Origin: Halobiforma lacisalsi AJ5
GTDB taxonomy: Archaea; Halobacteriota; Halobacteria; Halobacteriales; Natrialbaceae
Assembly: GCF_000226975.2 (NCBI RefSeq)
Contig: NZ_CP019285.1
Coordinates: forward strand, 1,426,001-1,490,000
Length of the DNA: 64,000 nucleotides
Direction of reading: 5' to 3'
Positions 1 through 64,000 of this stretch are shown one piece after another (the first letter of the stretch is position 1; the number at the start of each line of letters is the position of its first letter). A program made the position numbers and the translations under genes. The notes under the pieces are model-generated. The model made no database searches and was not told the origin of the DNA. It saw nothing but the letters and a program-made list of their open reading frames with translations.

Positions 1-428
1 CCGTCCAGCGTGATCGATCCCTTCTCGACGACGTACCGTTCGTAGCCCGCCGGAAGCTCGAATTCGAAGAACCAGTCCTCGTCGACGGACTCGATCCCCG
101 TGACCGTCGCCACCGCGTCGACGTGACCCTGGACCACGTGGCCGTCGAACCGCCCGTCGGCCGGCATCGCCCGCTCGAGGTTGACCCCCTCGCCTTCCTC
201 GAGGTCGCCCAGGTAGGTCCGTTCGACCGTCTCGGTCGCCAGGAAGACCTCGAACCAGTTGCCGTCCTCGAACCGCTCGACCGTGAGACACGCGCCGCTG
301 ACACTGATGCTCTGGCCGTGCTCGAGTCCCGTCGCGACTTCGTCCGCGCCGATACGGAGCCGCAGTCCGTCCTCGGTCCGTTCGCGGCCGACGATCTCGC
401 CGGTCTCCTCGACGATTCCCGTGAACAT
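1..428 (-). CDS. ribE: Riboflavin synthase (3'-truncated by window)
   Basis: Predicted to dismutate 6,7-dimethyl-8-ribityllumazine into riboflavin. The protein begins MFTGIVEETG, the hallmark of the first lumazine-binding barrel. It continues through GVNLERAM (residues 81-88) to KGSITLDG at the window edge, where the second barrel starts. About 142 residues are visible of the roughly 200 usual for the family; the C-terminus lies outside the window. Start is the ATG at 428, about 115 bases from the divergent metallophosphoesterase gene. The family assignment is firm; nothing can be said about the missing end. Confidence 0.93.
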   Translation of the reverse strand, partial: MFTGIVEETGEIVGRERTEDGLRLRIGADEVATGLEHGQSISVSGACLTVERFEDGNWFEVFLATETVERTYLGDLEEGEGVNLERAMPADGRFDGHVVQGHVDAVATVTGIESVDEDWFFEFELPAGYERYVVEKGSITLD

Positions 429-544
429 GCTCTAGTCGAACGTGGCACGCTCGGGGCAAAGCCGTTCCGTTCCGCTCCGTTCCAGCAACCCCGCGACGGC
501 GACGAACGCAACGCCTTTTGAGGTGGACCCGAAGAGTGAGTGCA

Positions 545-1945
545 ATGGATGCGGACCCGAATCCGGGCCCGGACGATCGAGTCTACTACGTCGTCAGCGA
601 TCTCCACATCGGCGGCGACGAGCAACTCGAGGAGGCCGCGTTCCTCGGTGAGTTCCTGGAGTTCCTCGAGCGTCTCGAGCGGACCGACGAGGACGCCGAA
701 TTGATCATCAACGGCGACGCGTTCGGCCTCTGGGAGTTCACGACGGTCGAGGGGATCGAGAAGTTCGACGTCCTCGAGGAGACGTATCCGGAGCTGTTCG
801 AACAGCTCCGGGCGACGGGCGAGAACGTACAGATTACGCTGTTGCCGGGCAACCACGACCACGAACTCGCGGCCTACGACGAGTACGTCGACCGCCTGGC
901 CGAGTACAACGTGGAGTTGCTCCCCGAACAGTCGATCTCCCGGCGGATCGGCGACCAGGTGATCCACTTCGAGCACGGCCATCAACGCGATCCGAACAAC
1001 CGGATCGAGGACTGGGGCAACCCCCACGCGACGCCGCTCGGCTACTACTACAATACCCTCGTTACGAGCCGTGCGGGCAAACTCTCCGACCGCGGCCGGT
1101 ACAACTGGCTGAAGGACGTCCAGGCGGTCACGCCGACCGAGCGGATGCCGGTCTGGCTGTTCTCGAAGTACTTCTACCGGGAGATGAACCCGGTGCTGCG
1201 GTACTCGCTGGTTCCCTTTCTCCTGCTTTTCAATATCAGCGCCATCCTCGCCGTCCTGGCAGGCCTGGACGTGGCCGGCGTCTGGTCGATGCCGATCGAC
1301 CGGACCGCGTCCTTTCTCGGCCAGTTCGGGCGGGCCGGGACCGCGGCGTGGTTCTTCCTCTCGCTCAACGTGACCGTCGCCGGCCTGCTCGTCCTCGTCG
1401 GCATTCCGTTGTATTTCATCCGCCGGGACGTCAGGCAGACGATCGATCGGTTCGGTATCTTCGAGACCGAACTCACCGTCGATCCCGAAATCCCCTACGT
1501 GGAGGCCGCTCGTGAGGTCTTCGACGAGCAACCGGAGACGACGATCTTCTGCTACGGGCACACCCACCGTCCGGGAATCCGGGAACTCGAGGGCGGGATC
1601 ATGGTCAACAGCGGCACGTGGCTCAAGCGCCTTCATCGCCGGGACGGGATCATCGGCATCCTGCCGCCGGTGTTTTACCCGTCCTACCAGCTCGCGGCGG
1701 TGCGGATCGAGCCGGTCGATGCGTCCGCCGAGCGATCGGAGCCGGCGACCGACGCCGCTTCCGATGCCTCGGGCGTCGCCGTCGAGTTCGAGCGGATCAG
1801 GAAGCCCAGCCCTGCGACGGAGGAACTCACCCGGACCGAGCGGTTCTTTACGGTCGGGCGGGAGCCCGAACCCGACCTGCCCGACCGCCACGTCGTCGAG
1901 TCGCCGTCCGAGCGGACGGCAGCGACCGTCGAAACGAGCGACTGA
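545..1945 (+). CDS. Membrane-anchored metallophosphoesterase
   Basis: A 466-residue calcineurin-like phosphoesterase. Metal-site motifs visible in order are SDLHIGG (D19, H21), INGDAF, GNHDHE, HFEHGHQ and, near residue 340, CYGHTHRPG. Between the last two lie two hydrophobic helices (roughly residues 220-250 and 273-302), so the catalytic domain is split by a membrane hairpin. A charged low-complexity tail of about 80 residues follows. ATG 545 gives an N-terminus just ahead of the first motif, so I prefer it to the in-frame start 27 bases upstream. Substrate unknown; UDP-diacylglucosamine hydrolase-like and generic phosphodiesterase roles are both possible. A long hairpin follows the stop. 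Confidence 0.85.
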   Translation: MDADPNPGPDDRVYYVVSDLHIGGDEQLEEAAFLGEFLEFLERLERTDEDAELIINGDAFGLWEFTTVEGIEKFDVLEETYPELFEQLRATGENVQITLLPGNHDHELAAYDEYVDRLAEYNVELLPEQSISRRIGDQVIHFEHGHQRDPNNRIEDWGNPHATPLGYYYNTLVTSRAGKLSDRGRYNWLKDVQAVTPTERMPVWLFSKYFYREMNPVLRYSLVPFLLLFNISAILAVLAGLDVAGVWSMPIDRTASFLGQFGRAGTAAWFFLSLNVTVAGLLVLVGIPLYFIRRDVRQTIDRFGIFETELTVDPEIPYVEAAREVFDEQPETTIFCYGHTHRPGIRELEGGIMVNSGTWLKRLHRRDGIIGILPPVFYPSYQLAAVRIEPVDASAERSEPATDAASDASGVAVEFERIRKPSPATEELTRTERFFTVGREPEPDLPDRHVVESPSERTAATVETSD

Positions 1946-1950
1946 CTCTG

Positions 1951-2050
1951 CCGGACAAAACGATGCACACACACCGATCGCACTCGAGACGCCGTCACGT
2001 TCCGGGACAGGCGTCGAGACGCGATCGGGTGTGTACTGACTTTTGTCCAG
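1951..2050. repeat. 100-base imperfect palindrome (hairpin or MITE-like)
   Basis: The left arm (1951-1993) and the reverse complement of the right arm (2010-2050) share GGACAAAA at the outer end, a CACAC-rich middle, CGATCGC, and a TCGAGACGCC-like inner end. They are separated by a 16-base loop. It lies 5 bases after the phosphoesterase stop. No convincing target-site duplication is visible, so a transcript-end hairpin and a small mobile remnant are both possible. Confidence 0.6.
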
Positions 2051-2226
2051 TAGTATGAGACGGCTCGTCGTAGCGTTTTACCGGGGGTTGCCGTCCCGTC
2101 GGAGCGATCACCCGTAACGAACCACAACGGAGCGTACGACGCGGCGCGGTTCGCGTCGCTCGAGGTCGTCCCGATGTCGTCCCCGGTCGCTGCCCTTTTT
2201 ACTGCGTCGAGCGTACCCGACTCGAC

Positions 2227-2508
2227 GTGGCAGGTATCATCGATACGGTCAAACTCGCGGGCGTGCTCGTCCTCGCGCTCCCCGCGGCGATGGCGGGGGT
2301 CGAACTCCTCGTCGTCCGGGGGCGTACGGGTCCTGGAGCGGCCCTGCTCTTTCTCGCCGTCGGGCTCGTGGTCGTCCAGCAGCGGTTGACGACGCCCGGC
2401 GACGTCCCCGAACTCGTCGTGAAACGGATCGGATCCGGACTCCTCGATGACGGTGATCCGTCCGACGGGGACCAACGCCACGACCCAAAAAAGAACGACG
2501 AGCGGTAG
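2227..2508 (+). CDS. Small two-helix membrane protein (haloarchaeal)
   Basis: A 93-residue protein with two hydrophobic stretches: TVKLAGVLVLALPAAMAGVE at residues 8-27, and a second helix around residues 38-50 (AALLFLAVGLVVV). A charged Lys/Asp tail ends it. The start is GTG at 2227, because a T-rich TATA-like stretch (2196-2201) sits about 28 bases before it, as in leaderless haloarchaeal genes. It resembles small conserved halobacterial membrane proteins of unknown function. It converges on the M24-like gene, with only 16 bases between the stops. Confidence 0.7.
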   Translation: MAGIIDTVKLAGVLVLALPAAMAGVELLVVRGRTGPGAALLFLAVGLVVVQQRLTTPGDVPELVVKRIGSGLLDDGDPSDGDQRHDPKKNDER

Positions 2509-2524
2509 TTCGAGCGGTCGGAAC

Positions 2525-3730
2525 TCAGAACTCCCGTTCCGGCGATTCGAGCAGTGCCGTCGGCTCGAGCGAGCGGGACGGTGCGGCGAGCCACTCGGCG
2601 GGGTCGGGTTTGTCCTCGCACCGGCCGTCGCCGACTTCTACCGCGGCATCGATCCGGACGACTGCGCCCGGTTCGATCTCCGTTCCCGGGGCGAGCGGCC
2701 GCTCCGCTGGTTCCAGGCCGACACCGGTGGCCCGGGTCTCGACCGCGCCGTCCTCGCCGAACGCACGGATCTCGGCCTCGAGGTCACCCTCGACTGCGGC
2801 GACGGTCTCGGGGCCGGCGGTGAGCATCGCCCGCGTGGAGCCGAACGCCTGTGTCAGGGCGACATGGGTGCGCCGTTCCCGGCCGCCATCGCTGTCAACG
2901 ACGACGGTTCGAGCGAGCGCGCCGTAGTAGCCATCGGGATCGCGGGGGGCGACGGCGACGACGATCGGTTCGCCGGGCCGGAGTCGGCCGTCGCCGGGCA
3001 CGGAAATCGTGGTGTTGCCGACCGGGAATCCGCCCGCGGCGGTGATTCCCTCGTCGACCGCAGTTCGGAGTCGGTCGTCCGTCAGCGGCTCCGGCGACTC
3101 GTCTTCGCCCTCGAGAACGAGCCGATCGTCCTCGACCGTCGTCGCGGCGAGCAGTTCGGCTCCCCGGTGGAGCCCCGCTCGAGCGGCCCGCTGGGCGCGT
3201 TCGATGCGTGCACGCTCGGCGTCGGTCTTTTTCGCCCGGGCGCGCTCGAGGGCGTCCGTCGAGGCGAGGCCGAACCCGCGTTGCTCGAGGTAGAGTGCAG
3301 CGTCGTGGGGGATGCTCGCGGGCGTCAGTACCGTCGGCTCCGCGGGACCGACGTTCACGTTCGGGTCGACGACAGCCGCGAGCGCGTCGGCCAGCCGTGC
3401 CGCCGGATGCCGGTCCGACGGGGCGCTCGGGCGTTCGCTCTCGAGGTGCCACTCCTCGCCGTCGTAGCCGATCGCGTAGGTGGATCGCCCGCGGGCGGGG
3501 TCATGGTCGTGATCGTGGTCGTGGTCGTCGTCCTCGATCGAGGCGAGCGCGGCCACAGAGTACCGGACCCCCGGATCGCGGTCGGTCCCGGCGTGGACGA
3601 ACGCCGCCGCGTTGCGGGACTCGAGACGGTCGTCGAGGATCGACTCGAGGGCGTCGGCGCCGACATCGTTCTCCCGACTCGGTGGAGTCCGACGACTGTC
3701 CGCGTCGGCTCGTGGCGTCCCGTCGGTCAC
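2525..3730 (-). CDS. M24 (pita-bread) family protein lacking metal ligands
   Basis: A 401-residue protein with the C-terminal fold pattern of M24 aminopeptidase/prolidase enzymes. Family landmarks are recognisable but altered. The place of VDxGA...GYxxDxTRT reads VAVAPRDPDGYYGALART, with both Asp ligands replaced by Ala. GHGIGL reads ATGVGL, and the EPG-type Glu segment reads VRIDAAV. It is therefore probably a non-catalytic paralogue or a reader of small ligands. The N-terminus carries an HDHDHDHD run from a hexanucleotide repeat. The start is GTG at 3730, two bases after the stop of the helicase, so the two genes are probably co-transcribed. The family call is moderately sure; loss of activity is inference. 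Confidence 0.7.
   Translation of the reverse strand: MTDGTPRADADSRRTPPSRENDVGADALESILDDRLESRNAAAFVHAGTDRDPGVRYSVAALASIEDDDHDHDHDHDPARGRSTYAIGYDGEEWHLESERPSAPSDRHPAARLADALAAVVDPNVNVGPAEPTVLTPASIPHDAALYLEQRGFGLASTDALERARAKKTDAERARIERAQRAARAGLHRGAELLAATTVEDDRLVLEGEDESPEPLTDDRLRTAVDEGITAAGGFPVGNTTISVPGDGRLRPGEPIVVAVAPRDPDGYYGALARTVVVDSDGGRERRTHVALTQAFGSTRAMLTAGPETVAAVEGDLEAEIRAFGEDGAVETRATGVGLEPAERPLAPGTEIEPGAVVRIDAAVEVGDGRCEDKPDPAEWLAAPSRSLEPTALLESPEREF
3499..3528. repeat. Hexanucleotide repeat (GGTCGT-type, 5 units)
   Basis: Five near-identical 6-base units inside the M24-like gene. On the coding strand they encode alternating Asp-His residues. This is one of eleven period-6 arrays in the window. 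Confidence 0.75.
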
Positions 3731-3732
3731 GG

Positions 3733-5625
3733 TTACGGCGCTTCGGCCTCGACTTCCTCGCCTTCCCCGTCGCCTTCGTCCGCCAGCGGCTGCTGGGCCT
3801 CCTCGATCAGTTCCTCGAGGGTCGCGTCGGTGAGTCGGCCGTTGAGCAACACGTCGATCGGCAGCGTCGGCGCGCCGTCGACGAGGTTCTCGAGCAGGAC
3901 GAGCCGTTCGCGGGCACGGGACATGCCGACGTAGAAGACGCGCCGTTCGTTGTCCGTGAGGACGGGAACCGGCGAGGTGGACTTGGTGAACTCCTCGACG
4001 CCGGGGACGTCCTCGGGGTCGTCGACCGTCGCGACCATCTGCTCGACGACCTTCTCCGTGAGGTCGGTGCCGACGATGACGTGGTCGGCTTCGCGGCCCT
4101 TCGCGGAGTGGATCGTGCCAACGCGGACCCGGTCGGTGTCCATCCCGACGTACTCGCCGATGCCGAAGTACGAGCGAATGCTCTTCTTCTGGAAGTTGGT
4201 CACCTTCCGGACCATGTCGGCCGCGGAGGCCGGGTCGGGCATGAACGGGACGTGGTCCTCGACGACCTCGGCGGGGATCAGCAGTTCCTGGAGGTCTTCG
4301 ATGCCGGTCTCCTCCTGGCGTTCGTCGATTTCGTCGAAGAGGTCGTCGCGCTCCTCGGTGCCGAACGCCGACTCCTGGAGCATGTCGGCGAGTCGGCGGG
4401 CCTGCAGGCCGGTGACGTCGTCGCCGCGATCGATCGCCTCGACCGCGCGGACGTACTGGGTGAGTCGGTCGGTCCACATCCGCTGGTCCGTCAGCGACGT
4501 GAACGGGATCCCTTCGGTGATGAACTCGTCGATGAACTGGAACATCTGGTAGCGGGCCCGGAACAGGACCATGATCGTCCCGTCGGGGTCCTCGACCAGC
4601 GTCCGCCGAACCATCCGGACCACGTCGAGCATGGAGGCGTTCCGGCGGGCCTCGACCGCGCCGCCCTCCTTGCGGGGCTTGAGGTCCTTGTCCTGACGCT
4701 TGTCGATGTGACGGATTTCCTTGTTGACGGCGTTGAGGACGTTCGAGGGCAGTCGGTAGGAGTTAGGGAGAATGACGTCCTCGTCGACGCCCTCCTCGAG
4801 CAGCAAGGCGGGGTCGGCACCCTGCCAGGAGTAGACGACCTGGTCGTCGTCGCCGGCGATCAGCACCTGGTCCATGTGGGGTTTCCACTCGTCGTAGACG
4901 TCGTACTGCAGGGTGGTGATGTCCTGGAACTCGTCGATCACCAGGTAGTCGACGCTCGGGAGCAGCGAGCGCTGTCGCACGCGCTCTAACATGTCCGCGA
5001 AGCCGATCTTGCCCTCCTCGCCCTTGTAGGAGCGCCAGGCGCGGATCGCTTCGGGGACGTCGATCCGGTCGTCGTCGCTGGGCCAGGTCGGGGTGTACTT
5101 GTTGCCCTCCTGGGCGTTGGGGTCGATCTCCGGCGGGAGTCGAACCTCCTCCTCGTCCCACTGGAAGGGGACGTCGTACCAGTCGGCGACGTCGCGGCGG
5201 GTCCGCTGGAGCCACTGACTGGTCGCGATGACCTTGTTTCCGATGGTCGTCGAGCGGGCAGTCCGGCGACCAGCGCCGGAGTACTCGTCCTCGAACTCGA
5301 GACCGTACTGTTCGCAGAACTCCTCTTTCTCGGTTTCGCCGATGACGTCGCTTCGGGAGAGATCCAGCAGATCGTACGCCTTGGCGTGCATCGTACAGAC
5401 GTTGCCCTGCAGCGCACGGGGGCTCTCACCGAGCCGATCGGCGAGTCGTTCGCGAACCTCCTGTGCGGCCGCTCGCGTGTACGAGACGACGAGGATATCC
5501 CGGAACGTGACGCCGTCCTGCTCGAGGATTTCTTCGACGTGGTCGAGAAGCGCGGTCGTCTTCCCGCTTCCCGGACCACCGAACAGCCGGGTCACCTTCG
5601 TCTCCGTGGTAGCCATTGTAGCCAT
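3733..5625 (-). CDS. UvrD/Rep-type superfamily 1 DNA helicase
   Basis: ATP-dependent helicase of about 630 residues. The SF1A motifs are in order: Walker A GGPGSGKTT (residues 16-24), Walker B DYLVIDEFQD, motif III GDDDQVVYSWQG, motif IV NSYRLPSN, motif V VGTIHSAKGREADHV and motif VI VFYVGMSRARERL. The acidic C-terminal tail is typical of halophiles. Two in-frame ATGs (5625 and 5616) are possible starts. The family translocates 3'-5' on single-stranded DNA and acts in repair or replication restart; which role applies here is not visible. The M24-like gene follows after 2 bases. Confidence 0.92.
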   Translation of the reverse strand: MATMATTETKVTRLFGGPGSGKTTALLDHVEEILEQDGVTFRDILVVSYTRAAAQEVRERLADRLGESPRALQGNVCTMHAKAYDLLDLSRSDVIGETEKEEFCEQYGLEFEDEYSGAGRRTARSTTIGNKVIATSQWLQRTRRDVADWYDVPFQWDEEEVRLPPEIDPNAQEGNKYTPTWPSDDDRIDVPEAIRAWRSYKGEEGKIGFADMLERVRQRSLLPSVDYLVIDEFQDITTLQYDVYDEWKPHMDQVLIAGDDDQVVYSWQGADPALLLEEGVDEDVILPNSYRLPSNVLNAVNKEIRHIDKRQDKDLKPRKEGGAVEARRNASMLDVVRMVRRTLVEDPDGTIMVLFRARYQMFQFIDEFITEGIPFTSLTDQRMWTDRLTQYVRAVEAIDRGDDVTGLQARRLADMLQESAFGTEERDDLFDEIDERQEETGIEDLQELLIPAEVVEDHVPFMPDPASAADMVRKVTNFQKKSIRSYFGIGEYVGMDTDRVRVGTIHSAKGREADHVIVGTDLTEKVVEQMVATVDDPEDVPGVEEFTKSTSPVPVLTDNERRVFYVGMSRARERLVLLENLVDGAPTLPIDVLLNGRLTDATLEELIEEAQQPLADEGDGEGEEVEAEAP

Positions 5626-5699
5626 TCAGGAGCGCGATACTCATAAGTGACGTGGGTTTTCGACGACGGGAACGGACCGTTGACGGGCGGTTCAGGGCG

Positions 5700-5858
5700 T
5701 CAGGGGTTTCGCGGGGAGCGAGCGGTTCGGACCTCGGCGCCGTCTCGGATCTTGTCTTGGCAGTCCGGACAGACGCGCGGGTCGTCGACGCCTCGCGGCG
5801 TGAACACCCGCGCGTACGCGTCGGTCACGAACGAACCGCAGTTCTGGCATTCCGGCAT
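5700..5858 (-). CDS. Small zinc-finger protein (52 aa)
   Basis: A 52-residue protein starting MPECQNCGSFVTDAY. It has a CxxC pair at residues 4 and 7 and a second CxxC (VCPDCQDK) near residue 33, the spacing of a single zinc ribbon. This kind of tiny treble-clef protein is common in halobacteria, where members are implicated in regulation and stress. The ATG at 5858 puts the first Cys pair right at the N-terminus. Function not determinable from sequence. Confidence 0.75.
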   Translation of the reverse strand: MPECQNCGSFVTDAYARVFTPRGVDDPRVCPDCQDKIRDGAEVRTARSPRNP

Positions 5859-5970
5859 ATCTCCTCACCGCTACTGTTTGCAATTAATACACTATAGTTA
5901 TGTCGAATGTTCGGGGCGAAAACTGTCGCGGCACCGCTCGTCGGTGGAGGAAAACGATGGGAAGAGCCGC

Positions 5971-6156
5971 CTACGCCGTCGGTTCCCAGCCGCAAACTGT
6001 ACACAGCGTCGCCGAGTCCTCGTGGAGGCCGCCACACTCCGGACACTGCTTCTTGTTATACTCCTGTTCCCACCCTACTCGTTCGACCGTGTGACCGCGG
6101 TCAGTGAGGAACTGATCGAAGACGTCGTCACCGGCGTCGTTGGGTGAGGTACCCAT
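5971..6156 (-). CDS. HVO_0416-type small zinc-finger protein
   Basis: A 61-residue protein with an acidic N-terminal helix (VFDQFLTDRGH). A C-terminal zinc ribbon binds through C38/C41 and C52/C55 (CPECGG and CTVCGW). It matches my memory of the halobacterial HVO_0416-like zinc-finger family. Start: the ATG at 6156 rather than a GTG 21 bases upstream. The TATA-like TTTATTA at about 6181-6187 places transcription start near 6157, which excludes the longer form and predicts a leaderless mRNA. Role unknown. Confidence 0.78.
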   Translation of the reverse strand: MGTSPNDAGDDVFDQFLTDRGHTVERVGWEQEYNKKQCPECGGLHEDSATLCTVCGWEPTA

Positions 6157-6157
6157 A

Positions 6158-6175
6158 GGTGTGTCAATGCACACC
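6158..6175. promoter_or_regulatory. GGTGTG-N6-CACACC inverted repeat
   Basis: A perfect 6-base inverted repeat lies between the TATA-like element and the ATG of the zinc-finger gene. It overlaps the predicted transcription start, where an operator would block polymerase. No regulator can be assigned. Confidence 0.35.
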
Positions 6176-6327
6176 ACAGTAATAAATCGTAGGGTTACCT
6201 CCAGATCCTACCTCAGAGTTTCCGACAGGTAAGGTGCCGTACTCGTCAGGACCGGGGGATTCCCGGCGTCGAATCGGGGAGCGTGCCGACCCTCGAGTTT
6301 TTGCCGGTCTCGCTCCAACGTAGGCGT

Positions 6328-7164
6328 ATGACGGATCTGCGCCTCGACGCGACGCAACTCGATCGGTACTCGAGACACGTAATCATGGACGAGGTCGGGC
6401 CCGAAGGCCAGAAACGGCTGCTCGAGGGGTCGGTGCTGGTCGTCGGCGCGGGCGGGCTCGGGTCGCCGGCGATCCAGTACCTCGCGGCCGCCGGGGTCGG
6501 CCGGATCGGCATCGTCGACGACGACGTCGTCGAGCGGTCGAACCTGCAGCGCCAGATCGTTCACGGCGACGCCGACGTCGGCCGGCCGAAAGTCGAGAGC
6601 GCGGCCGACTACGTGGCGGCGCTGAACCCCGACGTCGACATCGAGACCCACGAGGTACGGCTCACACCCGAAAACGTCGGCGACCTCGTCGCCGACTACG
6701 ACGTCGTCCTCGACGCCAGCGACAACTTCGCGACGCGGTACCTGCTCAACGACCACTGCGTGCTCACCGAGACGCCGCTGTCCCACGGCGCGATCTATCG
6801 CTTCGAGGGGCAGGTGACGACGTTCACCAACGAGCGCACCGGCGAGGACGACCCGCCGTGTTACCGCTGTATCTTCCCCGAAGCCCCCGAACCGGGCACC
6901 GTCCCCGATTGCGCGACGACCGGCGTCCTCGGCGTCCTCCCGGGTACCGTCGGCTGCATCCAGGCCACCGAGGTCGTCAAGTACCTGCTCGGGAAGGGCG
7001 ACCCCCTCGAGGGCCGCCTGCTCATGTACGACGCGATGGACATGAGCTTCGAGGAGGTCCCCGTCCGGCCCAACCCGGACTGTCCCGTCTGTGGCGACGA
7101 CCCCGAGATCGAGTCCGTCTCGGACGTGGCCTACGAGGGGACCTGCGAGATCTCGGCGGACTGA
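6328..7164 (+). CDS. ubaA: SAMP-activating E1-like adenylyltransferase UbaA
   Basis: Adenylates the C-terminus of ubiquitin-like SAMP proteins. In haloarchaea it serves protein conjugation, tRNA 2-thiolation and molybdopterin sulfur transfer. 278 residues with nucleotide loop GAGGLGS (40-46), the DxSNLQRQ segment, zinc pairs C178/C181 and C252/C255, and catalytic Cys195 in PDCATTGV. The length fits MoeB/ThiF proteins without a rhodanese domain. Start ATG 6328 is chosen because it places RYSRHVIM at the usual distance from the N-terminus. Its neighbour, converging on it, is a Tfx-type regulator. Confidence 0.93.
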   Translation: MTDLRLDATQLDRYSRHVIMDEVGPEGQKRLLEGSVLVVGAGGLGSPAIQYLAAAGVGRIGIVDDDVVERSNLQRQIVHGDADVGRPKVESAADYVAALNPDVDIETHEVRLTPENVGDLVADYDVVLDASDNFATRYLLNDHCVLTETPLSHGAIYRFEGQVTTFTNERTGEDDPPCYRCIFPEAPEPGTVPDCATTGVLGVLPGTVGCIQATEVVKYLLGKGDPLEGRLLMYDAMDMSFEEVPVRPNPDCPVCGDDPEIESVSDVAYEGTCEISAD

Positions 7165-7372
7165 GCCACGGGCCGAACGAGGACGGAGGAACCGATCACC
7201 TCGTCGTCACTCCGCCGGGCCGTCGCGGCCGCTCGCGGATGCCGTTACCAGCGCCGCGGTGTCGGCTAACTCGAGGTCCATGCGCGGATCGACCACGGCG
7301 AGACGCATAGTTTCGACCCTGCGACGGCCGCGGCGCTCGTGGACGGTCGTGGACTGTCGTTGGCGATCGAGC

Positions 7373-7840
7373 CTACTCCTGGTGGCGGACCCGGACCATC
7401 CCGTCCGAAGTAACGCCGACGATCAGGGGCGTCGAAACCTCCCGTCCCGTGATCGCTGAGCCGGCAGCGTCGCTGACTGCCTTCATCAGGTCGGGCGCGG
7501 TGTAGTCGACCTTGACGCCGGCCTCGTCGCAGGCCTCGTAGACCCGGTTCGGCACGTCGTAGAGGTCGGTCCCCTCCGGGACGCGGACACGGACCGGCGC
7601 GCGAAGCGCCTCCGCGAACCCGACGGTTTCGCGGGCCTTCTCGAGGTTTTCGCGGGCGCTGGCCTCGATCGAGGAGACGTTCGCACGCGAGGTACCCAGC
7701 TCGTCGGCGATGTCGGCCTGCGAGATGTCTCGTTCGCGCAGGGCCAGCACCTGGGCCTGTCGATACGTGAGGACGCTCGATTCGGGTTCGAACCCGATGT
7801 CGTCGAGCAGTTCGTCGACTTCATCGAGCACGACGGTCAC
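7373..7840 (-). CDS. Tfx family DNA-binding protein
   Basis: 155 residues. The N-terminal helix-turn-helix (LTYRQAQVLALRERDISQAD, then IADELGTSRANVSSIE) is followed by a C-terminal ligand-binding-like domain. Tfx was described as a regulator of molybdenum formylmethanofuran dehydrogenase in Methanothermobacter. In haloarchaea the target is unknown, although the adjacent UbaA works in molybdopterin sulfur transfer. The start is the GTG at 7840, directly downstream (on the minus strand) of a hexanucleotide repeat. Family assignment strong; target is inference. Confidence 0.85.
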   Translation of the reverse strand: MTVVLDEVDELLDDIGFEPESSVLTYRQAQVLALRERDISQADIADELGTSRANVSSIEASARENLEKARETVGFAEALRAPVRVRVPEGTDLYDVPNRVYEACDEAGVKVDYTAPDLMKAVSDAAGSAITGREVSTPLIVGVTSDGMVRVRHQE

Positions 7841-7842
7841 CC

Positions 7843-7866
7843 CCGGCTCCGGTTCCGGTTCCGGCT
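7843..7866. repeat. Hexanucleotide repeat (CCGGTT-type, 4 units)
   Basis: Four units CCGGCT/CCGGTT end two bases from the GTG start of the Tfx gene, in its 5' region. Changes in unit number could alter its leader or translation start. Confidence 0.6.
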
Positions 7867-8092
7867 TCCGTCCGGATCGAGCCCGGTCGGACTCGGACGT
7901 TCATATCCAAGTACTAGCAGGCGACGGGATGAAAGCTTCCCCGATCCGACCGCGACCGAGTCGATACTCGAGCCGTCACGAACGATATCGGGAGGGACAC
8001 GGGAGAACGTGCGGAAACGTCGAGCTCGAAAGCGAAAGCGCGCGAGGAGGAAAGCGAGGCTCCGTCGATCCCGGCCTATGCCGTCGCACGGC

Positions 8093-8647
8093 TCAGCCCA
8101 GGAGGTACCGGAGCTTGGGGTAGCGGTCGATCAGCTTCTCGCCGCCGACCTGGATGCGCTCGAGGTAGGCGTCGAGGCCGGCGATACGGCCCGCTGCGAA
8201 CGCGCCGAGCGCGAGGAACGCGACGGCGTAGATCAGCGTCGAGTCGAACAGCGCGAGCCACTCACCTTCCCAGCCGCCGAGGTAGAAGGCGGTCATCTGC
8301 ATCGCGCCGCCGAGTGCTGCCAGGCGGACGAACGCGCCGGCGATCAGCGCGACGCCGATCAGCACCTGCGTCGCGGGCACGACGACGTTGATGACCTCCA
8401 TCAGCGCGGGGTTGGCGGCCATCGCGCCGTAGAGTCCGCTCACGGGGCTCGCGGGGTCGACGTGGGCGAGGTAGCCACTGGCGTCGAACGGCCAGTCGGA
8501 GACCTTCCCCAGGCCCGCAAACAGGATCATCCCACCCATCACGAACCGCAGTGCGACCACGAACCACGCGCTCAGGGCGTGCGGTTCGCCGGTGAGGGTA
8601 ATCCCACCGTAGCGGCTTTCGAGTCGGTTTGGAGTTGTAGTGGACAT
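8093..8647 (-). CDS. DoxX family membrane protein
   Basis: 184 residues with four hydrophobic helices: around FVVALRFVMGGMILFAGLGK (residues 28-47), VINVVVPATQVLIGVALIAG, LAALGGAMQMTAFYLGG and LIYAVAFLALGAFAAG. This is the DoxX four-helix layout. DoxX-like proteins relate to the small subunit of thiosulfate:quinone oxidoreductase and to redox or sulfur homeostasis. The purine-rich GAGGTGA 7 bases before the ATG is a good ribosome-binding site. It is divergent from a rhodanese/MBL gene with a sulfur role. Function beyond family not certain. Confidence 0.85.
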   Translation of the reverse strand: MSTTTPNRLESRYGGITLTGEPHALSAWFVVALRFVMGGMILFAGLGKVSDWPFDASGYLAHVDPASPVSGLYGAMAANPALMEVINVVVPATQVLIGVALIAGAFVRLAALGGAMQMTAFYLGGWEGEWLALFDSTLIYAVAFLALGAFAAGRIAGLDAYLERIQVGGEKLIDRYPKLRYLLG

Positions 8648-8767
8648 CGTCTGTCACCTCTTACAGGTAGAGGTAGGACGGTCGTATACTTGAACGCGGA
8701 TCCTGGTTCCCGCCGCTCAGGAGATGTTCCGACCGTTCGGGAATCGGGTGCGAATATGTTCGCCCAA

Positions 8768-8773
8768 TTTATA
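8768..8773 (+). promoter_or_regulatory. TATA-like box for rhodanese/MBL gene
   Basis: TTTATA lies about 55 bases before the ATG at 8826, predicting a leader of roughly 27 bases. The divergent DoxX gene has its own GTATAC-like element near 8685. Confidence 0.4.
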
Positions 8774-8825
8774 CTGCCGGCGGCTGCGCGACGACGTTTA
8801 CGTCCGTCGGCGTCGTACGGGCGGT

Positions 8826-9974
8826 ATGGTCACGACCATCTCGCCCGACCGGCTCGCGGAGCTGATCGACGGGGACGAGGAGTTCGCGCTCGTCGATACG
8901 CGCCCGGCGGAGAGTTACGAGGCCTGGCGCGTTCCCGGGGCCAGACACTTCCAGTTCGGCCCCGAGGAGGACCTCGAGGAGAACGGGCAACTCGAGGACC
9001 TGCGCGAGGTCGTCGGGGACGCCGACCGGGTGATCGCCATCTGCGCGAAAGGGCTCTCGTCCGGCAACCTGGCAACGCAACTCGAGTCGGCGACCGACGA
9101 GTTCGACGCCCAGGCCGTCGACGGCGGGATGAAAGGGTGGAGCGGCGTCTACGATCGTGCCTCGATCGACGTCGACGACGGGCTGACGGTCGTTCAGGTC
9201 CAGCGTCGCGCGAAGGGCTGTCTCGGCTACGTGGTCGGCTGTGAACGCACGGGCGAGGCGGTCGTCGTCGATCCGACCGCCGACGGCGACGAGTTCGCGG
9301 TCGCCGCGGAGGAGGCCGGCCTCTCGATCGAGGGGGTGATCGACACCCACGTCCACGCCGATCACGCGTCCGGCGGGCGGGAACTCGCCGACGACCTCGG
9401 GGTCCCCTACTACCTCGGCGAGCGTGCCACGGAGCGCGACGTCGAGGTCGAGTTCACGCCCCTCGAGCGCAACGAGGTGCTCGCGGTGGGTGACCGCGAG
9501 GTGAAGGCGCTGGCCGCGCCGGGCCACACCAGCGAGATGATCAACCTGCTGGTCGACGACCGGGCGCTGTTGACCGCGGACACGCTGCACGTCGACTCGA
9601 CGGGGCGGACGGAACTCGAGTTCAGCGCAGACGAAGGGGAGGAGGGCGCGGAGATGCTCTACGAGACGCTCCACCGGACGATCCTCGCCGAACCCGAGTC
9701 GGTCGTCGTCCTCCCCGGCCACGTCACCGTCACCGAGTCGGGGGAGTTCGCCCACGGCTCGCCCGGCGAACCGATCACGACGACGATCAGGGACGCCCGG
9801 ACTGAGATCGACCTGCTCGACCTCGAGCGCGAGGCGTTCGTCGAGCGGATGGCCGACGCCGGGGAGAAGCCGGCCAACTACGAGGAGATCATCGACCGCA
9901 ATCGGGGTGCGCTCGAAATCGCACCGGAGGAACGGGTCGAACTCGAGATGGGGCCGAACAACTGCTCGGCCTGA
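8826..9974 (+). CDS. Rhodanese / metallo-beta-lactamase fusion (persulfide dioxygenase-like)
   Basis: 382 residues with two domains. The N-terminal rhodanese domain (about 1-115) has its active-site Cys73 in the loop ICAKGLSSG. The metallo-beta-lactamase domain (about 120-330) has HVHADH at 175-180 and GHTS with H234. The MBL part resembles ETHE1-type persulfide dioxygenases and glyoxalase II; the fused rhodanese favours oxidation or transfer of persulfide sulfur. ATG 8826 puts the rhodanese fold at the N-terminus, so I reject the upstream in-frame start. With DoxX divergent, a sulfur-detoxification locus is plausible but inferred. Confidence 0.87.
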   Translation: MVTTISPDRLAELIDGDEEFALVDTRPAESYEAWRVPGARHFQFGPEEDLEENGQLEDLREVVGDADRVIAICAKGLSSGNLATQLESATDEFDAQAVDGGMKGWSGVYDRASIDVDDGLTVVQVQRRAKGCLGYVVGCERTGEAVVVDPTADGDEFAVAAEEAGLSIEGVIDTHVHADHASGGRELADDLGVPYYLGERATERDVEVEFTPLERNEVLAVGDREVKALAAPGHTSEMINLLVDDRALLTADTLHVDSTGRTELEFSADEGEEGAEMLYETLHRTILAEPESVVVLPGHVTVTESGEFAHGSPGEPITTTIRDARTEIDLLDLEREAFVERMADAGEKPANYEEIIDRNRGALEIAPEERVELEMGPNNCSA

Positions 9975-9986
9975 TCGGAGCCCGAC

Positions 9987-10037
9987 GAGACCGGGACGGC
10001 GGGACGGTCTCGAGGCCCGTCCGATTTTATAAAAACC
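9987..10037 (+). terminator. Terminator-like hairpin and AT-rich tract
   Basis: GAGACC (9987-9992) pairs with GGTCTC (10006-10011). An ATTTTATAAAAA tract follows at about 10024-10035, between two convergent genes. It could end transcription in either direction. Confidence 0.45.
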
Positions 10038-10056
10038 TCACACGTCACGGCGACCG

Positions 10057-11079
10057 TCAGGCCGGGGAAGCCGGTTCGCGTAGTTCCGATTGCATCCCCA
10101 GTTGTGCCAGCTCCCAGTCGAGATATTCACGGAGGCCGTCTTCCACGGGCCGGTGTTCGATCCCGAGTTCACGTCGGGCTCTCGAGTTGTCGACGAGCAC
10201 TTCGCCGCTGTCGAAGAACGCCAGCAGTTCGCTTTCGAACCCCTCGGGAGGCCGGGTAACGAGTTCGGCGACGGAGACGACACGGCTCAACGCGCCGAAA
10301 ACCGCGCTCGGCACCGCTCGCGGCGCTGGAATCCCCGTCAACTCCTCTACGATCCCGAATATGTCGGGGACGCTCCTGGGTTCGCCCGAGAGTATGTACT
10401 CCTCCCCGGGAGCTCCCTCGTCCATCGCCCGGACCAGGTTCGCGGCCGTGTCCTCGACGTAGCTCCAGGGAAGCGTGAAGTCGTTCGGAATCATGGGAAG
10501 CTCCTGTTTGAGGTGGCCCCGGAACGCAGTCCGGGGTGTGCCGCCGTAGGCCTTGTCACCGGGTCCGTAGATCGCGCCGAGCGTGGCGATTACGACCGGG
10601 AGTCCGTCGTCGATCATCGGTTCCGCGACCTCGTAGTGGGCGCGCCATTTCGTGCGCTGGTACACGGAGGGAAACGAGTTCGGCGACCGGTAGGACTCGT
10701 CGACGTACTCGCCGCCAGTATCGCCGTACACGCCGGCGGTGCTAACGTAGACGCCTTTCGGTACGTCGTACTCGTCGAGCAGTTCCAGCACGTTCCGCGT
10801 TCCCTTGACGTTGACCCGCTCGGCTTTCTCTTCGTTCCACGGGCCCGGCCCGACCTGGTACCAGGCGGCGAGGTGGAAGACACCGTCGGCCCCGTCTATC
10901 GCGTTTCGCAGGCCCTCTTTCTCCGTGACGTCCCCCTCAACGACCGTGACGGATTCGGGGAGGTGCTCGGCGTTCGACTCGTCGCGGGTGACCGCAGTCA
11001 CCGCGTGTCCGTCGTCCACGAGGCGCTCGACGAGGGAGGTCCCGATGAACCCCGTCGCACCAGTGATGACGTACCCCAT
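10057..11079 (-). CDS. NAD-dependent epimerase/dehydratase (SDR family)
   Basis: 340 residues. The extended-SDR nucleotide motif GATGFIGTSL is at residues 7-16, and the catalytic YQRTK (YxxxK) is near residue 150. These proteins use NAD(P) to modify nucleotide sugars or reduce carbonyls, as in dihydroflavonol reductases, to which the C-terminal part looks similar. Start: the MGYVITG methionine at 11079, because a TATA-like TCTTATG (11103-11109) is about 27 bases upstream, consistent with a leaderless transcript. The longer in-frame start would lie too close to that box. Substrate unknown. Confidence 0.85.
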   Translation of the reverse strand: MGYVITGATGFIGTSLVERLVDDGHAVTAVTRDESNAEHLPESVTVVEGDVTEKEGLRNAIDGADGVFHLAAWYQVGPGPWNEEKAERVNVKGTRNVLELLDEYDVPKGVYVSTAGVYGDTGGEYVDESYRSPNSFPSVYQRTKWRAHYEVAEPMIDDGLPVVIATLGAIYGPGDKAYGGTPRTAFRGHLKQELPMIPNDFTLPWSYVEDTAANLVRAMDEGAPGEEYILSGEPRSVPDIFGIVEELTGIPAPRAVPSAVFGALSRVVSVAELVTRPPEGFESELLAFFDSGEVLVDNSRARRELGIEHRPVEDGLREYLDWELAQLGMQSELREPASPA

Positions 11080-11285
11080 ATACTGTCCCGTGTTAACAAA
11101 CAGCATAAGACTTCGTGCTTTTCGGGCAAACCGTTCGGTTTCCTAATCCGACCTCGAGTAGTCGTCGCCCGGAAGGGACCACGCGTAGCTATCGGACCAG
11201 CGGTCGGTTCGCACGCGCAGGGATCGGACTCCCTCCCGTCTCACCACCATTTCGGGAGAACCGACCGTGACCTCACTCTGGAGTC

Positions 11286-11304
11286 CGGGGGAGCCGTTCC
11301 CCCG
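11286..11304 (-). terminator. GC-rich hairpin after SnoaL-like gene
   Basis: CGGGGGA (11286-11292) and TCCCCCG (11298-11304) form a perfect 7-base stem with a 5-base loop, just beyond the stop at 11307. No T-tract follows on that strand, so its role in termination is uncertain. Confidence 0.4.
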
Positions 11305-11306
11305 TC

Positions 11307-11648
11307 TCACCGCGAGTAGGTCTCGAGGCGAACGATCCGTCCCTCCTCGAGTTCGAAGAAGTCGGCGAACTCGAACAGTTCGTCGGCGTCGCCTGGCCCT
11401 GCGGCCTCGAGGACGCGACCGCGGGCGGCGACTGCCGCCTCGTCGTTGGCAACGACCGAGCACAACTCGTGGCGCGTGTCCGGGTTCGGTCGTTCCTCGC
11501 GCATGAACCGGACGAACGAGGCCCGGTCCTCGAAGGTCCTGTCGGGTCTTCGCTGGACGAACTCGGGCGCAAGCACCGACTCGAGCGCCTCGTAGTCGTG
11601 GTCGTCGAGCGCGTCGTAGTACCGCCGAACGAGGGCAACCGGGTCCAT
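11307..11648 (-). CDS. SnoaL-like / nuclear transport factor 2 fold protein
   Basis: 113 residues: an N-terminal helix pair (VALVRRYYDALDDHDYEAL), a YxxxF-type core, and a curved sheet ending in EGRIVRLETYSR. This is the usual small SnoaL-like ketosteroid-isomerase fold. Such proteins bind small hydrophobic molecules or act as isomerases/hydrolases; no specific catalytic pair is clear. It is divergent from the Rieske fusion gene with 121 bases between the starts, so shared control is possible. Confidence 0.8.
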   Translation of the reverse strand: MDPVALVRRYYDALDDHDYEALESVLAPEFVQRRPDRTFEDRASFVRFMREERPNPDTRHELCSVVANDEAAVAARGRVLEAAGPGDADELFEFADFFELEEGRIVRLETYSR

Positions 11649-11725
11649 ACGCGGGAGGTTTCGGGCGGAGTGCCAAAAGCGTGGTACTCGCCCGACGCCC
11701 TATTATCGCGACGGTTACAGGAACT

Positions 11726-11765
11726 GCGTTCAGCGAACGCTTACACGACATCGCGTCGTGTGTAA
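11726..11765. promoter_or_regulatory. Two tandem palindromes before the Rieske gene
   Basis: GCGTTC-AGC-GAACGC (11726-11740) is a perfect inverted repeat. It is directly followed by TTACACGAC...GTCGTGTGTAA (11741-11765), an imperfect inverted repeat that ends 4 bases before the ATG. This looks like a double operator over the transcription start of the 11770 gene. Confidence 0.5.
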
Positions 11766-11769
11766 ACCT

Positions 11770-13569
11770 ATGGCAACAGCCGACGACTTCCACGAGGCCG
11801 TCCCGCTCGCGGACCTCGAGGAGAGCGGCCGCGAACTGACGAGCGTCGACGGGGTACCGATCGCCCTCTTCCACCACGAAGGGGAGGTCAGGGCGGTGAA
11901 CAACCGCTGTCCCCACATGGGGTTCCCGCTCGTCGAGGGCACCGTCGACGACGGGATCCTCACCTGCCACTGGCACCACGCCCGGTTCGAACTCTCCTGT
12001 GGCGACACGTTCGACCCGTGGGCCGACGACGTCCAGACCTACCCCGTTGAGGTGCGCGACGGAACCGTCTACGTGAACCCGAACCCGGTCCGGGAGCTGC
12101 CGCCCGAGGAGCACTGGGCCGACCGCCTCGAGACGGGGCTCGAGGAGAACCTGCGGCTGGTCGTCGCGAAGTCGACCATCGGCCTCCTCGACGCCGGCGT
12201 CGACTACCGCGAGCCGACCGCGCGAACCCTCGAGTTCGGCACCAAGTATCGGGACGCCGGCTGGGGTCGCGGGCTCACCGTCCTCGGCTGTATGGCGAAC
12301 GTGATCGACGACCTCGAGGAGAGGGACCGAAAGCGGGCGCTGTACACCGGTGTCCGGTACGTCGCGAACGACTGCGCCGGCGAGACGCCGAACTTCGACC
12401 AGCCGTCGCTGTCGACCGACGACGTCGGTTTCGACCGGCTCAAGTCCTGGTTTCGCGACTGCGTCGAGTTGCGCGACGCCGACGGCGCGGAACGCTGCCT
12501 GCGGACCGCCGTCGAGTCGGGCCGTTCGGAGGCCGAACTCGCGGAGATGGTCTTCGCGGCCGCGACGGATCACCCCTACCTCTCGGCCGGCCACGTCCTC
12601 GACTTCGCGAACACGGCCTTCGAGACGCTCGAACACGTCGGTGCCGAACACACCGCGGACGCCCTCGCGAGCCTCGTCGAGCCGCTCGTCACCGCCGACC
12701 GCAGCAACGAGCAGTCGGCGTGGCGACAGCCCGTCGACCTGGTCGCGCTCCTCGAGGACGTCTACGGCGGCGACGTCACCGAGACGAACGGGCTCGAGGA
12801 ACTCGCTCGCGAAGGGGACCGCGGGTCGTGGTCGCCCCCGGCCGACTTCCAGGCGACGCTGCTGGGGGACGACCCCGAGGCGATCGTCGACGCCCTGGCC
12901 GACGCAGTCCGGGCGGGCGCGACGACCGAGGACCTCGCCGCGGAGGTCGCTCACGCAGCCGCGACCCGGGTCGCGCAGTTCGGTACGGGGAACGAGTTCG
13001 GCGACTGGGACACCGTCCACCACACGTTCACCTACGCCAACGCGGTCCAGGGGGCGACCCGCCGAACCGACGCGATCGAACTCTACCGGGCCGTCTTCGA
13101 CGCCGCCGTGAGCGTCTACCTCGATCGGTTCCTCAACACGCCGCCCGCGCGGGTTCCCGAGCCCGGGGAGGACACCGGCCGCGACCCGGACGCCATTCGC
13201 GAGGACCTACTCGAGACGTTTGACGCGGACGGGGAGGTCAACCGTGCGGGTCGGCTGGTCGGGGAGTTCTTCGACTGCGGCGGCGACCCGGCGGCGCTGA
13301 AGCGGACGCTCGGGCACGGACTGCTGCGCGAGGACGCCGACTTCCACACCCTCCAGAACGTCGAGGCGGCGTTCCGGCGGTTCGACCTGGTCGAGGAGCG
13401 CCGATCCGAGGGCGAGAAACGGGAAGGCGTCGACCTCGATCGGCGCCGCCGGATCCCGCTGATCGCGACGGCTCGGTACATGGCCGCCCACTTCCCGACG
13501 CGACGGGAGGCAGAACAGACGTTCTCGATCGCGACGCGGCTCGGGCGGGGCGAACGGATCCACGAGTGA
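11770..13569 (+). CDS. Rieske [2Fe-2S] protein fused to His-bearing helical repeats
   Basis: 599 residues. The N-terminal Rieske domain (about 5-105) has cluster ligands C47/H49 (RCPHMGF) and C66/H69 (CHWH), as in soluble Rieske ferredoxins. The remaining 480 residues are helical and repetitive. Segments of the form H-x-(L/F)-x-x-(A/V)-(N/E) recur at H275, H418 and H526, and a weaker copy at about 170-180 lacks the His. Each is preceded by a helix rich in Ala and Glu (for example AVESGRSEAELAEMV, AVRAGATTEDLAAEV). The layout suggests an electron-fed metal or substrate site in the repeat domain. A questin-oxidase-like fold is one candidate, but I could not confirm it. The ATG at 11770 lies just behind two palindromes. 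Confidence 0.8.
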   Translation: MATADDFHEAVPLADLEESGRELTSVDGVPIALFHHEGEVRAVNNRCPHMGFPLVEGTVDDGILTCHWHHARFELSCGDTFDPWADDVQTYPVEVRDGTVYVNPNPVRELPPEEHWADRLETGLEENLRLVVAKSTIGLLDAGVDYREPTARTLEFGTKYRDAGWGRGLTVLGCMANVIDDLEERDRKRALYTGVRYVANDCAGETPNFDQPSLSTDDVGFDRLKSWFRDCVELRDADGAERCLRTAVESGRSEAELAEMVFAAATDHPYLSAGHVLDFANTAFETLEHVGAEHTADALASLVEPLVTADRSNEQSAWRQPVDLVALLEDVYGGDVTETNGLEELAREGDRGSWSPPADFQATLLGDDPEAIVDALADAVRAGATTEDLAAEVAHAAATRVAQFGTGNEFGDWDTVHHTFTYANAVQGATRRTDAIELYRAVFDAAVSVYLDRFLNTPPARVPEPGEDTGRDPDAIREDLLETFDADGEVNRAGRLVGEFFDCGGDPAALKRTLGHGLLREDADFHTLQNVEAAFRRFDLVEERRSEGEKREGVDLDRRRRIPLIATARYMAAHFPTRREAEQTFSIATRLGRGERIHE

Positions 13570-13640
13570 TCCACGGGGGAGCGGGTTAGTCGCGTCCGCC
13601 CATCGACTGCCTTTTTTCCGCCCCGCCCGTACGGCCCCGC

Positions 13641-14186
13641 GTGGAGTGTCACGTCTACTACGAGGGGGACGACGACCCCGAGAAGTGCACCGCGCGCCGC
13701 CTCGAGCAGTTCGACGAGGCGATCCTCTACCGGAAGATGTCGCAGGTGCCCTACGGCGTCGTCCTCAACCCCCACGCCGACCGGGCGCTCTCGCCGGCCG
13801 ACGCGGAGGAGGGGCTGGGCACGCTGGTCGCGCTCGACTGTTCCTGGGAGTCCGCGGAGGCGGCCTCGTTCCGGATGAACGGCGTCCACCGCGCGCTGCC
13901 CTTCCTCGTCGCCGCGAACCCGGTCAATTACGGCCGGCCGTTCCAGCTGACCACCGTCGAGGCGCTGGCCGGCGCCTGTTGTATCTTCGGCGAGCGGGAC
14001 CGCGCCGAGGAACTGCTCGAGCCGTTCCGCTGGGGCGAGACCTTCCTGACGCTCAACGAGGAGCCGCTTCGCCGGTACAGCGAGTGTGCGGACTCGAGCG
14101 AGGTCGTCGCGGTGCAGGAGGAGTATCTGGCCGACCCCGACGAGGGCGAAAGCGAGACCGTGGACGACGATGCCGTCCCGGAGTGA
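13641..14186 (+). CDS. tsr3: 16S rRNA aminocarboxypropyltransferase Tsr3 (DUF367)
   Basis: 181 residues matching the archaeal/eukaryotic Tsr3 family. Tsr3 moves the aminocarboxypropyl group of SAM onto a hypermodified uridine in the small-subunit rRNA decoding region. Visible landmarks are [49 protein letters not shown] and [15 protein letters not shown], which together form the SAM/rRNA site. The start is GTG 13641 ([12 protein letters not shown]), the only start giving the conserved N-terminus. Ribosomal protein L40e follows after 57 bases. Confidence 0.9.
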
Positions 14187-14214
14187 CCGCTCGGCGGTCG
14201 CACAATCACAGCGG

Positions 14215-14220
14215 TTATAT
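14215..14220 (+). promoter_or_regulatory. TATA box of L40e
   Basis: TTATAT centred about 27 bases before the ATG at 14244, the spacing of a leaderless haloarchaeal transcript. Confidence 0.6.
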
Positions 14221-14243
14221 GCACGTCCCCCCAACGGGGCGAT

Positions 14244-14393
14244 ATGCCAAGCTTCGACGCCGCCGAGAACCGGTCGCTCGAGAAGATGATCTGCATGCGC
14301 TGTAACGCCCGCAACCCGAAGCGAGCCGACTCTTGCCGGAAGTGTGGCTACGGGAACCTCCGCCCCAAGGCGAAAGAACCCCGCGCAGCGTAA
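14244..14393 (+). CDS. rpl40e: 50S ribosomal protein L40e
   Basis: A 49-residue zinc-ribbon ribosomal protein. It has [20 protein letters not shown], the two Cys pairs typical of L40e, and ends in a short basic tail ([10 protein letters not shown]). In eukaryotes the same protein is made as a ubiquitin fusion; archaea encode it alone. Basic and Lys/Arg-rich, unlike its acidic neighbours. Identity is clear despite the small size. Confidence 0.95.
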
Positions 14394-14795
14394 CGCGACT
14401 CGAGTACTCGAGACACCTTCGTTCTGGGACGGCGTTCCGTCCCGCTTCTCCCTTGCGTCGAAGCGGTCGGACCGCCGGTCGTCGCGCCCCTACGTATCGT
14501 TTGCACGTCGGTTCTCGCCGGCGTGACCGCCCGAGGGCAGTCGATTCTCGGTCGCGACCAATAGCCAATGCCGTTTAGTACTTCGATTAGAAACAACCAC
14601 TCGCTTCCGGTGACGGAAGCAGCGTGTGGGGAGCGGTTCGGTAGGTGGTGGTCTCCCCACCGCACACCTTGCGGTGCGTCCTCACGTTGGCACAGTTCCT
14701 ACTTAGGAGTGGGTGATTCCCGCGAGCGCGACGGGTACTATTCGACCGACGGGACCGGTACGATCCGTCGGCCCCGACCGGCCGCACCGGCCGCG
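14394..14795. other. 402-base gene-free stretch with hairpins, possible mobile-element scar
   Basis: No convincing gene. At 14579-14700 the base composition changes and short hairpins appear: GGTGG/CCACC near 14647-14661 and an imperfect CGCACACC/GGTGCG near 14661-14680. Reading across frames gives scraps reminiscent of a transposase C-terminus, but no continuous frame. It may be the eroded right end of an IS200/IS605-like element; this is weak. Nothing is recognisable at 14394-14570 or 14710-14795. Confidence 0.3.
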
Positions 14796-15431
14796 TCACT
14801 CGTCGGGGTACTTGGGCTCGCGTTGCTCCGCGCGCTCGAGCGCGGTTTCGACGACGTCGCGGACGTCCCCGTGGAAGACCTCGCCGTGGCCTGCGTACAT
14901 GTGCTCGACGCCGGCGGACTCGCCTCCCTCGTCCCCCGAGGGCATGCGCTCGAGCAGGTCCCGAATGCTCTCGATGAGCCGTTCGCGGGACTGGCCGGCC
15001 ATGTCCGTGCGGCCGAAGCTGCCGTAGTCGAACGCGCCGTCGTCGTGGACGACTACGTCGCCGGAGAACAGCGTCGTCTCGGAGACGAACGAGACGTGGT
15101 CGTCGGCGTGGCCGGGCGTGTAGACCACGTCGAACTCCTCGTCGCCGATCCGGACCGAGTCGCCGTCCTCGAGCGCGTGGGTCCGTGCCGGATGGTCGCC
15201 GTAGGCGTAGACGTCGGGATCGAATGCCTCGAGGACGGCCTCGAGTTGGGCGACGTGATCGCTGTGCTGGTGTGTCAGGACGACCGCATCGAGGTCGTCG
15301 ACGTGCCTGTGGATGACGTCGACGACGCCCTCGTACGCGCCGACGTCGACGAGCGTGACGGTATCGCCGACCGCCAGGAAGGCGTTGCAGGTGAACGTCT
15401 CGGCTTCGTCGGTGACGTGGTACACGTCCAT
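14796..15431 (-). CDS. Metallo-beta-lactamase fold hydrolase (glyoxalase II-like)
   Basis: 211 residues with the MBL metal motif HQHSDH (about residues 52-57), a GHADDH turn, the Asp-bearing SGDVVVH and a late HMYAGHGEVF. The size and order match glyoxalase II-like hydrolases; the substrate is not evident. The start is the ATG at 15431, because GATTTTAC (about 15456-15463) supplies a TATA-like element 28 bases upstream. The frame stays open for another 57 codons upstream, but the extra sequence shows no fold. Divergent from the DUF5786 gene. Confidence 0.85.
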   Translation of the reverse strand: MDVYHVTDEAETFTCNAFLAVGDTVTLVDVGAYEGVVDVIHRHVDDLDAVVLTHQHSDHVAQLEAVLEAFDPDVYAYGDHPARTHALEDGDSVRIGDEEFDVVYTPGHADDHVSFVSETTLFSGDVVVHDDGAFDYGSFGRTDMAGQSRERLIESIRDLLERMPSGDEGGESAGVEHMYAGHGEVFHGDVRDVVETALERAEQREPKYPDE

Positions 15432-15569
15432 ATCGGGGGTCTCGTCGGCCGCGAGTAAAATCCTGGCGTCGGCGCCGCCAGTACGCGGAATTTCCGCTGA
15501 GCGATCGGTAGCGGCCCCGATGGACACAACCATGGAATTTTTCACCTCCAAACGCATAGGGCTACCTGT

Positions 15570-15746
15570 ATGGGATTCGGGAGTTACGACGAATCCGAAC
15601 AACAGGAGGTCGACGCTGATTTTGACGACGACGACGCCGTTCAGTCATCGGAAACCGACCACAACGGAACGATCGAGTTCGAGAACGGAGCTTCCAGCGA
15701 CGAACTCTTGGATCGCCTCAAGGAGATCAAGGACGACGAGTCCTGA
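15570..15746 (+). CDS. DUF5786 family small acidic protein
   Basis: A 58-residue, very acidic protein starting MGFGSYDESEQQE and ending ELLDRLKEIKDDES. An N-terminal glycine/aromatic patch, a central Asp run and a C-terminal amphipathic helix are the pattern of the haloarchaeal DUF5786 family as I remember it. No catalytic residues. The T-rich box at about 15536-15542 is some 30 bases before the ATG. Function unknown. Confidence 0.82.
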   Translation: MGFGSYDESEQQEVDADFDDDDAVQSSETDHNGTIEFENGASSDELLDRLKEIKDDES

Positions 15747-15813
15747 CGGTGATAGCTAACCCCCGCCGTCGGTGCCGGTCTCGGTCCCGGCGCCGATTCC
15801 GGTGGCGATACCG

Positions 15814-16407
15814 ATGAAAGCCGGGGTGCGGGCACTCGGCGTCGCGGAGTCCTATCGCGACGGCGCGACACGGAGTACGCTCGCCGCCGCCGTCGTCCGC
15901 GCCGACCGCGTCGTGGACGGCCTCGCCTACGACTCCTGTACCGTCGGCGGCACCGACGCGACCGACGCGGTCGTCTCGCTGCTTGCCGACCTGGACCGTC
16001 CCGACGCCCGGTACGTGTTGCTCGGTGCCGTCGCCCCGGCCTGGTACAACGTTCTCGAGTTGTCGCGGATCCGCGAGGCCGCCGACCGGCCCGTGATCGC
16101 CGTCACCTTCGAGGCGAGCGACGGTCTCGAGACCGGGATTCGCGACGCATTCTCGGGTGAAGAGCGTCGCCGACGCCTCGAGCGGTATCGCTCGCTGTCG
16201 CCCCGCCGAGAACTGTCGGTCAACGACGAGACGGTGTACGTCCGGGCCAGCGGCCTCGAGGCCGAGCGGGTCGACGAGGTGGTACGTGCGTTCACGCCCG
16301 AGGGCGGCCGTCCGGAGCCGATCCGGGTGGCCAGCCTCGCGGCGCGGGCGGCGGACGGGTACCGCCAGAGAAGCGGGGAAGAGTCCTCGGGCGGCGAGTC
16401 CGAATAG
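15814..16407 (+). CDS. DUF99 family protein (endonuclease V-like fold)
   Basis: 197 residues starting MKAGVRALGVAES, the conserved opening of the archaeal DUF99 family. It continues with RSTLAAAVVRADRVVDGL and a central VLLGAVAPAWYNVLELS. The family has been proposed to share the RNase H-like fold of endonuclease V, but its activity is unproven. The more upstream in-frame start adds only a Pro/Val low-complexity stretch, so I chose ATG 15814. DsbB converges from the right. Confidence 0.85.
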   Translation: MKAGVRALGVAESYRDGATRSTLAAAVVRADRVVDGLAYDSCTVGGTDATDAVVSLLADLDRPDARYVLLGAVAPAWYNVLELSRIREAADRPVIAVTFEASDGLETGIRDAFSGEERRRRLERYRSLSPRRELSVNDETVYVRASGLEAERVDEVVRAFTPEGGRPEPIRVASLAARAADGYRQRSGEESSGGESE

Positions 16408-16443
16408 TCCGATCGCGACCTCGAGCGGGCGCGTGTAACCGAC

Positions 16444-16854
16444 TTACGCCGACCGCCGCTCGAGCGCCGCCACGCCGAGAAGCCCGCCAGTCACGAGGAC
16501 GAACGCGACCAGCGACAGCCGCGGAATCGTGAAGACGCCGAGGCCGCGCCAGTAGACGGAGCCACAGCCGCCGCCGACCCCGCAGGTCGTGCCCGACGAA
16601 CCGGTCGCCTGGATCAGGACGTGGTACGCCGCGACGAGGAGTCCAACCCCCGAGAGGGGGAGGGCGGTCTTCCACGTTCCTGCGCGGTCCTCGAGGGCGG
16701 CGACGCCGAGGACGACCGTGAGCGGGTACATACAGATCCGCTGGTACCAGCACAGGTCGCAGGGCGGATACCCCCGGATCTCGCCGAAGTAGAGGCTCCC
16801 GAGGGTTGCGACGGCCGCGACGACGGCGGTGACAGCGAGGAAGCGACGACGCAT
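16444..16854 (-). CDS. dsbB: Disulfide bond formation protein B (DsbB-like)
   Basis: 136 residues, four transmembrane helices, and two Cys pairs in extracytoplasmic loops: C32/C35 (PPCDLCW, the quinone-side CxxC) and C91/C97 (TTCGVGGGC). DsbB re-oxidises thioredoxin-like oxidases and passes electrons to quinone, supporting disulfides in exported proteins. Short length and the CDLCWYQR motif are typical of the archaeal/bacterial family. Start ATG 16854 gives a classic N-terminal helix. Its redox partner is not in the window, unless it is the thioredoxin at 21.3 kb. Confidence 0.9.
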   Translation of the reverse strand: MRRRFLAVTAVVAAVATLGSLYFGEIRGYPPCDLCWYQRICMYPLTVVLGVAALEDRAGTWKTALPLSGVGLLVAAYHVLIQATGSSGTTCGVGGGCGSVYWRGLGVFTIPRLSLVAFVLVTGGLLGVAALERRSA

Positions 16855-16939
16855 ACGGTCGCGTGGGTGCGACGGCGGGTTCAATCGTTCGGTCCCGACA
16901 AACGGAAAAACGTAGGTGCCCCTCGGCTGAGCACCCACC

Positions 16940-17536
16940 ATGGGAACGATGGAGGATCTCCGGGTCACCGAGTGCACGCAGTGTCCGAAACTCGTCGACT
17001 GTCGGAGTCGGATCGTCAACGGCACCGGCCCCGAGGACGCCGACGTGCTCTTCGTCGGCGAGGGGCCGGGCGCACAGGAAGACGAGCAGGGCGAGCCGTT
17101 CGTCGGCCGCAGCGGCTCCGTGCTCGACGACCAACTCCGGATCGCCGGCCTCGACCGCGAGACGATTCGGATCACCAACTGCGTGCGCTGTCGCCCGCCG
17201 GAGAACCGCGACCCGACAACGGAAGAACTCGAGAACTGTCGGGGATACCTCGAGACCGAGATCGAGCGGCTCGACCCCGAGGTGATCGTCACGCTCGGGA
17301 AGGTGCCGAGCGAGCACCTGCTGGACCGTTCGGTCGCCGTGACGAAGGAGGCGGGAACGATCGAGGACGTCCGCATCCGGGGCTCGCCGTACCGACTGCT
17401 GATCTGTGTTCACCCGGCGGCGACGCTGTACGACCGCAGCCAGGAGGAGACGTTCGCGGAGACGATCGAGCGGGCCGCCGACCTCGCCGGCGCGGACGGC
17501 AGCGAGGGCGGGCAGACGCGGCTCGACGGCTTTTGA
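16940..17536 (+). CDS. udg: Type IV uracil-DNA glycosylase (Fe-S)
   Basis: 198 residues. Four Cys at 12, 15, 84 and 100 have the spacing of the [4Fe-4S] ligands of family 4 UDGs. The catalytic motif GEGPGAQEDEQGEPFVGRSG (residues 40-59) and the HPAAT loop near the C-terminus are both intact. It removes uracil from DNA as the first step of base excision repair. Two starts are possible, 16940 and 16949; both precede the first Cys. The acidic, Gly-rich tail ends with QTRLDGF, which resembles a PCNA-interacting peptide (QxxLxxF). Confidence 0.93.
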   Translation: MGTMEDLRVTECTQCPKLVDCRSRIVNGTGPEDADVLFVGEGPGAQEDEQGEPFVGRSGSVLDDQLRIAGLDRETIRITNCVRCRPPENRDPTTEELENCRGYLETEIERLDPEVIVTLGKVPSEHLLDRSVAVTKEAGTIEDVRIRGSPYRLLICVHPAATLYDRSQEETFAETIERAADLAGADGSEGGQTRLDGF

Positions 17537-17625
17537 CCGGTCCGTGCGCCGTACAGCGGTGGATCGTCGGCGAAGGTTTCGATCGCCGGCAGTCAGTTGA
17601 ACCGCCCGGCCGCCCCAGGACGACC

Positions 17626-17883
17626 ATGACCGATCTCACGCTTGCCGACGTCGAACGGAGCCTCGAGCGAGCAACCGACCTCGAGACCGAGGAGGCCGTT
17701 GCCGTGTTGCGGAGCGCCCGCGAGGACCTCGAGGCACTGGGGAACGATCCCGACGTCGACGAGACGCGCCGCCGGGAACTCGGGGACACGCTCGACCAGC
17801 GCATCCGGGAAGTCGAGAACCGCGACGCCTACCGGGGAGAACTCGGCGCGGCGATGAACCCGGACGAGGACGACGCTCCCTGA
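17626..17883 (+). CDS. Small acidic coiled-coil protein (haloarchaeal)
   Basis: 85 residues, almost entirely helical. A heptad-like pattern runs through DVERSLERATDLETEEAVAV and LGDTLDQRIREVENRDAY. No Cys, no catalytic motif. It looks like one of the small conserved halobacterial proteins of unknown function. ATG 17626 is the first start after the UDG stop; the preceding 89 bases hold nothing else clear. Confidence 0.75.
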   Translation: MTDLTLADVERSLERATDLETEEAVAVLRSAREDLEALGNDPDVDETRRRELGDTLDQRIREVENRDAYRGELGAAMNPDEDDAP

Positions 17884-18056
17884 ATACGCGGCGAGGAGTT
17901 CGCGGCTCCTGTCACTTCCGGAAAACGGTAACCACGACGTACGGCCGCCGTCGAACGGGGCCGTCAGTCGCTCTCTCCGGCGGTCACTCGAAACCGCTCG
18001 TTGGATCCCGAAACGGTAGGTTCGGTTTTTGCGCGACTCGTCGCTAAGCCCTCATT

Positions 18057-19454
18057 ATGAGCGGACCGAGTCGACGACGGGTGCTGTACGGAGCCTCGAG
18101 TGGTGCGGTCTGTGTCGGGGTCGCCGGCGCGCTCGCGCGGAGACGACGGCGGGAGCACGGTAGAGACGGAGCGGACTCCGGTTCGGACGAGTTCGAACCG
18201 CTCGAGTCGACGGACCAAGAGGTAGACTCCGGCCCCAGTCCGGACCTCGAGGTATCGATCGCCGACACGTCGTCGCCGGTCGGCGCGGGCGACCGCCTGC
18301 GGGTCGTCGCCGAGATAACGAACCGGGGAACGGCCGACCTCCGCACTCGGGTCGAGTTTCTCGTCGGCCACGACGCCGAACGCGTCGGACGACGGGAGAT
18401 GCCGGTCGCGGCCGGCGAGACGCGGACCGCCCGGTTCGACTTCTACACGTATCCGGTGCCGACCGACGACGAGTTCCCGGTCGGCGTGGCGATCGAAGGC
18501 GACATCGCCGAGACCACCGTCGGCGTGATCGGCGCGTCGGAGCTTCCGACCGCGCGCCCCGACCCGGAGATTTCGATCCGCGAGGGAACGGAGGTGCTCT
18601 TCGAGGCCGGGGCCTTCGAGCCAGACGAACGGCAGACGACCGTCTGGTGGGTCGATGGCGAGCGCGTCGGCAGCCCTGTCGGGGGCCCGTGGGAGGCGGC
18701 GTACTACGGGGAGTTCGACGCCCACTACCACCGGGAGACGTTCGAGGAGACGGGCACCCACGAGGTGGCCGCAGCCGTCGTTCCGGCGGACGACGATGAG
18801 GAGACCTACGCCGCCCGGTGGGCGGTCGAGGTCGCCGAGGACGGGCACCCGTCGCCGACCGTCGAGCCGCTCCGGCCGGACGGGGACACCGTCTCGGTCA
18901 CACGAGGCGAGTCCGTCGAGTTCGAACTCGAGGCGACCCGCGAGGACGGCGGACTGGATCGCGTCGTCTGGTGGCTCACGCAGGCCGATACGATCCTCGG
19001 CGTCACCGACCTCGAGGGCGAGACCGACACCGCGCGGCTGGCGACGGACTCGCTCTGTCACACCTGCCGGGTCCTTCCGTGGGTGATCTGTGAGGACGGC
19101 ACCGTCGCCAGCCCCGAGTCAGCGTGGGTGATCGACGAGGTTCGCGAACGGTCGGCGGGCGAGATGGCGGTCTCGATCCGCGGGACGAATTCGCCGGTTC
19201 CGGCCGGCGACACCCTCGAGGTGATCGTCGACCTCGAGAACACGGGACCGGAGTACCGCGAGGACGAACTCGAACTGATCGTGGGCCACGACCCCGAGCA
19301 CGTGGACACGCAACCGGTCTCGCTCGAGGCCGGCGCGACGGGCGCGGCGACGCTCGAGTTCGAGACCTACCCCGTCCGGCAGGACCAGCGATTCCCCGTG
19401 CGGGTCGTCGGCGCGGACGACGAAGCCGAGACGGTCGTCGAGGTCGTGGCCTGA
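18057..19454 (+). CDS. Predicted exported protein with A-B-B'-A' Ig-like domains
   Basis: 465 residues. The N-terminus SRRRVLYGASSGAVCVGVAG looks like a twin-arginine signal but is followed by another Arg run, so export is not certain. Four beta-rich units follow. The first (about 62-160) and last (about 358-465) are clearly homologous, sharing SPV-AGD-L, FLVGHD/LIVGHD, and the ending Y-YPV-P/F-FPV-V (CARDB-like). The two middle units both hold a VWW motif (TTVWWVDGERVG, RVVWWLTQADTILG). A Cys trio (LCHTC...VIC) sits in the second middle unit. A surface adhesin or binding role is inference. Confidence 0.7.
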   Translation: MSGPSRRRVLYGASSGAVCVGVAGALARRRRREHGRDGADSGSDEFEPLESTDQEVDSGPSPDLEVSIADTSSPVGAGDRLRVVAEITNRGTADLRTRVEFLVGHDAERVGRREMPVAAGETRTARFDFYTYPVPTDDEFPVGVAIEGDIAETTVGVIGASELPTARPDPEISIREGTEVLFEAGAFEPDERQTTVWWVDGERVGSPVGGPWEAAYYGEFDAHYHRETFEETGTHEVAAAVVPADDDEETYAARWAVEVAEDGHPSPTVEPLRPDGDTVSVTRGESVEFELEATREDGGLDRVVWWLTQADTILGVTDLEGETDTARLATDSLCHTCRVLPWVICEDGTVASPESAWVIDEVRERSAGEMAVSIRGTNSPVPAGDTLEVIVDLENTGPEYREDELELIVGHDPEHVDTQPVSLEAGATGAATLEFETYPVRQDQRFPVRVVGADDEAETVVEVVA

Positions 19455-19513
19455 ACGGTTGGGAATCGGGATAGTTCGGAACGATAATACGACGGGCGGG
19501 CGACCGCTCGTCC

Positions 19514-19759
19514 ATGTCGACTTCCGGTCCCTTCTTCGACGACAGCGGCACGCTCGACGACGATCGACTGTTCTACGAACTGGTTCCGATCGCGAAACTC
19601 GTCGCGCTGTTCGGCGCGGTCGCGGCCGTCCCCTTCCTGCTGGCGGCCGCATCCGGTGCCCTCCTGTTCACGCTGCTCTCGCAGTTCGTCCTCGCCGTCG
19701 GGAGCGGCGTCGTCCTGCTCCACGTCGTGGTTCGGGGGGTCGAACTCGCCGACGAGTAG
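19514..19759 (+). CDS. Small two-helix membrane protein
   Basis: 81 residues with an acidic N-terminus (DDSGTLDDDRLFYELVPI) and two hydrophobic helices, about residues 25-46 and 50-73. Resembles widespread short halobacterial membrane proteins of no known function. It lies 59 bases after the surface protein and could be co-transcribed. Confidence 0.7.
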   Translation: MSTSGPFFDDSGTLDDDRLFYELVPIAKLVALFGAVAAVPFLLAAASGALLFTLLSQFVLAVGSGVVLLHVVVRGVELADE

Positions 19760-19802
19760 CAGTAGCATCTCTCGAGAACGGCCATGGAACGTGTCTCCCT
19801 GT

Positions 19803-20198
19803 TCACCGATCGATAGTCAACTGCTCCTTCCGGAGGCCAGAATCCGTTTGGGAGCGGTCCGCCGGGTGATCGACGACCTGTTCGAGAAACGGTCGCAGTT
19901 CGTCGAACCGAGGTCCTCTCGTGACGACGCCGGCGGCTCGATACCATTCGACGAAGCCGTATTCAGCGAGGGCCGGGAGGTGAACGCAGTGCAGGCGAAG
20001 AAGCGTCTCGTCCACCCCCGGCAGGTCTCGAGAGCGGGACAGGTGTTCCTCGAGAAGCCGCTCGTTCGCCTCGATCACGTCCCGAGACGCGTCGGATAAC
20101 TCCGCTACCGGTTGCAAATCGTGTTTCAGTAACCCGACTAACACCTCTCGCCGCTGTGCGTCCGCTAACGCGTCGAAAACGTCGTCTCTCTTGCTCAT
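19803..20198 (-). CDS. Winged-helix regulator, DUF7344-like
   Basis: 131 residues. The opening MSKRDDVFDALADAQRREVL is the pattern of haloarchaeal ArsR-like/DUF7344 regulators, followed by a helix-rich body with LHCVHLPALAEYGFVEWY, a typical winged-helix turn. The ATG at 20198 is preceded by GAGGTG at a spacing of 8 bases, a clear ribosome-binding site, which settles the start against the one 18 bases upstream. Target unknown; the divergent F420 reductase gene shares its promoter region (203 bases). Confidence 0.8.
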   Translation of the reverse strand: MSKRDDVFDALADAQRREVLVGLLKHDLQPVAELSDASRDVIEANERLLEEHLSRSRDLPGVDETLLRLHCVHLPALAEYGFVEWYRAAGVVTRGPRFDELRPFLEQVVDHPADRSQTDSGLRKEQLTIDR

Positions 20199-20401
20199 AC
20201 TGTCCACCTCTCTCAATCGACGTCCTCCAAATCATTAATCCACATACATTTTCACGACAACCGTGGTTTTGATTAAGTGAGTGACTGATCCGCGGCGACG
20301 GTCGGTCGACGAGCGAACGGCCCGAAACACGCGACCGATCAGACGGCGCGGTTCGGCCGAACCCCCTCCCTTTTATTCCGGTGCCGTGCGCAGTGGCCCC
20401 T

Positions 20402-21070
20402 ATGCGAATCGCACTACTCGGCGGCACTGGCGATATCGGCGAAGGGCTCGCGCTGCGCTTCGCTCGAGACACGGACCACGAGATCCTCGTCGGCTCCCGC
20501 GACCCCGAGAAGGCCCGGGATGCGGTCGAGGAGTACGAGGCAACCCTCTCCGAGCACGGCGTCGACGCGGACCTGAAGGGGTTCGCAAACGAGATGGCAG
20601 CCGACCGGGCGGACGTGGTCGTGCTCTCGGTGCCGCCTTACTACGTCGGTGACACCGTCGATGCGGTCGCGGACAGGCTAGACGAGGACACGATCCTGGT
20701 CACGCCCGCGGTCGGCATGCAGGGCGACGAGGACGGGATGCACTACCACCCGCCGGGTGCGGGCAGCGTAACGGAACTGGTCGCCCAGCGCGCGCCCGAC
20801 GAGGTCCCGGTGGTCGGCGCGTTCCACAACCTCGCGGCCGGCAAGCTGGCCGATCTCGAGGTCGAGTTCGACCTCGATACGCTGCTGGTCGCCGACGACG
20901 CGGACGCGAAGAAACGCGTCCGGGACCTCACGAACGAGATCGAGGGCCTGCGCCCGCTCGACGCCGGTCCGCTCGCGAACGCGGCGGAGGTCGAGAGCGT
21001 CACGCCGCTGGTCATCAACATCGCTCGGTACAACGACGACCTGGAGGACGTGGGCGCGAAGTGGGTCTGA
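20402..21070 (+). CDS. npdG: F420-dependent NADP reductase
   Basis: Transfers hydride between reduced F420 and NADP+. 222 residues. The Rossmann nucleotide motif GGTGDIGEGLALRFA starts at residue 7, GSRDPEKA binds the NADP phosphate, and VVLSVPPYYV, AVGMQGDEDGMHYHPP and ITPAV-type segments follow in the usual family order. Start ATG 20402 places the GxGxxG within the first dozen residues. A T-rich box near 20367-20373 is about 30 bases upstream. It links to the F420 genes cofE and mer-like at 42-43.7 kb. Confidence 0.92.
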   Translation: MRIALLGGTGDIGEGLALRFARDTDHEILVGSRDPEKARDAVEEYEATLSEHGVDADLKGFANEMAADRADVVVLSVPPYYVGDTVDAVADRLDEDTILVTPAVGMQGDEDGMHYHPPGAGSVTELVAQRAPDEVPVVGAFHNLAAGKLADLEVEFDLDTLLVADDADAKKRVRDLTNEIEGLRPLDAGPLANAAEVESVTPLVINIARYNDDLEDVGAKWV

Positions 21071-21084
21071 TCGCGGCGCTCGCC

Positions 21085-21120
21085 CTGTACCTGTACCCGT
21101 ACCCGTATCCGTATCCGTAT
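21085..21120. repeat. Hexanucleotide repeat (CCGTAT-type, 6 units)
   Basis: CTGTAC twice, CCGTAC, then CCGTAT three times. It lies in the intergenic region between npdG and thioredoxin, 15 bases after the npdG stop. Non-coding, so its presence argues against selection for an encoded dipeptide as the sole cause of these arrays. Confidence 0.8.
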
Positions 21121-21256
21121 CCGTCGGGAACGGGCGTCGTGTCCCCTCCTAAGTACTCGAGCCGACGGCTCGAGAACCGAAAGCGGAGATGGGGACCGTA
21201 AGCCGGCACCCCCTTGGTGAGAGAAGTCGGGCGGCTGGACCGATCCGAAACGGCGC

Positions 21257-21526
21257 TTACGCGCCGGCTTCTTCGAGCGCGTCCTCGAGGTCCTCGCGCT
21301 GGGTGACGCCGACGAAGCGTTCGACGATACCGTCGTCGTTCTCGATGATCAGCGTCGGCAGGGAACGGACCTGATACTCGTTGGCCACGTCCTGCTGTTC
21401 GTCGACGTTTACCTTCTCGACTTCGAAGCGGCCCTCCCAGTCCTCCTCGAGTTCCTCGAGGATCGGGTCCTGGGTTTTGCAGGGGCCACACCAGTCCGCG
21501 TAGAAGTCCTTGAGCGTGACAGTCAT
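21257..21526 (-). CDS. trxA: Thioredoxin
   Basis: 89 residues, a compact thioredoxin with FYADWCGPCKTQ (active C13 and C16), the cis-Pro loop RSLPTLII and an acidic C-terminal helix. It reduces protein disulfides in the cytoplasm. Shorter than the usual 105-110 residues at the N-terminus, as in many archaeal small thioredoxins. A GCTACGTAGC palindrome at 21536-21545 lies just upstream of the ATG. Confidence 0.93.
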   Translation of the reverse strand: MTVTLKDFYADWCGPCKTQDPILEELEEDWEGRFEVEKVNVDEQQDVANEYQVRSLPTLIIENDDGIVERFVGVTQREDLEDALEEAGA

Positions 21527-21692
21527 GCGGTCATCGCTACGTAGCTACCGGCCGCGCATAAGGGTTTCCCAGTCGTGATCGGTTGCCGCTGTATCGCCAC
21601 GATTCTCGGGACGACCGCCAGCAGGGGCCGCCGTGGTCGGCAGTCGCAACGGCCGGCGTTCGTTCCCACTCGCTGATCATTCGCCTCGGTTC

Positions 21693-21698
21693 TTTATA
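21693..21698 (+). promoter_or_regulatory. TATA box of uspA
   Basis: TTTATA ends 22 bases before the ATG at 21721 (centre at -26), matching a leaderless transcript and supporting that start. Confidence 0.65.
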
Positions 21699-21720
21699 CG
21701 TGTCCGTCGAATTTCACGGT

Positions 21721-22365
21721 ATGTACCGACATATCCTGGTGCCGACCGACGGCAGCGATCCCGCCACGCGGGCGGTCGAACAGGGGATCGAACTGGCGGA
21801 CCGGTTCGATGCCACGCTGCACGTCCTCTTCGCCGCCGACGTCGACGAGCGGACGCCCCTGGATCTCTCGGGGAGTCAGCCGGTCGAATCGGTACGCGAA
21901 CACGGCCGACAACTGGTCGAGGGCGTCGCCGAACGCGCCCCGGACTCCGTCGCCGTGACGACGAGCGTCGAGGACGGCGACCCGCGGGAGGTCATCCTCG
22001 AGTACATCGACGACAACGCGATCGACGTCGCCGTCATGGGGACCCACGGTCGCCGCGGGATCGACCGACTCCTACTCGGCAGCGTGACCGAGCACGTGAT
22101 GCGCAACGCGGACTGTTCCGTCCTCGTCACCCGGGCCGACGAGCACGAGGAACCCGTCGGCGACGCCGCCGCCGCAGTCGACGTCGCCCGGGAAGCCCTC
22201 GCGGACGCCGAGGGGATCGACGTCGCCGACCTCGACATCGAGGACGATCCCCACGAGATGGGTGGCTACTGGATCGTCCACGCGGAAAACGACGATCGGG
22301 CGTTCAACGTCCACATCTCCCGGGCAACCGGAACGACACGTATCGCCGAACTGCGGGGAGAGTGA
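21721..22365 (+). CDS. uspA: Universal stress protein with C-terminal extension
   Basis: 214 residues. Residues 1-140 form a UspA domain (YRHILVPTDGS; ATP motif G-x2-G-x9-G-S in GTHGRRGIDRLLLGS). The extra 65 residues form a separate small alpha/beta unit (REALADAEGIDVADLDIED, then MGGYWIVHAENDDRAFNVHI and TTRIAELRGE), PepSY-like in pattern. UspA proteins bind ATP and respond to stress. The tail is not part of the standard fold, so this is an uncommon architecture. Start is fixed by the TATA box 26 bases upstream. Confidence 0.9.
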   Translation: MYRHILVPTDGSDPATRAVEQGIELADRFDATLHVLFAADVDERTPLDLSGSQPVESVREHGRQLVEGVAERAPDSVAVTTSVEDGDPREVILEYIDDNAIDVAVMGTHGRRGIDRLLLGSVTEHVMRNADCSVLVTRADEHEEPVGDAAAAVDVAREALADAEGIDVADLDIEDDPHEMGGYWIVHAENDDRAFNVHISRATGTTRIAELRGE

Positions 22366-22495
22366 CCGCAGCGGCGCTGACGCCTCCCCGCGCTGCCCTC
22401 CCGTTTTCCGAGATCCAGACGTCGGGCGGGGACTCGCCGGCGCCCCGTCGGTTTGGATCTGAGTCAATGATAGGTCGGATGTTTGGTAGCAGGAC

Positions 22496-22504
22496 AAAAT
22501 ATAT
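22496..22504 (+). promoter_or_regulatory. TATA box of class III aminotransferase
   Basis: AAAATATAT centred 29 bases before the ATG at 22529, consistent with a leaderless mRNA. Confidence 0.65.
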
Positions 22505-22528
22505 CTCTCACGATGGGAAGATTACAAT

Positions 22529-23884
22529 ATGACTGTAGGCCCAGCACTGGACGAGCTCCACTTCGCGGACGCACCGTCGGTCGACGACGTCCCGGGTCCG
22601 AACTCGGAGCGCCTCCTCGAGAGGCAACGCGAGATCGACAGTAGCGCGGTCGCGTACCCCAGACGGATCCCGATCGCGCTCGAGGAGGCCCGCGGCGCGA
22701 CCGTCCGCGACGCCGACGGGAACACGTTCCTCGACTTCTTCGCCGGGATCGGCGTACTCAACGTCGGCCACTCCAACCCGTACGTCCTCGAGGCGGTCCA
22801 GGACCAACTCGAGTCCGTTACCCACACGGTCGACTTCCCGACGGAACCGCGGCTGGAACTCATCGAGCGGCTGCGCGAAATCGCGCCCGGCGACCTCCAG
22901 GGGGCGAGCAACGTCGTCTTCGGCGGGCCAAGCGGTAGCGACGCGATCGAGGGCTCGATCAAACTCGCGAAACACAACACCGGCCGTCACGGGCTGCTCG
23001 CGTTCGAGGGGGCCTACCACGGGACGACTGCCGGCGCGCTCAGCCTCACCGCCGGCAAGAAATACAAGGAGGGGTACGGGCCCCTTCTCCCCGACGCGAT
23101 CCACGCGCCCTATCCCTCCGCGAGCGGCGACGAGATCTCGGTGTCGACGGCGCTCGAGGCGGTCAAACGGAAGTTCGAGGACCCCTACGGCGGCCACGAG
23201 ACGCCGGCGGGGATCTGGGTCGAACCGATCCAGGGCGAGGGCGGCGTCGTCGTCCCGCCCGCGGAGTTCCTCGGGGGCCTTCGCGACATCGCCGACGACA
23301 ACGACGCCCTCCTGATCGTCGACGAGATCCAGACGGGGCTGGGGCGGACGGGCGAGTGGTTCGCGACCGACCACTTCGACGTGACCCCCGACGCGATCAC
23401 GATGGCCAAGGCGCTGGGCGGGACCGGCCTCCCGATCGGTGCGATGCTCTATCACGAGGACCACGACACCTGGGGGCCCGGCGGACACGTCGGCACGTTC
23501 CGCGGGAACGTCCCCGCGTTCGTCGGCGGAATCCGGGCCATCGAGTACATCGAATCGCACGACCTGCTCGCACACGCGACCGAAGTGGGAAGCTACCTGC
23601 GGGACCGGTTCCGCGAGGTCGCTGCCGAGACGCCCGCACTGACGGACGTCCGCGGCAAGGGGCTGTTCGTCGGCCTCGAGTTCGTCACGGACGGCGAACC
23701 TGACGAGGAACTTGTGAAAGAAATCCAGCGTCACTGTTACGAGAACGGCGTACTCGTCTGGAGCGCCGGCAGACACGGCAACGTCCTGCGGCTGATCCCG
23801 CCGCTCGTTCTGACCGAAGCACAGGCCCGGATCGGCGCGGACGTGATCTGTGACGCGATCGAGACGGCAGCCGGCGACCGGTAA
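22529..23884 (+). CDS. Class III PLP aminotransferase (diaminobutyrate/GABA type)
   Basis: 451 residues, fold-type I. The PLP lysine is K294 ([14 protein letters not shown]), with [15 protein letters not shown] ahead of it, [16 protein letters not shown] for cofactor phosphate binding and the aromatic [10 protein letters not shown] segment. The N-terminus [20 protein letters not shown] is reminiscent of diaminobutyrate-2-oxoglutarate transaminases, but GABA or other omega-amino substrates are equally likely. An Lrp/AsnC regulator ends 26 bases beyond and points back at it, so amino-acid-responsive control is plausible. Confidence 0.88.
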
Positions 23885-23910
23885 CGGAGCCCGGCAGACG
23901 CCGCGAGCGA

Positions 23911-24441
23911 TTAGTCCGACCCTTCCGCCTCGTCGCCGCGAATCCCCTGCCTGGCCAGCAGCACCTCCGGATCGTAGTCCTGGAGCATGCTGATCCCGAC
24001 GTCTTCCTTGATCGTCGAGATGGCGAACTTCGAACTCGTGCGCCTGATCTCGTCGATCGACTCGTACTCCTCGACGAGTTTCTCGACCATGTCACGCGAG
24101 GTGAGCCGAGCGATGACGATGAAGTCCGTATCGCCCATCGTGAAGTACACCTGGTTGACTCCCTCGATGTCACCGAGTTTTCGGCCGACAGCCTCGTGGT
24201 ATCCTTCGTCGTATTCGGCCCACACCTCCGAGATGACGGTGATCTCGAGGCCGAACTTCTCGCGGTCGATGTCGAACAGGTCGTTGGTGATGACGCCGGC
24301 TTCCTTCAGGTTCTGGATGCGGTAGTGGACGGTCGATTTCGGGATTCCGGTCACCTCGTGGATGGTCTCGGTGTTGAACGACTCTTCTTCGGCGATGGCG
24401 AACATGATCCGAACGTCGCGCTCGTCGAGTGACTCGCCCAT
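23911..24441 (-). CDS. Lrp/AsnC family transcriptional regulator
   Basis: 176 residues: an N-terminal helix-turn-helix (ETIHEVTGIPKSTVHYRIQN), then the RAM ligand domain with EITVISEVWAEYDEGYHEAV, GVNQVYFTMGDTDFIVIARL and a C-terminal helix. Lrp-type proteins sense amino acids. It converges on the aminotransferase and may control it. ATG 24441 is the natural start. The opposite side faces the Sec61-beta promoter across 127 bases. Confidence 0.9.
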   Translation of the reverse strand: MGESLDERDVRIMFAIAEEESFNTETIHEVTGIPKSTVHYRIQNLKEAGVITNDLFDIDREKFGLEITVISEVWAEYDEGYHEAVGRKLGDIEGVNQVYFTMGDTDFIVIARLTSRDMVEKLVEEYESIDEIRRTSSKFAISTIKEDVGISMLQDYDPEVLLARQGIRGDEAEGSD

Positions 24442-24539
24442 TGGGGTTTCATTGGGCCGAGGGACACTTGATTGTACCTGGCGGGGAGACGTAACCGAGA
24501 GTCGAACCGTTCGATCGACCCGAACGCAGGGTCGAAAGA

Positions 24540-24543
24540 TTTA
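24540..24543 (+). promoter_or_regulatory. TATA-like box of Sec61-beta
   Basis: A TTTA core within AGATTTAGT lies about 27 bases before the ATG at 24569. Confidence 0.4.
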
Positions 24544-24568
24544 GTTCCGGTGGAGCGTAGGAACGCGT

Positions 24569-24730
24569 ATGGACAGAGGACAGAACACCGGCGGACTGAT
24601 GTCCAGTGCCGGGCTCATCCGGTACTTCGACTCGGAGGACTCGAACGCGATTCTCATTAATCCGAAGACGGTCATCGCAACCGGCGTCATGCTGGGCGTC
24701 GTCGTCCAGTTGCTGACGTTCGTTTCATAA
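24569..24730 (+). CDS. secG: Preprotein translocase subunit Sec61-beta
   Basis: 53 residues. A soluble stretch [20 protein letters not shown] precedes one C-terminal membrane helix ([20 protein letters not shown]). This is the haloarchaeal Sec61-beta/SecG pattern, the third subunit of the SecYE translocon. It is short, so it relies on pattern recognition, but the [10 protein letters not shown] motif and the LMSSAGL stretch are diagnostic. Placed alone, as is common for this gene. Confidence 0.9.
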
Positions 24731-24983
24731 CTCGAGGACCGGCTGCCGGTTTCTCCCTTCGACCTTCGACCTTCGACTCCCTCGAGCGGTCGGGCCGTCG
24801 TTTGCTCCGTGCGTTTTCCCGTCGAAGGCCCTCTCGAACCCCTCGAGATAGTCCGTCGTGTCACCGACGAATTCTGGAGGCAGGTGTTCGAGTCGGACAC
24901 CGCGAACGCGATCGCCCCCGGCCGCCGACAGTCCGCCGGTCGCATGCGCGCCATTTTTGAACGCACTCTCCCTACCGGCCCGC

Positions 24984-25682
24984 ATGACACTCGAGGCAGG
25001 CGTCGTCGCCGTCCAGGGCGACGTCGAGGAGCACGCCGCCGCCATCGAACGCGCTGCGCGGTCCCGGGGCCGGGAGGTGACCGTCCACGAGATCCGCGAA
25101 TCCGGTATCGTCCCCGACTGTGACTTGCTGGCCATGCCGGGCGGCGAGTCGACGACCATCTCGCGGCTGCTCCGCGAGGAGGGGATCGCCTCCGAAATCC
25201 GGGACCACGTCGAGGCGGGCAAACCCGTGCTCGCGACCTGTGCGGGGCTGATCGTCGCCTCGAGCGATGCCCGCGACGACCGGGTCGACGAACTCGGCCT
25301 GCTCGACGTCAGCGTCGAACGCAACGCCTTCGGACGACAGAAGGACAGCTTCGAGGCACCGCTCGAGGTGACGGGTCTCGAGGGCGGAGACGGAGATGGA
25401 GACGGAGACGGAGACGGGAACGGGAACGGGGACGAGCGGCCGTTCCCGGCGGTGTTCATCCGTGCGCCGGCGATCGACGACGTCACCGGCGACGTGACGG
25501 TGCTCGCGACCTGGGAGGACCGCCCAGTCGCGGTCAAACAGGGTCCGGTCGTCGGCACGGCGTTCCACCCGGAACTGACTCCCGACAGTCGAATCCACGG
25601 GCTCGCGTTCTTCGAGAACGAGGCGGCGACGGTTCCGGAGGAGGGCGCGCTCGAGGCCGAGACCGGGGCGGACGTTCGGTAG
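24984..25682 (+). CDS. pdxT: Pyridoxal 5'-phosphate synthase glutaminase PdxT with Gly-Asp insert
   Basis: Glutaminase partner of PdxS in making PLP. 232 residues. Nucleophile C86 (ATCAGLI), catalytic His195 and Glu197 (AFHPELT), and PGGESTT form the glutamine site. The family is normally about 190-200 residues. The excess is largely a Gly/Asp/Asn run at 135-150, encoded by an 8-unit hexanucleotide repeat in a surface loop between core strands. PdxS is not in this window. ATG 24984 begins MTLEAGVVAVQGDV, a normal family start. Confidence 0.92.
   Translation: MTLEAGVVAVQGDVEEHAAAIERAARSRGREVTVHEIRESGIVPDCDLLAMPGGESTTISRLLREEGIASEIRDHVEAGKPVLATCAGLIVASSDARDDRVDELGLLDVSVERNAFGRQKDSFEAPLEVTGLEGGDGDGDGDGDGNGNGDERPFPAVFIRAPAIDDVTGDVTVLATWEDRPVAVKQGPVVGTAFHPELTPDSRIHGLAFFENEAATVPEEGALEAETGADVR
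25386..25433. repeat. Hexanucleotide repeat in pdxT (GGAGAC-type, 8 units)
   Basis: Eight 6-base units (GGAGAC, GGAGAT, GGAGAC three times, GGGAAC twice, GGGGAC) encode alternating Gly-Asp then Gly-Asn residues inside the PdxT glutaminase domain. Copy changes keep the reading frame. Confidence 0.85.
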
Positions 25683-25819
25683 GTTGCGGTCCGTTCGCAC
25701 GGGACCGCGCCGGCTGCCAGTCCCAGTTTCTCGGTTCTCCGTTCGGCCTCCGGCCGTCGCCCTCGTGCATGCATTCGCGACCGAACACGTTTTTCTCCCT
25801 TGCACCCGTCGGTAGCGAT

Positions 25820-26287
25820 ATGCAGGCAACCATCGACGCGGTCCGCGTCGCGGGGACACCGCAGGGTCCGGTTCCGGTGGTGGTTCTCGCTGTCGACGGC
25901 GAAGAGGACGTCGTTCCCATTTTCATCGGGTTCGAGGAGGCGACCAGCATCGCTCGCGGCCTCGAGGCCGACGACATCGGTCGCCCGCTGACCCACGACC
26001 TGTTGCTCGACGTGATGGAGGAACTCGGGAGCCGGATCGACCGCGTCGTCGTCAGCGAGATCCAGGAACGCGACGACGGGCAGGGCGGCACCTACATCGC
26101 CGACCTCCACCTCGAGACGCCCCGCGGGGAGACGGTGGTCGACGCCCGACCGAGCGATTCGCTGGCGCTTGCCGCCCGGACGAACGCCGACATCGAGGTG
26201 ACCGGGGAGGTCTTCGAGAACGGTCGAGACGACAGGAGCAAGTTCGAGGAACTCCAAGACATCCGCGACGTCTCCGGTGAGATGTAG
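25820..26287 (+). CDS. Bifunctional nuclease family protein (DUF151)
   Basis: 155 residues of the DUF151 family. MQATIDAVRVAGTPQGPVPV opens the domain, and VVPIFIGFEEATSIARGLEA, GRPLTHDLLLDVMEELG and DARPSDSLALAART are family hallmarks. The plant/archaeal family has been described as having RNase and DNase activity, although the fold does not reveal the catalytic residues. Start ATG 25820. Its stop is followed without any gap by the hisE start (TAGATG), so the two are surely co-translated. Confidence 0.88.
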   Translation: MQATIDAVRVAGTPQGPVPVVVLAVDGEEDVVPIFIGFEEATSIARGLEADDIGRPLTHDLLLDVMEELGSRIDRVVVSEIQERDDGQGGTYIADLHLETPRGETVVDARPSDSLALAARTNADIEVTGEVFENGRDDRSKFEELQDIRDVSGEM

Positions 26288-26572
26288 ATGGAGGACACGC
26301 TCGAAGACCTGTTTGCCGTGATCGAGAATCGCAAGGAAACGCTGCCCGAGGACTCCTACACCGCCTCGCTTTTCACCCACGAGAAAGGCGAGAACGCGGT
26401 CCTGGAGAAACTCGGCGAGGAGTCGACCGAACTCGTCCTCGCGGCCAAGGACGACGACCACGAGGAGATCGCCTCCGAGGCCGCCGACATCGTCTACCAC
26501 CTGCTCGTCCTGCTCTCGATGAAGGACATGGACCTCGAGGACCTCGAGGCGGAACTCGAGGCACGCCGGTAG
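26288..26572 (+). CDS. hisE: Phosphoribosyl-ATP pyrophosphatase HisE
   Basis: 94 residues: the MazG-like helical HisE domain, hydrolysing phosphoribosyl-ATP to phosphoribosyl-AMP in histidine synthesis. The metal motif EExxE...ExxD is visible in KLGEESTELVLAAKDDDHEE and EAADIVYHLL. It is standalone rather than fused to HisI. The start codon abuts the DUF151 stop; a nuclease-histidine pairing is unusual but could be merely co-transcription. Confidence 0.93.
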   Translation: MEDTLEDLFAVIENRKETLPEDSYTASLFTHEKGENAVLEKLGEESTELVLAAKDDDHEEIASEAADIVYHLLVLLSMKDMDLEDLEAELEARR

Positions 26573-26713
26573 TCGGTGTTCGCGGGCCGTCTCGAGTCCG
26601 GCGGTGGTTTCGCCGCGCCGGTCGGGACGGCCCGCGATCGAACAGCGATTCCGGGACCCTACTTGCAACCGCCCGTCACGGATTCATTGTCCTGAACGAC
26701 GTCGTTCGTGTCG

Positions 26714-27061
26714 ATGGCGCTCCAAGAACTCGAACACGCGGACGACCAGATGCAGGAGTGTATCGACAACTGTCTCGAGGCCGCGCAAGTCTGTGAGTGG
26801 TGTGCCGACGCCTGTGCCGACGAGGGCGAAGGGATGGCCCGCTGTATCCGGCTCTGCCGGGACGTGGCCGACATCGCTTCGCTGCACGCGCGGTTCATGG
26901 CCCGCAACTCGGGCTATCACGGACAACTGGGCGAACTCTGTGCTGACCTCTGTGAGGAGTGTGCCGAGGAGTGCGAACGGCACGACCACGATCACTGTCA
27001 GGCCTGTGCCGAAATCCTGCCGACGTGTGCCGAGAGCTGTCGGGAGATGGCGTCGGCCTGA
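26714..27061 (+). CDS. Cys-rich four-helix copper-binding-type protein
   Basis: 115 residues with about 15 Cys in CxxC, CxxxC and CxxxxxxC spacings along predicted helices: QECIDNCLEA, VCEWCADAC, MARCIRLC, LCADLCEECAEEC, HCQACAEILPTCAESC. A short HDHDH patch sits between helices 3 and 4. This is the four-helix bundle layout (DUF326/Csp-like) that stores Cu(I) in its core. Upstream GTG at 26708 (MSMALQ) is possible; I prefer ATG 26714. No other copper gene is nearby. Copper as the ligand is inferred from the family. Confidence 0.85.
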   Translation: MALQELEHADDQMQECIDNCLEAAQVCEWCADACADEGEGMARCIRLCRDVADIASLHARFMARNSGYHGQLGELCADLCEECAEECERHDHDHCQACAEILPTCAESCREMASA

Positions 27062-27139
27062 TCGCGCGACGGGTCGCGCCGCTCGAACGGCGACGAGCGA
27101 ATTCGCTGCCCTGATACACACCCTCGGCTCCGGTTCGGA

Positions 27140-28012
27140 TCAGGCCGACGCTCCGCCGGGCCGGAGATCGAACCCCCGCACCAGCACCGCGTCCCACTCG
27201 TCCTCGGTAACGGACCGCTCGCGCTGTTCGCCGCCGACGGTCTCGAGGAGGGTGTCGCCTGTCAGTTTCAGGTGGCCGTCGGCGGTGGCGATCGAGACGA
27301 CGGGATCGCCCGTGAACGGCGATTCCGGCGCCTGCTGGAGGTAGTCGTTGGTCGCCGCGAAGTAGTCCAGTTCCCGCGGTTCGTCGCTGAAGACGTACCG
27401 GGTGGCCCACTCGTCCGCGCCCGGCGGGCGGTACTCCGTCCGGTAGGGTTCGCCCGGCCGGTGGCAGTCGACGACACGCCACGCGACGCCGGCCTCGTCG
27501 GTCCGGGCGGTACCGTCGAAGGCGGTCGGGCGGCGCATCGCCGGCGTCCCCATCCCCACGTCGACGACGTAGCGACGGTCCGGGTCCAGATGGACCACGT
27601 TCGCGTGGTGGTTCGCGGGCGGCGAGGGCTCGCCGTCGGTGACGACCCGTCCGGCGACGCGGTCGACCTCGAATCCCACTTCCGAGAGCAGCCAGTGAAA
27701 CAGTCCGTTGAGCTCGAAACAGTAGCCGCCGCGGTTCGACGCGACGATCTTCTCGTAGAGGGCCGGGACCGAGAGGTCGATCGGCCGTTCGGGCCACCGA
27801 CCGCGCGGATCCCCGACGATGTCCAGGTTCTCGAAGGGGACCGACCGCACGTGGGCACGCTGGAGTCGTTCGAGCGACTCGAGGTCCGGCCTCGAGACCG
27901 CGTCCGGTTCGAGCCCGATGCGGTCGAGATACGCCTCGACGGCGGGCCGAGGGTCACCCTCCCCAGGGGGATCGCTTCCGACTCGAGTCCGCGGTGGCAG
28001 ATCCGGCGACAT
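27140..28012 (-). CDS. nat: Arylamine N-acetyltransferase
   Basis: 290 residues. The catalytic triad is visible: Cys in RGGYCFELNGLF, His in ANHHANVVHLDP and Asp in YVVDVGMGTP. This fold transfers acetyl from acetyl-CoA to aryl amines, and archaeal members are few. The N-terminus (ETRVGSDPP-like charged leader) is long, but no better start is apparent. It converges on the copper-protein gene with 78 bases between. Natural substrate unknown. Confidence 0.92.
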   Translation of the reverse strand: MSPDLPPRTRVGSDPPGEGDPRPAVEAYLDRIGLEPDAVSRPDLESLERLQRAHVRSVPFENLDIVGDPRGRWPERPIDLSVPALYEKIVASNRGGYCFELNGLFHWLLSEVGFEVDRVAGRVVTDGEPSPPANHHANVVHLDPDRRYVVDVGMGTPAMRRPTAFDGTARTDEAGVAWRVVDCHRPGEPYRTEYRPPGADEWATRYVFSDEPRELDYFAATNDYLQQAPESPFTGDPVVSIATADGHLKLTGDTLLETVGGEQRERSVTEDEWDAVLVRGFDLRPGGASA

Positions 28013-28094
28013 TCCGTGCTAGTCGAGAACGGCCGGGATAGTCACTTTTTCCGGGAACCAATTTTTGTATCCTGCGTCACAGGACTGCTCGCGA

Positions 28095-28511
28095 CTACCG
28101 GTACGGTTCCCGTCCGCGACCGGTCCGGTCCGGACCGGGACGCGGGTTGAGCACGCCGCCGAGCGCGCCGGCGACGGCGCTCTCGAGGGCCATCACGAAC
28201 GCGAGCAGGACTGCTGCGGCGAAAATGCCCAGTCCGGCGATGCCGGTGACCATGCCGCCGACGGGGCCGGCGGCCCAGCCGGCGACGGCGACGAACAGCG
28301 CGATCAGCAATCCGCCGACAATGCCGCCGAGCGCCCCCGCAAGCAATCCGTGCCAGAGGCCACGCAGGAAGCCGCCGCCGGCGATGTAGCCGGCGACGAA
28401 GCCGCCGACCAGACCGGCGACCAGTTGGCCGATCCCGGGAAGCGTGAGTCCGACGAGTCCGAGCACGGCCCCGACGAGGAAGCCGATGAGTACCGCTCGC
28501 CAGTTAGTCAT
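28095..28511 (-). CDS. DUF5518 family membrane protein
   Basis: 138 residues with four to five hydrophobic helices rich in Gly and Ala (VLIGFLVGAVLGLVGLT, GLVGGFVAGYIAGG, LAGALGGIVGGLLIALFV, GMVTGIAGLGIFAAAVLL). A charged Arg/Pro tail ends it. It matches the DUF5518 family of haloarchaea. No function known. Divergent from the NOG1-type GTPase gene. Confidence 0.8.
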   Translation of the reverse strand: MTNWRAVLIGFLVGAVLGLVGLTLPGIGQLVAGLVGGFVAGYIAGGGFLRGLWHGLLAGALGGIVGGLLIALFVAVAGWAAGPVGGMVTGIAGLGIFAAAVLLAFVMALESAVAGALGGVLNPRPGPDRTGRGREPYR

Positions 28512-28564
28512 GCCGGACGGTACGTGCGCCGCGCTGATAAGGGCTCGGCGGATAACGAACGACC

Positions 28565-28570
28565 TTTTAA
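28565..28570 (+). promoter_or_regulatory. TATA box of NOG1-like gene
   Basis: TTTTAA centred about 26 bases before the ATG at 28594. Confidence 0.5.
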
Positions 28571-28593
28571 GACCGCACGTTCTAGTTCACGCT

Positions 28594-29631
28594 ATGATTT
28601 TCGAAGACCTTCCGACGACGCCCACGTCGGAAGAGTTGATCGACAAGGCGTTTTCGCGGGCGGCGCGGGCCGGCAAGGCCAAAGGCGGCCTCGAGGCCCA
28701 GCAGTCGATGCTCCAGACCGCGGCGAACATCATCTCGGACAACCTCGAGAACGTCGTCACGGCGTGGCCGGACTTCGAGTACGACGCCCACCCGTTCTAC
28801 TACGAACTCGCGGACGCGATCTTAGACGTCTCCGAGCCACGCTCGGAGGGTACGGCAGACGCGCAAGCGTCTGGCGGAGTCGACGAACTTCGCCAGAGCC
28901 TCTCGGAGGTGATGTGGGCGAGTCGAAAGGCCCGCGAGATCCACGAGGAGTACCAGCCCCGCCTGCGGAAGACGGACGTCGACACCGCCCGGAAACACCG
29001 CAAGCAGGCTTTCGCCCGTCTCGCGGACATCGTCGAGCAGGTCGACGACGACCTCCTGCGGATCAACGAGGCGCGCAACGACCTCCGGGATCTGCCCGAT
29101 ATCGATCCCGAGGAGCCGACGATCGTCGTCGCGGGCTACCCCAACGTCGGGAAGTCGTCGTTCGTCAACGACGTTACGAGCGCCCGCGGGGAGACCGCTT
29201 CCTACCCCTTCACGACGAAGGGGATCGGCGTCGGCCACGTCGAGCAGGACCACATCCGCTATCAGCTCGTCGACACGCCCGGACTGCTCGACCGCCCGCC
29301 GGAGGACCGCAACGAGATCGAATCCCAGGCCGTCAGCGCGATCGAGCACCTCGCGGACTGTATGCTCGTGATGCTCGACCCCAGCGGCGAGTGTGGCTAC
29401 CCCGTCGAGTCCCAGCTCGAGCTGCGGGACTCGATCGCCGCCCAGTTCGAGTCGGTGCCGGTGCTGACGGTCGCGAACAAGAGCGACCGCGAGGAGGTCT
29501 GGAACGCTGACCTCGAGGAGATGGACGCCGACCACACGATGAGCATCGAAACCGGTGAGAACGTCGAGGGCGTCCTCGAGGCGGCCATCGAAGCCGTCGA
29601 CTACGAGCCGGAACTACCCTTCGAAGAGTGA
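28594..29631 (+). CDS. NOG1-type ribosome-biogenesis GTPase
   Basis: 345 residues. An N-terminal helical domain carries MIFEDLPTTPTSEELIDKAF, typical of archaeal NOG1 (Obg-Nog family). The G domain has G1 GYPNVGKSS (about residues 187-195), G3 DTPG and G4 NKSD. NOG1 acts in large-subunit assembly. The C-terminal part lacks the long eukaryotic extension, as in all archaeal members. ATG 28594 with TATA 26 bases upstream is convincing. Confidence 0.92.
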   Translation: MIFEDLPTTPTSEELIDKAFSRAARAGKAKGGLEAQQSMLQTAANIISDNLENVVTAWPDFEYDAHPFYYELADAILDVSEPRSEGTADAQASGGVDELRQSLSEVMWASRKAREIHEEYQPRLRKTDVDTARKHRKQAFARLADIVEQVDDDLLRINEARNDLRDLPDIDPEEPTIVVAGYPNVGKSSFVNDVTSARGETASYPFTTKGIGVGHVEQDHIRYQLVDTPGLLDRPPEDRNEIESQAVSAIEHLADCMLVMLDPSGECGYPVESQLELRDSIAAQFESVPVLTVANKSDREEVWNADLEEMDADHTMSIETGENVEGVLEAAIEAVDYEPELPFEE

Positions 29632-29650
29632 GTCCGAGCGTCGTCAACGA

Positions 29651-30091
29651 ATGAAAGGACCCGGAATCCTCTGGATGCTCCAGACCGCGGCCGGCCTCTC
29701 GATGGCCGGGCCGATGTTCGTCATCGGGCTCTCGCACCTGTATTCGGGCCAGTACCTTTCTGGAACGGGATTTCTCCTCCTGGGAGCTATCGCACTGTAT
29801 CTCCCGACGTACTTCGTCAACAGGATCGGCGGGCCGCGGACGTGGATTCGCCGCCGGATCGGACGGAACTCGGGGGACGAAAACGGAACCGGGACCGGGA
29901 CCGGGACCGGGACCGGGACCGGGAACGCCGACGGCCACGGTCAGGGTGACAGGCACGAACCCGAGCACAACCCCGACGAAGCCGCCCCTTCCGTCGAGGG
30001 CACCGCCGACGGCATCGAACGCGATTCCGAAACGGGAGCGGCGACCGCCGACGGGCCGAGCCTGCTCGAGCGCGTTCGGCGTCGACGGTGA
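29651..30091 (+). CDS. Two-helix membrane protein with repeat-rich tail
   Basis: 146 residues. Two hydrophobic helices lie at about 8-29 and 35-56, followed by an arginine-rich junction. The soluble tail holds seven Gly-Thr/Asn dipeptides encoded by GGGACC units, then a Glu/Asp/His-rich stretch. The tail is low complexity and probably disordered. It starts 19 bases after the NOG1 stop, so it is likely in its operon. No family recognised. Confidence 0.7.
   Translation: MKGPGILWMLQTAAGLSMAGPMFVIGLSHLYSGQYLSGTGFLLLGAIALYLPTYFVNRIGGPRTWIRRRIGRNSGDENGTGTGTGTGTGTGNADGHGQGDRHEPEHNPDEAAPSVEGTADGIERDSETGAATADGPSLLERVRRRR
29885..29926. repeat. Hexanucleotide repeat (GGGACC-type, 7 units)
   Basis: GGAACC, five perfect GGGACC units and GGGAAC, encoding a Gly-Thr series. 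The most uniform of the period-6 arrays here. Confidence 0.9.
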
Positions 30092-30102
30092 CCGAGCGGC
30101 TC

Positions 30103-31395
30103 CTAGCCCTCGATCACGTTCACGTACCTGACTTCCACGTCGACCGGTTCGTCGGTGTGGCGGTCGATCCGGTCGCGCAACGTCTCCGCCAGCGCTGGCG
30201 GCGACTCCGATGGCGGCCCGCCGATCGTGACGACCACGCGGTCCGGGCTGCGGAACGGATAGTCGTCGTCCATCAGGACCTCGAACTCGAGGACCTGGTA
30301 CTGTTCGAACTCCTCCTCCGAGAGGACGAGTTCGACCTCCTCGCGGGCGTTCTCCTCGAACGTCGTGCTGACGTAGGAGGCGTAGGTGATCGCACCGAGA
30401 AAGAGCGCGAACACGAACACGATCGCCGCGAGTCCGACGACCCGGCGGCGGACCCGCTGTTCGGTCTCGCCGAGGGAAAAGAGGTCCTCGGGTCGATAGC
30501 CGACGTACCACAGCGTCACGAGGCCGGCGAGGTTCACAGACAGGACGTTGACCGAGACGAGCACCGTCGAGCCGATCGCTGCGGAGGGCTGGCCCCACGC
30601 GATGGCGATCCCGGCGGCAGCGGCGGGCGGGATCAACGCGGCGGCGATCATGACCCCGACCAGGGCGACGGAGGTCCCGGTCGCGATGCTGATGATCCCC
30701 GCGATGCCGGCCCCGAGCGCGATGGCGAGCGAGAGGAGGTCCGGCGCCAGCCGCTCGGATATCTCGCCGACTTCGGTGATGTCGAGTCCCGGCGGAACGA
30801 TGTTCGTCGTCTTGACCAGCCACGCGAACGCGGCCGCGGCCGCGATCGCGAGCGCCACGCCGGCGATCTGGTAGAGCACGCTCTCGGTGAACAGCTCCTC
30901 GTCGTCGATCACGGAGCCGACGCTCGCGCCGAGCGCGGGCCCGATCAGCGGCGCGATCACCATCGAGCCGACGACGACCGCCGGCGAGTCGAGCAGGAGA
31001 CCGGCGGTCGCGACGACGGCACTGATGATCGTCATGATCGTGTAGACGCCGAACGTCGGCGTCAGCTCGTCGGCTTCGGCCTGTAGCTCCTGACGGGAGA
31101 TGCGGTCCGACTCGACGTCGCCATCCTCGTACTCCTCGCGGAGCGCGCTGAATTGCCGGGAGACGACGGTCTCCGCGTCGACGACGACCGTGTACGCGTC
31201 CTCGTCGATCCCCACGCTTTCCAGTTCGTCGAGGACGGGTTCGACCGCGGCGGACGGCAACGGGAAGTAGACGACCGCCGTGTACTCCCGTTTGCTGTCC
31301 TCGTCGGTCACCACGTAGTCGATCCCGCGATCGTCGAGGGTCCCGAGGACCGTCTCCCGCTTCCCCGTCGGCACCGTCAACTGTACGAGACGCAC
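30103..31395 (-). CDS. TIGR00341/DUF389 integral membrane protein
   Basis: 430 residues: an N-terminal soluble domain (about 1-105), then at least six membrane helices starting with FGVYTIMTIISAVVATAGLL. Conserved loops SPAVVVGSMVIAPLIGPALG and ALIPPAAAAGIAIAWGQPS are the DUF389 signature. A C-terminal soluble domain ends with VDVEVRYVNVIEG. Function unknown in the family; small-molecule or ion transport is suspected. Start ATG 31395 is followed directly by the conserved RLVQLTVPTG. Confidence 0.9.
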   Translation of the reverse strand: MRLVQLTVPTGKRETVLGTLDDRGIDYVVTDEDSKREYTAVVYFPLPSAAVEPVLDELESVGIDEDAYTVVVDAETVVSRQFSALREEYEDGDVESDRISRQELQAEADELTPTFGVYTIMTIISAVVATAGLLLDSPAVVVGSMVIAPLIGPALGASVGSVIDDEELFTESVLYQIAGVALAIAAAAAFAWLVKTTNIVPPGLDITEVGEISERLAPDLLSLAIALGAGIAGIISIATGTSVALVGVMIAAALIPPAAAAGIAIAWGQPSAAIGSTVLVSVNVLSVNLAGLVTLWYVGYRPEDLFSLGETEQRVRRRVVGLAAIVFVFALFLGAITYASYVSTTFEENAREEVELVLSEEEFEQYQVLEFEVLMDDDYPFRSPDRVVVTIGGPPSESPPALAETLRDRIDRHTDEPVDVEVRYVNVIEG

Positions 31396-31528
31396 GTCGA
31401 TGGGTGAGACACTCGGGGATCATAATTCAGGGCGCTTGCGTCTCGGCATCGGCTCGAGGCAGCGTCGATCGCAAGCGGCGGGTGGGCCACAAGGGTTATC
31501 GGACCGTTGTTCGTGGCTCCGCTAGGAT

Positions 31529-33349
31529 TTGTTCGGGTACGCTGGTACTGCGATCGTCCTCGGATCGTTCGCTGCCGGGATCGCCTCCGCGTCGTTAGTC
31601 GCGTATCTCGACCGCCACCGCGGCAGCGCCGGCGCTACCTGGTTCATGTACACGCTCGCGTTTCAGTCGCTGGCGTGTTTCGGGTACGGGATCGGTCTCC
31701 TCGTCTTCGATCCCGTCCCGCGGAGCTACGCCGAGGCCGTTGCCTGGCTCGGAATGACCTGGATGGGGCCGTTCTTTCTCGCCTTCGCCCTCGAGTACAC
31801 CGGTCGAAGCGGCGTCCTCGACCGGCAGGGGTTTCGTCTGCTGTTCGTCTTCCCCGTCGGGACGACGGCCCTCGCGTTCACGCATCCGTACCACGACCTG
31901 CTGTGGCAGGGGTTCCGGATCGAACCGGTCTTCGGGCTCTCGACGGTGACCTACGGGATCCAGCCGTGGGGGTACGCGGCGATGTTCGTCAGTCTCGTCG
32001 CCGCGGGCGTCGGGGTCCTGCTGCTGGTCGAGACGATCCTGGCCTACGGTCCGCTCTACCGGCGGGAAGCGATCGCGGTCGCACTCAGCACCGTCCCGCC
32101 GTCGGTGACGTTGCTCGCCTGGCTGGGCGGCATCGGGTACTGGCCGGCGCTGAACCTCGCTCCGGCCTCGCTGTTGGTTCACGCGGCCCTCGACGGCTAC
32201 GCGTTCGTCGGAACCGATATGTTCGAGTCGAACCCGACGACCCGGCGGGCCGCGGAGCGGGCCGCGATCGACGACCTGCCGAACCCCGTCCTGATCCTCG
32301 ATCCCAACGACCGCCTGGTCGCGTTCAACGATGCGGCGGCGGAACTGATCGACGCCGCCGCCTCGAGCGTCGTCGGCACCGAACTGACGGATCACTTTGC
32401 CATCCCGCTCGACGACGCCCCGTCGGACCGGCAGGTCCGGACGGCACGAACGACAGGGGCCGATCGAACCCGCCGGTTTTCGATCTCGGTTTCGCCCCTT
32501 ACGGATCCCGCGGGAACCGTCGTCGGTGAGACGATCGTCCTCCAGGATATCACCGAGCGACTGGAGCAGGAACAGCAACTGAGCGTGCTCAACCGGATCC
32601 TCCGGCACAACCTCCGAAACGAGATGACGGTCATCATGGGTGCTGCGGACGTCCTCGGGTCGTCGGTCGACGACCCGGAACTCGAGCGGTGGGTCGACGA
32701 CGTCCGGAAAAGCGGCCAGGCGCTGGTCGACATCGGCGAGCGTGCCCGCGAGTTCGACGTCCTGCGCGACCGGGACCCGTCGTTCGAGTCGGTCGACGTC
32801 GCCCCCTTCCTCGAGTCGGTCGCGGACGCCGCACGGGAGGAGCAGCCGGGGGCGCGGATCGACCTCGAGGCGGCCGATGCGACCGTTTCGACCGATCCGG
32901 TGATCCTGCGGATCGTCCTCGTGAACCTCGTCGCCAACGCCGTCCAGCACACCGAGACGGAGCCGCCGACGGGACGGATCCGTGGTCGAGGGACGGGAAT
33001 CGAGACCAAGACCGAGACCGATACTGAGACCGGGACCGAGACCGAGACAGGGACCGGGACAGCGGCCACGGACGGAGCACGGCCCGGCGAGGCCTACACG
33101 ATCGAGATCGAAGACGACGGTCCCGGGATCCCGCCCGCGGAACTCGAGGCGATCGATCTGGACGGGGAGGACCCCCTCGAGCACGGGAGCGGGCTCGGCC
33201 TGTGGATCGTTACGTGGGGGGTCGATCGGATCGGCGGGACCATCGAGTTCGACTCCACCGACGAGGGGACGACGGTTTCGGTTCGCGTTCCGACCGACGG
33301 GGGGACGAGGGGAGTCGACTCGAGCCGTCTTCCAGCGCCGAACCGCTGA
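31529..33349 (+). CDS. 7TM-PAS histidine kinase with Thr-Glu repeat insert
   Basis: 606 residues. An N-terminal seven-helix membrane region (about 1-215), a PAS domain ([20 protein letters not shown], about 248-350), a dimerisation/phosphoacceptor helix with H360 (LRHNLRNEM), and an ATPase domain with N-box [12 protein letters not shown]1 DDGPGIP and G2 [10 protein letters not shown] Thr-Glu/Gly-Thr run (about 491-511) from a hexanucleotide repeat sits between the N-box and G1. The start must be TTG 31529: an in-frame stop lies two codons earlier, and the next ATG would delete helix 1. No response regulator is adjacent. Confidence 0.88.
33002..33061. repeat. Hexanucleotide repeat in histidine kinase (GAGACC-type, 10 units)
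   Basis: Ten 6-base units (GAGACC, AAGACC, GATACT, GGGACC, GAGACA variants) encode Glu-Thr/Gly-Thr alternation in the ATP-lid region of the kinase. Longest array in the window. Confidence 0.85.
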
Positions 33350-33356
33350 CCGAGAG

Positions 33357-33362
33357 TATAAA
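33357..33362 (+). promoter_or_regulatory. TATA box of engB
   Basis: TATAAA just after the kinase stop, centred 27 bases before the ATG at 33387: a leaderless promoter inside a tight gene junction. Confidence 0.65.
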
Positions 33363-33386
33363 GTCACGACCGCGCTACGGTGTCGT

Positions 33387-34004
33387 ATGTTCGATACGCG
33401 CCCCGACCGCGAGGCCGAAGTCGCCCTCGTCGGTCGCTCGAACGTGGGCAAGTCCACGCTCATGCGCGAGTTGACCGGCCACGACTTCGACACCGGCGGC
33501 AACCCCGGGGTTACCCGCGAACCCAACCACTACGACTGGGCGCCGGAGGACTTCGTCATCACCGACCTCCCCGGCTTCGGCTTCATGAGCGGCGTCCACG
33601 AAGAGCGCCGCGAGCAGATCAAGACGAACATCGTCCACTATCTGGAGGAGTACGCCGAGAACATCCTCGTTGCGATCCTGGTCGTCGACGGCAAGAGCGT
33701 CATCGACATCATCGACCGCCACTCCGGCCCCGACGAGGTCCCCTACGACGTGGAGATGTTTCACTTCCTGCGGGATCTGGGCATCCCGACGGTCGTCGCG
33801 GTCAACAAGATGGACAAGGTCGACGACAAGGACGAGCGGCTGAACGAACTCTGCGATCGGCTCGGCCTCTACCCGCCGTGGAAGCAGTGGCAGGAGATCG
33901 TCGCGCCGATCACCGCGAAGAAGGGGCGGATCGAGCCGCTGAACGAGGCCGTCCGGGAACACCTCCACGAACAGCAGCGGGACGACCTGTTCAAGTTCTT
34001 CTAG
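33387..34004 (+). CDS. engB: GTP-binding protein EngB
   Basis: 205-residue TrmE-Era-EngA-EngB GTPase. G1 GRSNVGKST (16-24), G3 [10 protein letters not shown]4 NKMDK. EngB/YihA proteins assist large ribosomal subunit maturation. N-terminus [15 protein letters not shown] is normal for archaeal members. It follows the kinase after 37 bases but has its own TATA box. Confidence 0.93.
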
Positions 34005-34029
34005 AACCGAAAGTTTGCTCTGCGATCTA

Positions 34030-34229
34030 TCACGCTCGCGCTTGCGGCGCGAGCGCGATGTCTCTCGGCAAAATCTGCAAAAGAGCGGGATCGAAAATCC
34101 CGCTCAGTTTCGATCAAAAGCCTCCTCACTCCGCTTCGGGTCGCAGCGCGACTCCACATCGGTCGTCGGCCCACGCTCCCCGACTCACGGCCTCCGGCCG
34201 TTCGTCGCTCCGCGGCGCTATGCGCCGCG
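34030..34229. terminator. Four strong hairpins in the engB-GNAT convergent gap
   Basis: Perfect stems: CGCTCGCGC/GCGCGAGCG (34033-34055, loop 5), GAGCGGGAT/ATCCCGCTC (34083-34105, loop 5), ACGGCC/GGCCGT (34187-34201, loop 3), CGCGGCGC/GCGCCGCG (34211-34229, loop 3). No gene is visible in 34005-34292. Likely bidirectional termination between converging genes. Confidence 0.6.
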
Positions 34230-34292
34230 TTCGGTCGCTCGCGGTCGCTGTGGTGTGATCGGTTCCTGCCTTCCCCTCCCCGACCGACGGCA

Positions 34293-34808
34293 CTACTCGC
34301 CGTGCTCGAGCCGTTTCCGCATCCGCAGACACTCGAGGGGGACCCCCTGGTTCATCTCGAGGGAGACCGTCTCGACGCCCTCGTACCCCTGCCGTTCGTA
34401 GAACCCAATCGCGTTTCGCGACGCGGTGAGGACGAGCGCCTCGAGGCCGGCGTCCCGGGCCGTCCCCTCGAGCGCGTCCATTATCGCGCCGCCGACGCCC
34501 TCCCGGGCGTGGTCGGGGTGGACGTAGACGGCGCTGATCTCGCCGACGCCGTCGTCGCGGCCGTTCGGCGCGAGATCGAGGAGCCCGAACCCGACCACCT
34601 CGTCGCCGCGTTCGGCGACGACGACGCGGAACCCGGGATCGCCGATCGGGTACCGCTCGGGGTGGACGTTCGAGATCCACGCCTGCACCTGGCGCTCGTC
34701 GTAGGCGCTACCCCCGAGTTCGTGGGCCGCCGTGGCGTGGACGGCCGCGATGGCGGGCGCGTCGTCGTCGGTCGCGTCGCGGACGTCGAACGGGTCGGTC
34801 GCGGTCAT
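34293..34808 (-). CDS. GNAT family N-acetyltransferase
   Basis: 171 residues with the acetyl-CoA motif A region DHAREGVGGAIMDALEGTA (R/Q-x-x-G-x-G/A pattern), preceded by VGEISAVYVHPD, and the motif B end NAIGFYERQGYEGVET. GNAT enzymes acetylate amines on proteins or small molecules; substrate unknown. The stop is near the hairpin array. The hydroxyacid dehydrogenase gene lies just upstream on the same strand with 10 bases between, so the pair is probably co-transcribed. Confidence 0.9.
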   Translation of the reverse strand: MTATDPFDVRDATDDDAPAIAAVHATAAHELGGSAYDERQVQAWISNVHPERYPIGDPGFRVVVAERGDEVVGFGLLDLAPNGRDDGVGEISAVYVHPDHAREGVGGAIMDALEGTARDAGLEALVLTASRNAIGFYERQGYEGVETVSLEMNQGVPLECLRMRKRLEHGE

Positions 34809-34818
34809 TCGCCGTCTC

Positions 34819-35748
34819 TCATACGACGCGGTTGTGGAACGGATCGCCCTCGGCGAGCCGATCGACGTTTTCCCGGACGAGGTCGCCGACGTCCCGGAAG
34901 TAGTCCTCGGTGAACGCCGCGCAGTGTGGCGAAACGATCACCTCGTCTATCCCCCACAGCGGCGACTCCGCGGGCAACGGCTCGGTCTCGAACACGTCCA
35001 GGGCAGCGCCCGCGATGGCCCCCGACTCGAGGGCGTCGATCAGCGCCGCCTCGTCGACGACGGGGCCGCGGCCGACGTTGACGAAGTAGGCGTCTTCGTC
35101 CATCGTCTCGAAGACCTCGTGGTCGACGAGGTGCCGGGTCGCCTCGGTCAGCGGCAGCGTGACGATCACGAAGTCGGCATCCGCGACCGCCTCGAGCAGG
35201 TCGTCGTTCGCGTAGACCTCCTCGAAGCCGGAGACGGGGTCGGCCGACCGGCGGACGCCGACCGTGCGCACGCCGAGCGAGCCCAACACGTCGGCGACGC
35301 CCCGCCCGAGGGTTCCCGTGCCGAGCACGCAGGCGGTCGTTCCCGGAAGCGTGAACGCCTCGTTCCAGGCGGGCTGGTCCCACCGCCGCTCCCCCTGGTT
35401 CGCGACGTGGTCGTGGAGGCGACGCGAGAACGCGAGCAGGTAGCTCGCGACCGTCTCCCCGACCGTTCGGTCGTGGATCCCCGTGCTGTTGGTGAGAACG
35501 ATCCCCGCGTCCTCGAGGGCGTCGAACGGGAACCGGTCGACGCCGGCCTGGATCGAGTGGATCCAGTCGACCTCGAGGAAGGCGTCGCGGTGCTCGAGGG
35601 TGACGACGGCGTCGCAGGCCTCGACGTCGGCGTCCCCGACGACCTCGACGGCGACGGGCAGATCGTCGAGGTAGTCGACCAGCTTTTCGGGTGGAAACAC
35701 GTCGTCGACGGATTCGTGGACGCCGATTCGATCGCACTCGAGGTGCAT
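34819..35748 (-). CDS. D-2-hydroxyacid dehydrogenase
   Basis: 309 residues, NAD(P)-dependent. Nucleotide motif VLGTGTLGRGVADVLG, the catalytic Arg within VNVGRGPVVDE, a Glu in DVFETEPLP and the His in VSPHCAAFTED give the Arg-Glu-His triad of the family. It reduces 2-ketoacids to D-2-hydroxyacids; specificity unknown. I chose the ATG at 35748 (MHLECDRIG), since a 10-residue longer form has no conserved sequence. Confidence 0.9.
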   Translation of the reverse strand: MHLECDRIGVHESVDDVFPPEKLVDYLDDLPVAVEVVGDADVEACDAVVTLEHRDAFLEVDWIHSIQAGVDRFPFDALEDAGIVLTNSTGIHDRTVGETVASYLLAFSRRLHDHVANQGERRWDQPAWNEAFTLPGTTACVLGTGTLGRGVADVLGSLGVRTVGVRRSADPVSGFEEVYANDDLLEAVADADFVIVTLPLTEATRHLVDHEVFETMDEDAYFVNVGRGPVVDEAALIDALESGAIAGAALDVFETEPLPAESPLWGIDEVIVSPHCAAFTEDYFRDVGDLVRENVDRLAEGDPFHNRVV

Positions 35749-35897
35749 GGCTCGGGATACGACCGACTCGGGGTTCAAACTTTGTCCGAACAGGAGTACG
35801 CCTCGTTCGCGACACAGTGCAAACGGCGGCTCGGGGAAAAACCCTCGTCACAAGGGGCTCGGAGGGGGTAACCTCTCGTCACGGCCGCCGCCGGTCA

Positions 35898-37340
35898 CTA
35901 CTCCGTGGAGGGGTTTCCGTCTGTCGTTTCCGCCCCCGTCGACTGTGCCTCGAGTTCGCGCAACTCCGCGGCCACGTCCGCGATCGCGTCGGGCTCGAGA
36001 CCGCCGCGTTCGGTTGCCACCGCGTCGACGCAGTCGGCCGGCGTGACGTCGAACGTCGGGTTCAGCACGTCGATCGAGGCGTCGCCGTCGTACACGGCGT
36101 CCCGCGGCCCGGACTCGAGGTTGACTTCCTCGCGGGTCGAGACCTTGTCCGTCGCGGCGACGACGGTGACCGGGACCCCCTCGCGGGCCGCGGCGATGGC
36201 GACCGCTCGCGTGCCGGTCTTGTTCACGACCGCGCCGTCGGGGCGGACGGTATCGGCCCCGACGAGGACCCGATCCACGTCCTCACTCGCGAGGACGTGA
36301 GCCGCGGCCGCGTCCGTGTGGACTGCCACGGGACACTCGAGGGCGTCGTCGGCTGCCAGTTCCTCCGCGACGTCGATCCCCTCCCGCGCTGGTCGGGATT
36401 CGGCGACGAACACGCGGTCGGGAGCGGACCGGCGCAGCGCCTCGCGGACGGTGCCGGACCGCGAGAGCGTCAGGACGGTCCCCACGACGAGTTCGCTCGC
36501 GGTCGCCGCGGCCTCGTCGTCGGCCGCGAGCGCGCGGTCGATCCCCTCGAGTGCGGCCTCGAGGACGGCGGGCGCGCCAGCGTCGTCCGTCTCGACCTCG
36601 TCGCGTTCGCCGCTTGCCGCCGCGAGCGCGCGGTTCACCCGGTTCCGGAGGACCGCCATCGAGGGGCGAGCCTCGAGCAACCGGTCGGCGAGCCCCGCCA
36701 GTTCCTCGCGTTCACCCTCCGGGTCCGTACCGAACGCCTCGCGCTCGGCGACGAGCAGCCCCGCACGGTCCCGCAGCACCTCGAGCGCGCGGATCGAGAG
36801 CGCGGCCGCACCGTGCTCGTCGTCGGCCGCGACCGACCGCACCGTGGGGGCGACCCGCTCGTAGGCGGTCCATAGCTCCGGCACCGTCTCGAGGGCCTCG
36901 CCGACGCCCTCGAGGGCCGCAGTCGGTGGGTGCCAGGTGTACTCGTCGTGTTCCTCGCTGAGGTCGATCTCCGGGTCGTCGCTCCCGACGTCGAACAGGT
37001 ACGGATGGACGACCCACTCGCGCTCGAGGTCCTCGTCGACGAACTCCACCGGTCGCCCGGAGCGGACGAACGAGACGTCGTCGTCCTCGAGGCCGGTCTC
37101 CTCGCGGATCTCGACTCGAACCTGTTCGTCGGGGTTGCCCTCCGCGAACCCGGAGACGCCGCCCCACGCGCCGGTGTAGGTGCCGACGGCGTCGCTGCGG
37201 CGCAACAGGAGGAGCCGTCCGCGGTGCCGGAGGAAGGCGGTGACGACGTGGGTCGCGGTTCCGGCGTCCGCTTTGTCCGCGTCCGCGTCCGCGTCCGTGT
37301 CCGCCTCTGTCCCCTCGCCCGACTCGCTCGTGTCAGTCAT
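35898..37340 (-). CDS. Nudix domain fused to eIF2B-like (aIF2B/ribose-1,5-bisphosphate isomerase-like) domain
   Basis: 480 residues. N-terminal Nudix domain (about 27-165): the box reads GFAEGNPDEQVRVEIREETGL, keeping EIREETG but lacking the first catalytic Glu and the Arg of the consensus. C-terminal eIF-2B alpha/beta/delta-like domain (about 175-460), with LVGADTVRPDGAVVNKTGTR and DVTPADCVDAVATERG. Such fusions occur in haloarchaea and are annotated either as initiation factor 2B-related or as sugar-phosphate isomerases. An Asp-Ala run near the N-terminus comes from a hexanucleotide repeat. Start at 37340, 61 bases from the divergent phosphodiesterase gene. Confidence 0.85.
   Translation of the reverse strand: MTDTSESGEGTEADTDADADADKADAGTATHVVTAFLRHRGRLLLLRRSDAVGTYTGAWGGVSGFAEGNPDEQVRVEIREETGLEDDDVSFVRSGRPVEFVDEDLEREWVVHPYLFDVGSDDPEIDLSEEHDEYTWHPPTAALEGVGEALETVPELWTAYERVAPTVRSVAADDEHGAAALSIRALEVLRDRAGLLVAEREAFGTDPEGEREELAGLADRLLEARPSMAVLRNRVNRALAAASGERDEVETDDAGAPAVLEAALEGIDRALAADDEAAATASELVVGTVLTLSRSGTVREALRRSAPDRVFVAESRPAREGIDVAEELAADDALECPVAVHTDAAAAHVLASEDVDRVLVGADTVRPDGAVVNKTGTRAVAIAAAREGVPVTVVAATDKVSTREEVNLESGPRDAVYDGDASIDVLNPTFDVTPADCVDAVATERGGLEPDAIADVAAELRELEAQSTGAETTDGNPSTE
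37275..37304. repeat. Hexanucleotide repeat (GTCCGC-type, 5 units)
   Basis: Four GTCCGC and one GTCCGT units in the N-terminal linker of the Nudix fusion. Encodes alternating Asp-Ala on the minus strand. Confidence 0.75.
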
Positions 37341-37401
37341 ATCCGGGTGAACGACCCGGCGGAGGGAATCGCTTTCGGGACTGGCTCGCGTACCGCTGTC
37401 T

Positions 37402-37905
37402 ATGCGACGCGTCGCCATCTGTAGCGACACGCACGTCCCGTCCCGCGCGAACGAAGTGCCCGACTGGGTCGCGGCGGAGCTTCGGCGGGCCGACCACGCG
37501 ATTCACGCGGGCGATTTCGACTCGAGACGCGCCTACGACCGGATCGAGGAACTGGCCGACGGCGATCTGACCTGCGCCCGCGGGAACATGGATCCCGCGA
37601 CGCTCGAGGCTCCGGCGGCCGCAACCCGGGTCGTCGAGGGCGTCACGTTCGTCGTCACCCACGGCACCGGTTCGCCGGACGGCTGGCGCGATCGCATCGT
37701 CGAAACGGCGCGCTCGAAGACGGATCCCGAGGTCGACCCGGTGGTCGTCGCGGGACACACTCACCGGGTCGTCGATACGACTGTCGACGGGATCCGGGTG
37801 CTCAACCCCGGGAGCGCGACGGGGGCCGCGCCGGCCGACCGCGAGACGATGTACGTCGCGACGGTCGAGGGCGGCGACCTCGAGGTGGAACTGCTGACCG
37901 GATAG
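37402..37905 (+). CDS. YfcE/MJ0936-type phosphodiesterase
   Basis: 167 residues, compact metallophosphoesterase. Motifs CSDTHVPSR (metal Asp/His), HAGDFDS, CARGNMD (GNxD/H), THGTG and VAGHTHRVV are all present. Members hydrolyse phosphodiesters in vitro and need Mn2+ or Ni2+; physiological substrate unknown. Start ATG 37402. Confidence 0.9.
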   Translation: MRRVAICSDTHVPSRANEVPDWVAAELRRADHAIHAGDFDSRRAYDRIEELADGDLTCARGNMDPATLEAPAAATRVVEGVTFVVTHGTGSPDGWRDRIVETARSKTDPEVDPVVVAGHTHRVVDTTVDGIRVLNPGSATGAAPADRETMYVATVEGGDLEVELLTG

Positions 37906-38190
37906 TCCCTCGCCCGGGTCGTGAGCTATACGGGTCCCCCGCTCGTCCTCCGGCACATGACCCGACGCGTTGCGGTGTCGCTCGAGGATGACTCGGCGGT
38001 ACCCTCCGGACGCTGTCCGTGGAGACGGGCGGGGGCCAAAGCGAGGTCGTCCAGTTCCGTTCCATCTTGACAGCCTTTTTCCCATCCGGCGCGTCGAATG
38101 CGTGTAAATGCGTACCGTACGACGACACTCGCCCGGACGCCGACCCGCGAACCCCGAACGCGGGCGCGTCCGCCCCGGAGGGACGATCCG

Positions 38191-40248
38191 ATGACGGACT
38201 CGAGGAAGACGGACGACCGCACCCGTACCGACTCCGCGAGCGGCCCCCGCGTCGGCGTCGACGTCGGCGGTACCTTCACCGACGTCGCGCTCTCGGTGGA
38301 CGGCCGACTGGCCACCGCGAAGGTGCCGACTACCGACGAGCAACACGTCGGCGTCCTCGAGGGGCTCCGCAAGGCCTGCGACCGTGCGGGGATCGAGCCC
38401 GGGGAGATCGAGGACTTCGCCCACGCGATGACCGTCTCGGTCAACGCGCTGCTCGAGCGCGGCGGCGCGCGGACCGCGCTCGTGACGACGGAGGGGTTCC
38501 GCGACGTCCTCGAGATCGGCCGACAGGACAGACCGGCGCTGTACGACCTCGAGGCCGAGAAACCGGAGCCGCTGGTCCCCCGCGAACTGCGCTTCGAGAT
38601 CGACGAGCGGACGACCGTCGACGGGATCGAGCAGGGAGTCGACCTCGAGGCGGTCCGCGACCTCGCGGCGACGATCGAAGAGCGCGACGTCGAGGCGGTC
38701 GCCGTCTGTCTGTTGCACGCCTACGCCGACGCCGAGAACGAACGCCGGGTCGCGGAGACGCTGCGAGCGGAACTCGGGGACGACGTCCCGGTCTCGGCCT
38801 CTCACGAGGTGCTCGCGGAGTTTCGCGAGTTCGAGCGGACGTCGACGACGGCCGTCGACGCCTACGTGCGGCCGGCGATCGACCGCTACGTCGGCCGACT
38901 GGTCGATGAGGCCGAGGACGCCGGCATTCCGGCCCCGCGAATCATGCAGGCCAACGGCGGCATCGCCGACCCCGAGACCGTCCGCGAGCACGCCGTGACG
39001 ACGGTGCTCTCCGGGCCGGCGGCGGGCGTGGTCGGCGCGGCCGCGACCGTCTCGGCCGACGACGTCTCGGGTCTCGTCACCTTCGATATGGGCGGCACCT
39101 CGAGCGACGTCAGCCTCGTCCGGGACGGTCGGGCCGAGCGGACGACGGACGCGGAGATCGCGGGGCTGCCGATCCGAACGCCGATGGTCGACGTCAACAC
39201 CGTCGGCGCGGGCGGCGGCTCGATCGCCTGGGTCGATTCGGGTGGCGCGCTCCGGGTCGGCCCCCGGTCGGCGGGCGCAGCGCCCGGCCCCGCCTGTTAC
39301 GGCAAGGGCGGGGCGGAGCCGACCGTCACCGACGCGAACGTCGTGCTGGGATACATCGGTCCGGAGACTGCGCTGGGCGGCGAGATGACCCTCGACGTCG
39401 ACGCCGCCCGGGAGGCGCTCGCCAGGCTCGCCGACGAGGCCGACCTCGAGGGGCCGCTCGAGGCGGCACAGGGCGTCTTCCGGGTGGCGAACGCGACGAT
39501 GACCCGGACGATCCGCTCGGTGACGGTCGAGCGGGGCCACGACCCCCGCGAGTTCGCGCTGGTTGCGTTCGGCGGCGCGGGGCCGATGCACGCCGCGGCG
39601 CTCGCCGACGCCCTCGAGGTCGACCGGGTCGTCGTCCCGCGGCCGTCGGGGGTGCTGTCGGCGTTCGGGCTGCTGGCGGCCGACGAGGGCTACGATGCGG
39701 TGCGAACGGTCGGCGTCGGTCTCGAGGAGGCCGAACCGGCAGCACTCGAGGACGTCTACGACGACCTCGTCGGCGACGTGCTCGGGGACGCGTCCGACCC
39801 GGACGCGGCGCAGGTCGAACGCGCCGCGGACTGTCGGTACGCGGGCCAGAGCTTCGAACTGACCGTTCCCGTCGACGACACCTTCGACGCCGACGCCGTC
39901 GCCGAACGCTTCCACTCGTCCCACGAGCGGGCCTACGGCTACGCGATGGACGAGGCGATCGAGGTCGTCAACCTGCGTGCGACGGCGACCGTCCCCGGGG
40001 CGGAGCCGACCGTCCGCCACGACGGTGAGGGCGACGCGCTCGTCGACACGCGTGAGGCGTACTTCCCCGGCACTGGGCCGCGGGAGACCACCGTCTACGA
40101 CCGCGATCGGCTCGCGCCCGGCGTAACGATCTCCGGGCCGGCGATCCTCGAGCAGGCCGAGAGTACGACCGTCGTCCCGCCGGCGTGGGCGGGCGAGATC
40201 GAACACGACGGCACTCTCGTGATGACTCGAGAGGGGGAAGACCGATGA
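38191..40248 (+). CDS. hyuA: Hydantoinase/oxoprolinase family subunit A (HyuA)
   Basis: 685 residues. GVDVGGTFTDVALS near the N-terminus is the ATP-binding motif of the ASKHA fold; SVNALLERGGART, ILQANGGI-type IMQANGGIADPETV, DMGGTSSDVSLVRDG and FGGAGPMHAAALADALEV follow as in all HyuA proteins. With HyuB it ATP-dependently opens hydantoin or oxoproline-like rings. Start ATG 38191 is preferred over 38098, which adds an Arg-rich leader without homology. It overlaps hyuB by ATGA. Confidence 0.9.
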   Translation: MTDSRKTDDRTRTDSASGPRVGVDVGGTFTDVALSVDGRLATAKVPTTDEQHVGVLEGLRKACDRAGIEPGEIEDFAHAMTVSVNALLERGGARTALVTTEGFRDVLEIGRQDRPALYDLEAEKPEPLVPRELRFEIDERTTVDGIEQGVDLEAVRDLAATIEERDVEAVAVCLLHAYADAENERRVAETLRAELGDDVPVSASHEVLAEFREFERTSTTAVDAYVRPAIDRYVGRLVDEAEDAGIPAPRIMQANGGIADPETVREHAVTTVLSGPAAGVVGAAATVSADDVSGLVTFDMGGTSSDVSLVRDGRAERTTDAEIAGLPIRTPMVDVNTVGAGGGSIAWVDSGGALRVGPRSAGAAPGPACYGKGGAEPTVTDANVVLGYIGPETALGGEMTLDVDAAREALARLADEADLEGPLEAAQGVFRVANATMTRTIRSVTVERGHDPREFALVAFGGAGPMHAAALADALEVDRVVVPRPSGVLSAFGLLAADEGYDAVRTVGVGLEEAEPAALEDVYDDLVGDVLGDASDPDAAQVERAADCRYAGQSFELTVPVDDTFDADAVAERFHSSHERAYGYAMDEAIEVVNLRATATVPGAEPTVRHDGEGDALVDTREAYFPGTGPRETTVYDRDRLAPGVTISGPAILEQAESTTVVPPAWAGEIEHDGTLVMTREGEDR

Positions 40249-41891
40249 CGGACACCACGATCGATCCGGTAACGCTAGAAGTGCTTCGCAACCAACTCGA
40301 GAGCGTCGCCGAGGAGATGGGCCAGACGCTGATCCGTGGGGCGTACTCGCCGAACATCAAGGAACGGCGGGACTGCTCGACGGCGCTGTTCGACGCCGAC
40401 GGGCGGATGATCGCACAGGCCGAACACATCCCGGTCCACCTGGGGGCCATGCCGGCGGCCGTCGATGCCGTCCGCGACCTCGACCCCCAACCGGGCGACG
40501 TATTCGTGCTCAACGATCCCTTTACCGGCGGGACGCACCTGCCCGACGTGACGATGGTTTCGGCGCTGGCGCCGGCCGCCGTCGACGGGAGCGCGGCCGG
40601 CGACGAGAGCGCGAACGAGATCGTCGGCTACGCCGTCTCGCGGGCCCACCACGCCGACGTCGGCGGGATGACTCCCGGCAGCATGCCTGCCGGTGCACAG
40701 GAAATCTACCAGGAGGGGCTGCGGCTCCCGCCGACGCGACTCGTCGAGGGCGGCGACCTCCGCGAGGACGTCCACTCGCTCGTGCTCGCGAACGTCCGCA
40801 ACCCCCGCGAACGACGCGCGGATCTGCGAGCACAGCTCGCGGCCAACGAACGCGCTGCGGACCGCCTCGAGTCGCTGTTCGCCGAACACGGCCGCGAAAC
40901 GGTGCTCGAGGGGTTCGACGCCGTGATCGACTACTCCCGCGAGCGGATCGTCGACGAGATCGCCGCGCTGCCCGACGGCAGCTACGAGGCGATCGACGTC
41001 CTCGAGGGGGACGGCGTCACGGACGACGACGTCGAGATCGCCGCGACGGTGACGATCGACGGCGCGGAGATCGACGTCGATTTCTCGGGCACCGACGGCC
41101 AGCTCGCGGGCAACCTCAACGCCCCGCTCGCCGTCGCAAAGAGCGCGGTCTTCTTCGTCGTGCGCTGTGTGACCGATCCCGAGATCCCGCCGAACCACGG
41201 CTGCTACGAGCCCGTGACCGTCCGCGCGCCCGAGGGAACGCTGCTCAATCCCGACCCGCCCGCGGCGGTCGTCGGCGGCAACGTCGAGACCAGCCAGCGG
41301 GTGACCGACGTCGTCTTCGCGGCGCTGGCCCGTGCTGCACCCGATCGGGTCCCCGCACAGGGACAGGGAACGATGAACAACCTCACGATCGGCGCGCGGG
41401 ACGGCTCGTTCACCTACTACGAGACGATCGGCGGCGGCTTCGGCGCTCGGCCGGATCGGGACGGCATGGACGGCGTCCAGGTCGGGATGACCAACACGCT
41501 GAACACGCCCGTCGAGTCCCTCGAGACCGAGTACCCGCTACGGGTCGAGCGCTACGCCCTGCGGCCCGACAGCGGCGGCGAAGGCCGATACCGCGGCGGG
41601 CTCGGACTCGAGCGCGTCGTCACCGTCGAGACGGACGCGACGGTCTCGCTGCTGACCGAACGGCGCCGCCACGCGCCGACGGGCGTCGCCGGCGGCGAGG
41701 ACGGCGCGACCGGCGAGAATCTGCTCGACGGCGACCCTGTGTCGGCGAAAACGACCGTCGACGTCGAAGCGGGCACGACGGTCACCGTACGGACGCCCGG
41801 CGGCGGCGGCCACGGCGATCCCGGGGAGCGCGATCCGGACGCGCTCGAGGCCGACCGGCGCGCCGGGAAACGGACCGGCGGCGACTCGTAA
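40245..41891 (+). CDS. hyuB: Hydantoinase/oxoprolinase family subunit B (HyuB)
   Basis: 548 residues. VTLEVLRNQLESVAEEMGQT and RRDCSTALFDADGRMIAQAEHIP open the family domain; FVLNDPFTGGTHLPDV and GGFGARPDRDGMDGVQVGMTN carry the conserved metal/substrate region; PGGGGHGDPGERDP ends it. Partner of HyuA, start codon overlapping its stop (ATGA). The substrate (hydantoin, 5-oxoproline or another lactam/ketone) is not decidable. 73 bases separate it from cofE. Confidence 0.9.
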   Translation: MTDTTIDPVTLEVLRNQLESVAEEMGQTLIRGAYSPNIKERRDCSTALFDADGRMIAQAEHIPVHLGAMPAAVDAVRDLDPQPGDVFVLNDPFTGGTHLPDVTMVSALAPAAVDGSAAGDESANEIVGYAVSRAHHADVGGMTPGSMPAGAQEIYQEGLRLPPTRLVEGGDLREDVHSLVLANVRNPRERRADLRAQLAANERAADRLESLFAEHGRETVLEGFDAVIDYSRERIVDEIAALPDGSYEAIDVLEGDGVTDDDVEIAATVTIDGAEIDVDFSGTDGQLAGNLNAPLAVAKSAVFFVVRCVTDPEIPPNHGCYEPVTVRAPEGTLLNPDPPAAVVGGNVETSQRVTDVVFAALARAAPDRVPAQGQGTMNNLTIGARDGSFTYYETIGGGFGARPDRDGMDGVQVGMTNTLNTPVESLETEYPLRVERYALRPDSGGEGRYRGGLGLERVVTVETDATVSLLTERRRHAPTGVAGGEDGATGENLLDGDPVSAKTTVDVEAGTTVTVRTPGGGGHGDPGERDPDALEADRRAGKRTGGDS

Positions 41892-41964
41892 CGTCTCCGA
41901 CACCGACGGCGACGCCATTCTCCGGTGACGGTGCGTTTTTGACGCCGCTGGCCTTCCCTCCGGT

Positions 41965-42747
41965 ATGGAACTGACGCCAGTGACGGACCTGCCCGAGATC
42001 CGTCCCGGCGACGACCTCGCCGCACTGATCGCCGGTCGGGCCGACGACCTTGGGCTCGGGCTCGAGGGGGCCGTCCTCACGGTCGCGAGCACGGTCGTCT
42101 CGAAGGCCGAGGGGCGGACGGCGAACCTCGAGGACTACGCCGTCAGCGGCCGTGCCGAGGAGATCGCCGCCCGGATCGAGGAGGTCGCGGGCGAGGAGAA
42201 AGACCCCCGGTTCGCACAGGCCGTCCTCGAGGAGAGCACGGAACTGCTCATCGAGGCCCCGTTCCTGCTGACCGAGACGCGCTTTGGCCACATCACCGTC
42301 AACGCGGGGATCGACCGCTCGAACGTGCCGGACCACGACCTGCTCCTGTTGCCGAAACGGCCGACCGAGAGCGCCGAGCGGATTCGGCGGGGATTCGAGG
42401 ACCGCGGCTACGACGACGTCGCGGTGATCGTCACCGACACGAGCGGGCGGCCGTTCCGCCACGGCCAGCGCGGCGTCGCGCTCGGCTGGGCGGGGATGCC
42501 CGCGAGCCGCGACTGGCGCGGCGAACGCGACCGCGACGGGCGCGAACTCGGCGTCACCGTCCAGTCCGTGGTCGACGAACTCGCCGCGGCCGCGAACCTC
42601 GTGACCGGCGAGGGAGCCGACGGGAACCCGGCAGTCGTCGTCCGCGACTGGGAGTTCGGCGACCTCGAGGGCAGCGACGAACTGTTCCGCTCCGTCGAGG
42701 ACGACCTGATCCGCCAGGCACTCCGGGAATGGAGGTTCGAGCCATGA
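41965..42747 (+). CDS. cofE: Coenzyme F420-0:L-glutamate ligase CofE
   Basis: 260 residues. Adds gamma-linked glutamates to F420-0. Family landmarks: ELTPVTDLPEIRPGDDLA, LTVASTVVSKAEGR, FGHITVNAGIDRSNVP, VTDTSGRPFRHGQRGVALGW (the GTP/metal region) and the C-terminal segment RDWEFGDLEGSDEL. Start ATG 41965. The stop overlaps the next start (ATGA), coupling it to the F420-using Mer-like gene. Confidence 0.94.
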   Translation: MELTPVTDLPEIRPGDDLAALIAGRADDLGLGLEGAVLTVASTVVSKAEGRTANLEDYAVSGRAEEIAARIEEVAGEEKDPRFAQAVLEESTELLIEAPFLLTETRFGHITVNAGIDRSNVPDHDLLLLPKRPTESAERIRRGFEDRGYDDVAVIVTDTSGRPFRHGQRGVALGWAGMPASRDWRGERDRDGRELGVTVQSVVDELAAAANLVTGEGADGNPAVVVRDWEFGDLEGSDELFRSVEDDLIRQALREWRFEP

Positions 42748-43742
42748 GCGACCGCACGGGACCGATCCGGGGCATCGAACTCACGCCCGAGCACCCGCCG
42801 GACCGGATCGCCTCGCTGGCCGCCCTCGCGGAGGGCGAGGGGTTCGACGTCGCCTTCGCCAGCAGCCACTACTTCAACCGCGACCCGTTCGTCACCCTCT
42901 CGCGGATGGCGGACGCGACCGAGAACATCCGACTGGGCCCGGGCGTCGTCAACCCCTACGAGACCCACCCCGTAAAACTCGCCGCGCAGGTCGCGACCGT
43001 CGACGAGGTCAGCGACGGCCGTGCGGTCTTCGGCGTCGGTGCGGGCGACCGCTCCTCGCTCGCGAACCTCGGCGTCGAGCGCGACCGACCGCTACGGCGC
43101 GTCCTCGAGACGTTCGACGTCGCCCGCGACCTCTGGGCCGGCGAGACGGTCACCCACGACGGTACCTTCGCCGCCGAGGACGCCTCGCTCAACCTCGAGC
43201 CGACCGAGGTCCCGGTCTACGTCGGCGCACAGGGACCGCACATGCTCCGGATGAGCGCGAAACACGCCGACGGCACGTTGATAAACGCCGCCCATCCGCG
43301 GGATCTCGAGTGGTCGGCGGGGCAGATCGCACAGGGGCTCGAAGAACGACCCGACGAACGCGGCGAGTTCGAGGCGCTGGCGTTCGCGAGTGTCAGCGTC
43401 GCCGCCGAGGAGGACGCTGCACGGGGGGCCGCGCGGCCGCCGGTCGCGTTCATCGTCGGCGGCGCGGCGGAGCCGGTGCTGGAACGCCACGACATCGATC
43501 GCGAGGCGGCGACGGCGGTCGCCGATGCGCTCGAGCGGGGCGATCTCACGGCGGCGTTCGGCCGCGTCACGCCAGCGATGATCGACGCGTTCTGCATCGC
43601 CGGGACGACGGAGACCGTCGCCGACCGCTTCGAGGCGGCGCTGGAACACGTCGATGGCATCGTCGTCGGTTCGCCGCTTGGCCCGGACCTCGAGGACGCG
43701 GTCGAGCGTGCGAGCGAGGCGTTGGACCGGGTCGACGTCTAG
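42744..43742 (+). CDS. F420-dependent methylenetetrahydromethanopterin reductase-like (Mer-like)
   Basis: 332 residues of the luciferase-like F420 flavin-type family. ELTPEHPPDRIASLAALAE, ASSHYFNRDPFVTLSRMA, GPGVVNPYETHPVKLAAQ and GVGAGDRSSLANLGV line up with Mer and related reductases. Halobacteria lack methanogenesis, so it may act on a folate/pterin C1 carrier or another F420 substrate. Its stop lies in the same CTAG as the stop of the convergent small membrane protein. Confidence 0.88.
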   Translation: MSDRTGPIRGIELTPEHPPDRIASLAALAEGEGFDVAFASSHYFNRDPFVTLSRMADATENIRLGPGVVNPYETHPVKLAAQVATVDEVSDGRAVFGVGAGDRSSLANLGVERDRPLRRVLETFDVARDLWAGETVTHDGTFAAEDASLNLEPTEVPVYVGAQGPHMLRMSAKHADGTLINAAHPRDLEWSAGQIAQGLEERPDERGEFEALAFASVSVAAEEDAARGAARPPVAFIVGGAAEPVLERHDIDREAATAVADALERGDLTAAFGRVTPAMIDAFCIAGTTETVADRFEAALEHVDGIVVGSPLGPDLEDAVERASEALDRVDV

Positions 43743-43936
43743 CTCGAACTCGAGGAAAAGAGGCTACTGACCGCGCCCAGCGTCAGCAGGCCGAAGACGC
43801 CGATGGCGAAGACGATCAGCAGGGTGCCGGCAAGCACCAAAAGCGGCGCGAGTCCGTCCCCGGCAGCGACTTCGCTGAACTGTTCGGTCATTTCGACGAA
43901 GTTGTCAACGATAACGTTCAACGCTGTGGGTTCCAT
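43739..43936 (-). CDS. Small single-helix membrane protein
   Basis: 65 residues: an N-terminal amphipathic stretch (LNVIVDNFVEMTEQFSEVAA) and one strong membrane helix (LAPLLVLAGTLLIVFAIGVF), ending in Ser residues. No catalytic features. A TATA-like ATTATA near 43983-43988 lies upstream. Convergent overlap of the stop with mer. Confidence 0.72.
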   Translation of the reverse strand: MEPTALNVIVDNFVEMTEQFSEVAAGDGLAPLLVLAGTLLIVFAIGVFGLLTLGAVSSLFSSSSS

Positions 43937-44020
43937 GCGTGTGAGTTGTCAACCGGGGTACTTGGCGATGCCGGTCCGGCGCTATAATCCGGTCTTTCGA
44001 CGGTCGGGACCGGACCCGCT

Positions 44021-44062
44021 CGAGTACGAGTGCGAGTACGAATACGAGTGCGAGTGCGAGTC
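44021..44062. repeat. Hexanucleotide repeat (CGAGTA/CGAGTG, 7 units)
   Basis: Seven units in the divergent intergenic region between the 65-residue membrane protein and the zinc-ribbon protein. Non-coding; it could move promoter elements if copy number varies. Confidence 0.8.
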
Positions 44063-44117
44063 CCGACGGGCGGTGGGAGTCGGTGGCACTAAACCGCAAC
44101 CGTCCGTAGGGTCGCGC

Positions 44118-44387
44118 GTGACCGACGCCAGCGACGACGCGACGCTTTCCGAGTTCGCCGACGCGGGAACGTCCGATTCCGACTCGGGCGAGTCGGCGTC
44201 CGGTTCCGGGGCTCCCTCGCGAGATTCCTCCGAGTCCGACTCCGACTCCGAGTCCAGCGATCCCGACGCGACCGCGCTCTCGACGTACGCGTGGGGCGAC
44301 TACGAGTGCGACCGGTGTGAGGAGGGGACCGTACGCGTCTGGCGCGACGACGGACGGCTGGTCTGTCCGGACTGCAAGGAGTGGTAG
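44118..44387 (+). CDS. Acidic Ser-rich protein with C-terminal zinc ribbon
   Basis: 89 residues. The first 55 are a Ser/Asp/Glu low-complexity stretch (SDSDSGESASGSG). The C-terminus has YECDRCEEGTVRVWRDDGRL then CPDCKEW, a single CxxC...CxxC zinc ribbon. GTG 44118 is the first plausible start. Resembles haloarchaeal DUF7573-like proteins; role unknown. Confidence 0.7.
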   Translation: MTDASDDATLSEFADAGTSDSDSGESASGSGAPSRDSSESDSDSESSDPDATALSTYAWGDYECDRCEEGTVRVWRDDGRLVCPDCKEW

Positions 44388-44511
44388 CCTCCGGTTTCTC
44401 GAGTGGTCGTTTCGTGATTCGACGGCCTCCCCCCAATTTTGCGTTCTCGAGCCCGCGTGTTACCCCGTTCGACCGTCGAAGCTCGAGTCGTCTCGCTCGT
44501 GGCCACAATCT

Positions 44512-44520
44512 ACATAAATA
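44512..44520 (+). promoter_or_regulatory. TATA box of transducer gene
   Basis: ACATAAATA about 30 bases before ATG 44546; the region 44508-44543 is strikingly AT-rich for this genome. Confidence 0.6.
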
Positions 44521-44545
44521 TGATGTATTATTTCATAACACATAG

Positions 44546-47026
44546 ATGGGTGGACCGTCAGGATCCCTGCTCGCGGCGCTCCGCCGGCTGGTGCCGTCGG
44601 CAGTCAGACAACGGTACGCGCTGAAATTCGGCATCGTCTTGCTCGTGCTCGGGCTGTCGATCGGCGGCATCGGGTTCGTCGCGACGGGGGCAATCACCGA
44701 CAGCGTCGCGGAGAGCGCACTCGAGGAACAGCGCGATGCCGCGGTCCGGGAGGCGTCGTCGTTCGACGACTGGAACGAGCGAAACGAGAACTTCGTCGTC
44801 GCCTCGGCCGGCGCGCCGGTCGTCGAGTCCGGTTCGGAGGAGGAAATCGGGGAGTACCTGGGGGACGTCTACTACGACCTCCCGGACGAGCGGATGCACG
44901 CGCTCTACGTCGACGCCGAGACGGGCGAGATCCTGGCGGGCGCGGACTACGACGCCGAGACGCTGTCGGACCTCGAGTTCCCGAACGCGGACGCGCTCGC
45001 GGACGACCTCTCGGAACACGAGGTACGGCGGACGGAGCCGTACGCGATGCCGGACGCGCTGGGGCTCTCGGCCGAGGAGCATCCGGTCGTCTCCTACTAC
45101 GTCGGCGTCGGCGGCGAGGACGGGGCGGACCGGGCGCTGGTCTACACCTTCGCGCTCTCGGAGCGGCTGGTTGACTACACTGGCGGCGATACCGTCGTCA
45201 CGATCCTCGACGACGAGGGACGGATCGTCGCCGACGACAGGCAACTGGGCTACGGAGAGGACGAGGCGAATGCCAGTTTCGGCCGCGAGTACGCGGACCA
45301 CGAGCGGTTCTTGGAGCTCGCCCGGTCGGACGGCCCCGGCGCGACGACGGTCGAGGAGCGACCGAGCGGGGCACTCGCCGAGCCGCCTTACGAATTCGTC
45401 CCGGACGGGTACGTCGTCGGCTACCACACGACCGACGAGGGGTGGGCCGTCCTCGTCCATACGAGCGAGGCCGACGCCTTCGGGTTCGTCCATACGGTCA
45501 ACCGGTTCGGCTACCTGCTCACCGCCGTCGGAGTCGCCCTGATCGGCGTCTTCGGCGTTGCGGTCGGCCGGACCACGGCCACCTCGATTCGGGCCCTCTC
45601 GAGCCGGGCGACCGCCATCCGCGACGGGGAGTACGACGTCGACCTCGAGACCGGGCGCACCGACGAGATCGGCGACCTCTACCGGGCGATCGACGACATG
45701 CGCGACTCGCTGGTCGCGCAACTCGAGGAGTCCGAACGGGCGCGAGAGCGCGCCGAGGAGGCGCGCGACCGGGCCGACGAGGCACGCGAGGAGGCCGAGA
45801 CGGCCACGAAGCGGGCCCGGGAGGCCCGCCGCGAGGCCCAGGAGCGGACCGAACGCCTCGAGCGGACGGCCGCCGACTACTGCGAGGTAATGGGTGCCTG
45901 CGCGGACGGGGACCTGACCAGACGGCTCGAGCCCGATCCCGAGAGCGAGCCGATGGCCGAGATCGCGACGACGTTCAACGCGATGGTGGCCGACCTCGAG
46001 CGGACGGTCGCGACCATCGCAACGTTCGCGGGCGAGGTCGCCGAGACCGGCGACGACGTACGGGGCGAGTGCGTCGCCCTCGAGGAAACGGGCGACGAGG
46101 TGACCGACTCGATCCGCGAGATCGCGACTGTCGCCGAGCGCCAGAACGACCGTATGGCCGCGATGTCGACGGAGATCCAGGAGACGTCGGCGACGGTCGA
46201 GGAGATCGCCTCGACGGCGAACTCGGTCGCCGAAACCTCCCGGCAGGCCGCCCGACGCGCCGAGGACGGGATGGACGCGGCCGAGGACGTCGTCGACGAG
46301 ATGGCGGCCATCGAGGCCCGCTCCGAGGCCGCCCTCGAGGAGATCCGCGACCTCGAGGAGGCCGTCGACCGGATCGACGAGATCGTCGGGACCGTCACGG
46401 AGATCGCGGACCAGACGAGCATCCTCGCGTTGAACGCGTCGATCGAGGCGGCCCACGCCGGGGACGGGAGCGGAAACGCCGACGGCAGCGGTTTCGCGAC
46501 CGTCGCCGAGGAGGTCAAGGGGCTCGCTGCCGAGACGAAGACGGCCGCCGGCGAGATCGAAGAGCTGATCGGGACGGTCCAGCGCCGGACCGATGCCACC
46601 GTCGGGGAGATGGAGGCGATGCGTGAGCGCGTGGCCGACGGCTCGGAGACGATCGACCGCTCGGTCGCAGCCTTCCGGGAGATCGAAACCGACGTGCGCC
46701 GGGCCGACGACGGCGTCCAGGACATCGACGAGGCGACGGACGCCATCGCCGACTCCGCGGCCGAACTCGTCTCGATGGCCGACGAGGTGACGGACCTGAG
46801 CGACACGACCGCGAGCGAGGCCGAGGCGATCTTAGAGAGCGCGACGGAACAGACCGAGGCAACCGCGAGTGTCTCCGAGAGCGTGACGGCGCTACACCGG
46901 CGTGCGGACCGCCTCGAGGAACTGCTTGCGGAATTCACGACGGACGCGGCGGGCCTCGAGGAGGCGGACGCTGCGCTCGAGGACGACGACGATGGACGCC
47001 AGCCGCCCGCGCTCGAGTCCGAATAG
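44546..47026 (+). CDS. Methyl-accepting chemotaxis (Htr) transducer
   Basis: 826 residues. First membrane helix about 25-50, an extracellular sensor region of about 275 residues (dCache-like, no clear ligand motif), second membrane helix about 325-347, then a HAMP (VGRTTATSIRALSSRATAIR) and a long coiled-coil. The signalling tip reads IADQTSILALNASIEAAHAG then GFATVAEEVKGLAAETK. Between them is a short Gly/Ser/Asn/Asp insert not found in the usual tip. It probably signals to CheA/CheW. The sensed stimulus is unknown. Confidence 0.9.
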   Translation: MGGPSGSLLAALRRLVPSAVRQRYALKFGIVLLVLGLSIGGIGFVATGAITDSVAESALEEQRDAAVREASSFDDWNERNENFVVASAGAPVVESGSEEEIGEYLGDVYYDLPDERMHALYVDAETGEILAGADYDAETLSDLEFPNADALADDLSEHEVRRTEPYAMPDALGLSAEEHPVVSYYVGVGGEDGADRALVYTFALSERLVDYTGGDTVVTILDDEGRIVADDRQLGYGEDEANASFGREYADHERFLELARSDGPGATTVEERPSGALAEPPYEFVPDGYVVGYHTTDEGWAVLVHTSEADAFGFVHTVNRFGYLLTAVGVALIGVFGVAVGRTTATSIRALSSRATAIRDGEYDVDLETGRTDEIGDLYRAIDDMRDSLVAQLEESERARERAEEARDRADEAREEAETATKRAREARREAQERTERLERTAADYCEVMGACADGDLTRRLEPDPESEPMAEIATTFNAMVADLERTVATIATFAGEVAETGDDVRGECVALEETGDEVTDSIREIATVAERQNDRMAAMSTEIQETSATVEEIASTANSVAETSRQAARRAEDGMDAAEDVVDEMAAIEARSEAALEEIRDLEEAVDRIDEIVGTVTEIADQTSILALNASIEAAHAGDGSGNADGSGFATVAEEVKGLAAETKTAAGEIEELIGTVQRRTDATVGEMEAMRERVADGSETIDRSVAAFREIETDVRRADDGVQDIDEATDAIADSAAELVSMADEVTDLSDTTASEAEAILESATEQTEATASVSESVTALHRRADRLEELLAEFTTDAAGLEEADAALEDDDDGRQPPALESE

Positions 47027-47146
47027 CCGTCCGTTTCGGCCGCTCGAGCAGTGTCGAACTCGAGACCGAAAAATGTCGTCTCACCCGTGTCCAGGGCACG
47101 AAAACGACCGCTCGACGAACGTGGGCCGGCGAGTATCGCCCGAACA

Positions 47147-47154
47147 TTTATATC
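47147..47154 (+). promoter_or_regulatory. TATA box of cold-shock gene
   Basis: TTTATATC centred 30 bases before the ATG at 47180. A leader of a few bases is predicted. Confidence 0.6.
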
Positions 47155-47179
47155 CCAGTCGTGGCTTTGTACGCCTGCA

Positions 47180-47374
47180 ATGGCGCAAGGTACGGTCGCA
47201 TTCTTCAACGATACTGGCGGCTACGGTTTCATCGAGACTGAGGACGCGGACGAGGACGTTTTCTTCCACATGGAGGACGTTGGCGGTCCGGACCTCGAGG
47301 AAGGTCAGGAAGTCGAGTTCGACATCGAGCAGGCCGATAAGGGCCCGCGCGCGACGAACCTCGAACGACTGTAA
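47180..47374 (+). CDS. cspA: Cold-shock protein (CspA family)
   Basis: 64 residues with RNP1-like YGFIETED and RNP2-like VFFHMEDV, an OB-fold RNA chaperone. Typical length 64-70. It lies between the transducer and the MoxR operon but has its own TATA box. Confidence 0.95.
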   Translation: MAQGTVAFFNDTGGYGFIETEDADEDVFFHMEDVGGPDLEEGQEVEFDIEQADKGPRATNLERL

Positions 47375-47672
47375 GCTGTTCCAGCAAGGGGTATCGTTTT
47401 CCGATTGCTAACCGGATAGCGACGGCTTCGGCGTTCCCGGTCCAGCCCTCGCGGGCGACCGCACCCGTTCCGTCGCTCCCGCGATCCCGAACGTTCGGCG
47501 ACGTCTCGCTCTCGAGCGGCGACGACTGATTCGTTCCGTTCTCTTATTGATAATTATAGTGACATAAAGCATATGTCTCGCTGTCCCTGAACAGGGATAA
47601 ACGCCATGAAAAGTCGCCAGCCCTCTCGTCCCGCTCGGATCAGGTGTCCGCTCCGCCCCGCGGCCGCCAGTC
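47375..47672. other. 298-base promoter region of the MoxR operon
   Basis: No gene. It holds an AT-rich segment (47538-47580) with several candidate TATA elements and a perfect palindrome TCCCTG-AA-CAGGGA (47584-47597). The palindrome directly abuts GATAAA (47597-47602) and lies about 75 bases before the MoxR start. The arrangement suggests a regulated promoter for the moxR-DUF58-transglutaminase operon. Confidence 0.45.
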
Positions 47673-48713
47673 ATGACTGAGCCACCGGAACCGGCCGGCG
47701 ACGAGGGCGCCGGTACGAAAGGTACCCGCGACGACGGCGACTCGGACTCGCCGACTCGAGCGACCGACGACCGACCCGACCCCCTCCCGGTCCCTACGGT
47801 CGCGACGCTCTCTACCGACGTCGTCGACAACGTTTCCCGGGTGATCGTCGGCCACGACGAGGCGATCGAACACGCCGTCGTCGCGCTCCTTGGTCGGGGA
47901 CACATCCTGCTCGAGGACGTCCCCGGCGTGGGAAAGACGATGCTCGCACGGGCGGTCGCCACCTCGGTCGACTGTGACTTCCGCCGGATCCAGTTCACGC
48001 CCGACCTCCTCCCGACGGACGTGACCGGGGTCAACGTCTTCAACCAGCGAACTCGCGAGTTCGAGTTCCAGCCCGGCCCCGTTTTCGGCAACGTCGTATT
48101 GGGCGACGAGATCAACCGCGCGCCGCCGAAGACCCAGTCCGCGCTGCTGGAGGCGATGGAAGAAGAGCAGGTGACGGTCGACGGCGACACGCGACCGTTA
48201 CCGGACCCGTTTACCGTCATCGCAACGCAAAACGCCGTCGAGCGGGACCGTACCTACGAACTCCCGTTCGCGGAACTCGACCGGTTCATGAAGAAGCTCC
48301 GGCTGGGCTACCCCGATCCCGACGAGGAAGCGGAACTGCTCGGCCGGACCGTCGGTCACCACCCCATCGAGTCGCTCGAGCCGGTGACCGACCGTGAAGC
48401 GATCGTCCGGGCGCGCGAGACGGTCGCGAACGTGCGCGTCGAAGAACCGGTCCGGGAGTACGCGACCCGGCTGGTCGGGTACACCCGCGAACACGCCCGC
48501 ATCGGGGCCAGCCCGCGGGGCACCATCTCGCTGCTGCGGGCCGCCCAGGCCCGTGCCGTCATCGAGGGTCGGGAGTACGTCATCCCGGACGACGTTCAGG
48601 TGGAGGCCCCGACGGTGCTCGGCCACCGGATCGAGACCGGCGACCGCGACCGCAACCGCGACGGGGATGCGATCGTCGCCGACGCCCTCGAGCGGGTGCC
48701 CGTCGACGCCTGA
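47673..48713 (+). CDS. MoxR family AAA+ ATPase
   Basis: 346 residues, MoxR subgroup. Walker A EDVPGVGKTMLARA, Walker B VLGDEINRAPPKTQ, sensor ATQNAVE and C-terminal SPRGTISLLRAAQARA. The first 40 residues are acidic and low complexity. MoxR proteins act as chaperones for DUF58 or VWA partners in metal insertion or complex maturation. DUF58 follows after 13 bases and the transglutaminase protein overlaps it, the standard operon. Confidence 0.93.
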   Translation: MTEPPEPAGDEGAGTKGTRDDGDSDSPTRATDDRPDPLPVPTVATLSTDVVDNVSRVIVGHDEAIEHAVVALLGRGHILLEDVPGVGKTMLARAVATSVDCDFRRIQFTPDLLPTDVTGVNVFNQRTREFEFQPGPVFGNVVLGDEINRAPPKTQSALLEAMEEEQVTVDGDTRPLPDPFTVIATQNAVERDRTYELPFAELDRFMKKLRLGYPDPDEEAELLGRTVGHHPIESLEPVTDREAIVRARETVANVRVEEPVREYATRLVGYTREHARIGASPRGTISLLRAAQARAVIEGREYVIPDDVQVEAPTVLGHRIETGDRDRNRDGDAIVADALERVPVDA

Positions 48714-48726
48714 CGAGAGACGAGTT

Positions 48727-49869
48727 ATGAAACCGACCCGCAGAGGATGGACCGCGCTCGCGGTGCTTGCCTTCTCGATCGGCATGAGCTGGCAGTCCGG
48801 GCCGCGAGCGCTCAACGCCGTGGTCGCGCCGCTTGCCATCGCGCTGGCCGCAGCCGTGATCGCGACGGTTCGCCTCGATCCGCCGACGGTCAGACGCCAC
48901 CCGGTCGCGGACGGCCCCGTCGGCGACCGACGGACCGTTGCGATCGACCTCGAGTACGACCGATCCGTCTCGGCGACCGTTCGTGACGCCGTCGGCAAGG
49001 GTGTCGCGGTCGCGGACGGCGGAACCGACGAGTACGTCGCCGAACTCACGCTCGAGCCCGGCGAGACGGCCCTCGAGTACGACCTGGCGCTCCGGGAGCG
49101 GGGCGTTCACGAGATCGGCCCGGGCTCGATCGCGGTCCAGGATGCGCTGGGACTCGTCGAACGCCGGTTCGAGGGGCCGGGGACGACCCGGGTTCGCGTC
49201 TACCCGCGGCCCGTCGACCTCCGGGGCAGCGGGACCAGCGAGTTCCGGACCCTCGTCGAAACGGTCGGCAGCCGCAGCGAGGGCGCCGACCTCGATCACG
49301 AGCGCGAGGAGTTCGCCCACCTGCGGGAGTACCGCCGAGGCGACTCGCTGCGGGACGTCCACTGGAAGTCCGCGGCCAAACGCCCCGACGACGAACTCGT
49401 CGTGACCGAGTACGCGACGGGGTCGACCGACGACGCCGTTACCGTCGCCGCCGACTGCGCGCCGGGGTACTGCGACGACCTCGCGAAAGCCGTCGCCAGC
49501 GTCGTCGACTTCCTGCTCGAGTCTGAGCTTCGGGTCGGCCTTCGTCTCGGCGAGGACCACCGCCGGCCCGACGCCGGGCGGGGGCACCGGCGGGACCTGC
49601 TTCGGACGCTCGCCACCCTCGAGGCCGCCGACCTCGAGGAGGGAGACCGCGAGGCGGCGGAGGTCGTCGTCCTCGCGGACGCGGACGGGCTCCGCGTCGT
49701 CGTCGACGGGCGGACCCTCCCGTTCGAGCGACTCGTCGGGGCCGACGGGGCGGTTGGGCTCGATCTGGACGGCTCGAGCCCCGACGGTGGCGCGGGCGTG
49801 GAGACGAACGCGGACGCGGACACGGATACGGAAACGGATGCCGACGCACGCTCGGGGGTGGTCGGATGA
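48727..49869 (+). CDS. DUF58 domain protein
   Basis: 380 residues: two membrane helices (about 10-50), then the DUF58 domain with EREEFAHLREYRRGDSLRDV near residue 200 and the conserved VHWKSAAKRPDDELVVTEY. The C-terminal tail has a Asp/Thr/Glu/Ala repeat from seven 6-base units. Partner of MoxR and transglutaminase; role not established. It overlaps the next gene (ATGA). Confidence 0.9.
   Translation: MKPTRRGWTALAVLAFSIGMSWQSGPRALNAVVAPLAIALAAAVIATVRLDPPTVRRHPVADGPVGDRRTVAIDLEYDRSVSATVRDAVGKGVAVADGGTDEYVAELTLEPGETALEYDLALRERGVHEIGPGSIAVQDALGLVERRFEGPGTTRVRVYPRPVDLRGSGTSEFRTLVETVGSRSEGADLDHEREEFAHLREYRRGDSLRDVHWKSAAKRPDDELVVTEYATGSTDDAVTVAADCAPGYCDDLAKAVASVVDFLLESELRVGLRLGEDHRRPDAGRGHRRDLLRTLATLEAADLEEGDREAAEVVVLADADGLRVVVDGRTLPFERLVGADGAVGLDLDGSSPDGGAGVETNADADTDTETDADARSGVVG
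49806..49847. repeat. Hexanucleotide repeat (GGACGC-type, 7 units)
   Basis: Seven units (GAACGC, GGACGC, GGACAC, GGATAC, GGAAAC, GGATGC, CGACGC) encode Ala-Asp/Thr-Asp/Glu alternation at the C-terminus of the DUF58 protein. Confidence 0.75.
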
Positions 49870-52172
49870 GCGTCGATCGAACCGACCGGACGATCCCCTT
49901 CTCGCCCGACGGGACGATCGGTCCCGGTGCCTTCCGGATCCTCGCGCTGGGCTCCGTACTGGTCCTGACGACCGCGTACGTGAGCGTCCTGCAGGACGTG
50001 ACCCGGGTCGTCGGCGGCACGCGGACGCTGCTGACCCTCGTCGGCGTCATGCTGCTCGCGGCGACGGCTCTCGCGCGGCTGATCCGACTCCGGACGGCGG
50101 CGACGATCGCGGTCACCGTCGCCGTCGTCGGCTTCGTCTATTACTTCGAACGGAGCGGCGTCGGTGCCGAGGCGATCTTCTCGGCCAGCGAGACGGTCCT
50201 CGCCGACGTCGTCACGCTCGCGACCGGCCTCGAGTTGCTCCGGGTCGTCGAGGCCGGCACCTGGACGCTCGCGTTCGCCCCGGGACCGGTCTTTCTCTCG
50301 TGGTATCTCGCCCTGCGCGGCCGGTACGGGCTGAGCGTCCTCCCCGGCGGGTTCGCGCTGGTCTTCCTGGTGTTGACCGGCGACGCTGGCACGACGGCCA
50401 CGCTCGTCGGCGTCCTCGCCGCGCTCGGGGCGGTCGGCTTCGGCGACCTCGAGCGCCGGGGCGGCTCCGTCGCCCAGGCCGACGCCATCGCGGTGCTGTT
50501 CGCGGTCATCGTCGCGCTCTCGCTGTCGGTGACGTTCGTCCCCGGGGGCACGGGTACGGCGAACCCGACGACCGCCGGTGCCAGCGACGGCACGCTCGAG
50601 GCGACGATCGACTCCGCATCGGAACGGTCCGGAATCGCGGGCGAGGTCGACCTCTCGCCCCAGATCAGGTTCACCGTCGAGGCGGACGAGGGCTCGTACT
50701 GGCGAACCGGGGTTTACGACCGGTACACCGGCGACGAGTGGGTCAGGACCGGCCAGTCCCAGCCCTTCGGCCAGGCCGGAATCGAGAAGCCGGCCGGAAC
50801 CACGGGGACGGTCGAACAGACCGTCACCGTCGCGACCGACCTGGGAGTCATGCCGGCCGCCGCCCAGCCCGTCGACGTGGAGGGTGGCATCGCCGACTAC
50901 ACCGAGGTGTCCGCACACGGCCAGATCCGCCCGGCGACGACGCTGATCGAGGACGACACGTACGTCGTCAGGAGCGCGGTCGTCGACCCCGCGCCGGTCG
51001 CGTTGCACAACGCCGGGACGGACTACCCCGACGAGATCGAAGAGCAGTACCTCCAGATGCCCGAGAGCATCTCCCCGGCGTTCGAGGAGCGCACAGCCGA
51101 GATTACCGAAGGGGCGAGTTCGCCCTACGAGCGGGCCGTCCTGATCGAACGGCACCTGCGCTCCTCGAAGGACTACTCGCTCGAGGTCGAGCGGCCCGAG
51201 GGCGACGTCGCCGAGACGTTCCTGCTCGAGATGGACGAGGGCTACTGCGTCTACTTCGCGACGACGATGACCCAGATGCTCCGGGCGGAGGGGGTTCCGG
51301 CCAGGTACGTGACCGGCTACACGAGCGGCCAGCAGGTCGAGGACGACAGGTACGTCGTCCGCGGGACCGACGCCCACGCCTGGGTCGAGGTGTACTTCCC
51401 CGGGGAGGGCTGGGTCGAGTTCGATCCGACGCCGCCCCAGCCCCGCGAGGCGGAGCACACGGAACGGCTCGTCGACGCCCGCGAGGAGAACATCGAGAAC
51501 GTGGACCTCGAGACCGACGGCAGCGACGGAGACGGATCGGACGGGGAAGACGGATCGGATACTCGAGGCGACGACTCCGACGACGGTCCCGATGCGCCGG
51601 ACCACAACCCCGACGGCAACGAGTCGCCGACGGAGCCGGGCGACGCGTCCTCGGAGCGGAACGGGACGGGCGAGCAGGTCGAGCAGGTCGGCCCGACGGG
51701 TGCCGCCGCCGGCGACGGGACCGTCTCGACGCCCGAGGAGGAGGGGTTCTCCAGCCCCGTCCCGATCACGCGCGAGGCGCTCGTCGTCGCTTCCGTGTTC
51801 CTCGTCGGCCTGCTCGCGGGCGCTCATCGAACGGGCGCGACGGTCCGCGCCCGACGGCTGGTCGGCCGCTACTGGCAGCGGCGAACCGAGGATCCCGACC
51901 GCGACGTCGAACGCGCGTTCCGTCGGCTCGAGGGCGTGCTCGGACACGAGTACCGGCCGCGGCGGCCGTCCGAGTCCGCACGCGGGTACCTGACCGCGCT
52001 CGAGGCAGCCCACGGTGACGAGCTAGATCCCCGCATCGAGCAGGTACTCGAGCGGTACGAACGGGCGGTCTACGGCGACGGCGTCGACCGCGTGGCGGCC
52101 GACGAGTCGATCGAGATCGTCGACGAGATCGTGCGAAAGCGGCTGTCAGCCGTCGCTCGGCTCCGAAATTGA
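49866..52172 (+). CDS. Transglutaminase-like domain membrane protein
   Basis: 768 residues. An N-terminal multi-helix membrane region (about 1-225), an extracellular beta region with GSYWRTGVYDRYTGDEW (the DUF3488-type start), and the transglutaminase core. Its triad is Cys in EGYCVYFATTM, His in TDAHAWVEVYF and Asp in EFDPTPP. A disordered Asp/Gly-rich linker, a further membrane helix (VVASVFLVGLLAG) and a C-terminal DUF4129-like domain (ESARGYLTALEAA) follow. Third member of the MoxR operon; enzyme activity undemonstrated. Confidence 0.9.
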   Translation: MSVDRTDRTIPFSPDGTIGPGAFRILALGSVLVLTTAYVSVLQDVTRVVGGTRTLLTLVGVMLLAATALARLIRLRTAATIAVTVAVVGFVYYFERSGVGAEAIFSASETVLADVVTLATGLELLRVVEAGTWTLAFAPGPVFLSWYLALRGRYGLSVLPGGFALVFLVLTGDAGTTATLVGVLAALGAVGFGDLERRGGSVAQADAIAVLFAVIVALSLSVTFVPGGTGTANPTTAGASDGTLEATIDSASERSGIAGEVDLSPQIRFTVEADEGSYWRTGVYDRYTGDEWVRTGQSQPFGQAGIEKPAGTTGTVEQTVTVATDLGVMPAAAQPVDVEGGIADYTEVSAHGQIRPATTLIEDDTYVVRSAVVDPAPVALHNAGTDYPDEIEEQYLQMPESISPAFEERTAEITEGASSPYERAVLIERHLRSSKDYSLEVERPEGDVAETFLLEMDEGYCVYFATTMTQMLRAEGVPARYVTGYTSGQQVEDDRYVVRGTDAHAWVEVYFPGEGWVEFDPTPPQPREAEHTERLVDAREENIENVDLETDGSDGDGSDGEDGSDTRGDDSDDGPDAPDHNPDGNESPTEPGDASSERNGTGEQVEQVGPTGAAAGDGTVSTPEEEGFSSPVPITREALVVASVFLVGLLAGAHRTGATVRARRLVGRYWQRRTEDPDRDVERAFRRLEGVLGHEYRPRRPSESARGYLTALEAAHGDELDPRIEQVLERYERAVYGDGVDRVAADESIEIVDEIVRKRLSAVARLRN

Positions 52173-52222
52173 CGGATATCACTCAAAAAGAACCGCACGA
52201 CGGCATGCGGGTCCCGATAGTG

Positions 52223-52230
52223 TTTAATAT
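52223..52230 (+). promoter_or_regulatory. TATA box of eIF1
   Basis: TTTAATAT centred about 28 bases before ATG 52255. Confidence 0.6.
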
Positions 52231-52254
52231 GGCCATTTCGTAGCAAGGAACGTA

Positions 52255-52548
52255 ATGTCGGAAGTCTGCTCGACGTGCGGGCTGCCCGAGGAACTCTGCG
52301 TCTGCGAGGACGTGGCCAAGGGCCAACAGCAACTCAATATCCGCATTGACGAGCGCAGGTACGGGAAAGAGGTAACGATCGTCGAAGGATTCGATCCGAA
52401 GGACGTCGATCTGGACAGTCTCTCGTCGGATCTCAAGTCCAAATTCGCCTGTGGAGGCACTGTCGAGGACGGCCAGATCGAACTTCAGGGCAACCACACT
52501 GGCCGCATCGAGGAGTTCCTTCGGGACCGCGGCTTCAACGTCGCATGA
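52255..52548 (+). CDS. Translation initiation factor eIF1/SUI1 family
   Basis: 97 residues. N-terminal C-pairs ([16 protein letters not shown]) and the SUI1 core with [35 protein letters not shown] and a C-terminal helix-strand. Binds the small subunit and helps start-codon fidelity. Own TATA box. Confidence 0.95.
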
Positions 52549-52687
52549 GCCCGCGATGATCTGAGACGACTTCCGAACCCGCGGCGGTCTCTCGTATCGC
52601 TTTTCCAGCTTTTCCGCCGGTGAGCGGTGGGTCCGTCCTGTCCGGCGATTCCAACGACGGTCGAACCTCGTCGGTTCGCGGCCTCGA

Positions 52688-53056
52688 TCAAAACGGCGAC
52701 TCGACGTCCGTCGACTCCGCGTCCGGCTCGTCGTCCTCGCGGACGAGTCCGAACTTCATCCCGTACTTCTCGAGGCCGCCAGCCATGCTCTCGACCCTGG
52801 TGTCGTCGGCGCCCTCGTACGAGCCGATGAGCCGTGCGGCCTGGACGCTCGCCTCCCCGTGGGGGCAGACGGTGACGACGCGGTCCGCGTCCGCGAACTC
52901 GTCGACACGGTTCGTCAGCTCGTGAAACGGTACGTTCTCGCTGCCGGGAATGTGGCTGTGCTCGAAGCTTCCGGGGTCGCGGATATCGACGATCCGGACG
53001 TCCGCGTCGCTCTCGAGGAGTTCGTTGACCTCGTCCGTGGAGATTTCGCCGTCCAT
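52688..53056 (-). CDS. Rhodanese domain protein
   Basis: 122 residues. Single rhodanese domain with VRIVDIRDPGSFEHSHIPGS and the active loop VCPHGEASVQAA. The Cys in CPHGEAS is the sulfur acceptor. Start ATG 53056 (MDGEISTDE) leaves out a 12-residue basic leader. Candidate sulfur donor in a window that also has UbaA and a rhodanese/MBL protein. Confidence 0.88.
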   Translation of the reverse strand: MDGEISTDEVNELLESDADVRIVDIRDPGSFEHSHIPGSENVPFHELTNRVDEFADADRVVTVCPHGEASVQAARLIGSYEGADDTRVESMAGGLEKYGMKFGLVREDDEPDAESTDVESPF

Positions 53057-53184
53057 CGGTCGCGGGTTGGCCCTATAACGGAATAAGGGCACGGGTGGGC
53101 CGTGGGCCCGCTCGCGGTCGCAGGTACCGGCAACGGAGTATCACAGCACCACCCTTTTCGCCCCCGGCGGCCGATACGGGGGAC

Positions 53185-53652
53185 ATGTCGGAGGATCCGG
53201 GTGCGAGCGACCGTGGTGGGCGGTCGGAGCCCGACGAACGAGCCGAGTCGAACGAGCGAGGCGACCGCAACGTCTACGGGACGGAACTCCAGCCATGTAG
53301 CACCGACCCGATGACGGGGTTCCTGCGCGACGGCTGCTGTCGCCGCGTCGAATCGGACCGGGGACGGCACGAGATCTGTGCCGTGATGACCGAAGAATTC
53401 CTGGAGTTCAGCAAGGCCCAGGGGAACGACCTCGTCTCCCCCAACCCCGAGTTCGACTTCCCCGGCCTCGAGCCGGGGGATCGGTGGTGTCTCTGTCTCG
53501 GCCGGTGGCTCGAGGCGGAGGAAGCGGGCTGTGCGCCGCCGGTCGTGCTCGAGGCGACCCACGAAGCGGTGTTGCGCGACGTGGAGCCGGATCTGCTCCG
53601 GGAGTACGAATACGAGTACGAGTACGAGTACGAGTACGAACCGGACTCGTAA
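53185..53652 (+). CDS. DUF2237 family protein with Glu-Tyr repeat tail
   Basis: 155 residues. DUF2237 core from about residue 28 (YGTELQPCSTDPMTGFLRDG, then DDLVSPNPEFDFPGLEPGDRW-like and GRWLEAEEAG). Conserved Cys residues are probably structural or metal-binding. The C-terminus is a run of six Glu-Tyr pairs from 6-base repeats, an unusual tail. Function of DUF2237 unknown. Confidence 0.85.
   Translation: MSEDPGASDRGGRSEPDERAESNERGDRNVYGTELQPCSTDPMTGFLRDGCCRRVESDRGRHEICAVMTEEFLEFSKAQGNDLVSPNPEFDFPGLEPGDRWCLCLGRWLEAEEAGCAPPVVLEATHEAVLRDVEPDLLREYEYEYEYEYEYEPDS
53602..53637. repeat. Hexanucleotide repeat (GAGTAC-type, 6 units)
   Basis: GAGTAC, GAATAC and four more GAGTAC units at the 3' end of the DUF2237 gene encode the Glu-Tyr tail. 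Confidence 0.85.
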
Positions 53653-53752
53653 CGGCGAGCGTCGTGGGAGCGGCGCGAGCGCGGCCGTAAAGGGCCTATT
53701 CCGTCATTCCGTCGGGGAATCCCTTTACGTGACGACTGCCAACGTGGTGGCG

Positions 53753-54133
53753 ATGACCGACAACGAACTGCGTCTCGACGGCGATTCGGACCGGGCCGTC
53801 GACGCCGGGTTCGACGAGGAGGACGGGATCGACGCCGCGGAGGCCTTCGCCGCGCGGGCACGCCAGGAACACGGCGATGCGATCGACCGCCTCGTCGTCT
53901 TCGGCGACGCCGTCCGCGACGACCGGGGCGTTCACGCCTCCGTCGACGTGCTGATCGTCCTCGAGGAGGCCGACGAGCACCGGGAGCGCGACCTCGAGCG
54001 ACTGGGCGAGACGGTCGGGATCGAACACGGGATCGTCTTCTCAGTGTACGTGCTGCCGGCCGACCGTTTCGAGGAGAACCGGGACCACCCGCTCGTCGAA
54101 CGGGCGCTCGAGGAGGGTGAGTCGTATGTGTAA
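53753..54133 (+). CDS. Nucleotidyltransferase-like protein, degenerate active site
   Basis: 126 residues resembling the small nucleotidyltransferases. The segment FGDAVRDDRGVHASVDVLIV aligns with the family G-S/DxD region, but the usual GS is GD and the first catalytic Asp of DxD is Ser, so activity is unlikely unless this is a distinct subfamily. The N-terminus is acidic. A T-rich box near 53730 may serve as promoter. Possible regulatory or antitoxin-like role is speculation. Confidence 0.6.
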   Translation: MTDNELRLDGDSDRAVDAGFDEEDGIDAAEAFAARARQEHGDAIDRLVVFGDAVRDDRGVHASVDVLIVLEEADEHRERDLERLGETVGIEHGIVFSVYVLPADRFEENRDHPLVERALEEGESYV

Positions 54134-54184
54134 CCGCGAGTACGAGTCGGCTTTCGACCGCGTCCGCGGACGACCACCGTACTG

Positions 54185-55009
54185 ATGCGCGTCACGCTGC
54201 TCGGGACGGGTGATACGACCGGCACGCCGACGGTCGGCTGTGACTGCGACACCTGCGAGGCCGCCCGCGAACGGGACGTCGAACGCACCCGCTTCTCGGT
54301 CCACGTCGAGAACGAGCGGACCGGCGAGACCCTGCTGGTCGATTTCAGCCCCGACTTTCGCTACCAGTTCCTGCGCGACGATGTCGCGCCGCCCGACGCC
54401 GGGATCGTCACGCACATTCACTTCGATCACCTCGACGGCCTTGGGAACGTCTTCCGGGTGCTCGACTCACTAACGGTGTATGCCTCCGGCGAAACCGACC
54501 CGCAGACGGGCCGGAGCGTCGCCGAAACCGTTGCCGAGGACTACCACTACCTCTCGGCGCTCGAGGTTCACGCGACGACCCCGCTCGATCCCGTCCGGAC
54601 CTGCGGGTTCGACGTGACGCTGGTGCCGGTCGAACACCCGCCGCTTCTGTGTTACGGGGTCGCGGTCGAGGACCCCGAGACGGGCGCGAAGCTGTCGATC
54701 TCCGGGGACACGAACTACGATATCCCCGCTCAGTCCCGCGAGGCCCTCGCCGATCCCGACCTCCTGCTGGCCGATGCCATCGTCCCCGCGTACTTCTGTG
54801 AACACCATCCGGCCGGCGGTCGGCACGAGGGTCCGGACGGCGTCCCCCGGACGTTCGGCCACAAACACATGACTCGCGAGGGGGCGCTGGCGCTGGCCGA
54901 GGACCTGAACGCGGACCGGACGCGGCTGGTGCACGCGGCCCACTACTACCCGCCGGAGGAGGCGTTCGAGGACCCGCTGGCGGTCGACGGCGAGGAGTAC
55001 GTGCTCTGA
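54185..55009 (+). CDS. PhnP-type metallo-beta-lactamase phosphodiesterase
   Basis: 274 residues. TLLGTGDTTGTPTVGCDCDTC (GCxCxxC), the metal loop THIHFDHLDG and the later HAAHYYPPEE, SGDTNYD and FGHKHMTREG are the PhnP/tRNase Z-like pattern. The early Cys cluster may hold an extra zinc. Likely a cyclic phosphodiesterase; the substrate is unknown. It follows the nucleotidyltransferase-like gene by 51 bases. Confidence 0.88.
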   Translation: MRVTLLGTGDTTGTPTVGCDCDTCEAARERDVERTRFSVHVENERTGETLLVDFSPDFRYQFLRDDVAPPDAGIVTHIHFDHLDGLGNVFRVLDSLTVYASGETDPQTGRSVAETVAEDYHYLSALEVHATTPLDPVRTCGFDVTLVPVEHPPLLCYGVAVEDPETGAKLSISGDTNYDIPAQSREALADPDLLLADAIVPAYFCEHHPAGGRHEGPDGVPRTFGHKHMTREGALALAEDLNADRTRLVHAAHYYPPEEAFEDPLAVDGEEYVL

Positions 55010-55154
55010 TCGCAAGGGGACGAATCGTCCGTTTATCGAACGGAGCGTGTTCGAAATAGGGGGCAACGGGTGACGGGATCGCCCGAGCACCACGGCTCGA
55101 CCGACCGATCCAAATGCGCGTAACGGTCTTCCGCCCGGCCCCGTCAGGTCGAGT

Positions 55155-55325
55155 ATGGCGATCTGTCCACACTGTGACGACCCGCTCGAGCTATCGGTCG
55201 GACCGGAAGAAGTGACCGTCCACCGGGACGACGGCACCGAAACGATCGAACCGGACGTCTTCACCTGCCACTCGTGTGATGCGGTCCTGTTCGCGACGGT
55301 CAGCCGCGAACTCGAGGGGGAGTGA
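55155..55325 (+). CDS. Small zinc-ribbon protein (56 aa)
   Basis: 56 residues. MAICPHCDDPLEL and VFTCHSCDAVLFA give two CxxC pairs about 35 residues apart, a rubredoxin-like knuckle fold. Short, function unknown. The DUF5787 gene converges with 34 bases between. Confidence 0.75.
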   Translation: MAICPHCDDPLELSVGPEEVTVHRDDGTETIEPDVFTCHSCDAVLFATVSRELEGE

Positions 55326-55359
55326 CGCTTCGCTCTCGTCGCGGCCCCTCGACCCCCGT

Positions 55360-56376
55360 TCAGCCGAACCGATCGAGTCCCGACTGCCGTCGCCGTTTGC
55401 CCGCCGGGTCCGCGGTCCAGGGGGTTCGTCGGTCGCGTTCGGCCTCGAGGTCCACGTCAACGTCGGCAGCCTCGCGAACGGGCTCGTACCCCGGACAGGA
55501 CTCCCCGCAGTCGGCGCTCGCGTCGACGACACGATCCGCCCACTCGCAGTACGGCAGCGTCGCTCCGGCGACGGTCGCCGCTCGGCAGGCCGTACAGTCC
55601 GGGAACCCGTACGTCCGCCACCCCTTCCCGTAGGCGCGCTCGGCCAGTCGTCGGCGGGCACGGGCCTTCTCCGCGGACGGGACGACCGCCACGTCGGTGC
55701 GGCCGGGCAGCGACTCGAGGGGTTCGACCCCGGCTTCCTCGACGGGAAGCGACCTCGGCTCGCGGACCACTTCGATCTCGAGGTCGCGCTCGTCGATCGG
55801 TCCGTCGCGGTGGACGCGCCAGACGCCGACCGCGTCCGGAATCCGGTTCAGGTGCGCCCGGGTGACGTAACTCTCCGTCGCGAGGATCACCTCGTCGACG
55901 AGGGCGAGGCTGACGTCCGTCCGCAACTGGGCCTCGAGGTCGCCCGGACGGCCGAGGTCCGGCTTGTTCTCGATGCCGACGATCCGGTCGTACCAGTCCG
56001 GGTAACGGGTGACCTGCCGTACGTACTCGCGGCCGTTCCGATGCTCGCGTTCGAAAAAGCCGATCTCGCAGGCCCGTTCCACCGCCCGGCGGGCGCGGTC
56101 GGGATGACAGTCGTCCGGGACGACGTCCTTCCAGTAGCGTGCCCGCCCGGGGCCCACGTCGGCGGCGATGGCCACGTCGGGGATGGTCTCGCTCGCGATG
56201 GCGACCCGGTCGTCGAACTCCGGACCCGGTTCGATGCGCACCGCGTCGAGCACCCGGCCGCCGGGTTCGGCGACGCAGCCCCCGAGCTGGCGGGCGACGA
56301 TCCCCTCGCGGTCGTCGGCCTCGAGGCGGGCGCACAACTCGAGTTCGAACGCGAACTCGGAGACGGACGCGGGCAC
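55360..56376 (-). CDS. DUF5787 protein, predicted PD-(D/E)xK nuclease with Cys cluster
   Basis: 338 residues of the haloarchaeal DUF5787 family. Residues fit a RecB/Cas4-like nuclease: early Glu (E11/E13 in FELELC), D44 in RVLDAVRI, E136-N-K138 in VGIENKPDL, and Q150 in DLEAQLRTD. C-terminal cysteines C261, C264, C277, C290 and C294 (CTAC, C, C, C) could bind zinc or an Fe-S cluster. The nuclease reading is my inference; the family is formally of unknown function. Start ATG 56376. Confidence 0.7.
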   Translation of the reverse strand: MPASVSEFAFELELCARLEADDREGIVARQLGGCVAEPGGRVLDAVRIEPGPEFDDRVAIASETIPDVAIAADVGPGRARYWKDVVPDDCHPDRARRAVERACEIGFFEREHRNGREYVRQVTRYPDWYDRIVGIENKPDLGRPGDLEAQLRTDVSLALVDEVILATESYVTRAHLNRIPDAVGVWRVHRDGPIDERDLEIEVVREPRSLPVEEAGVEPLESLPGRTDVAVVPSAEKARARRRLAERAYGKGWRTYGFPDCTACRAATVAGATLPYCEWADRVVDASADCGESCPGYEPVREAADVDVDLEAERDRRTPWTADPAGKRRRQSGLDRFG

Positions 56377-56433
56377 GGGTACGATCCGAGGGACGGAGCG
56401 AGACGAAAAAAGGTCGTCGGAGCCGTCGACTCC

Positions 56434-56709
56434 TCAGGAGGCCCTCGCTCGGCGACGGCCGATGGCACGGCCGAGCCGGGATCCGAAGGCGCCGAGGGAG
56501 AGCGCTCCGACGGCGAGCGTCACGATTCCGGCCAGAATTGCGACCGGGGCCGAGACGATCGGGTCGTCGCCGGCGAGCGCCGCGGCGCCGAGCGCGGCCA
56601 CCATCGCCGCGACGAACAGTCCGGTCGTCGCGAGCGAGACGACGACGGTCTCGAGCACGGTTCGGTCGTCGATCGACGGAATCCGTCGGGGTGGGCGTGG
56701 GTCGTACAT
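56434..56709 (-). CDS. Two-helix membrane protein
   Basis: 91 residues: a Pro/Arg-rich N-terminus (YDPRPPRRIPSIDDRT), two membrane helices (about 25-47 and 52-76) and a basic C-terminus. No known family. The start may be ATG 56709 or 56739. The TATA-like TTATATTTT (56754-56762 on the plus strand) predicts transcription start near 56732, which favours 56709. Confidence 0.65.
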   Translation of the reverse strand: MYDPRPPRRIPSIDDRTVLETVVVSLATTGLFVAAMVAALGAAALAGDDPIVSAPVAILAGIVTLAVGALSLGAFGSRLGRAIGRRRARAS

Positions 56710-56855
56710 CGTGTCTAGTCCAAGGGGAGCCACGCCCATAATTGTAATCTGAATTATATTTTTGTAGCCGGCCTTACTGAAATCGGTTTCAGTCGGCGGA
56801 TCGGACGGTCGACTGCGGTCGTATCGACGTCGGTCGTCGAAGCGGAAAAAGCGGG

Positions 56856-57812
56856 TCAGTCGCCGGTTTCGACCCGTGTCTCGAGGACGTTCAGGTCGCC
56901 GTCCATCGTCACCGCAAGCAGGTCGCCCTCGAGCGGGATGCGGACCTCGAGGCGGTAGGGCTCGCGCTCGAGGACGTGGGTGTACTCGTCGGTGACACAC
57001 CAGGGGAGGGTCCAGTACGGACGGTCCTCGAGGGCGACGCCACGCTCGCGGTGGAAGCCGACGACGGCGGAGTGATCCAGCAGTCGGAGGCCGGCGGCCG
57101 AACAGAGCGTGTGGCCACACTGGGCGCACTCGTGGTCGACGCGGAGCCCGACGCCGAGACAGCACTCGCCCTCCTCGACGATCCGGCTCTCCATGCGGCC
57201 GCTACACTCCGGGCAAACGCCGTCGGCCGCCAGACAGTGCAGATGGCGCACCCGCTGGTCGAAGGCCTCGGCGATCTCCTCTGGCGTCCGGTCGTTGAGC
57301 CCGCCCGGCGGGAAGTCGTACTCACCGTGGCGTTGCCCGCAGTCGCGACACTCGATCCGGAGCCGTTCGTCCTCGTAGACCGCCCGCAGCGGCCCGCGAC
57401 AGGAGACGCAGTCCCCCTCGACCGGGAACGGTTCGACCGTCGGCTGTTCGTTGAACGTGCCCGCGATCACCGACCGGACGACCTTCTCGCCGGCGTGTCT
57501 GAACGTGTAGCCGCCGTCGGACCGGCCGTCCGGCGAGCCTCCGGTCGCTTCGCTCGCGGAGACGCCGTCCTCCTGCGCGACGAAGTGGCCCGTCAGCTTC
57601 TGGAGGTGATAGTTGAACTGCGCGGAGTCGCGCATGCCGACCTCGCGGCGTAACTCGGAGAAAGAAACCGGTCGCTCGTCGGCCGCCCACAGCGCCTCGA
57701 GGATCGCCAGCCGTGTCTCGTTGCTGACGAGCGCGAAGGCCTCGGCGGGGTCGAGACAGTCCGTACACTCGAGCGGGTTTTCCTCCTCGCTCGAGACGTC
57801 CGATCGACTCAT
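56856..57812 (-). CDS. Winged-helix regulator with zinc ribbons (paralogue 1)
   Basis: 318 residues. N-terminal ArsR-like winged helix (FALVSNETRLAILEALWAAD, then SFSELRREVGMRDSAQFNYH). Two Cys-rich regions, CVSCRG...CRDCG and CPECSGR...CAQCGHTLC, look like zinc ribbons. The C-terminal domain has YRLEVRIPLEGDLLAVTMDG. Divergent from a homologous gene. Start 57812 (MSRSDVSSEE). Probably senses a small molecule or metal; unknown. Confidence 0.8.
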   Translation of the reverse strand: MSRSDVSSEEENPLECTDCLDPAEAFALVSNETRLAILEALWAADERPVSFSELRREVGMRDSAQFNYHLQKLTGHFVAQEDGVSASEATGGSPDGRSDGGYTFRHAGEKVVRSVIAGTFNEQPTVEPFPVEGDCVSCRGPLRAVYEDERLRIECRDCGQRHGEYDFPPGGLNDRTPEEIAEAFDQRVRHLHCLAADGVCPECSGRMESRIVEEGECCLGVGLRVDHECAQCGHTLCSAAGLRLLDHSAVVGFHRERGVALEDRPYWTLPWCVTDEYTHVLEREPYRLEVRIPLEGDLLAVTMDGDLNVLETRVETGD

Positions 57813-57918
57813 ACGGAGGCGTATGTGAGTAATCGGCAAAATAGTTCCCCGAACTTCATTTTTGTATGCTGCCTGATGGGTGGAAAAGGACTACGTGCTG
57901 GCGGGTGTTGAGGGCCCC
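57813..57918. promoter_or_regulatory. Divergent promoter of the two paralogous regulators
   Basis: 106 bases between the starts of 57812 and 57919. ATTTTTGTATG near 57858-57868 is the best TATA-like element for the right-hand gene. No clear palindrome. Confidence 0.4.
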
Positions 57919-58830
57919 ATGACCGAGGACCGTTCGGCCATCGAAGCGTTCGGGCTACTCTCCGACGGGACGCGGATCGATGTCCTTCGGGAGGTCGCCG
58001 TCGCACAGAGCGAGGGCGCACACACCGGCGGCCCGGCCGAACTCTCGTTTTCGACCCTGTACGACCGCGTCGACATCGACAACACATCGAAGCTCTCCTA
58101 CCACCTCGGCGAACTCGAGGGCCTGTTCCTGCGCAAGACCGACGGCGGGTACTCGCTGACCCATGCCGGCGAGCGGATCGTCCGCCTGCTCCTGTCGGAG
58201 AACTACGGCGCACCGACCGGCTTCGAGGGAACCGACGTCTCGGGGACGTGCCCGCTCTGTGGGGCGCACTCGCTCGAGGTGTCCCTCGAGAACCAGTTTC
58301 TCACCGTCGCGTGCCGGGACTGCGAGCGGGGCATCGCCGGCTACGAGGTCACGCCGGCACAGGTCCGCGACCGGTCGCCGTCGGCCGTCGTCGAGACGCT
58401 CGCACACCGGATGAGCGCCCACTACCGGCAGGTTCGCGGCGGCGTCTGTCCCTCCTGCGGCGGAGACCTCTCCCTCGAGGTGGTCGAGGGCGGCGAACTC
58501 GAGGCGGATCCGTTTCGCGCGGTCGACCGGTGTCGGCAGTGTCTCCGGTCGTACTCCGCGCCGCTGACGCTCAGGTCGACGTACCACCCGGAAGCGATCG
58601 CGTTCTGCTGGGAGCGCGGCGTCGACGTGCTCACGCTCGCGCCGTGGGAACTGCTCGGCTACGCCTCCGAGGGGCAGTGGACCGGCACGCGAACCGCAAC
58701 GGATCCGACGGAGTACGAGGTGACGCTCCGCCTCGAGGACGACGCGCTCCGGCTCGAGCTGGCCGCCGACCTGTCGATCACGGCGACCGAGCGCGTGCGA
58801 CGCAGATCGCTGGCGGACCGCCGTTCCTGA
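57919..58830 (+). CDS. Winged-helix regulator with zinc ribbons (paralogue 2)
   Basis: 303 residues, similar to the divergent neighbour throughout. Winged helix (FGLLSDGTRIDVLREVAVAQ, FSTLYDRVDIDNTSKLSYHL), then CPLCGA...CRDCERG and CPSCGGD...CRQCLRSY, and an acidic C-terminus with EVTLRLEDDALRLEL. A GTG start at 57880 is possible, but transcription is predicted to begin near 57888, so I chose ATG 57919. Next on the same strand is the exporter gene. Confidence 0.8.
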   Translation: MTEDRSAIEAFGLLSDGTRIDVLREVAVAQSEGAHTGGPAELSFSTLYDRVDIDNTSKLSYHLGELEGLFLRKTDGGYSLTHAGERIVRLLLSENYGAPTGFEGTDVSGTCPLCGAHSLEVSLENQFLTVACRDCERGIAGYEVTPAQVRDRSPSAVVETLAHRMSAHYRQVRGGVCPSCGGDLSLEVVEGGELEADPFRAVDRCRQCLRSYSAPLTLRSTYHPEAIAFCWERGVDVLTLAPWELLGYASEGQWTGTRTATDPTEYEVTLRLEDDALRLELAADLSITATERVRRRSLADRRS

Positions 58831-58943
58831 CAGTGGTCGAACAAAACGACCGTTGAGCCACGTGGGCGGGTCCGACGGCCGAGACGGTTCGAGCGTCGGC
58901 CGATCCCCGTGGACGGCTCAACTGTGATTTTGAAACGGATCTG

Positions 58944-58953
58944 TTACATGTAA
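58944..58953. promoter_or_regulatory. TTACATGTAA palindrome before the RND gene
   Basis: A perfect 10-base palindrome 86 bases before the RND/MMPL start, in an AT-rich stretch (58941-58975) that also holds candidate TATA sequences. A candidate operator for one of the adjacent paralogous regulators. Confidence 0.4.
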
Positions 58954-59039
58954 TTTCTTCGATAATACTTACGTAGGGTGACGTCCTGGGCCTGCAACGA
59001 GATGGAATCAGACACCGAACCGAGTCGGAGGGAGAAACA

Positions 59040-61748
59040 ATGACGAAAGTGACAATTGATGACTTCGTCGAGTTCGTCACGACTCACAACCGGATCGTGC
59101 TGCTCGTGATGCTGGCGCTGACCGCCGGTATGGTCGTCGGCGTCGCCGCCCTGGACACCGGCGGGCAAGCGGCCGAAGACGAGTTCCCCGAGACCGACCG
59201 GTCGCAGGCGGCCGACTACCTCGAGGAGCAGTACGCCGACGGAAACGAGCGCGGAGCCGCGTACGCGGCGGTCTACGTCGCGACGGAGGACGGCGGCAAC
59301 GCCCTCTCCAAAGCCGCGCTGCTCGATTCGCTGCGCTACCAGCGGGCGGTGACGGAACACGAGACGGTCGCCGACGCGCTCGCGGACGACGACCGAGGGG
59401 ACGGTTCCGGGCCGGCGGTCACGAGCGTAGCGAACCTCGTCGCCGTCCAGCTCGCCGAGGAGCCAAGCGCCGACCTCGAGACCCAGATCGACGCCCTCGA
59501 GGGGGCCGACGAGGAAGCGGTCGCGTCGCTGGTCGACCGCACCGTCGCCGACCACCCCGAGGCGGCGCGACTCGTGCCCGAGAGCTACGAGCCGGGAACG
59601 GCGACGGCGGAGAGCCACCGGATGCTGTTCCGGTTCGAAGCTGGCGCGGACGCGGACGCGAACTCGAACGCGGACGGCGACGGCGAGGAAGCCGTGGCCG
59701 GGGCACAGGAGGTCCTCTACGAGACGGCCGGCGAGTGGAGCGAGGACGGCCAGGAAGCCGGCGCGCTCGAGACGAGCGACGACGGCGAGCCCGCTCTCTC
59801 CTACTTCACGCTCGGAGAACCGGCAGCACAGGAGTCCGTCGACCAGTTGAACGAGAACACGATGGAACTGCTCGTGCCGCTTACGCTGGCGCTCGTGCTG
59901 GTCGTGCTGACGGTCACCTACCGCGATCCGCTGGACGTGTTCGTCGGTATGGTCGGGGTCGTCACTACGATCGTCTGGATGTTCGGAATCCTCGGCTGGC
60001 TCGGGATCTCGGCCGGGATGACGGCGTTCATCGGCCCGGTGTTGATCGCTGGACTCAGCATCGACTTCGGTTTCCACGTGTTCATGCGGTATCGGGAACA
60101 GCGGGGCGTCGCGACGGATGCCCGAGCCGACGCGGGCATTCGACCGTCGATGGGCCGGGCCGTTCGATCGGTCTCGGTCGCGCTCGGACTCGTCGCGATC
60201 ACCGGCGCCATCGGCTTCCTCTCGAACGTCGTCAACCCCGTCGGGATCATCCGGGAACTTGCCCTCGGGATCACGCTCGGGGTCCTCTCGGCGTTCGTCA
60301 TCTTTCTCACGCTCGTCCCGGCGCTGAAGATCAGCGTCGACGGGATCTGTGAGCGGATCGGAATCGACCGTCGCAAACGGCCACTGGGCGAGGGGGCCGT
60401 GCTTCGGCCGTTCCTCCGGAGCAGCGTCGTCCTCGCGCGCCGCGTCGCCCCGCTCGTCCTCGTCGTCGCGCTGGTCGCCGGCGCCGGCGGCGCGGTCGCC
60501 TGGACGGCCCTCGAGGAGGAGGGCGTCCAGCAACAGGAGGAACCGGCCGCCGAGTGGAAACAGGAACTGCCCGGGCCGCTCGCCTGGGAGGTCTCGGAGT
60601 ACGACCGGAACGATCAGTACGTCCGCGAGGAGTACCGGCCCGTCGCGGCCGCCGACGGCGACCGGTTCCAGTTGCTGATCGAGGGCGACGTCACGGAGGA
60701 CGACACGCTCGAACAGGTCCAGTGGGGCCTCGAGGTCGGCGAGCAACGCGGCGCGATCGCGGACGCGTCGGGCGACGCCGGGGACCTCCGGTCGCCGACG
60801 ACGGTGATGGCCTCGGTCGCCGCCGAGGACGAGGCGTTCGCCGCGACGCTCGAGGCGGCCGATACGGACGGCGACGGCGTTCCGGACGAGGACCTCGAGA
60901 CGGTGTACGACGCCCTCTACGAGGCTGCGCCGGGCGAGGCCGCGGGGGTGATCGAGCGAACCGACGGCGAGTACCGATCGCTTCGCGTCGTCGGCCCGCC
61001 GGAGCGGGCCGGGTTCGACGACGACCGCGTGGCGGACGTGGAGGCGATGGCGGCGTCGATCGAGTCTCCCGAGGCCGAGTCCGGGAGGGCGACCGACGCC
61101 GACCTCGCGGCCACCCCCGTCAGTGAGACGATCGTCGTCGACTCCCAGCTCGGCGAGATCACCGACGGGGTCGTCCGGGTGTTGCTCCTGGCACTCGGCG
61201 CGGTCTTCGCCACGCTCGCCGTCGTCTACCGGTACGTCCACGGGAGCGCGACGCTCGGAATCGTGACCGCGTTCCCGATCGCGCTGGTCACGGGGCTGGT
61301 CGTCGGCGGGATGTACCTGCTCGACGTACCGCTGACGCTGCTGACGGCACTGCTGATGAGTCTGGTGATCGGCCTCGGCATCGACTACGGCATCCACGTC
61401 AGCGACCGGTTTGCCCAGGAACTCGAGCGCGGTGATCCCGACCATAGGCGACGGCCGCTCGCGGCCCTCGAGCGGGCCGTCACCGGAACCGGCGGCGCGT
61501 TGCTCGGGAGCACGCTCACCTCCGCGGGCGCGTTCGCGACCCTGCTGTTGCACCCGCACCCACAACTCGAGAGCTTCGGGACGCTGGTCGTTCTCGCTAT
61601 CGTGACCGCCTTCGTGGTGAGCGTGTTCGTCCTCCCGAGCGCGCTCGCTCTCTGGGCGCGGTACGGGCGGTCGGGCTCCGGGATCGACGCCGAGAATCCC
61701 GCCGACGCCGATGGCGACGGGAAACCGGGAACGGAGGCGAACGCGTAG
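59040..61748 (+). CDS. RND/MMPL family transporter
   Basis: 902 residues with two repeats of six helices. The first helix is RIVLLVMLALTAGMVVGVAA, followed by a large loop of about 240 residues (with a repeat-encoded Ala/Asp/Asn run). Helices then resume with LLVPLTLALVLVVLTVTYRD. Conserved GLSIDFGFHVFMRYREQRG and GLGIDYGIHVSDRFAQELE are MMPL motifs in each half. It likely exports lipids or hydrophobic molecules using the proton/sodium gradient. Substrate unknown. Confidence 0.92.
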   Translation: MTKVTIDDFVEFVTTHNRIVLLVMLALTAGMVVGVAALDTGGQAAEDEFPETDRSQAADYLEEQYADGNERGAAYAAVYVATEDGGNALSKAALLDSLRYQRAVTEHETVADALADDDRGDGSGPAVTSVANLVAVQLAEEPSADLETQIDALEGADEEAVASLVDRTVADHPEAARLVPESYEPGTATAESHRMLFRFEAGADADANSNADGDGEEAVAGAQEVLYETAGEWSEDGQEAGALETSDDGEPALSYFTLGEPAAQESVDQLNENTMELLVPLTLALVLVVLTVTYRDPLDVFVGMVGVVTTIVWMFGILGWLGISAGMTAFIGPVLIAGLSIDFGFHVFMRYREQRGVATDARADAGIRPSMGRAVRSVSVALGLVAITGAIGFLSNVVNPVGIIRELALGITLGVLSAFVIFLTLVPALKISVDGICERIGIDRRKRPLGEGAVLRPFLRSSVVLARRVAPLVLVVALVAGAGGAVAWTALEEEGVQQQEEPAAEWKQELPGPLAWEVSEYDRNDQYVREEYRPVAAADGDRFQLLIEGDVTEDDTLEQVQWGLEVGEQRGAIADASGDAGDLRSPTTVMASVAAEDEAFAATLEAADTDGDGVPDEDLETVYDALYEAAPGEAAGVIERTDGEYRSLRVVGPPERAGFDDDRVADVEAMAASIESPEAESGRATDADLAATPVSETIVVDSQLGEITDGVVRVLLLALGAVFATLAVVYRYVHGSATLGIVTAFPIALVTGLVVGGMYLLDVPLTLLTALLMSLVIGLGIDYGIHVSDRFAQELERGDPDHRRRPLAALERAVTGTGGALLGSTLTSAGAFATLLLHPHPQLESFGTLVVLAIVTAFVVSVFVLPSALALWARYGRSGSGIDAENPADADGDGKPGTEANA
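59646..59681. repeat. Hexanucleotide repeat (GCGGAC-type, 6 units)
   Basis: GCGGAC twice, GCGAAC, TCGAAC, GCGGAC, GGCGAC, in the extracellular loop of the RND protein; encodes Ala/Asp/Asn/Gly. Confidence 0.65.
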
Positions 61749-61848
61749 TTCCCGGTCGTTCGGACGGTTCTGTCGGCCTCGGGGAACCCGGGTACCCGGC
61801 TTCGATCCGTTCGCGGGCCGGAGGCGGCTGCGGGTGTAGCTCGCAACC

Positions 61849-61854
61849 TTTATC
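61849..61854 (+). promoter_or_regulatory. TATA-like box of aIF2-gamma operon
   Basis: TTTATC, centred 45 bases before ATG 61897, predicts a leader of about 19 bases. It is the likely promoter of aIF2-gamma, PIN and rpo7. Confidence 0.5.
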
Positions 61855-61896
61855 AAGCGCACGGCGGAAGCCATATCTAAGATTACTCACCGTCTT

Positions 61897-63129
61897 ATGG
61901 CAGGAAATCAACAACCGGAGGTGAACATCGGGCTCGTCGGTCACGTCGACCACGGCAAGACCACGCTGGTCCAAGCGTTGAGCGGCTCGTGGACCGACCA
62001 GCACAGCGAGGAGATGAAACGCGGCATCTCCATCAGGCTCGGCTACGCGGACGCCACGTTCCGTCACTGCGAGGGCCTCGACGAACCCGAGTGTTACACC
62101 ATCGCCGAGAAGTGTCCGGACGGCTCGGAGAGCGAGCCGCTGCGGACCGTATCGTTCGTCGACGCGCCGGGACACGAAACGCTGATGGCGACGATGCTGT
62201 CCGGTGCCTCGCTGATGGACGGGGCCGTGCTCGTGATCAGCGCGAACGAACCCGTCCCCCAGCCACAGACCGAGGAGCACCTCATGGCCCTGGACATCAT
62301 CGGTATCGACAACATCGTCATCGCCCAGAACAAGGTCGACCTCGTCAGCGGCGACCAGGCCCGGCAGAACTACGAGGAGATTCAGGAGTTCGTCGAGGGA
62401 ACCGTCGCCGAAGACGCGCCGGTCGTCCCCGTCTCCGCGGGCCAGGAGGTCAACCTCGACCTGCTGATGCAGGCCATCGAGGAGGAGATCCCCACGCCCG
62501 AACGGGACCCCGACACCGATCCGCGGATGCACGTCGCCCGGAGCTTCGACATCAACAAACCCGGTACGACCGCCGACGACCTCGCCGGCGGCGTCCTCGG
62601 GGGGAGTCTGGTCCAGGGCGAACTCGAGGTCGGCGACGAGATCGAGATCCGTCCCGGCCGCGAGGTCGAGCGGGGCGGCCAGACCGAGTACGTTCCCATC
62701 GAGACGACGATCCGGTCGCTCCAGGCCGGCGGCGAGGACGTCGACGCCGCGACGCCGGGCGGCCTGCTCGGCGTCGGTACCGGCCTCGACCCGTCGCTGA
62801 CGAAAGGCGACGCGCTGGCCGGCCGACTGGCCGGTCCCGCGGGGTCGTTGCCGCCCACCTGGGACAGCTTCACGATGGACGTCGACCTGCTCGACCGCGT
62901 CGTCGGCACCGACGGCGGCGAGGTCGAGGAGATCAGCACGGGCGAGCCCCTGATGATGACCGTCGGCACCGCGACGACCGTCGGCGCGGTCACCAGCGCC
63001 CGTGAAGGGGAGTGTGAGGTCAACCTCAAACGCCCCGTCGCGGCCGAACCCGGCGCGAAGATCGCGATCAACCGCCGGATCGGCGCGCGCTGGCGACTGA
63101 TCGGGCTCGGCACGCTCAAGGAGACGTAA
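61897..63129 (+). CDS. eif2g: Translation initiation factor aIF2-gamma
   Basis: 410 residues, GTPase subunit of archaeal IF2 that brings Met-tRNAi to the ribosome. G1 [11 protein letters not shown]2 ISIRLGYA, G3 DAPGHE, G4 NKVD. The Cys-bearing knuckle [17 protein letters not shown] follows G2. Domains II and III end with [17 protein letters not shown]. It leads a cluster with a PIN protein and Rpo7. Confidence 0.96.
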
Positions 63130-63149
63130 CACGCAACACGGTACGACGA

Positions 63150-63599
63150 ATGAGTACGCAGGGCCGGACGCGGGTCGCACTCGACACGAGCGCGCTGATG
63201 ATGCCGGTCGAACTCGACGTGCGACTGTTCGACGAACTCGAGCGGCTCCTCGGCGGTGCGCGACGCACACCCGAGGAAGCGAGCGGCGATCAGCCGCGAA
63301 CGGAGGGCTACGAGGCGATCACCCCCCAGGCCGTCCTCGAGGAACTGCGCCGCCTCTCCGAGAAGGGCGGACGGGAGGGGACGGCCGCGAACGTCGGCCG
63401 CGACCTCGCGACCGAGCGCTGTCTCGTCGTCGACACGGAAGCGTCGTACGCCGACGACGCCCTGGTCGAACTCGCCCGCGAGGGCAACGTCGACTACGTC
63501 GTCACGAACGACCGCCCGCTGCGTGACCGTGTGCTCGAGGCGAACGTACCGGTAATTGCATTACGCGGGAGAAACAAGTTAGCGATCACTCAACCATAG
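63150..63599 (+). CDS. FCF1-like PIN domain protein
   Basis: 149 residues. RVALDTSALMMPVELDVR carries the first PIN Asp, and VDTEASYADDALVELAREGN and VDYVVTNDRPLRDRVLEANV give the later acidic residues. It matches the Fcf1/Utp24-like PIN ribonucleases linked to rRNA processing in archaea. It begins 20 bases after aIF2-gamma and ends 1 base before rpo7; co-transcription is very likely. Confidence 0.9.
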   Translation: MSTQGRTRVALDTSALMMPVELDVRLFDELERLLGGARRTPEEASGDQPRTEGYEAITPQAVLEELRRLSEKGGREGTAANVGRDLATERCLVVDTEASYADDALVELAREGNVDYVVTNDRPLRDRVLEANVPVIALRGRNKLAITQP

Positions 63600-63600
63600 A

Positions 63601-64000
63601 ATGTACAAACGGGTCAGACTGAAGGACACGGTAGAAGTACCGCCGGAGGAGCTCGGCGACGTCTCGCCGGACCTCGTGAAGCGACTGCTGCAGGACAAAC
63701 TCGAGGGACGCATGGACGAGGAGGTGGGAAGCGTCGTCTCCGTCACCGAAGTCCACGACATCGGTGAGGGGACGGTGCTGCCCAACGAACCCGGCGTCTA
63801 CTACGAAGCCGACTTCGACGCCGTCACCTTCGACCCGCAGATGCAGGAAGTCGTCGACGGCACGGTCGTCGAAGTCGTCGAGTTCGGCGCCTTCGTCGGC
63901 ATCGGACCGGTCGACGGCCTGCTGCACGTCTCCCAGATCAGCGACGAGTACCTCGCCTTCGACGGCGAGAACCAGCAACTCGCCTCGAACGAGTCCAACC
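63601..64000 (+). CDS. rpo7: RNA polymerase subunit Rpo7 (RpoE'), 3'-truncated
   Basis: The first 133 residues: MYKRVRLKDTVEVPPEELGD opens the Rpo7 N-terminal domain, and GTVVEVVEFGAFVGIGPVDG starts the S1 RNA-binding domain. With Rpo4 it forms the polymerase stalk and aids open-complex formation and RNA exit. The C-terminus lies beyond the window. Confidence 0.95.
   Translation, partial: MYKRVRLKDTVEVPPEELGDVSPDLVKRLLQDKLEGRMDEEVGSVVSVTEVHDIGEGTVLPNEPGVYYEADFDAVTFDPQMQEVVDGTVVEVVEFGAFVGIGPVDGLLHVSQISDEYLAFDGENQQLASNESN

Follow-up and report, generated by a model that had tools for sequence, protein, structure and literature searches.

A Rieske [2Fe-2S] domain fused to a helical domain remotely related to questin-oxidase-like dioxygenases in haloarchaea and bacteria

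The locus described here encodes a Rieske [2Fe-2S] domain carried on the same chain as a large, repetitive helical domain. The gene lies in the window, by which we mean the whole 64,000-nucleotide stretch of Halobiforma lacisalsi AJ5 DNA that was analyzed (contig NZ_CP019285.1, positions 1,426,001 to 1,490,000), and is present in one copy in that genome (Table 1). An in-frame GTG at position 11758 is an alternative start, which would add 4 residues. The encoded protein consists of a ferredoxin-type Rieske domain and an all-helical domain of ∼490 residues. An earlier note, made from the DNA alone, had described a standard Rieske domain joined to a large C-terminal part, and this description holds: within the 599-residue protein, PF00355 matches residues 14 to 92 (E = 1e-14) and PF13806 matches residues 7 to 103 (E = 3.6e-10). 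The ligand motif, CPH(47-49)-x16-CHWH(66-69), fits the Rieske criterion CxH-x15-17-CxxH. By both sequence and fold, residues 7 to 103 most resemble the small Rieske ferredoxins that serve aromatic dioxygenases, with Foldseek TMt values of ∼0.9 against dioxygenase ferredoxins (0.90 for PDB entry 5bok).

Table 1. Features of the locus, in window positions
Feature	Position	Strand	Remark
SnoaL-like protein (PF12680)	11307..11648	-	Divergent neighbor; recurs beside the gene in 22 loci
Rieske/helical fusion gene, 599 aa	11770..13569	+	Start ATG
Rieske [2Fe-2S] domain, ferredoxin type, residues 7-103	11788..12078	+	PF00355, PF13806; Foldseek
Rieske cluster ligands C47, H49, C66, H69	11908..11976	+	Invariant wherever covered, both branches
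All-helical domain of putative catalytic type, residues 111-599, remotely related to questin oxidases	12100..13566	+	AlphaFold2; Foldseek; profile test
Degenerate repeat 1, G164-W-G-R167-G168 (GWGRG)	12259..12273	+	Column of the family's first His, which this protein has lost
H275, repeat 2	12592..12594	+	Aligns with BTG13 H158 (hhalign register)
H418, repeat 3, H-x-x-T motif	13021..13023	+	Aligns with BTG13 H296/T299
E521, possible new ligand	13330..13332	+	Invariant in the window's branch only
H526, repeat 4	13345..13347	+	Assigned to BTG13 H374
Q529	13354..13356	+	Invariant in the window's branch; BTG13 (K377) and the distant branch have Lys
H574, candidate replacement ligand	13489..13491	+	Near-invariant in the window's branch; the distant branch has mostly Pro

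Rieske proteins fill the best 50 Foldseek matches of the whole protein, and the C-terminal domain was therefore modelled separately. AlphaFold2 with a natural alignment gave a pLDDT of 92.4 for the whole protein; residues 111 to 599 alone reached a pLDDT of 94.6 and a pTM of 0.93, with an entirely helical predicted fold. The earlier note had proposed a Pfam/PDB profile search of residues 110 to 599, and this search, once run, returned no high-confidence known family: no family exceeded the cutoff in Pfam or NCBIfam, and neither single-sequence nor profile searches found a PDB sequence match. In our own reading of the helix list, the model appears to comprise four similar helical units, with the key residues (∼165 to 168, 275, 418, and 526) predicted to lie near the N-terminal part of the long third helix of each unit. 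The repeats that the note had proposed are real, given that profile-profile comparison of repeats 2 and 3 yields an E value of 7e-5. The remaining repeat pairs were undetectable by sequence, and repeats 1 and 4 are placed by the regular helix pattern of the model.

Queried alone against the PDB with Foldseek, the helical domain gave 8yxs_A as its best match (probability 0.99, E = 8.6e-3, 472 columns spanning nearly all of a 446-residue target), with a low TM-score of 0.34/0.37. This was the sole long credible match, the next long ones having probabilities of about 0.1. The 8yxs entry, named "Oxidoreductase AflY" in the PDB, groups by sequence with PaD (8z4q) and BTG13 (7y3w) in a single family (E values of about 1e-50), and both of these are in the questin-oxidase-like set reached from two PF14027 proteins (L103 and L104). 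The BTG13 and PaD structures themselves were absent from the best 50 matches of the helical domain, and a search against viral models gave nothing convincing. Part of the helical fold was also matched by C-terminal fragments of MgsA; the MgsA-like hints, together with carboxymuconolactone-decarboxylase-like ones, were dropped as short helical-repeat similarity.

Relatives of the fusion are numerous, with at least 579 in GTDB contigs. Among the sampled haloarchaea, 106 of 199 related genomes are carriers, as are 56 of 117 sampled from the order; Haloferax massiliensis and H. sulfurifontis are close carriers. When the C-terminal domain was used alone as the query, all full-length matches lay in open frames long enough to hold a Rieske domain, and the annotated bacterial homologue genes begin about 110 residues upstream of the match. 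Plasmid-borne bacterial relatives (Nostoc, Aulosira, Gloeothece, Paraburkholderia, Sinorhizobium, Microvirga, Metabacillus, and Priestia) share 38 to 45% identity across the whole C-terminal domain and are annotated, where at all, merely as "Rieske (2Fe-2S) protein." When the family tree is rooted on its distant branch (described below), the haloarchaeal sequences are nested among bacterial ones with cyanobacteria as neighbors (support, 1.0), as would be expected of a gene acquired from bacteria.

A few individual matches stand apart. One homologue, from a metagenome-assembled genome labelled as a proteobacterium (L071:6001-7737), groups with a haloarchaeon (L035) in the tree, a placement that reflects either late transfer or a binning error; its phylum-mates in the genome set are genomes of 3 to 11 Mb. 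The Halosimplex pelagicum homologue (L056:5464-7728) is split over two open frames near the equivalent of residues 442 to 445, possibly as a pseudogene or through a sequencing error. Of two weak extra matches (G141:C16 and G067:C34), that in G141 did not recur with the profile, and G067 was outside the profile set.

The members seen fall into two deeply separated branches, that of the window's protein and the distant branch. The three His residues named in the earlier note (H275, H418, and H526) are where it had placed them, and its expectation of conservation was borne out: they are invariant in 80 of 80 haloarchaeal sequences and in 8 bacterial sequences from cyanobacteria, Proteobacteria, and Bacilli, and they are also His in every distant-branch sequence that covers them. 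In the smaller alignment with the 8 bacterial sequences, D278, E314, D412, W413, E521, Q529, and H574 are likewise invariant. H574, which the note had not listed, is kept in 77 of the 80 haloarchaeal sequences. The degenerate copy that the note had recognized is repeat 1, best placed at residues 164 to 168. At the R167 column, members of the window's branch carry R, P, S, T, V, I, or E instead of His.

The distant branch of the fusion came to light in a profile search of the bacterial phylum of the L071 host, which matched 17 of 379 genomes, including L071 and two nearer relatives. All 10 distant-branch members examined for it are strong Rieske family matches; in one of the branch's members (L121:127-2478), an apparent GNAT acetyltransferase domain precedes the Rieske domain within a single open frame. 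In the distant branch, the R167, H275, H418, and H526 columns are all His, and the Q529 column is Lys, in every sequence that covers them (14/14 for the R167 column and 13/13 for the Q529 column), and the E521 and H574 columns hold mostly Pro (or Ala). The distant branch has all four family His residues and the window's branch three of the four.

This residue set is also that of the questin-oxidase-like proteins. In BTG13, iron is bound via four His residues and a carboxylated Lys, K377; from the alignments, the four would be H55, H158, H296, and H374, which are conserved in all covering sequences of our PF14027 set. At the K377 column, 12 of 20 sequences have Lys and 8 of 20 have Ser, and questin oxidase family proteins on rhizobial plasmids (L106 to L113) are among those with Ser; therefore, the Lys ligand is not universal even within PF14027. 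The spacings between successive His residues are typically ∼106, ∼137, and 74 to 112 in the distant branch versus 103, 138, and 78 in BTG13, and the two groups share H-x-x-T at the third His and H-x-x-K at the fourth.

Profile comparison with hhalign supported the same correspondence, with E values against PF14027 of 9e-4 for the distant branch and 4.5e-4 for the pooled family, and with His placed on His at positions one, two, and three. In block-shuffle controls, none of 200 shuffles did as well as the distant branch (score of 36.7 versus a shuffle maximum of 34.5) or the pooled family (31.8 versus 26.6). The window's branch alone scored weakly (22.3; shuffles, 20.1 at the 95% level and 23.5 at most). 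Early hhalign runs built on small profiles fell short of significance, and scanning for the motifs without gaps failed to recover the His register drawn by eye; that register was retained only once the distant branch and the larger PF14027 set supported it. The PF14027 HMM gave no match in 73 haloarchaeal members (among 25 listed of 28 weak families), 9 bacterial members, or 10 distant members, and haloarchaea and megaplasmids, when searched for PF14027, yielded no member. Profile and motif register mark the helical domain as a remote relative of the questin-oxidase-like non-heme iron dioxygenases, with the best fold match, at its low TM-score, pointing the same way, and we hold the fusion architecture and this kinship with considerable confidence. 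The protein is related to PF14027 rather than a formal member of it, and it is Rieske-oxygenase-like in layout while standing outside that family. The earlier note had suggested that the layout lacked a characterized precedent. This view stands as far as our literature search reached, in that no link between Rieske and questin oxidase proteins and no haloarchaeal study of the fusion was found, and the fusion protein is to that extent uncharacterized; it does not extend to the helical domain, for which PF14027 supplies known remote relatives.

Gene neighborhoods differ between lineages, and no dedicated reductase adjoins the fusion gene. In Natrialbaceae, the fusion gene and the SnoaL-like gene diverge, and tsr3 follows the fusion gene; any link between the SnoaL-like neighbor and the function of the fusion is uncertain. 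The homologue in several other haloarchaea adjoins dnaJ or dnaK, or sits between both on the opposite strand (L053, L057, L063, and L069), and on Halorussus and Haladaptatus plasmids (L090 and L091) it directly precedes the ribonucleotide reductase alpha and beta genes. Short-chain dehydrogenases/reductases (SDRs) and alpha/beta hydrolases recur near the homologue in several bacteria, and rhizobial PF14027 genes are also flanked by SDRs. In fungal questin cleavage, an NADPH reductase is paired with the dioxygenase and first makes the hydroquinone that the latter attacks (PMC9890505). Operon inference is weak, as the fusion gene is usually alone. Elsewhere in the window, positions 8826 to 9974 encode a fusion of rhodanese and metallo-beta-lactamase domains, with a layout like that of persulfide dioxygenases.

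Taken as a whole, the protein is probably a Rieske-fed non-heme metal oxygenase built on a helical scaffold unrelated to that of classic Rieske oxygenases; its metal, ligands, electron transfer, and substrate are what we infer as follows. The N-terminal Rieske cluster would be reduced by a ferredoxin or reductase whose gene lies elsewhere and would pass the electrons on to a mononuclear metal center (most likely iron) inside the four-repeat helical domain, which would share ancestral stock with the questin-oxidase-like ring-cleaving dioxygenases. The His-bearing repeats likely form the metal site, with H275 of repeat 2, H418 of repeat 3, and H526 of repeat 4 as candidate ligands. The first family His and the Lys are missing in the window's branch, and therefore its putative metal site must differ from that of BTG13; H574 and/or E521 may complete it in their place. 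O2 would be activated at the metal and a small substrate oxidized, probably one that is aromatic or quinol-like.

Several other readings bear on this proposal. The protein could instead be a redox sensor or regulator, in which the Rieske and helical domains act as a switch or electron-transfer scaffold and the His residues, with no part in catalysis, coordinate zinc or shape a pocket for a ligand. In many haloarchaea that are not Natrialbaceae, the gene adjoins dnaJ, dnaK, or both, as might be seen for a stress-linked gene, the oxygenase family's first His and its Lys are gone, and the MgsA fragments that match part of the fold are not oxygenases. We nevertheless regard a sensor as rather unlikely: internal H, E, D, W, and R residues are strongly conserved across phyla in the manner of an active site, the neighbors elsewhere are oxidoreductases and hydrolases, and the distant-branch relatives retain the complete oxygenase ligand set. 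A somewhat less probable reading keeps the questin-oxidase chemistry and changes the role of the cluster, which would hold a hydroquinone/quinone substrate reduced or re-reduce iron after idle turnovers, without supplying catalytic electrons. In questin cleavage, once the quinone has been reduced to the hydroquinone, opening of the ring needs only O2, with both oxygen atoms retained (PMC9890505). On the other hand, the Rieske domain is fused in all full-length members seen of both branches, which suggests that electrons are needed in every cycle.

The likeness to questin oxidase might also be convergence of helical repeats, with the domain a separate fold bearing its own, possibly dinuclear, site made of H275, H418, H526, H574, E521, D412, and E314. 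The low TM-score and the invariance of the branch-specific carboxylates E521, D412, and E314 are in keeping with this. We consider it improbable, as the order, spacing, H-x-x-T, and H-x-x-K of the distant branch all agree with PF14027 and the profile score was unmatched by shuffles. Finally, a Rieske N terminus followed by a larger domain is what a classic ring-hydroxylating oxygenase with a diverged catalytic domain would have, and the fold contradicts that assignment, which we think very improbable indeed. The classic catalytic domain has an alpha/beta helix-grip fold; the C-terminal model here is entirely helical, no classic Rieske oxygenase is in its Foldseek match list, and no Ring_hydroxyl_A-type domain with a 2-His-1-carboxylate site was matched in the protein at E ≤ 10. 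The note's statement that the C-terminal part is unlike that domain is in agreement with these results.

A bolder, evolutionary reading is one that we offer more tentatively and at a little short of even confidence: Rieske clusters would have been joined a second time to non-heme iron oxygenase chemistry, here on a questin-oxidase-type scaffold, and the haloarchaeal, cyanobacterial, and bacterial branch would have rebuilt the metal site through loss of the first His and the Lys and gain of H574 and E521, giving a new class of self-contained Rieske oxygenases in which the metal is coordinated in a new way. To our knowledge, Rieske clusters power mononuclear iron oxygenases with one catalytic fold only. 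A second, unrelated fold on the same electron carrier would amount to a new enzyme class, and this candidate spans more than 500 archaeal and bacterial loci that are annotated only as Rieske (2Fe-2S) proteins. Both the addition of an electron supply to a ring-cleaving dioxygenase scaffold and the remodelling of its metal site would be directly testable.

Among known systems, several resemble the fusion. Its Rieske domain is of the same sequence type and fold as the Rieske ferredoxins (naphthalene dioxygenase ferredoxin, 2qpz; 3-nitrotoluene dioxygenase ferredoxin, 5bok; and T4moC), but those are separate small electron carriers, whereas here the domain is fused in cis. The C-terminal helical domain of MgsA (PF12002) resembles one helical repeat (8g28; TMt, 0.71), and PF12002 matches 11 of 73 members with a best E value of 3.6e-4; the match spans only ∼110 residues and is one of local fold. 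The PF14027 proteins (BTG13, the hydroquinone dioxygenase PaD, and AflY) include the best PDB match of the all-helical domain (AflY, at a low TM-score) and share with the fusion conserved His residues in the same repeat order at similar spacing, with H-x-x-T at the third; H-x-x-K at the fourth is shared with the distant Rieske-fused branch. Unlike the fusion, the PF14027 proteins inspected are without a Rieske domain, and the window's branch differs further in its absent first His, its Gln for Lys, its new invariant H574/E521, and its place below detection by the PF14027 HMM. The alpha subunit of classic Rieske oxygenases likewise carries a Rieske [2Fe-2S] cluster in cis with a mononuclear non-heme metal domain, which in the fusion is putative. 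The catalytic domain of the fusion is all-helical and unrelated, and its Rieske domain is nearer to the stand-alone dioxygenase ferredoxins, but the logic by which electrons are fed to the metal would be the same.
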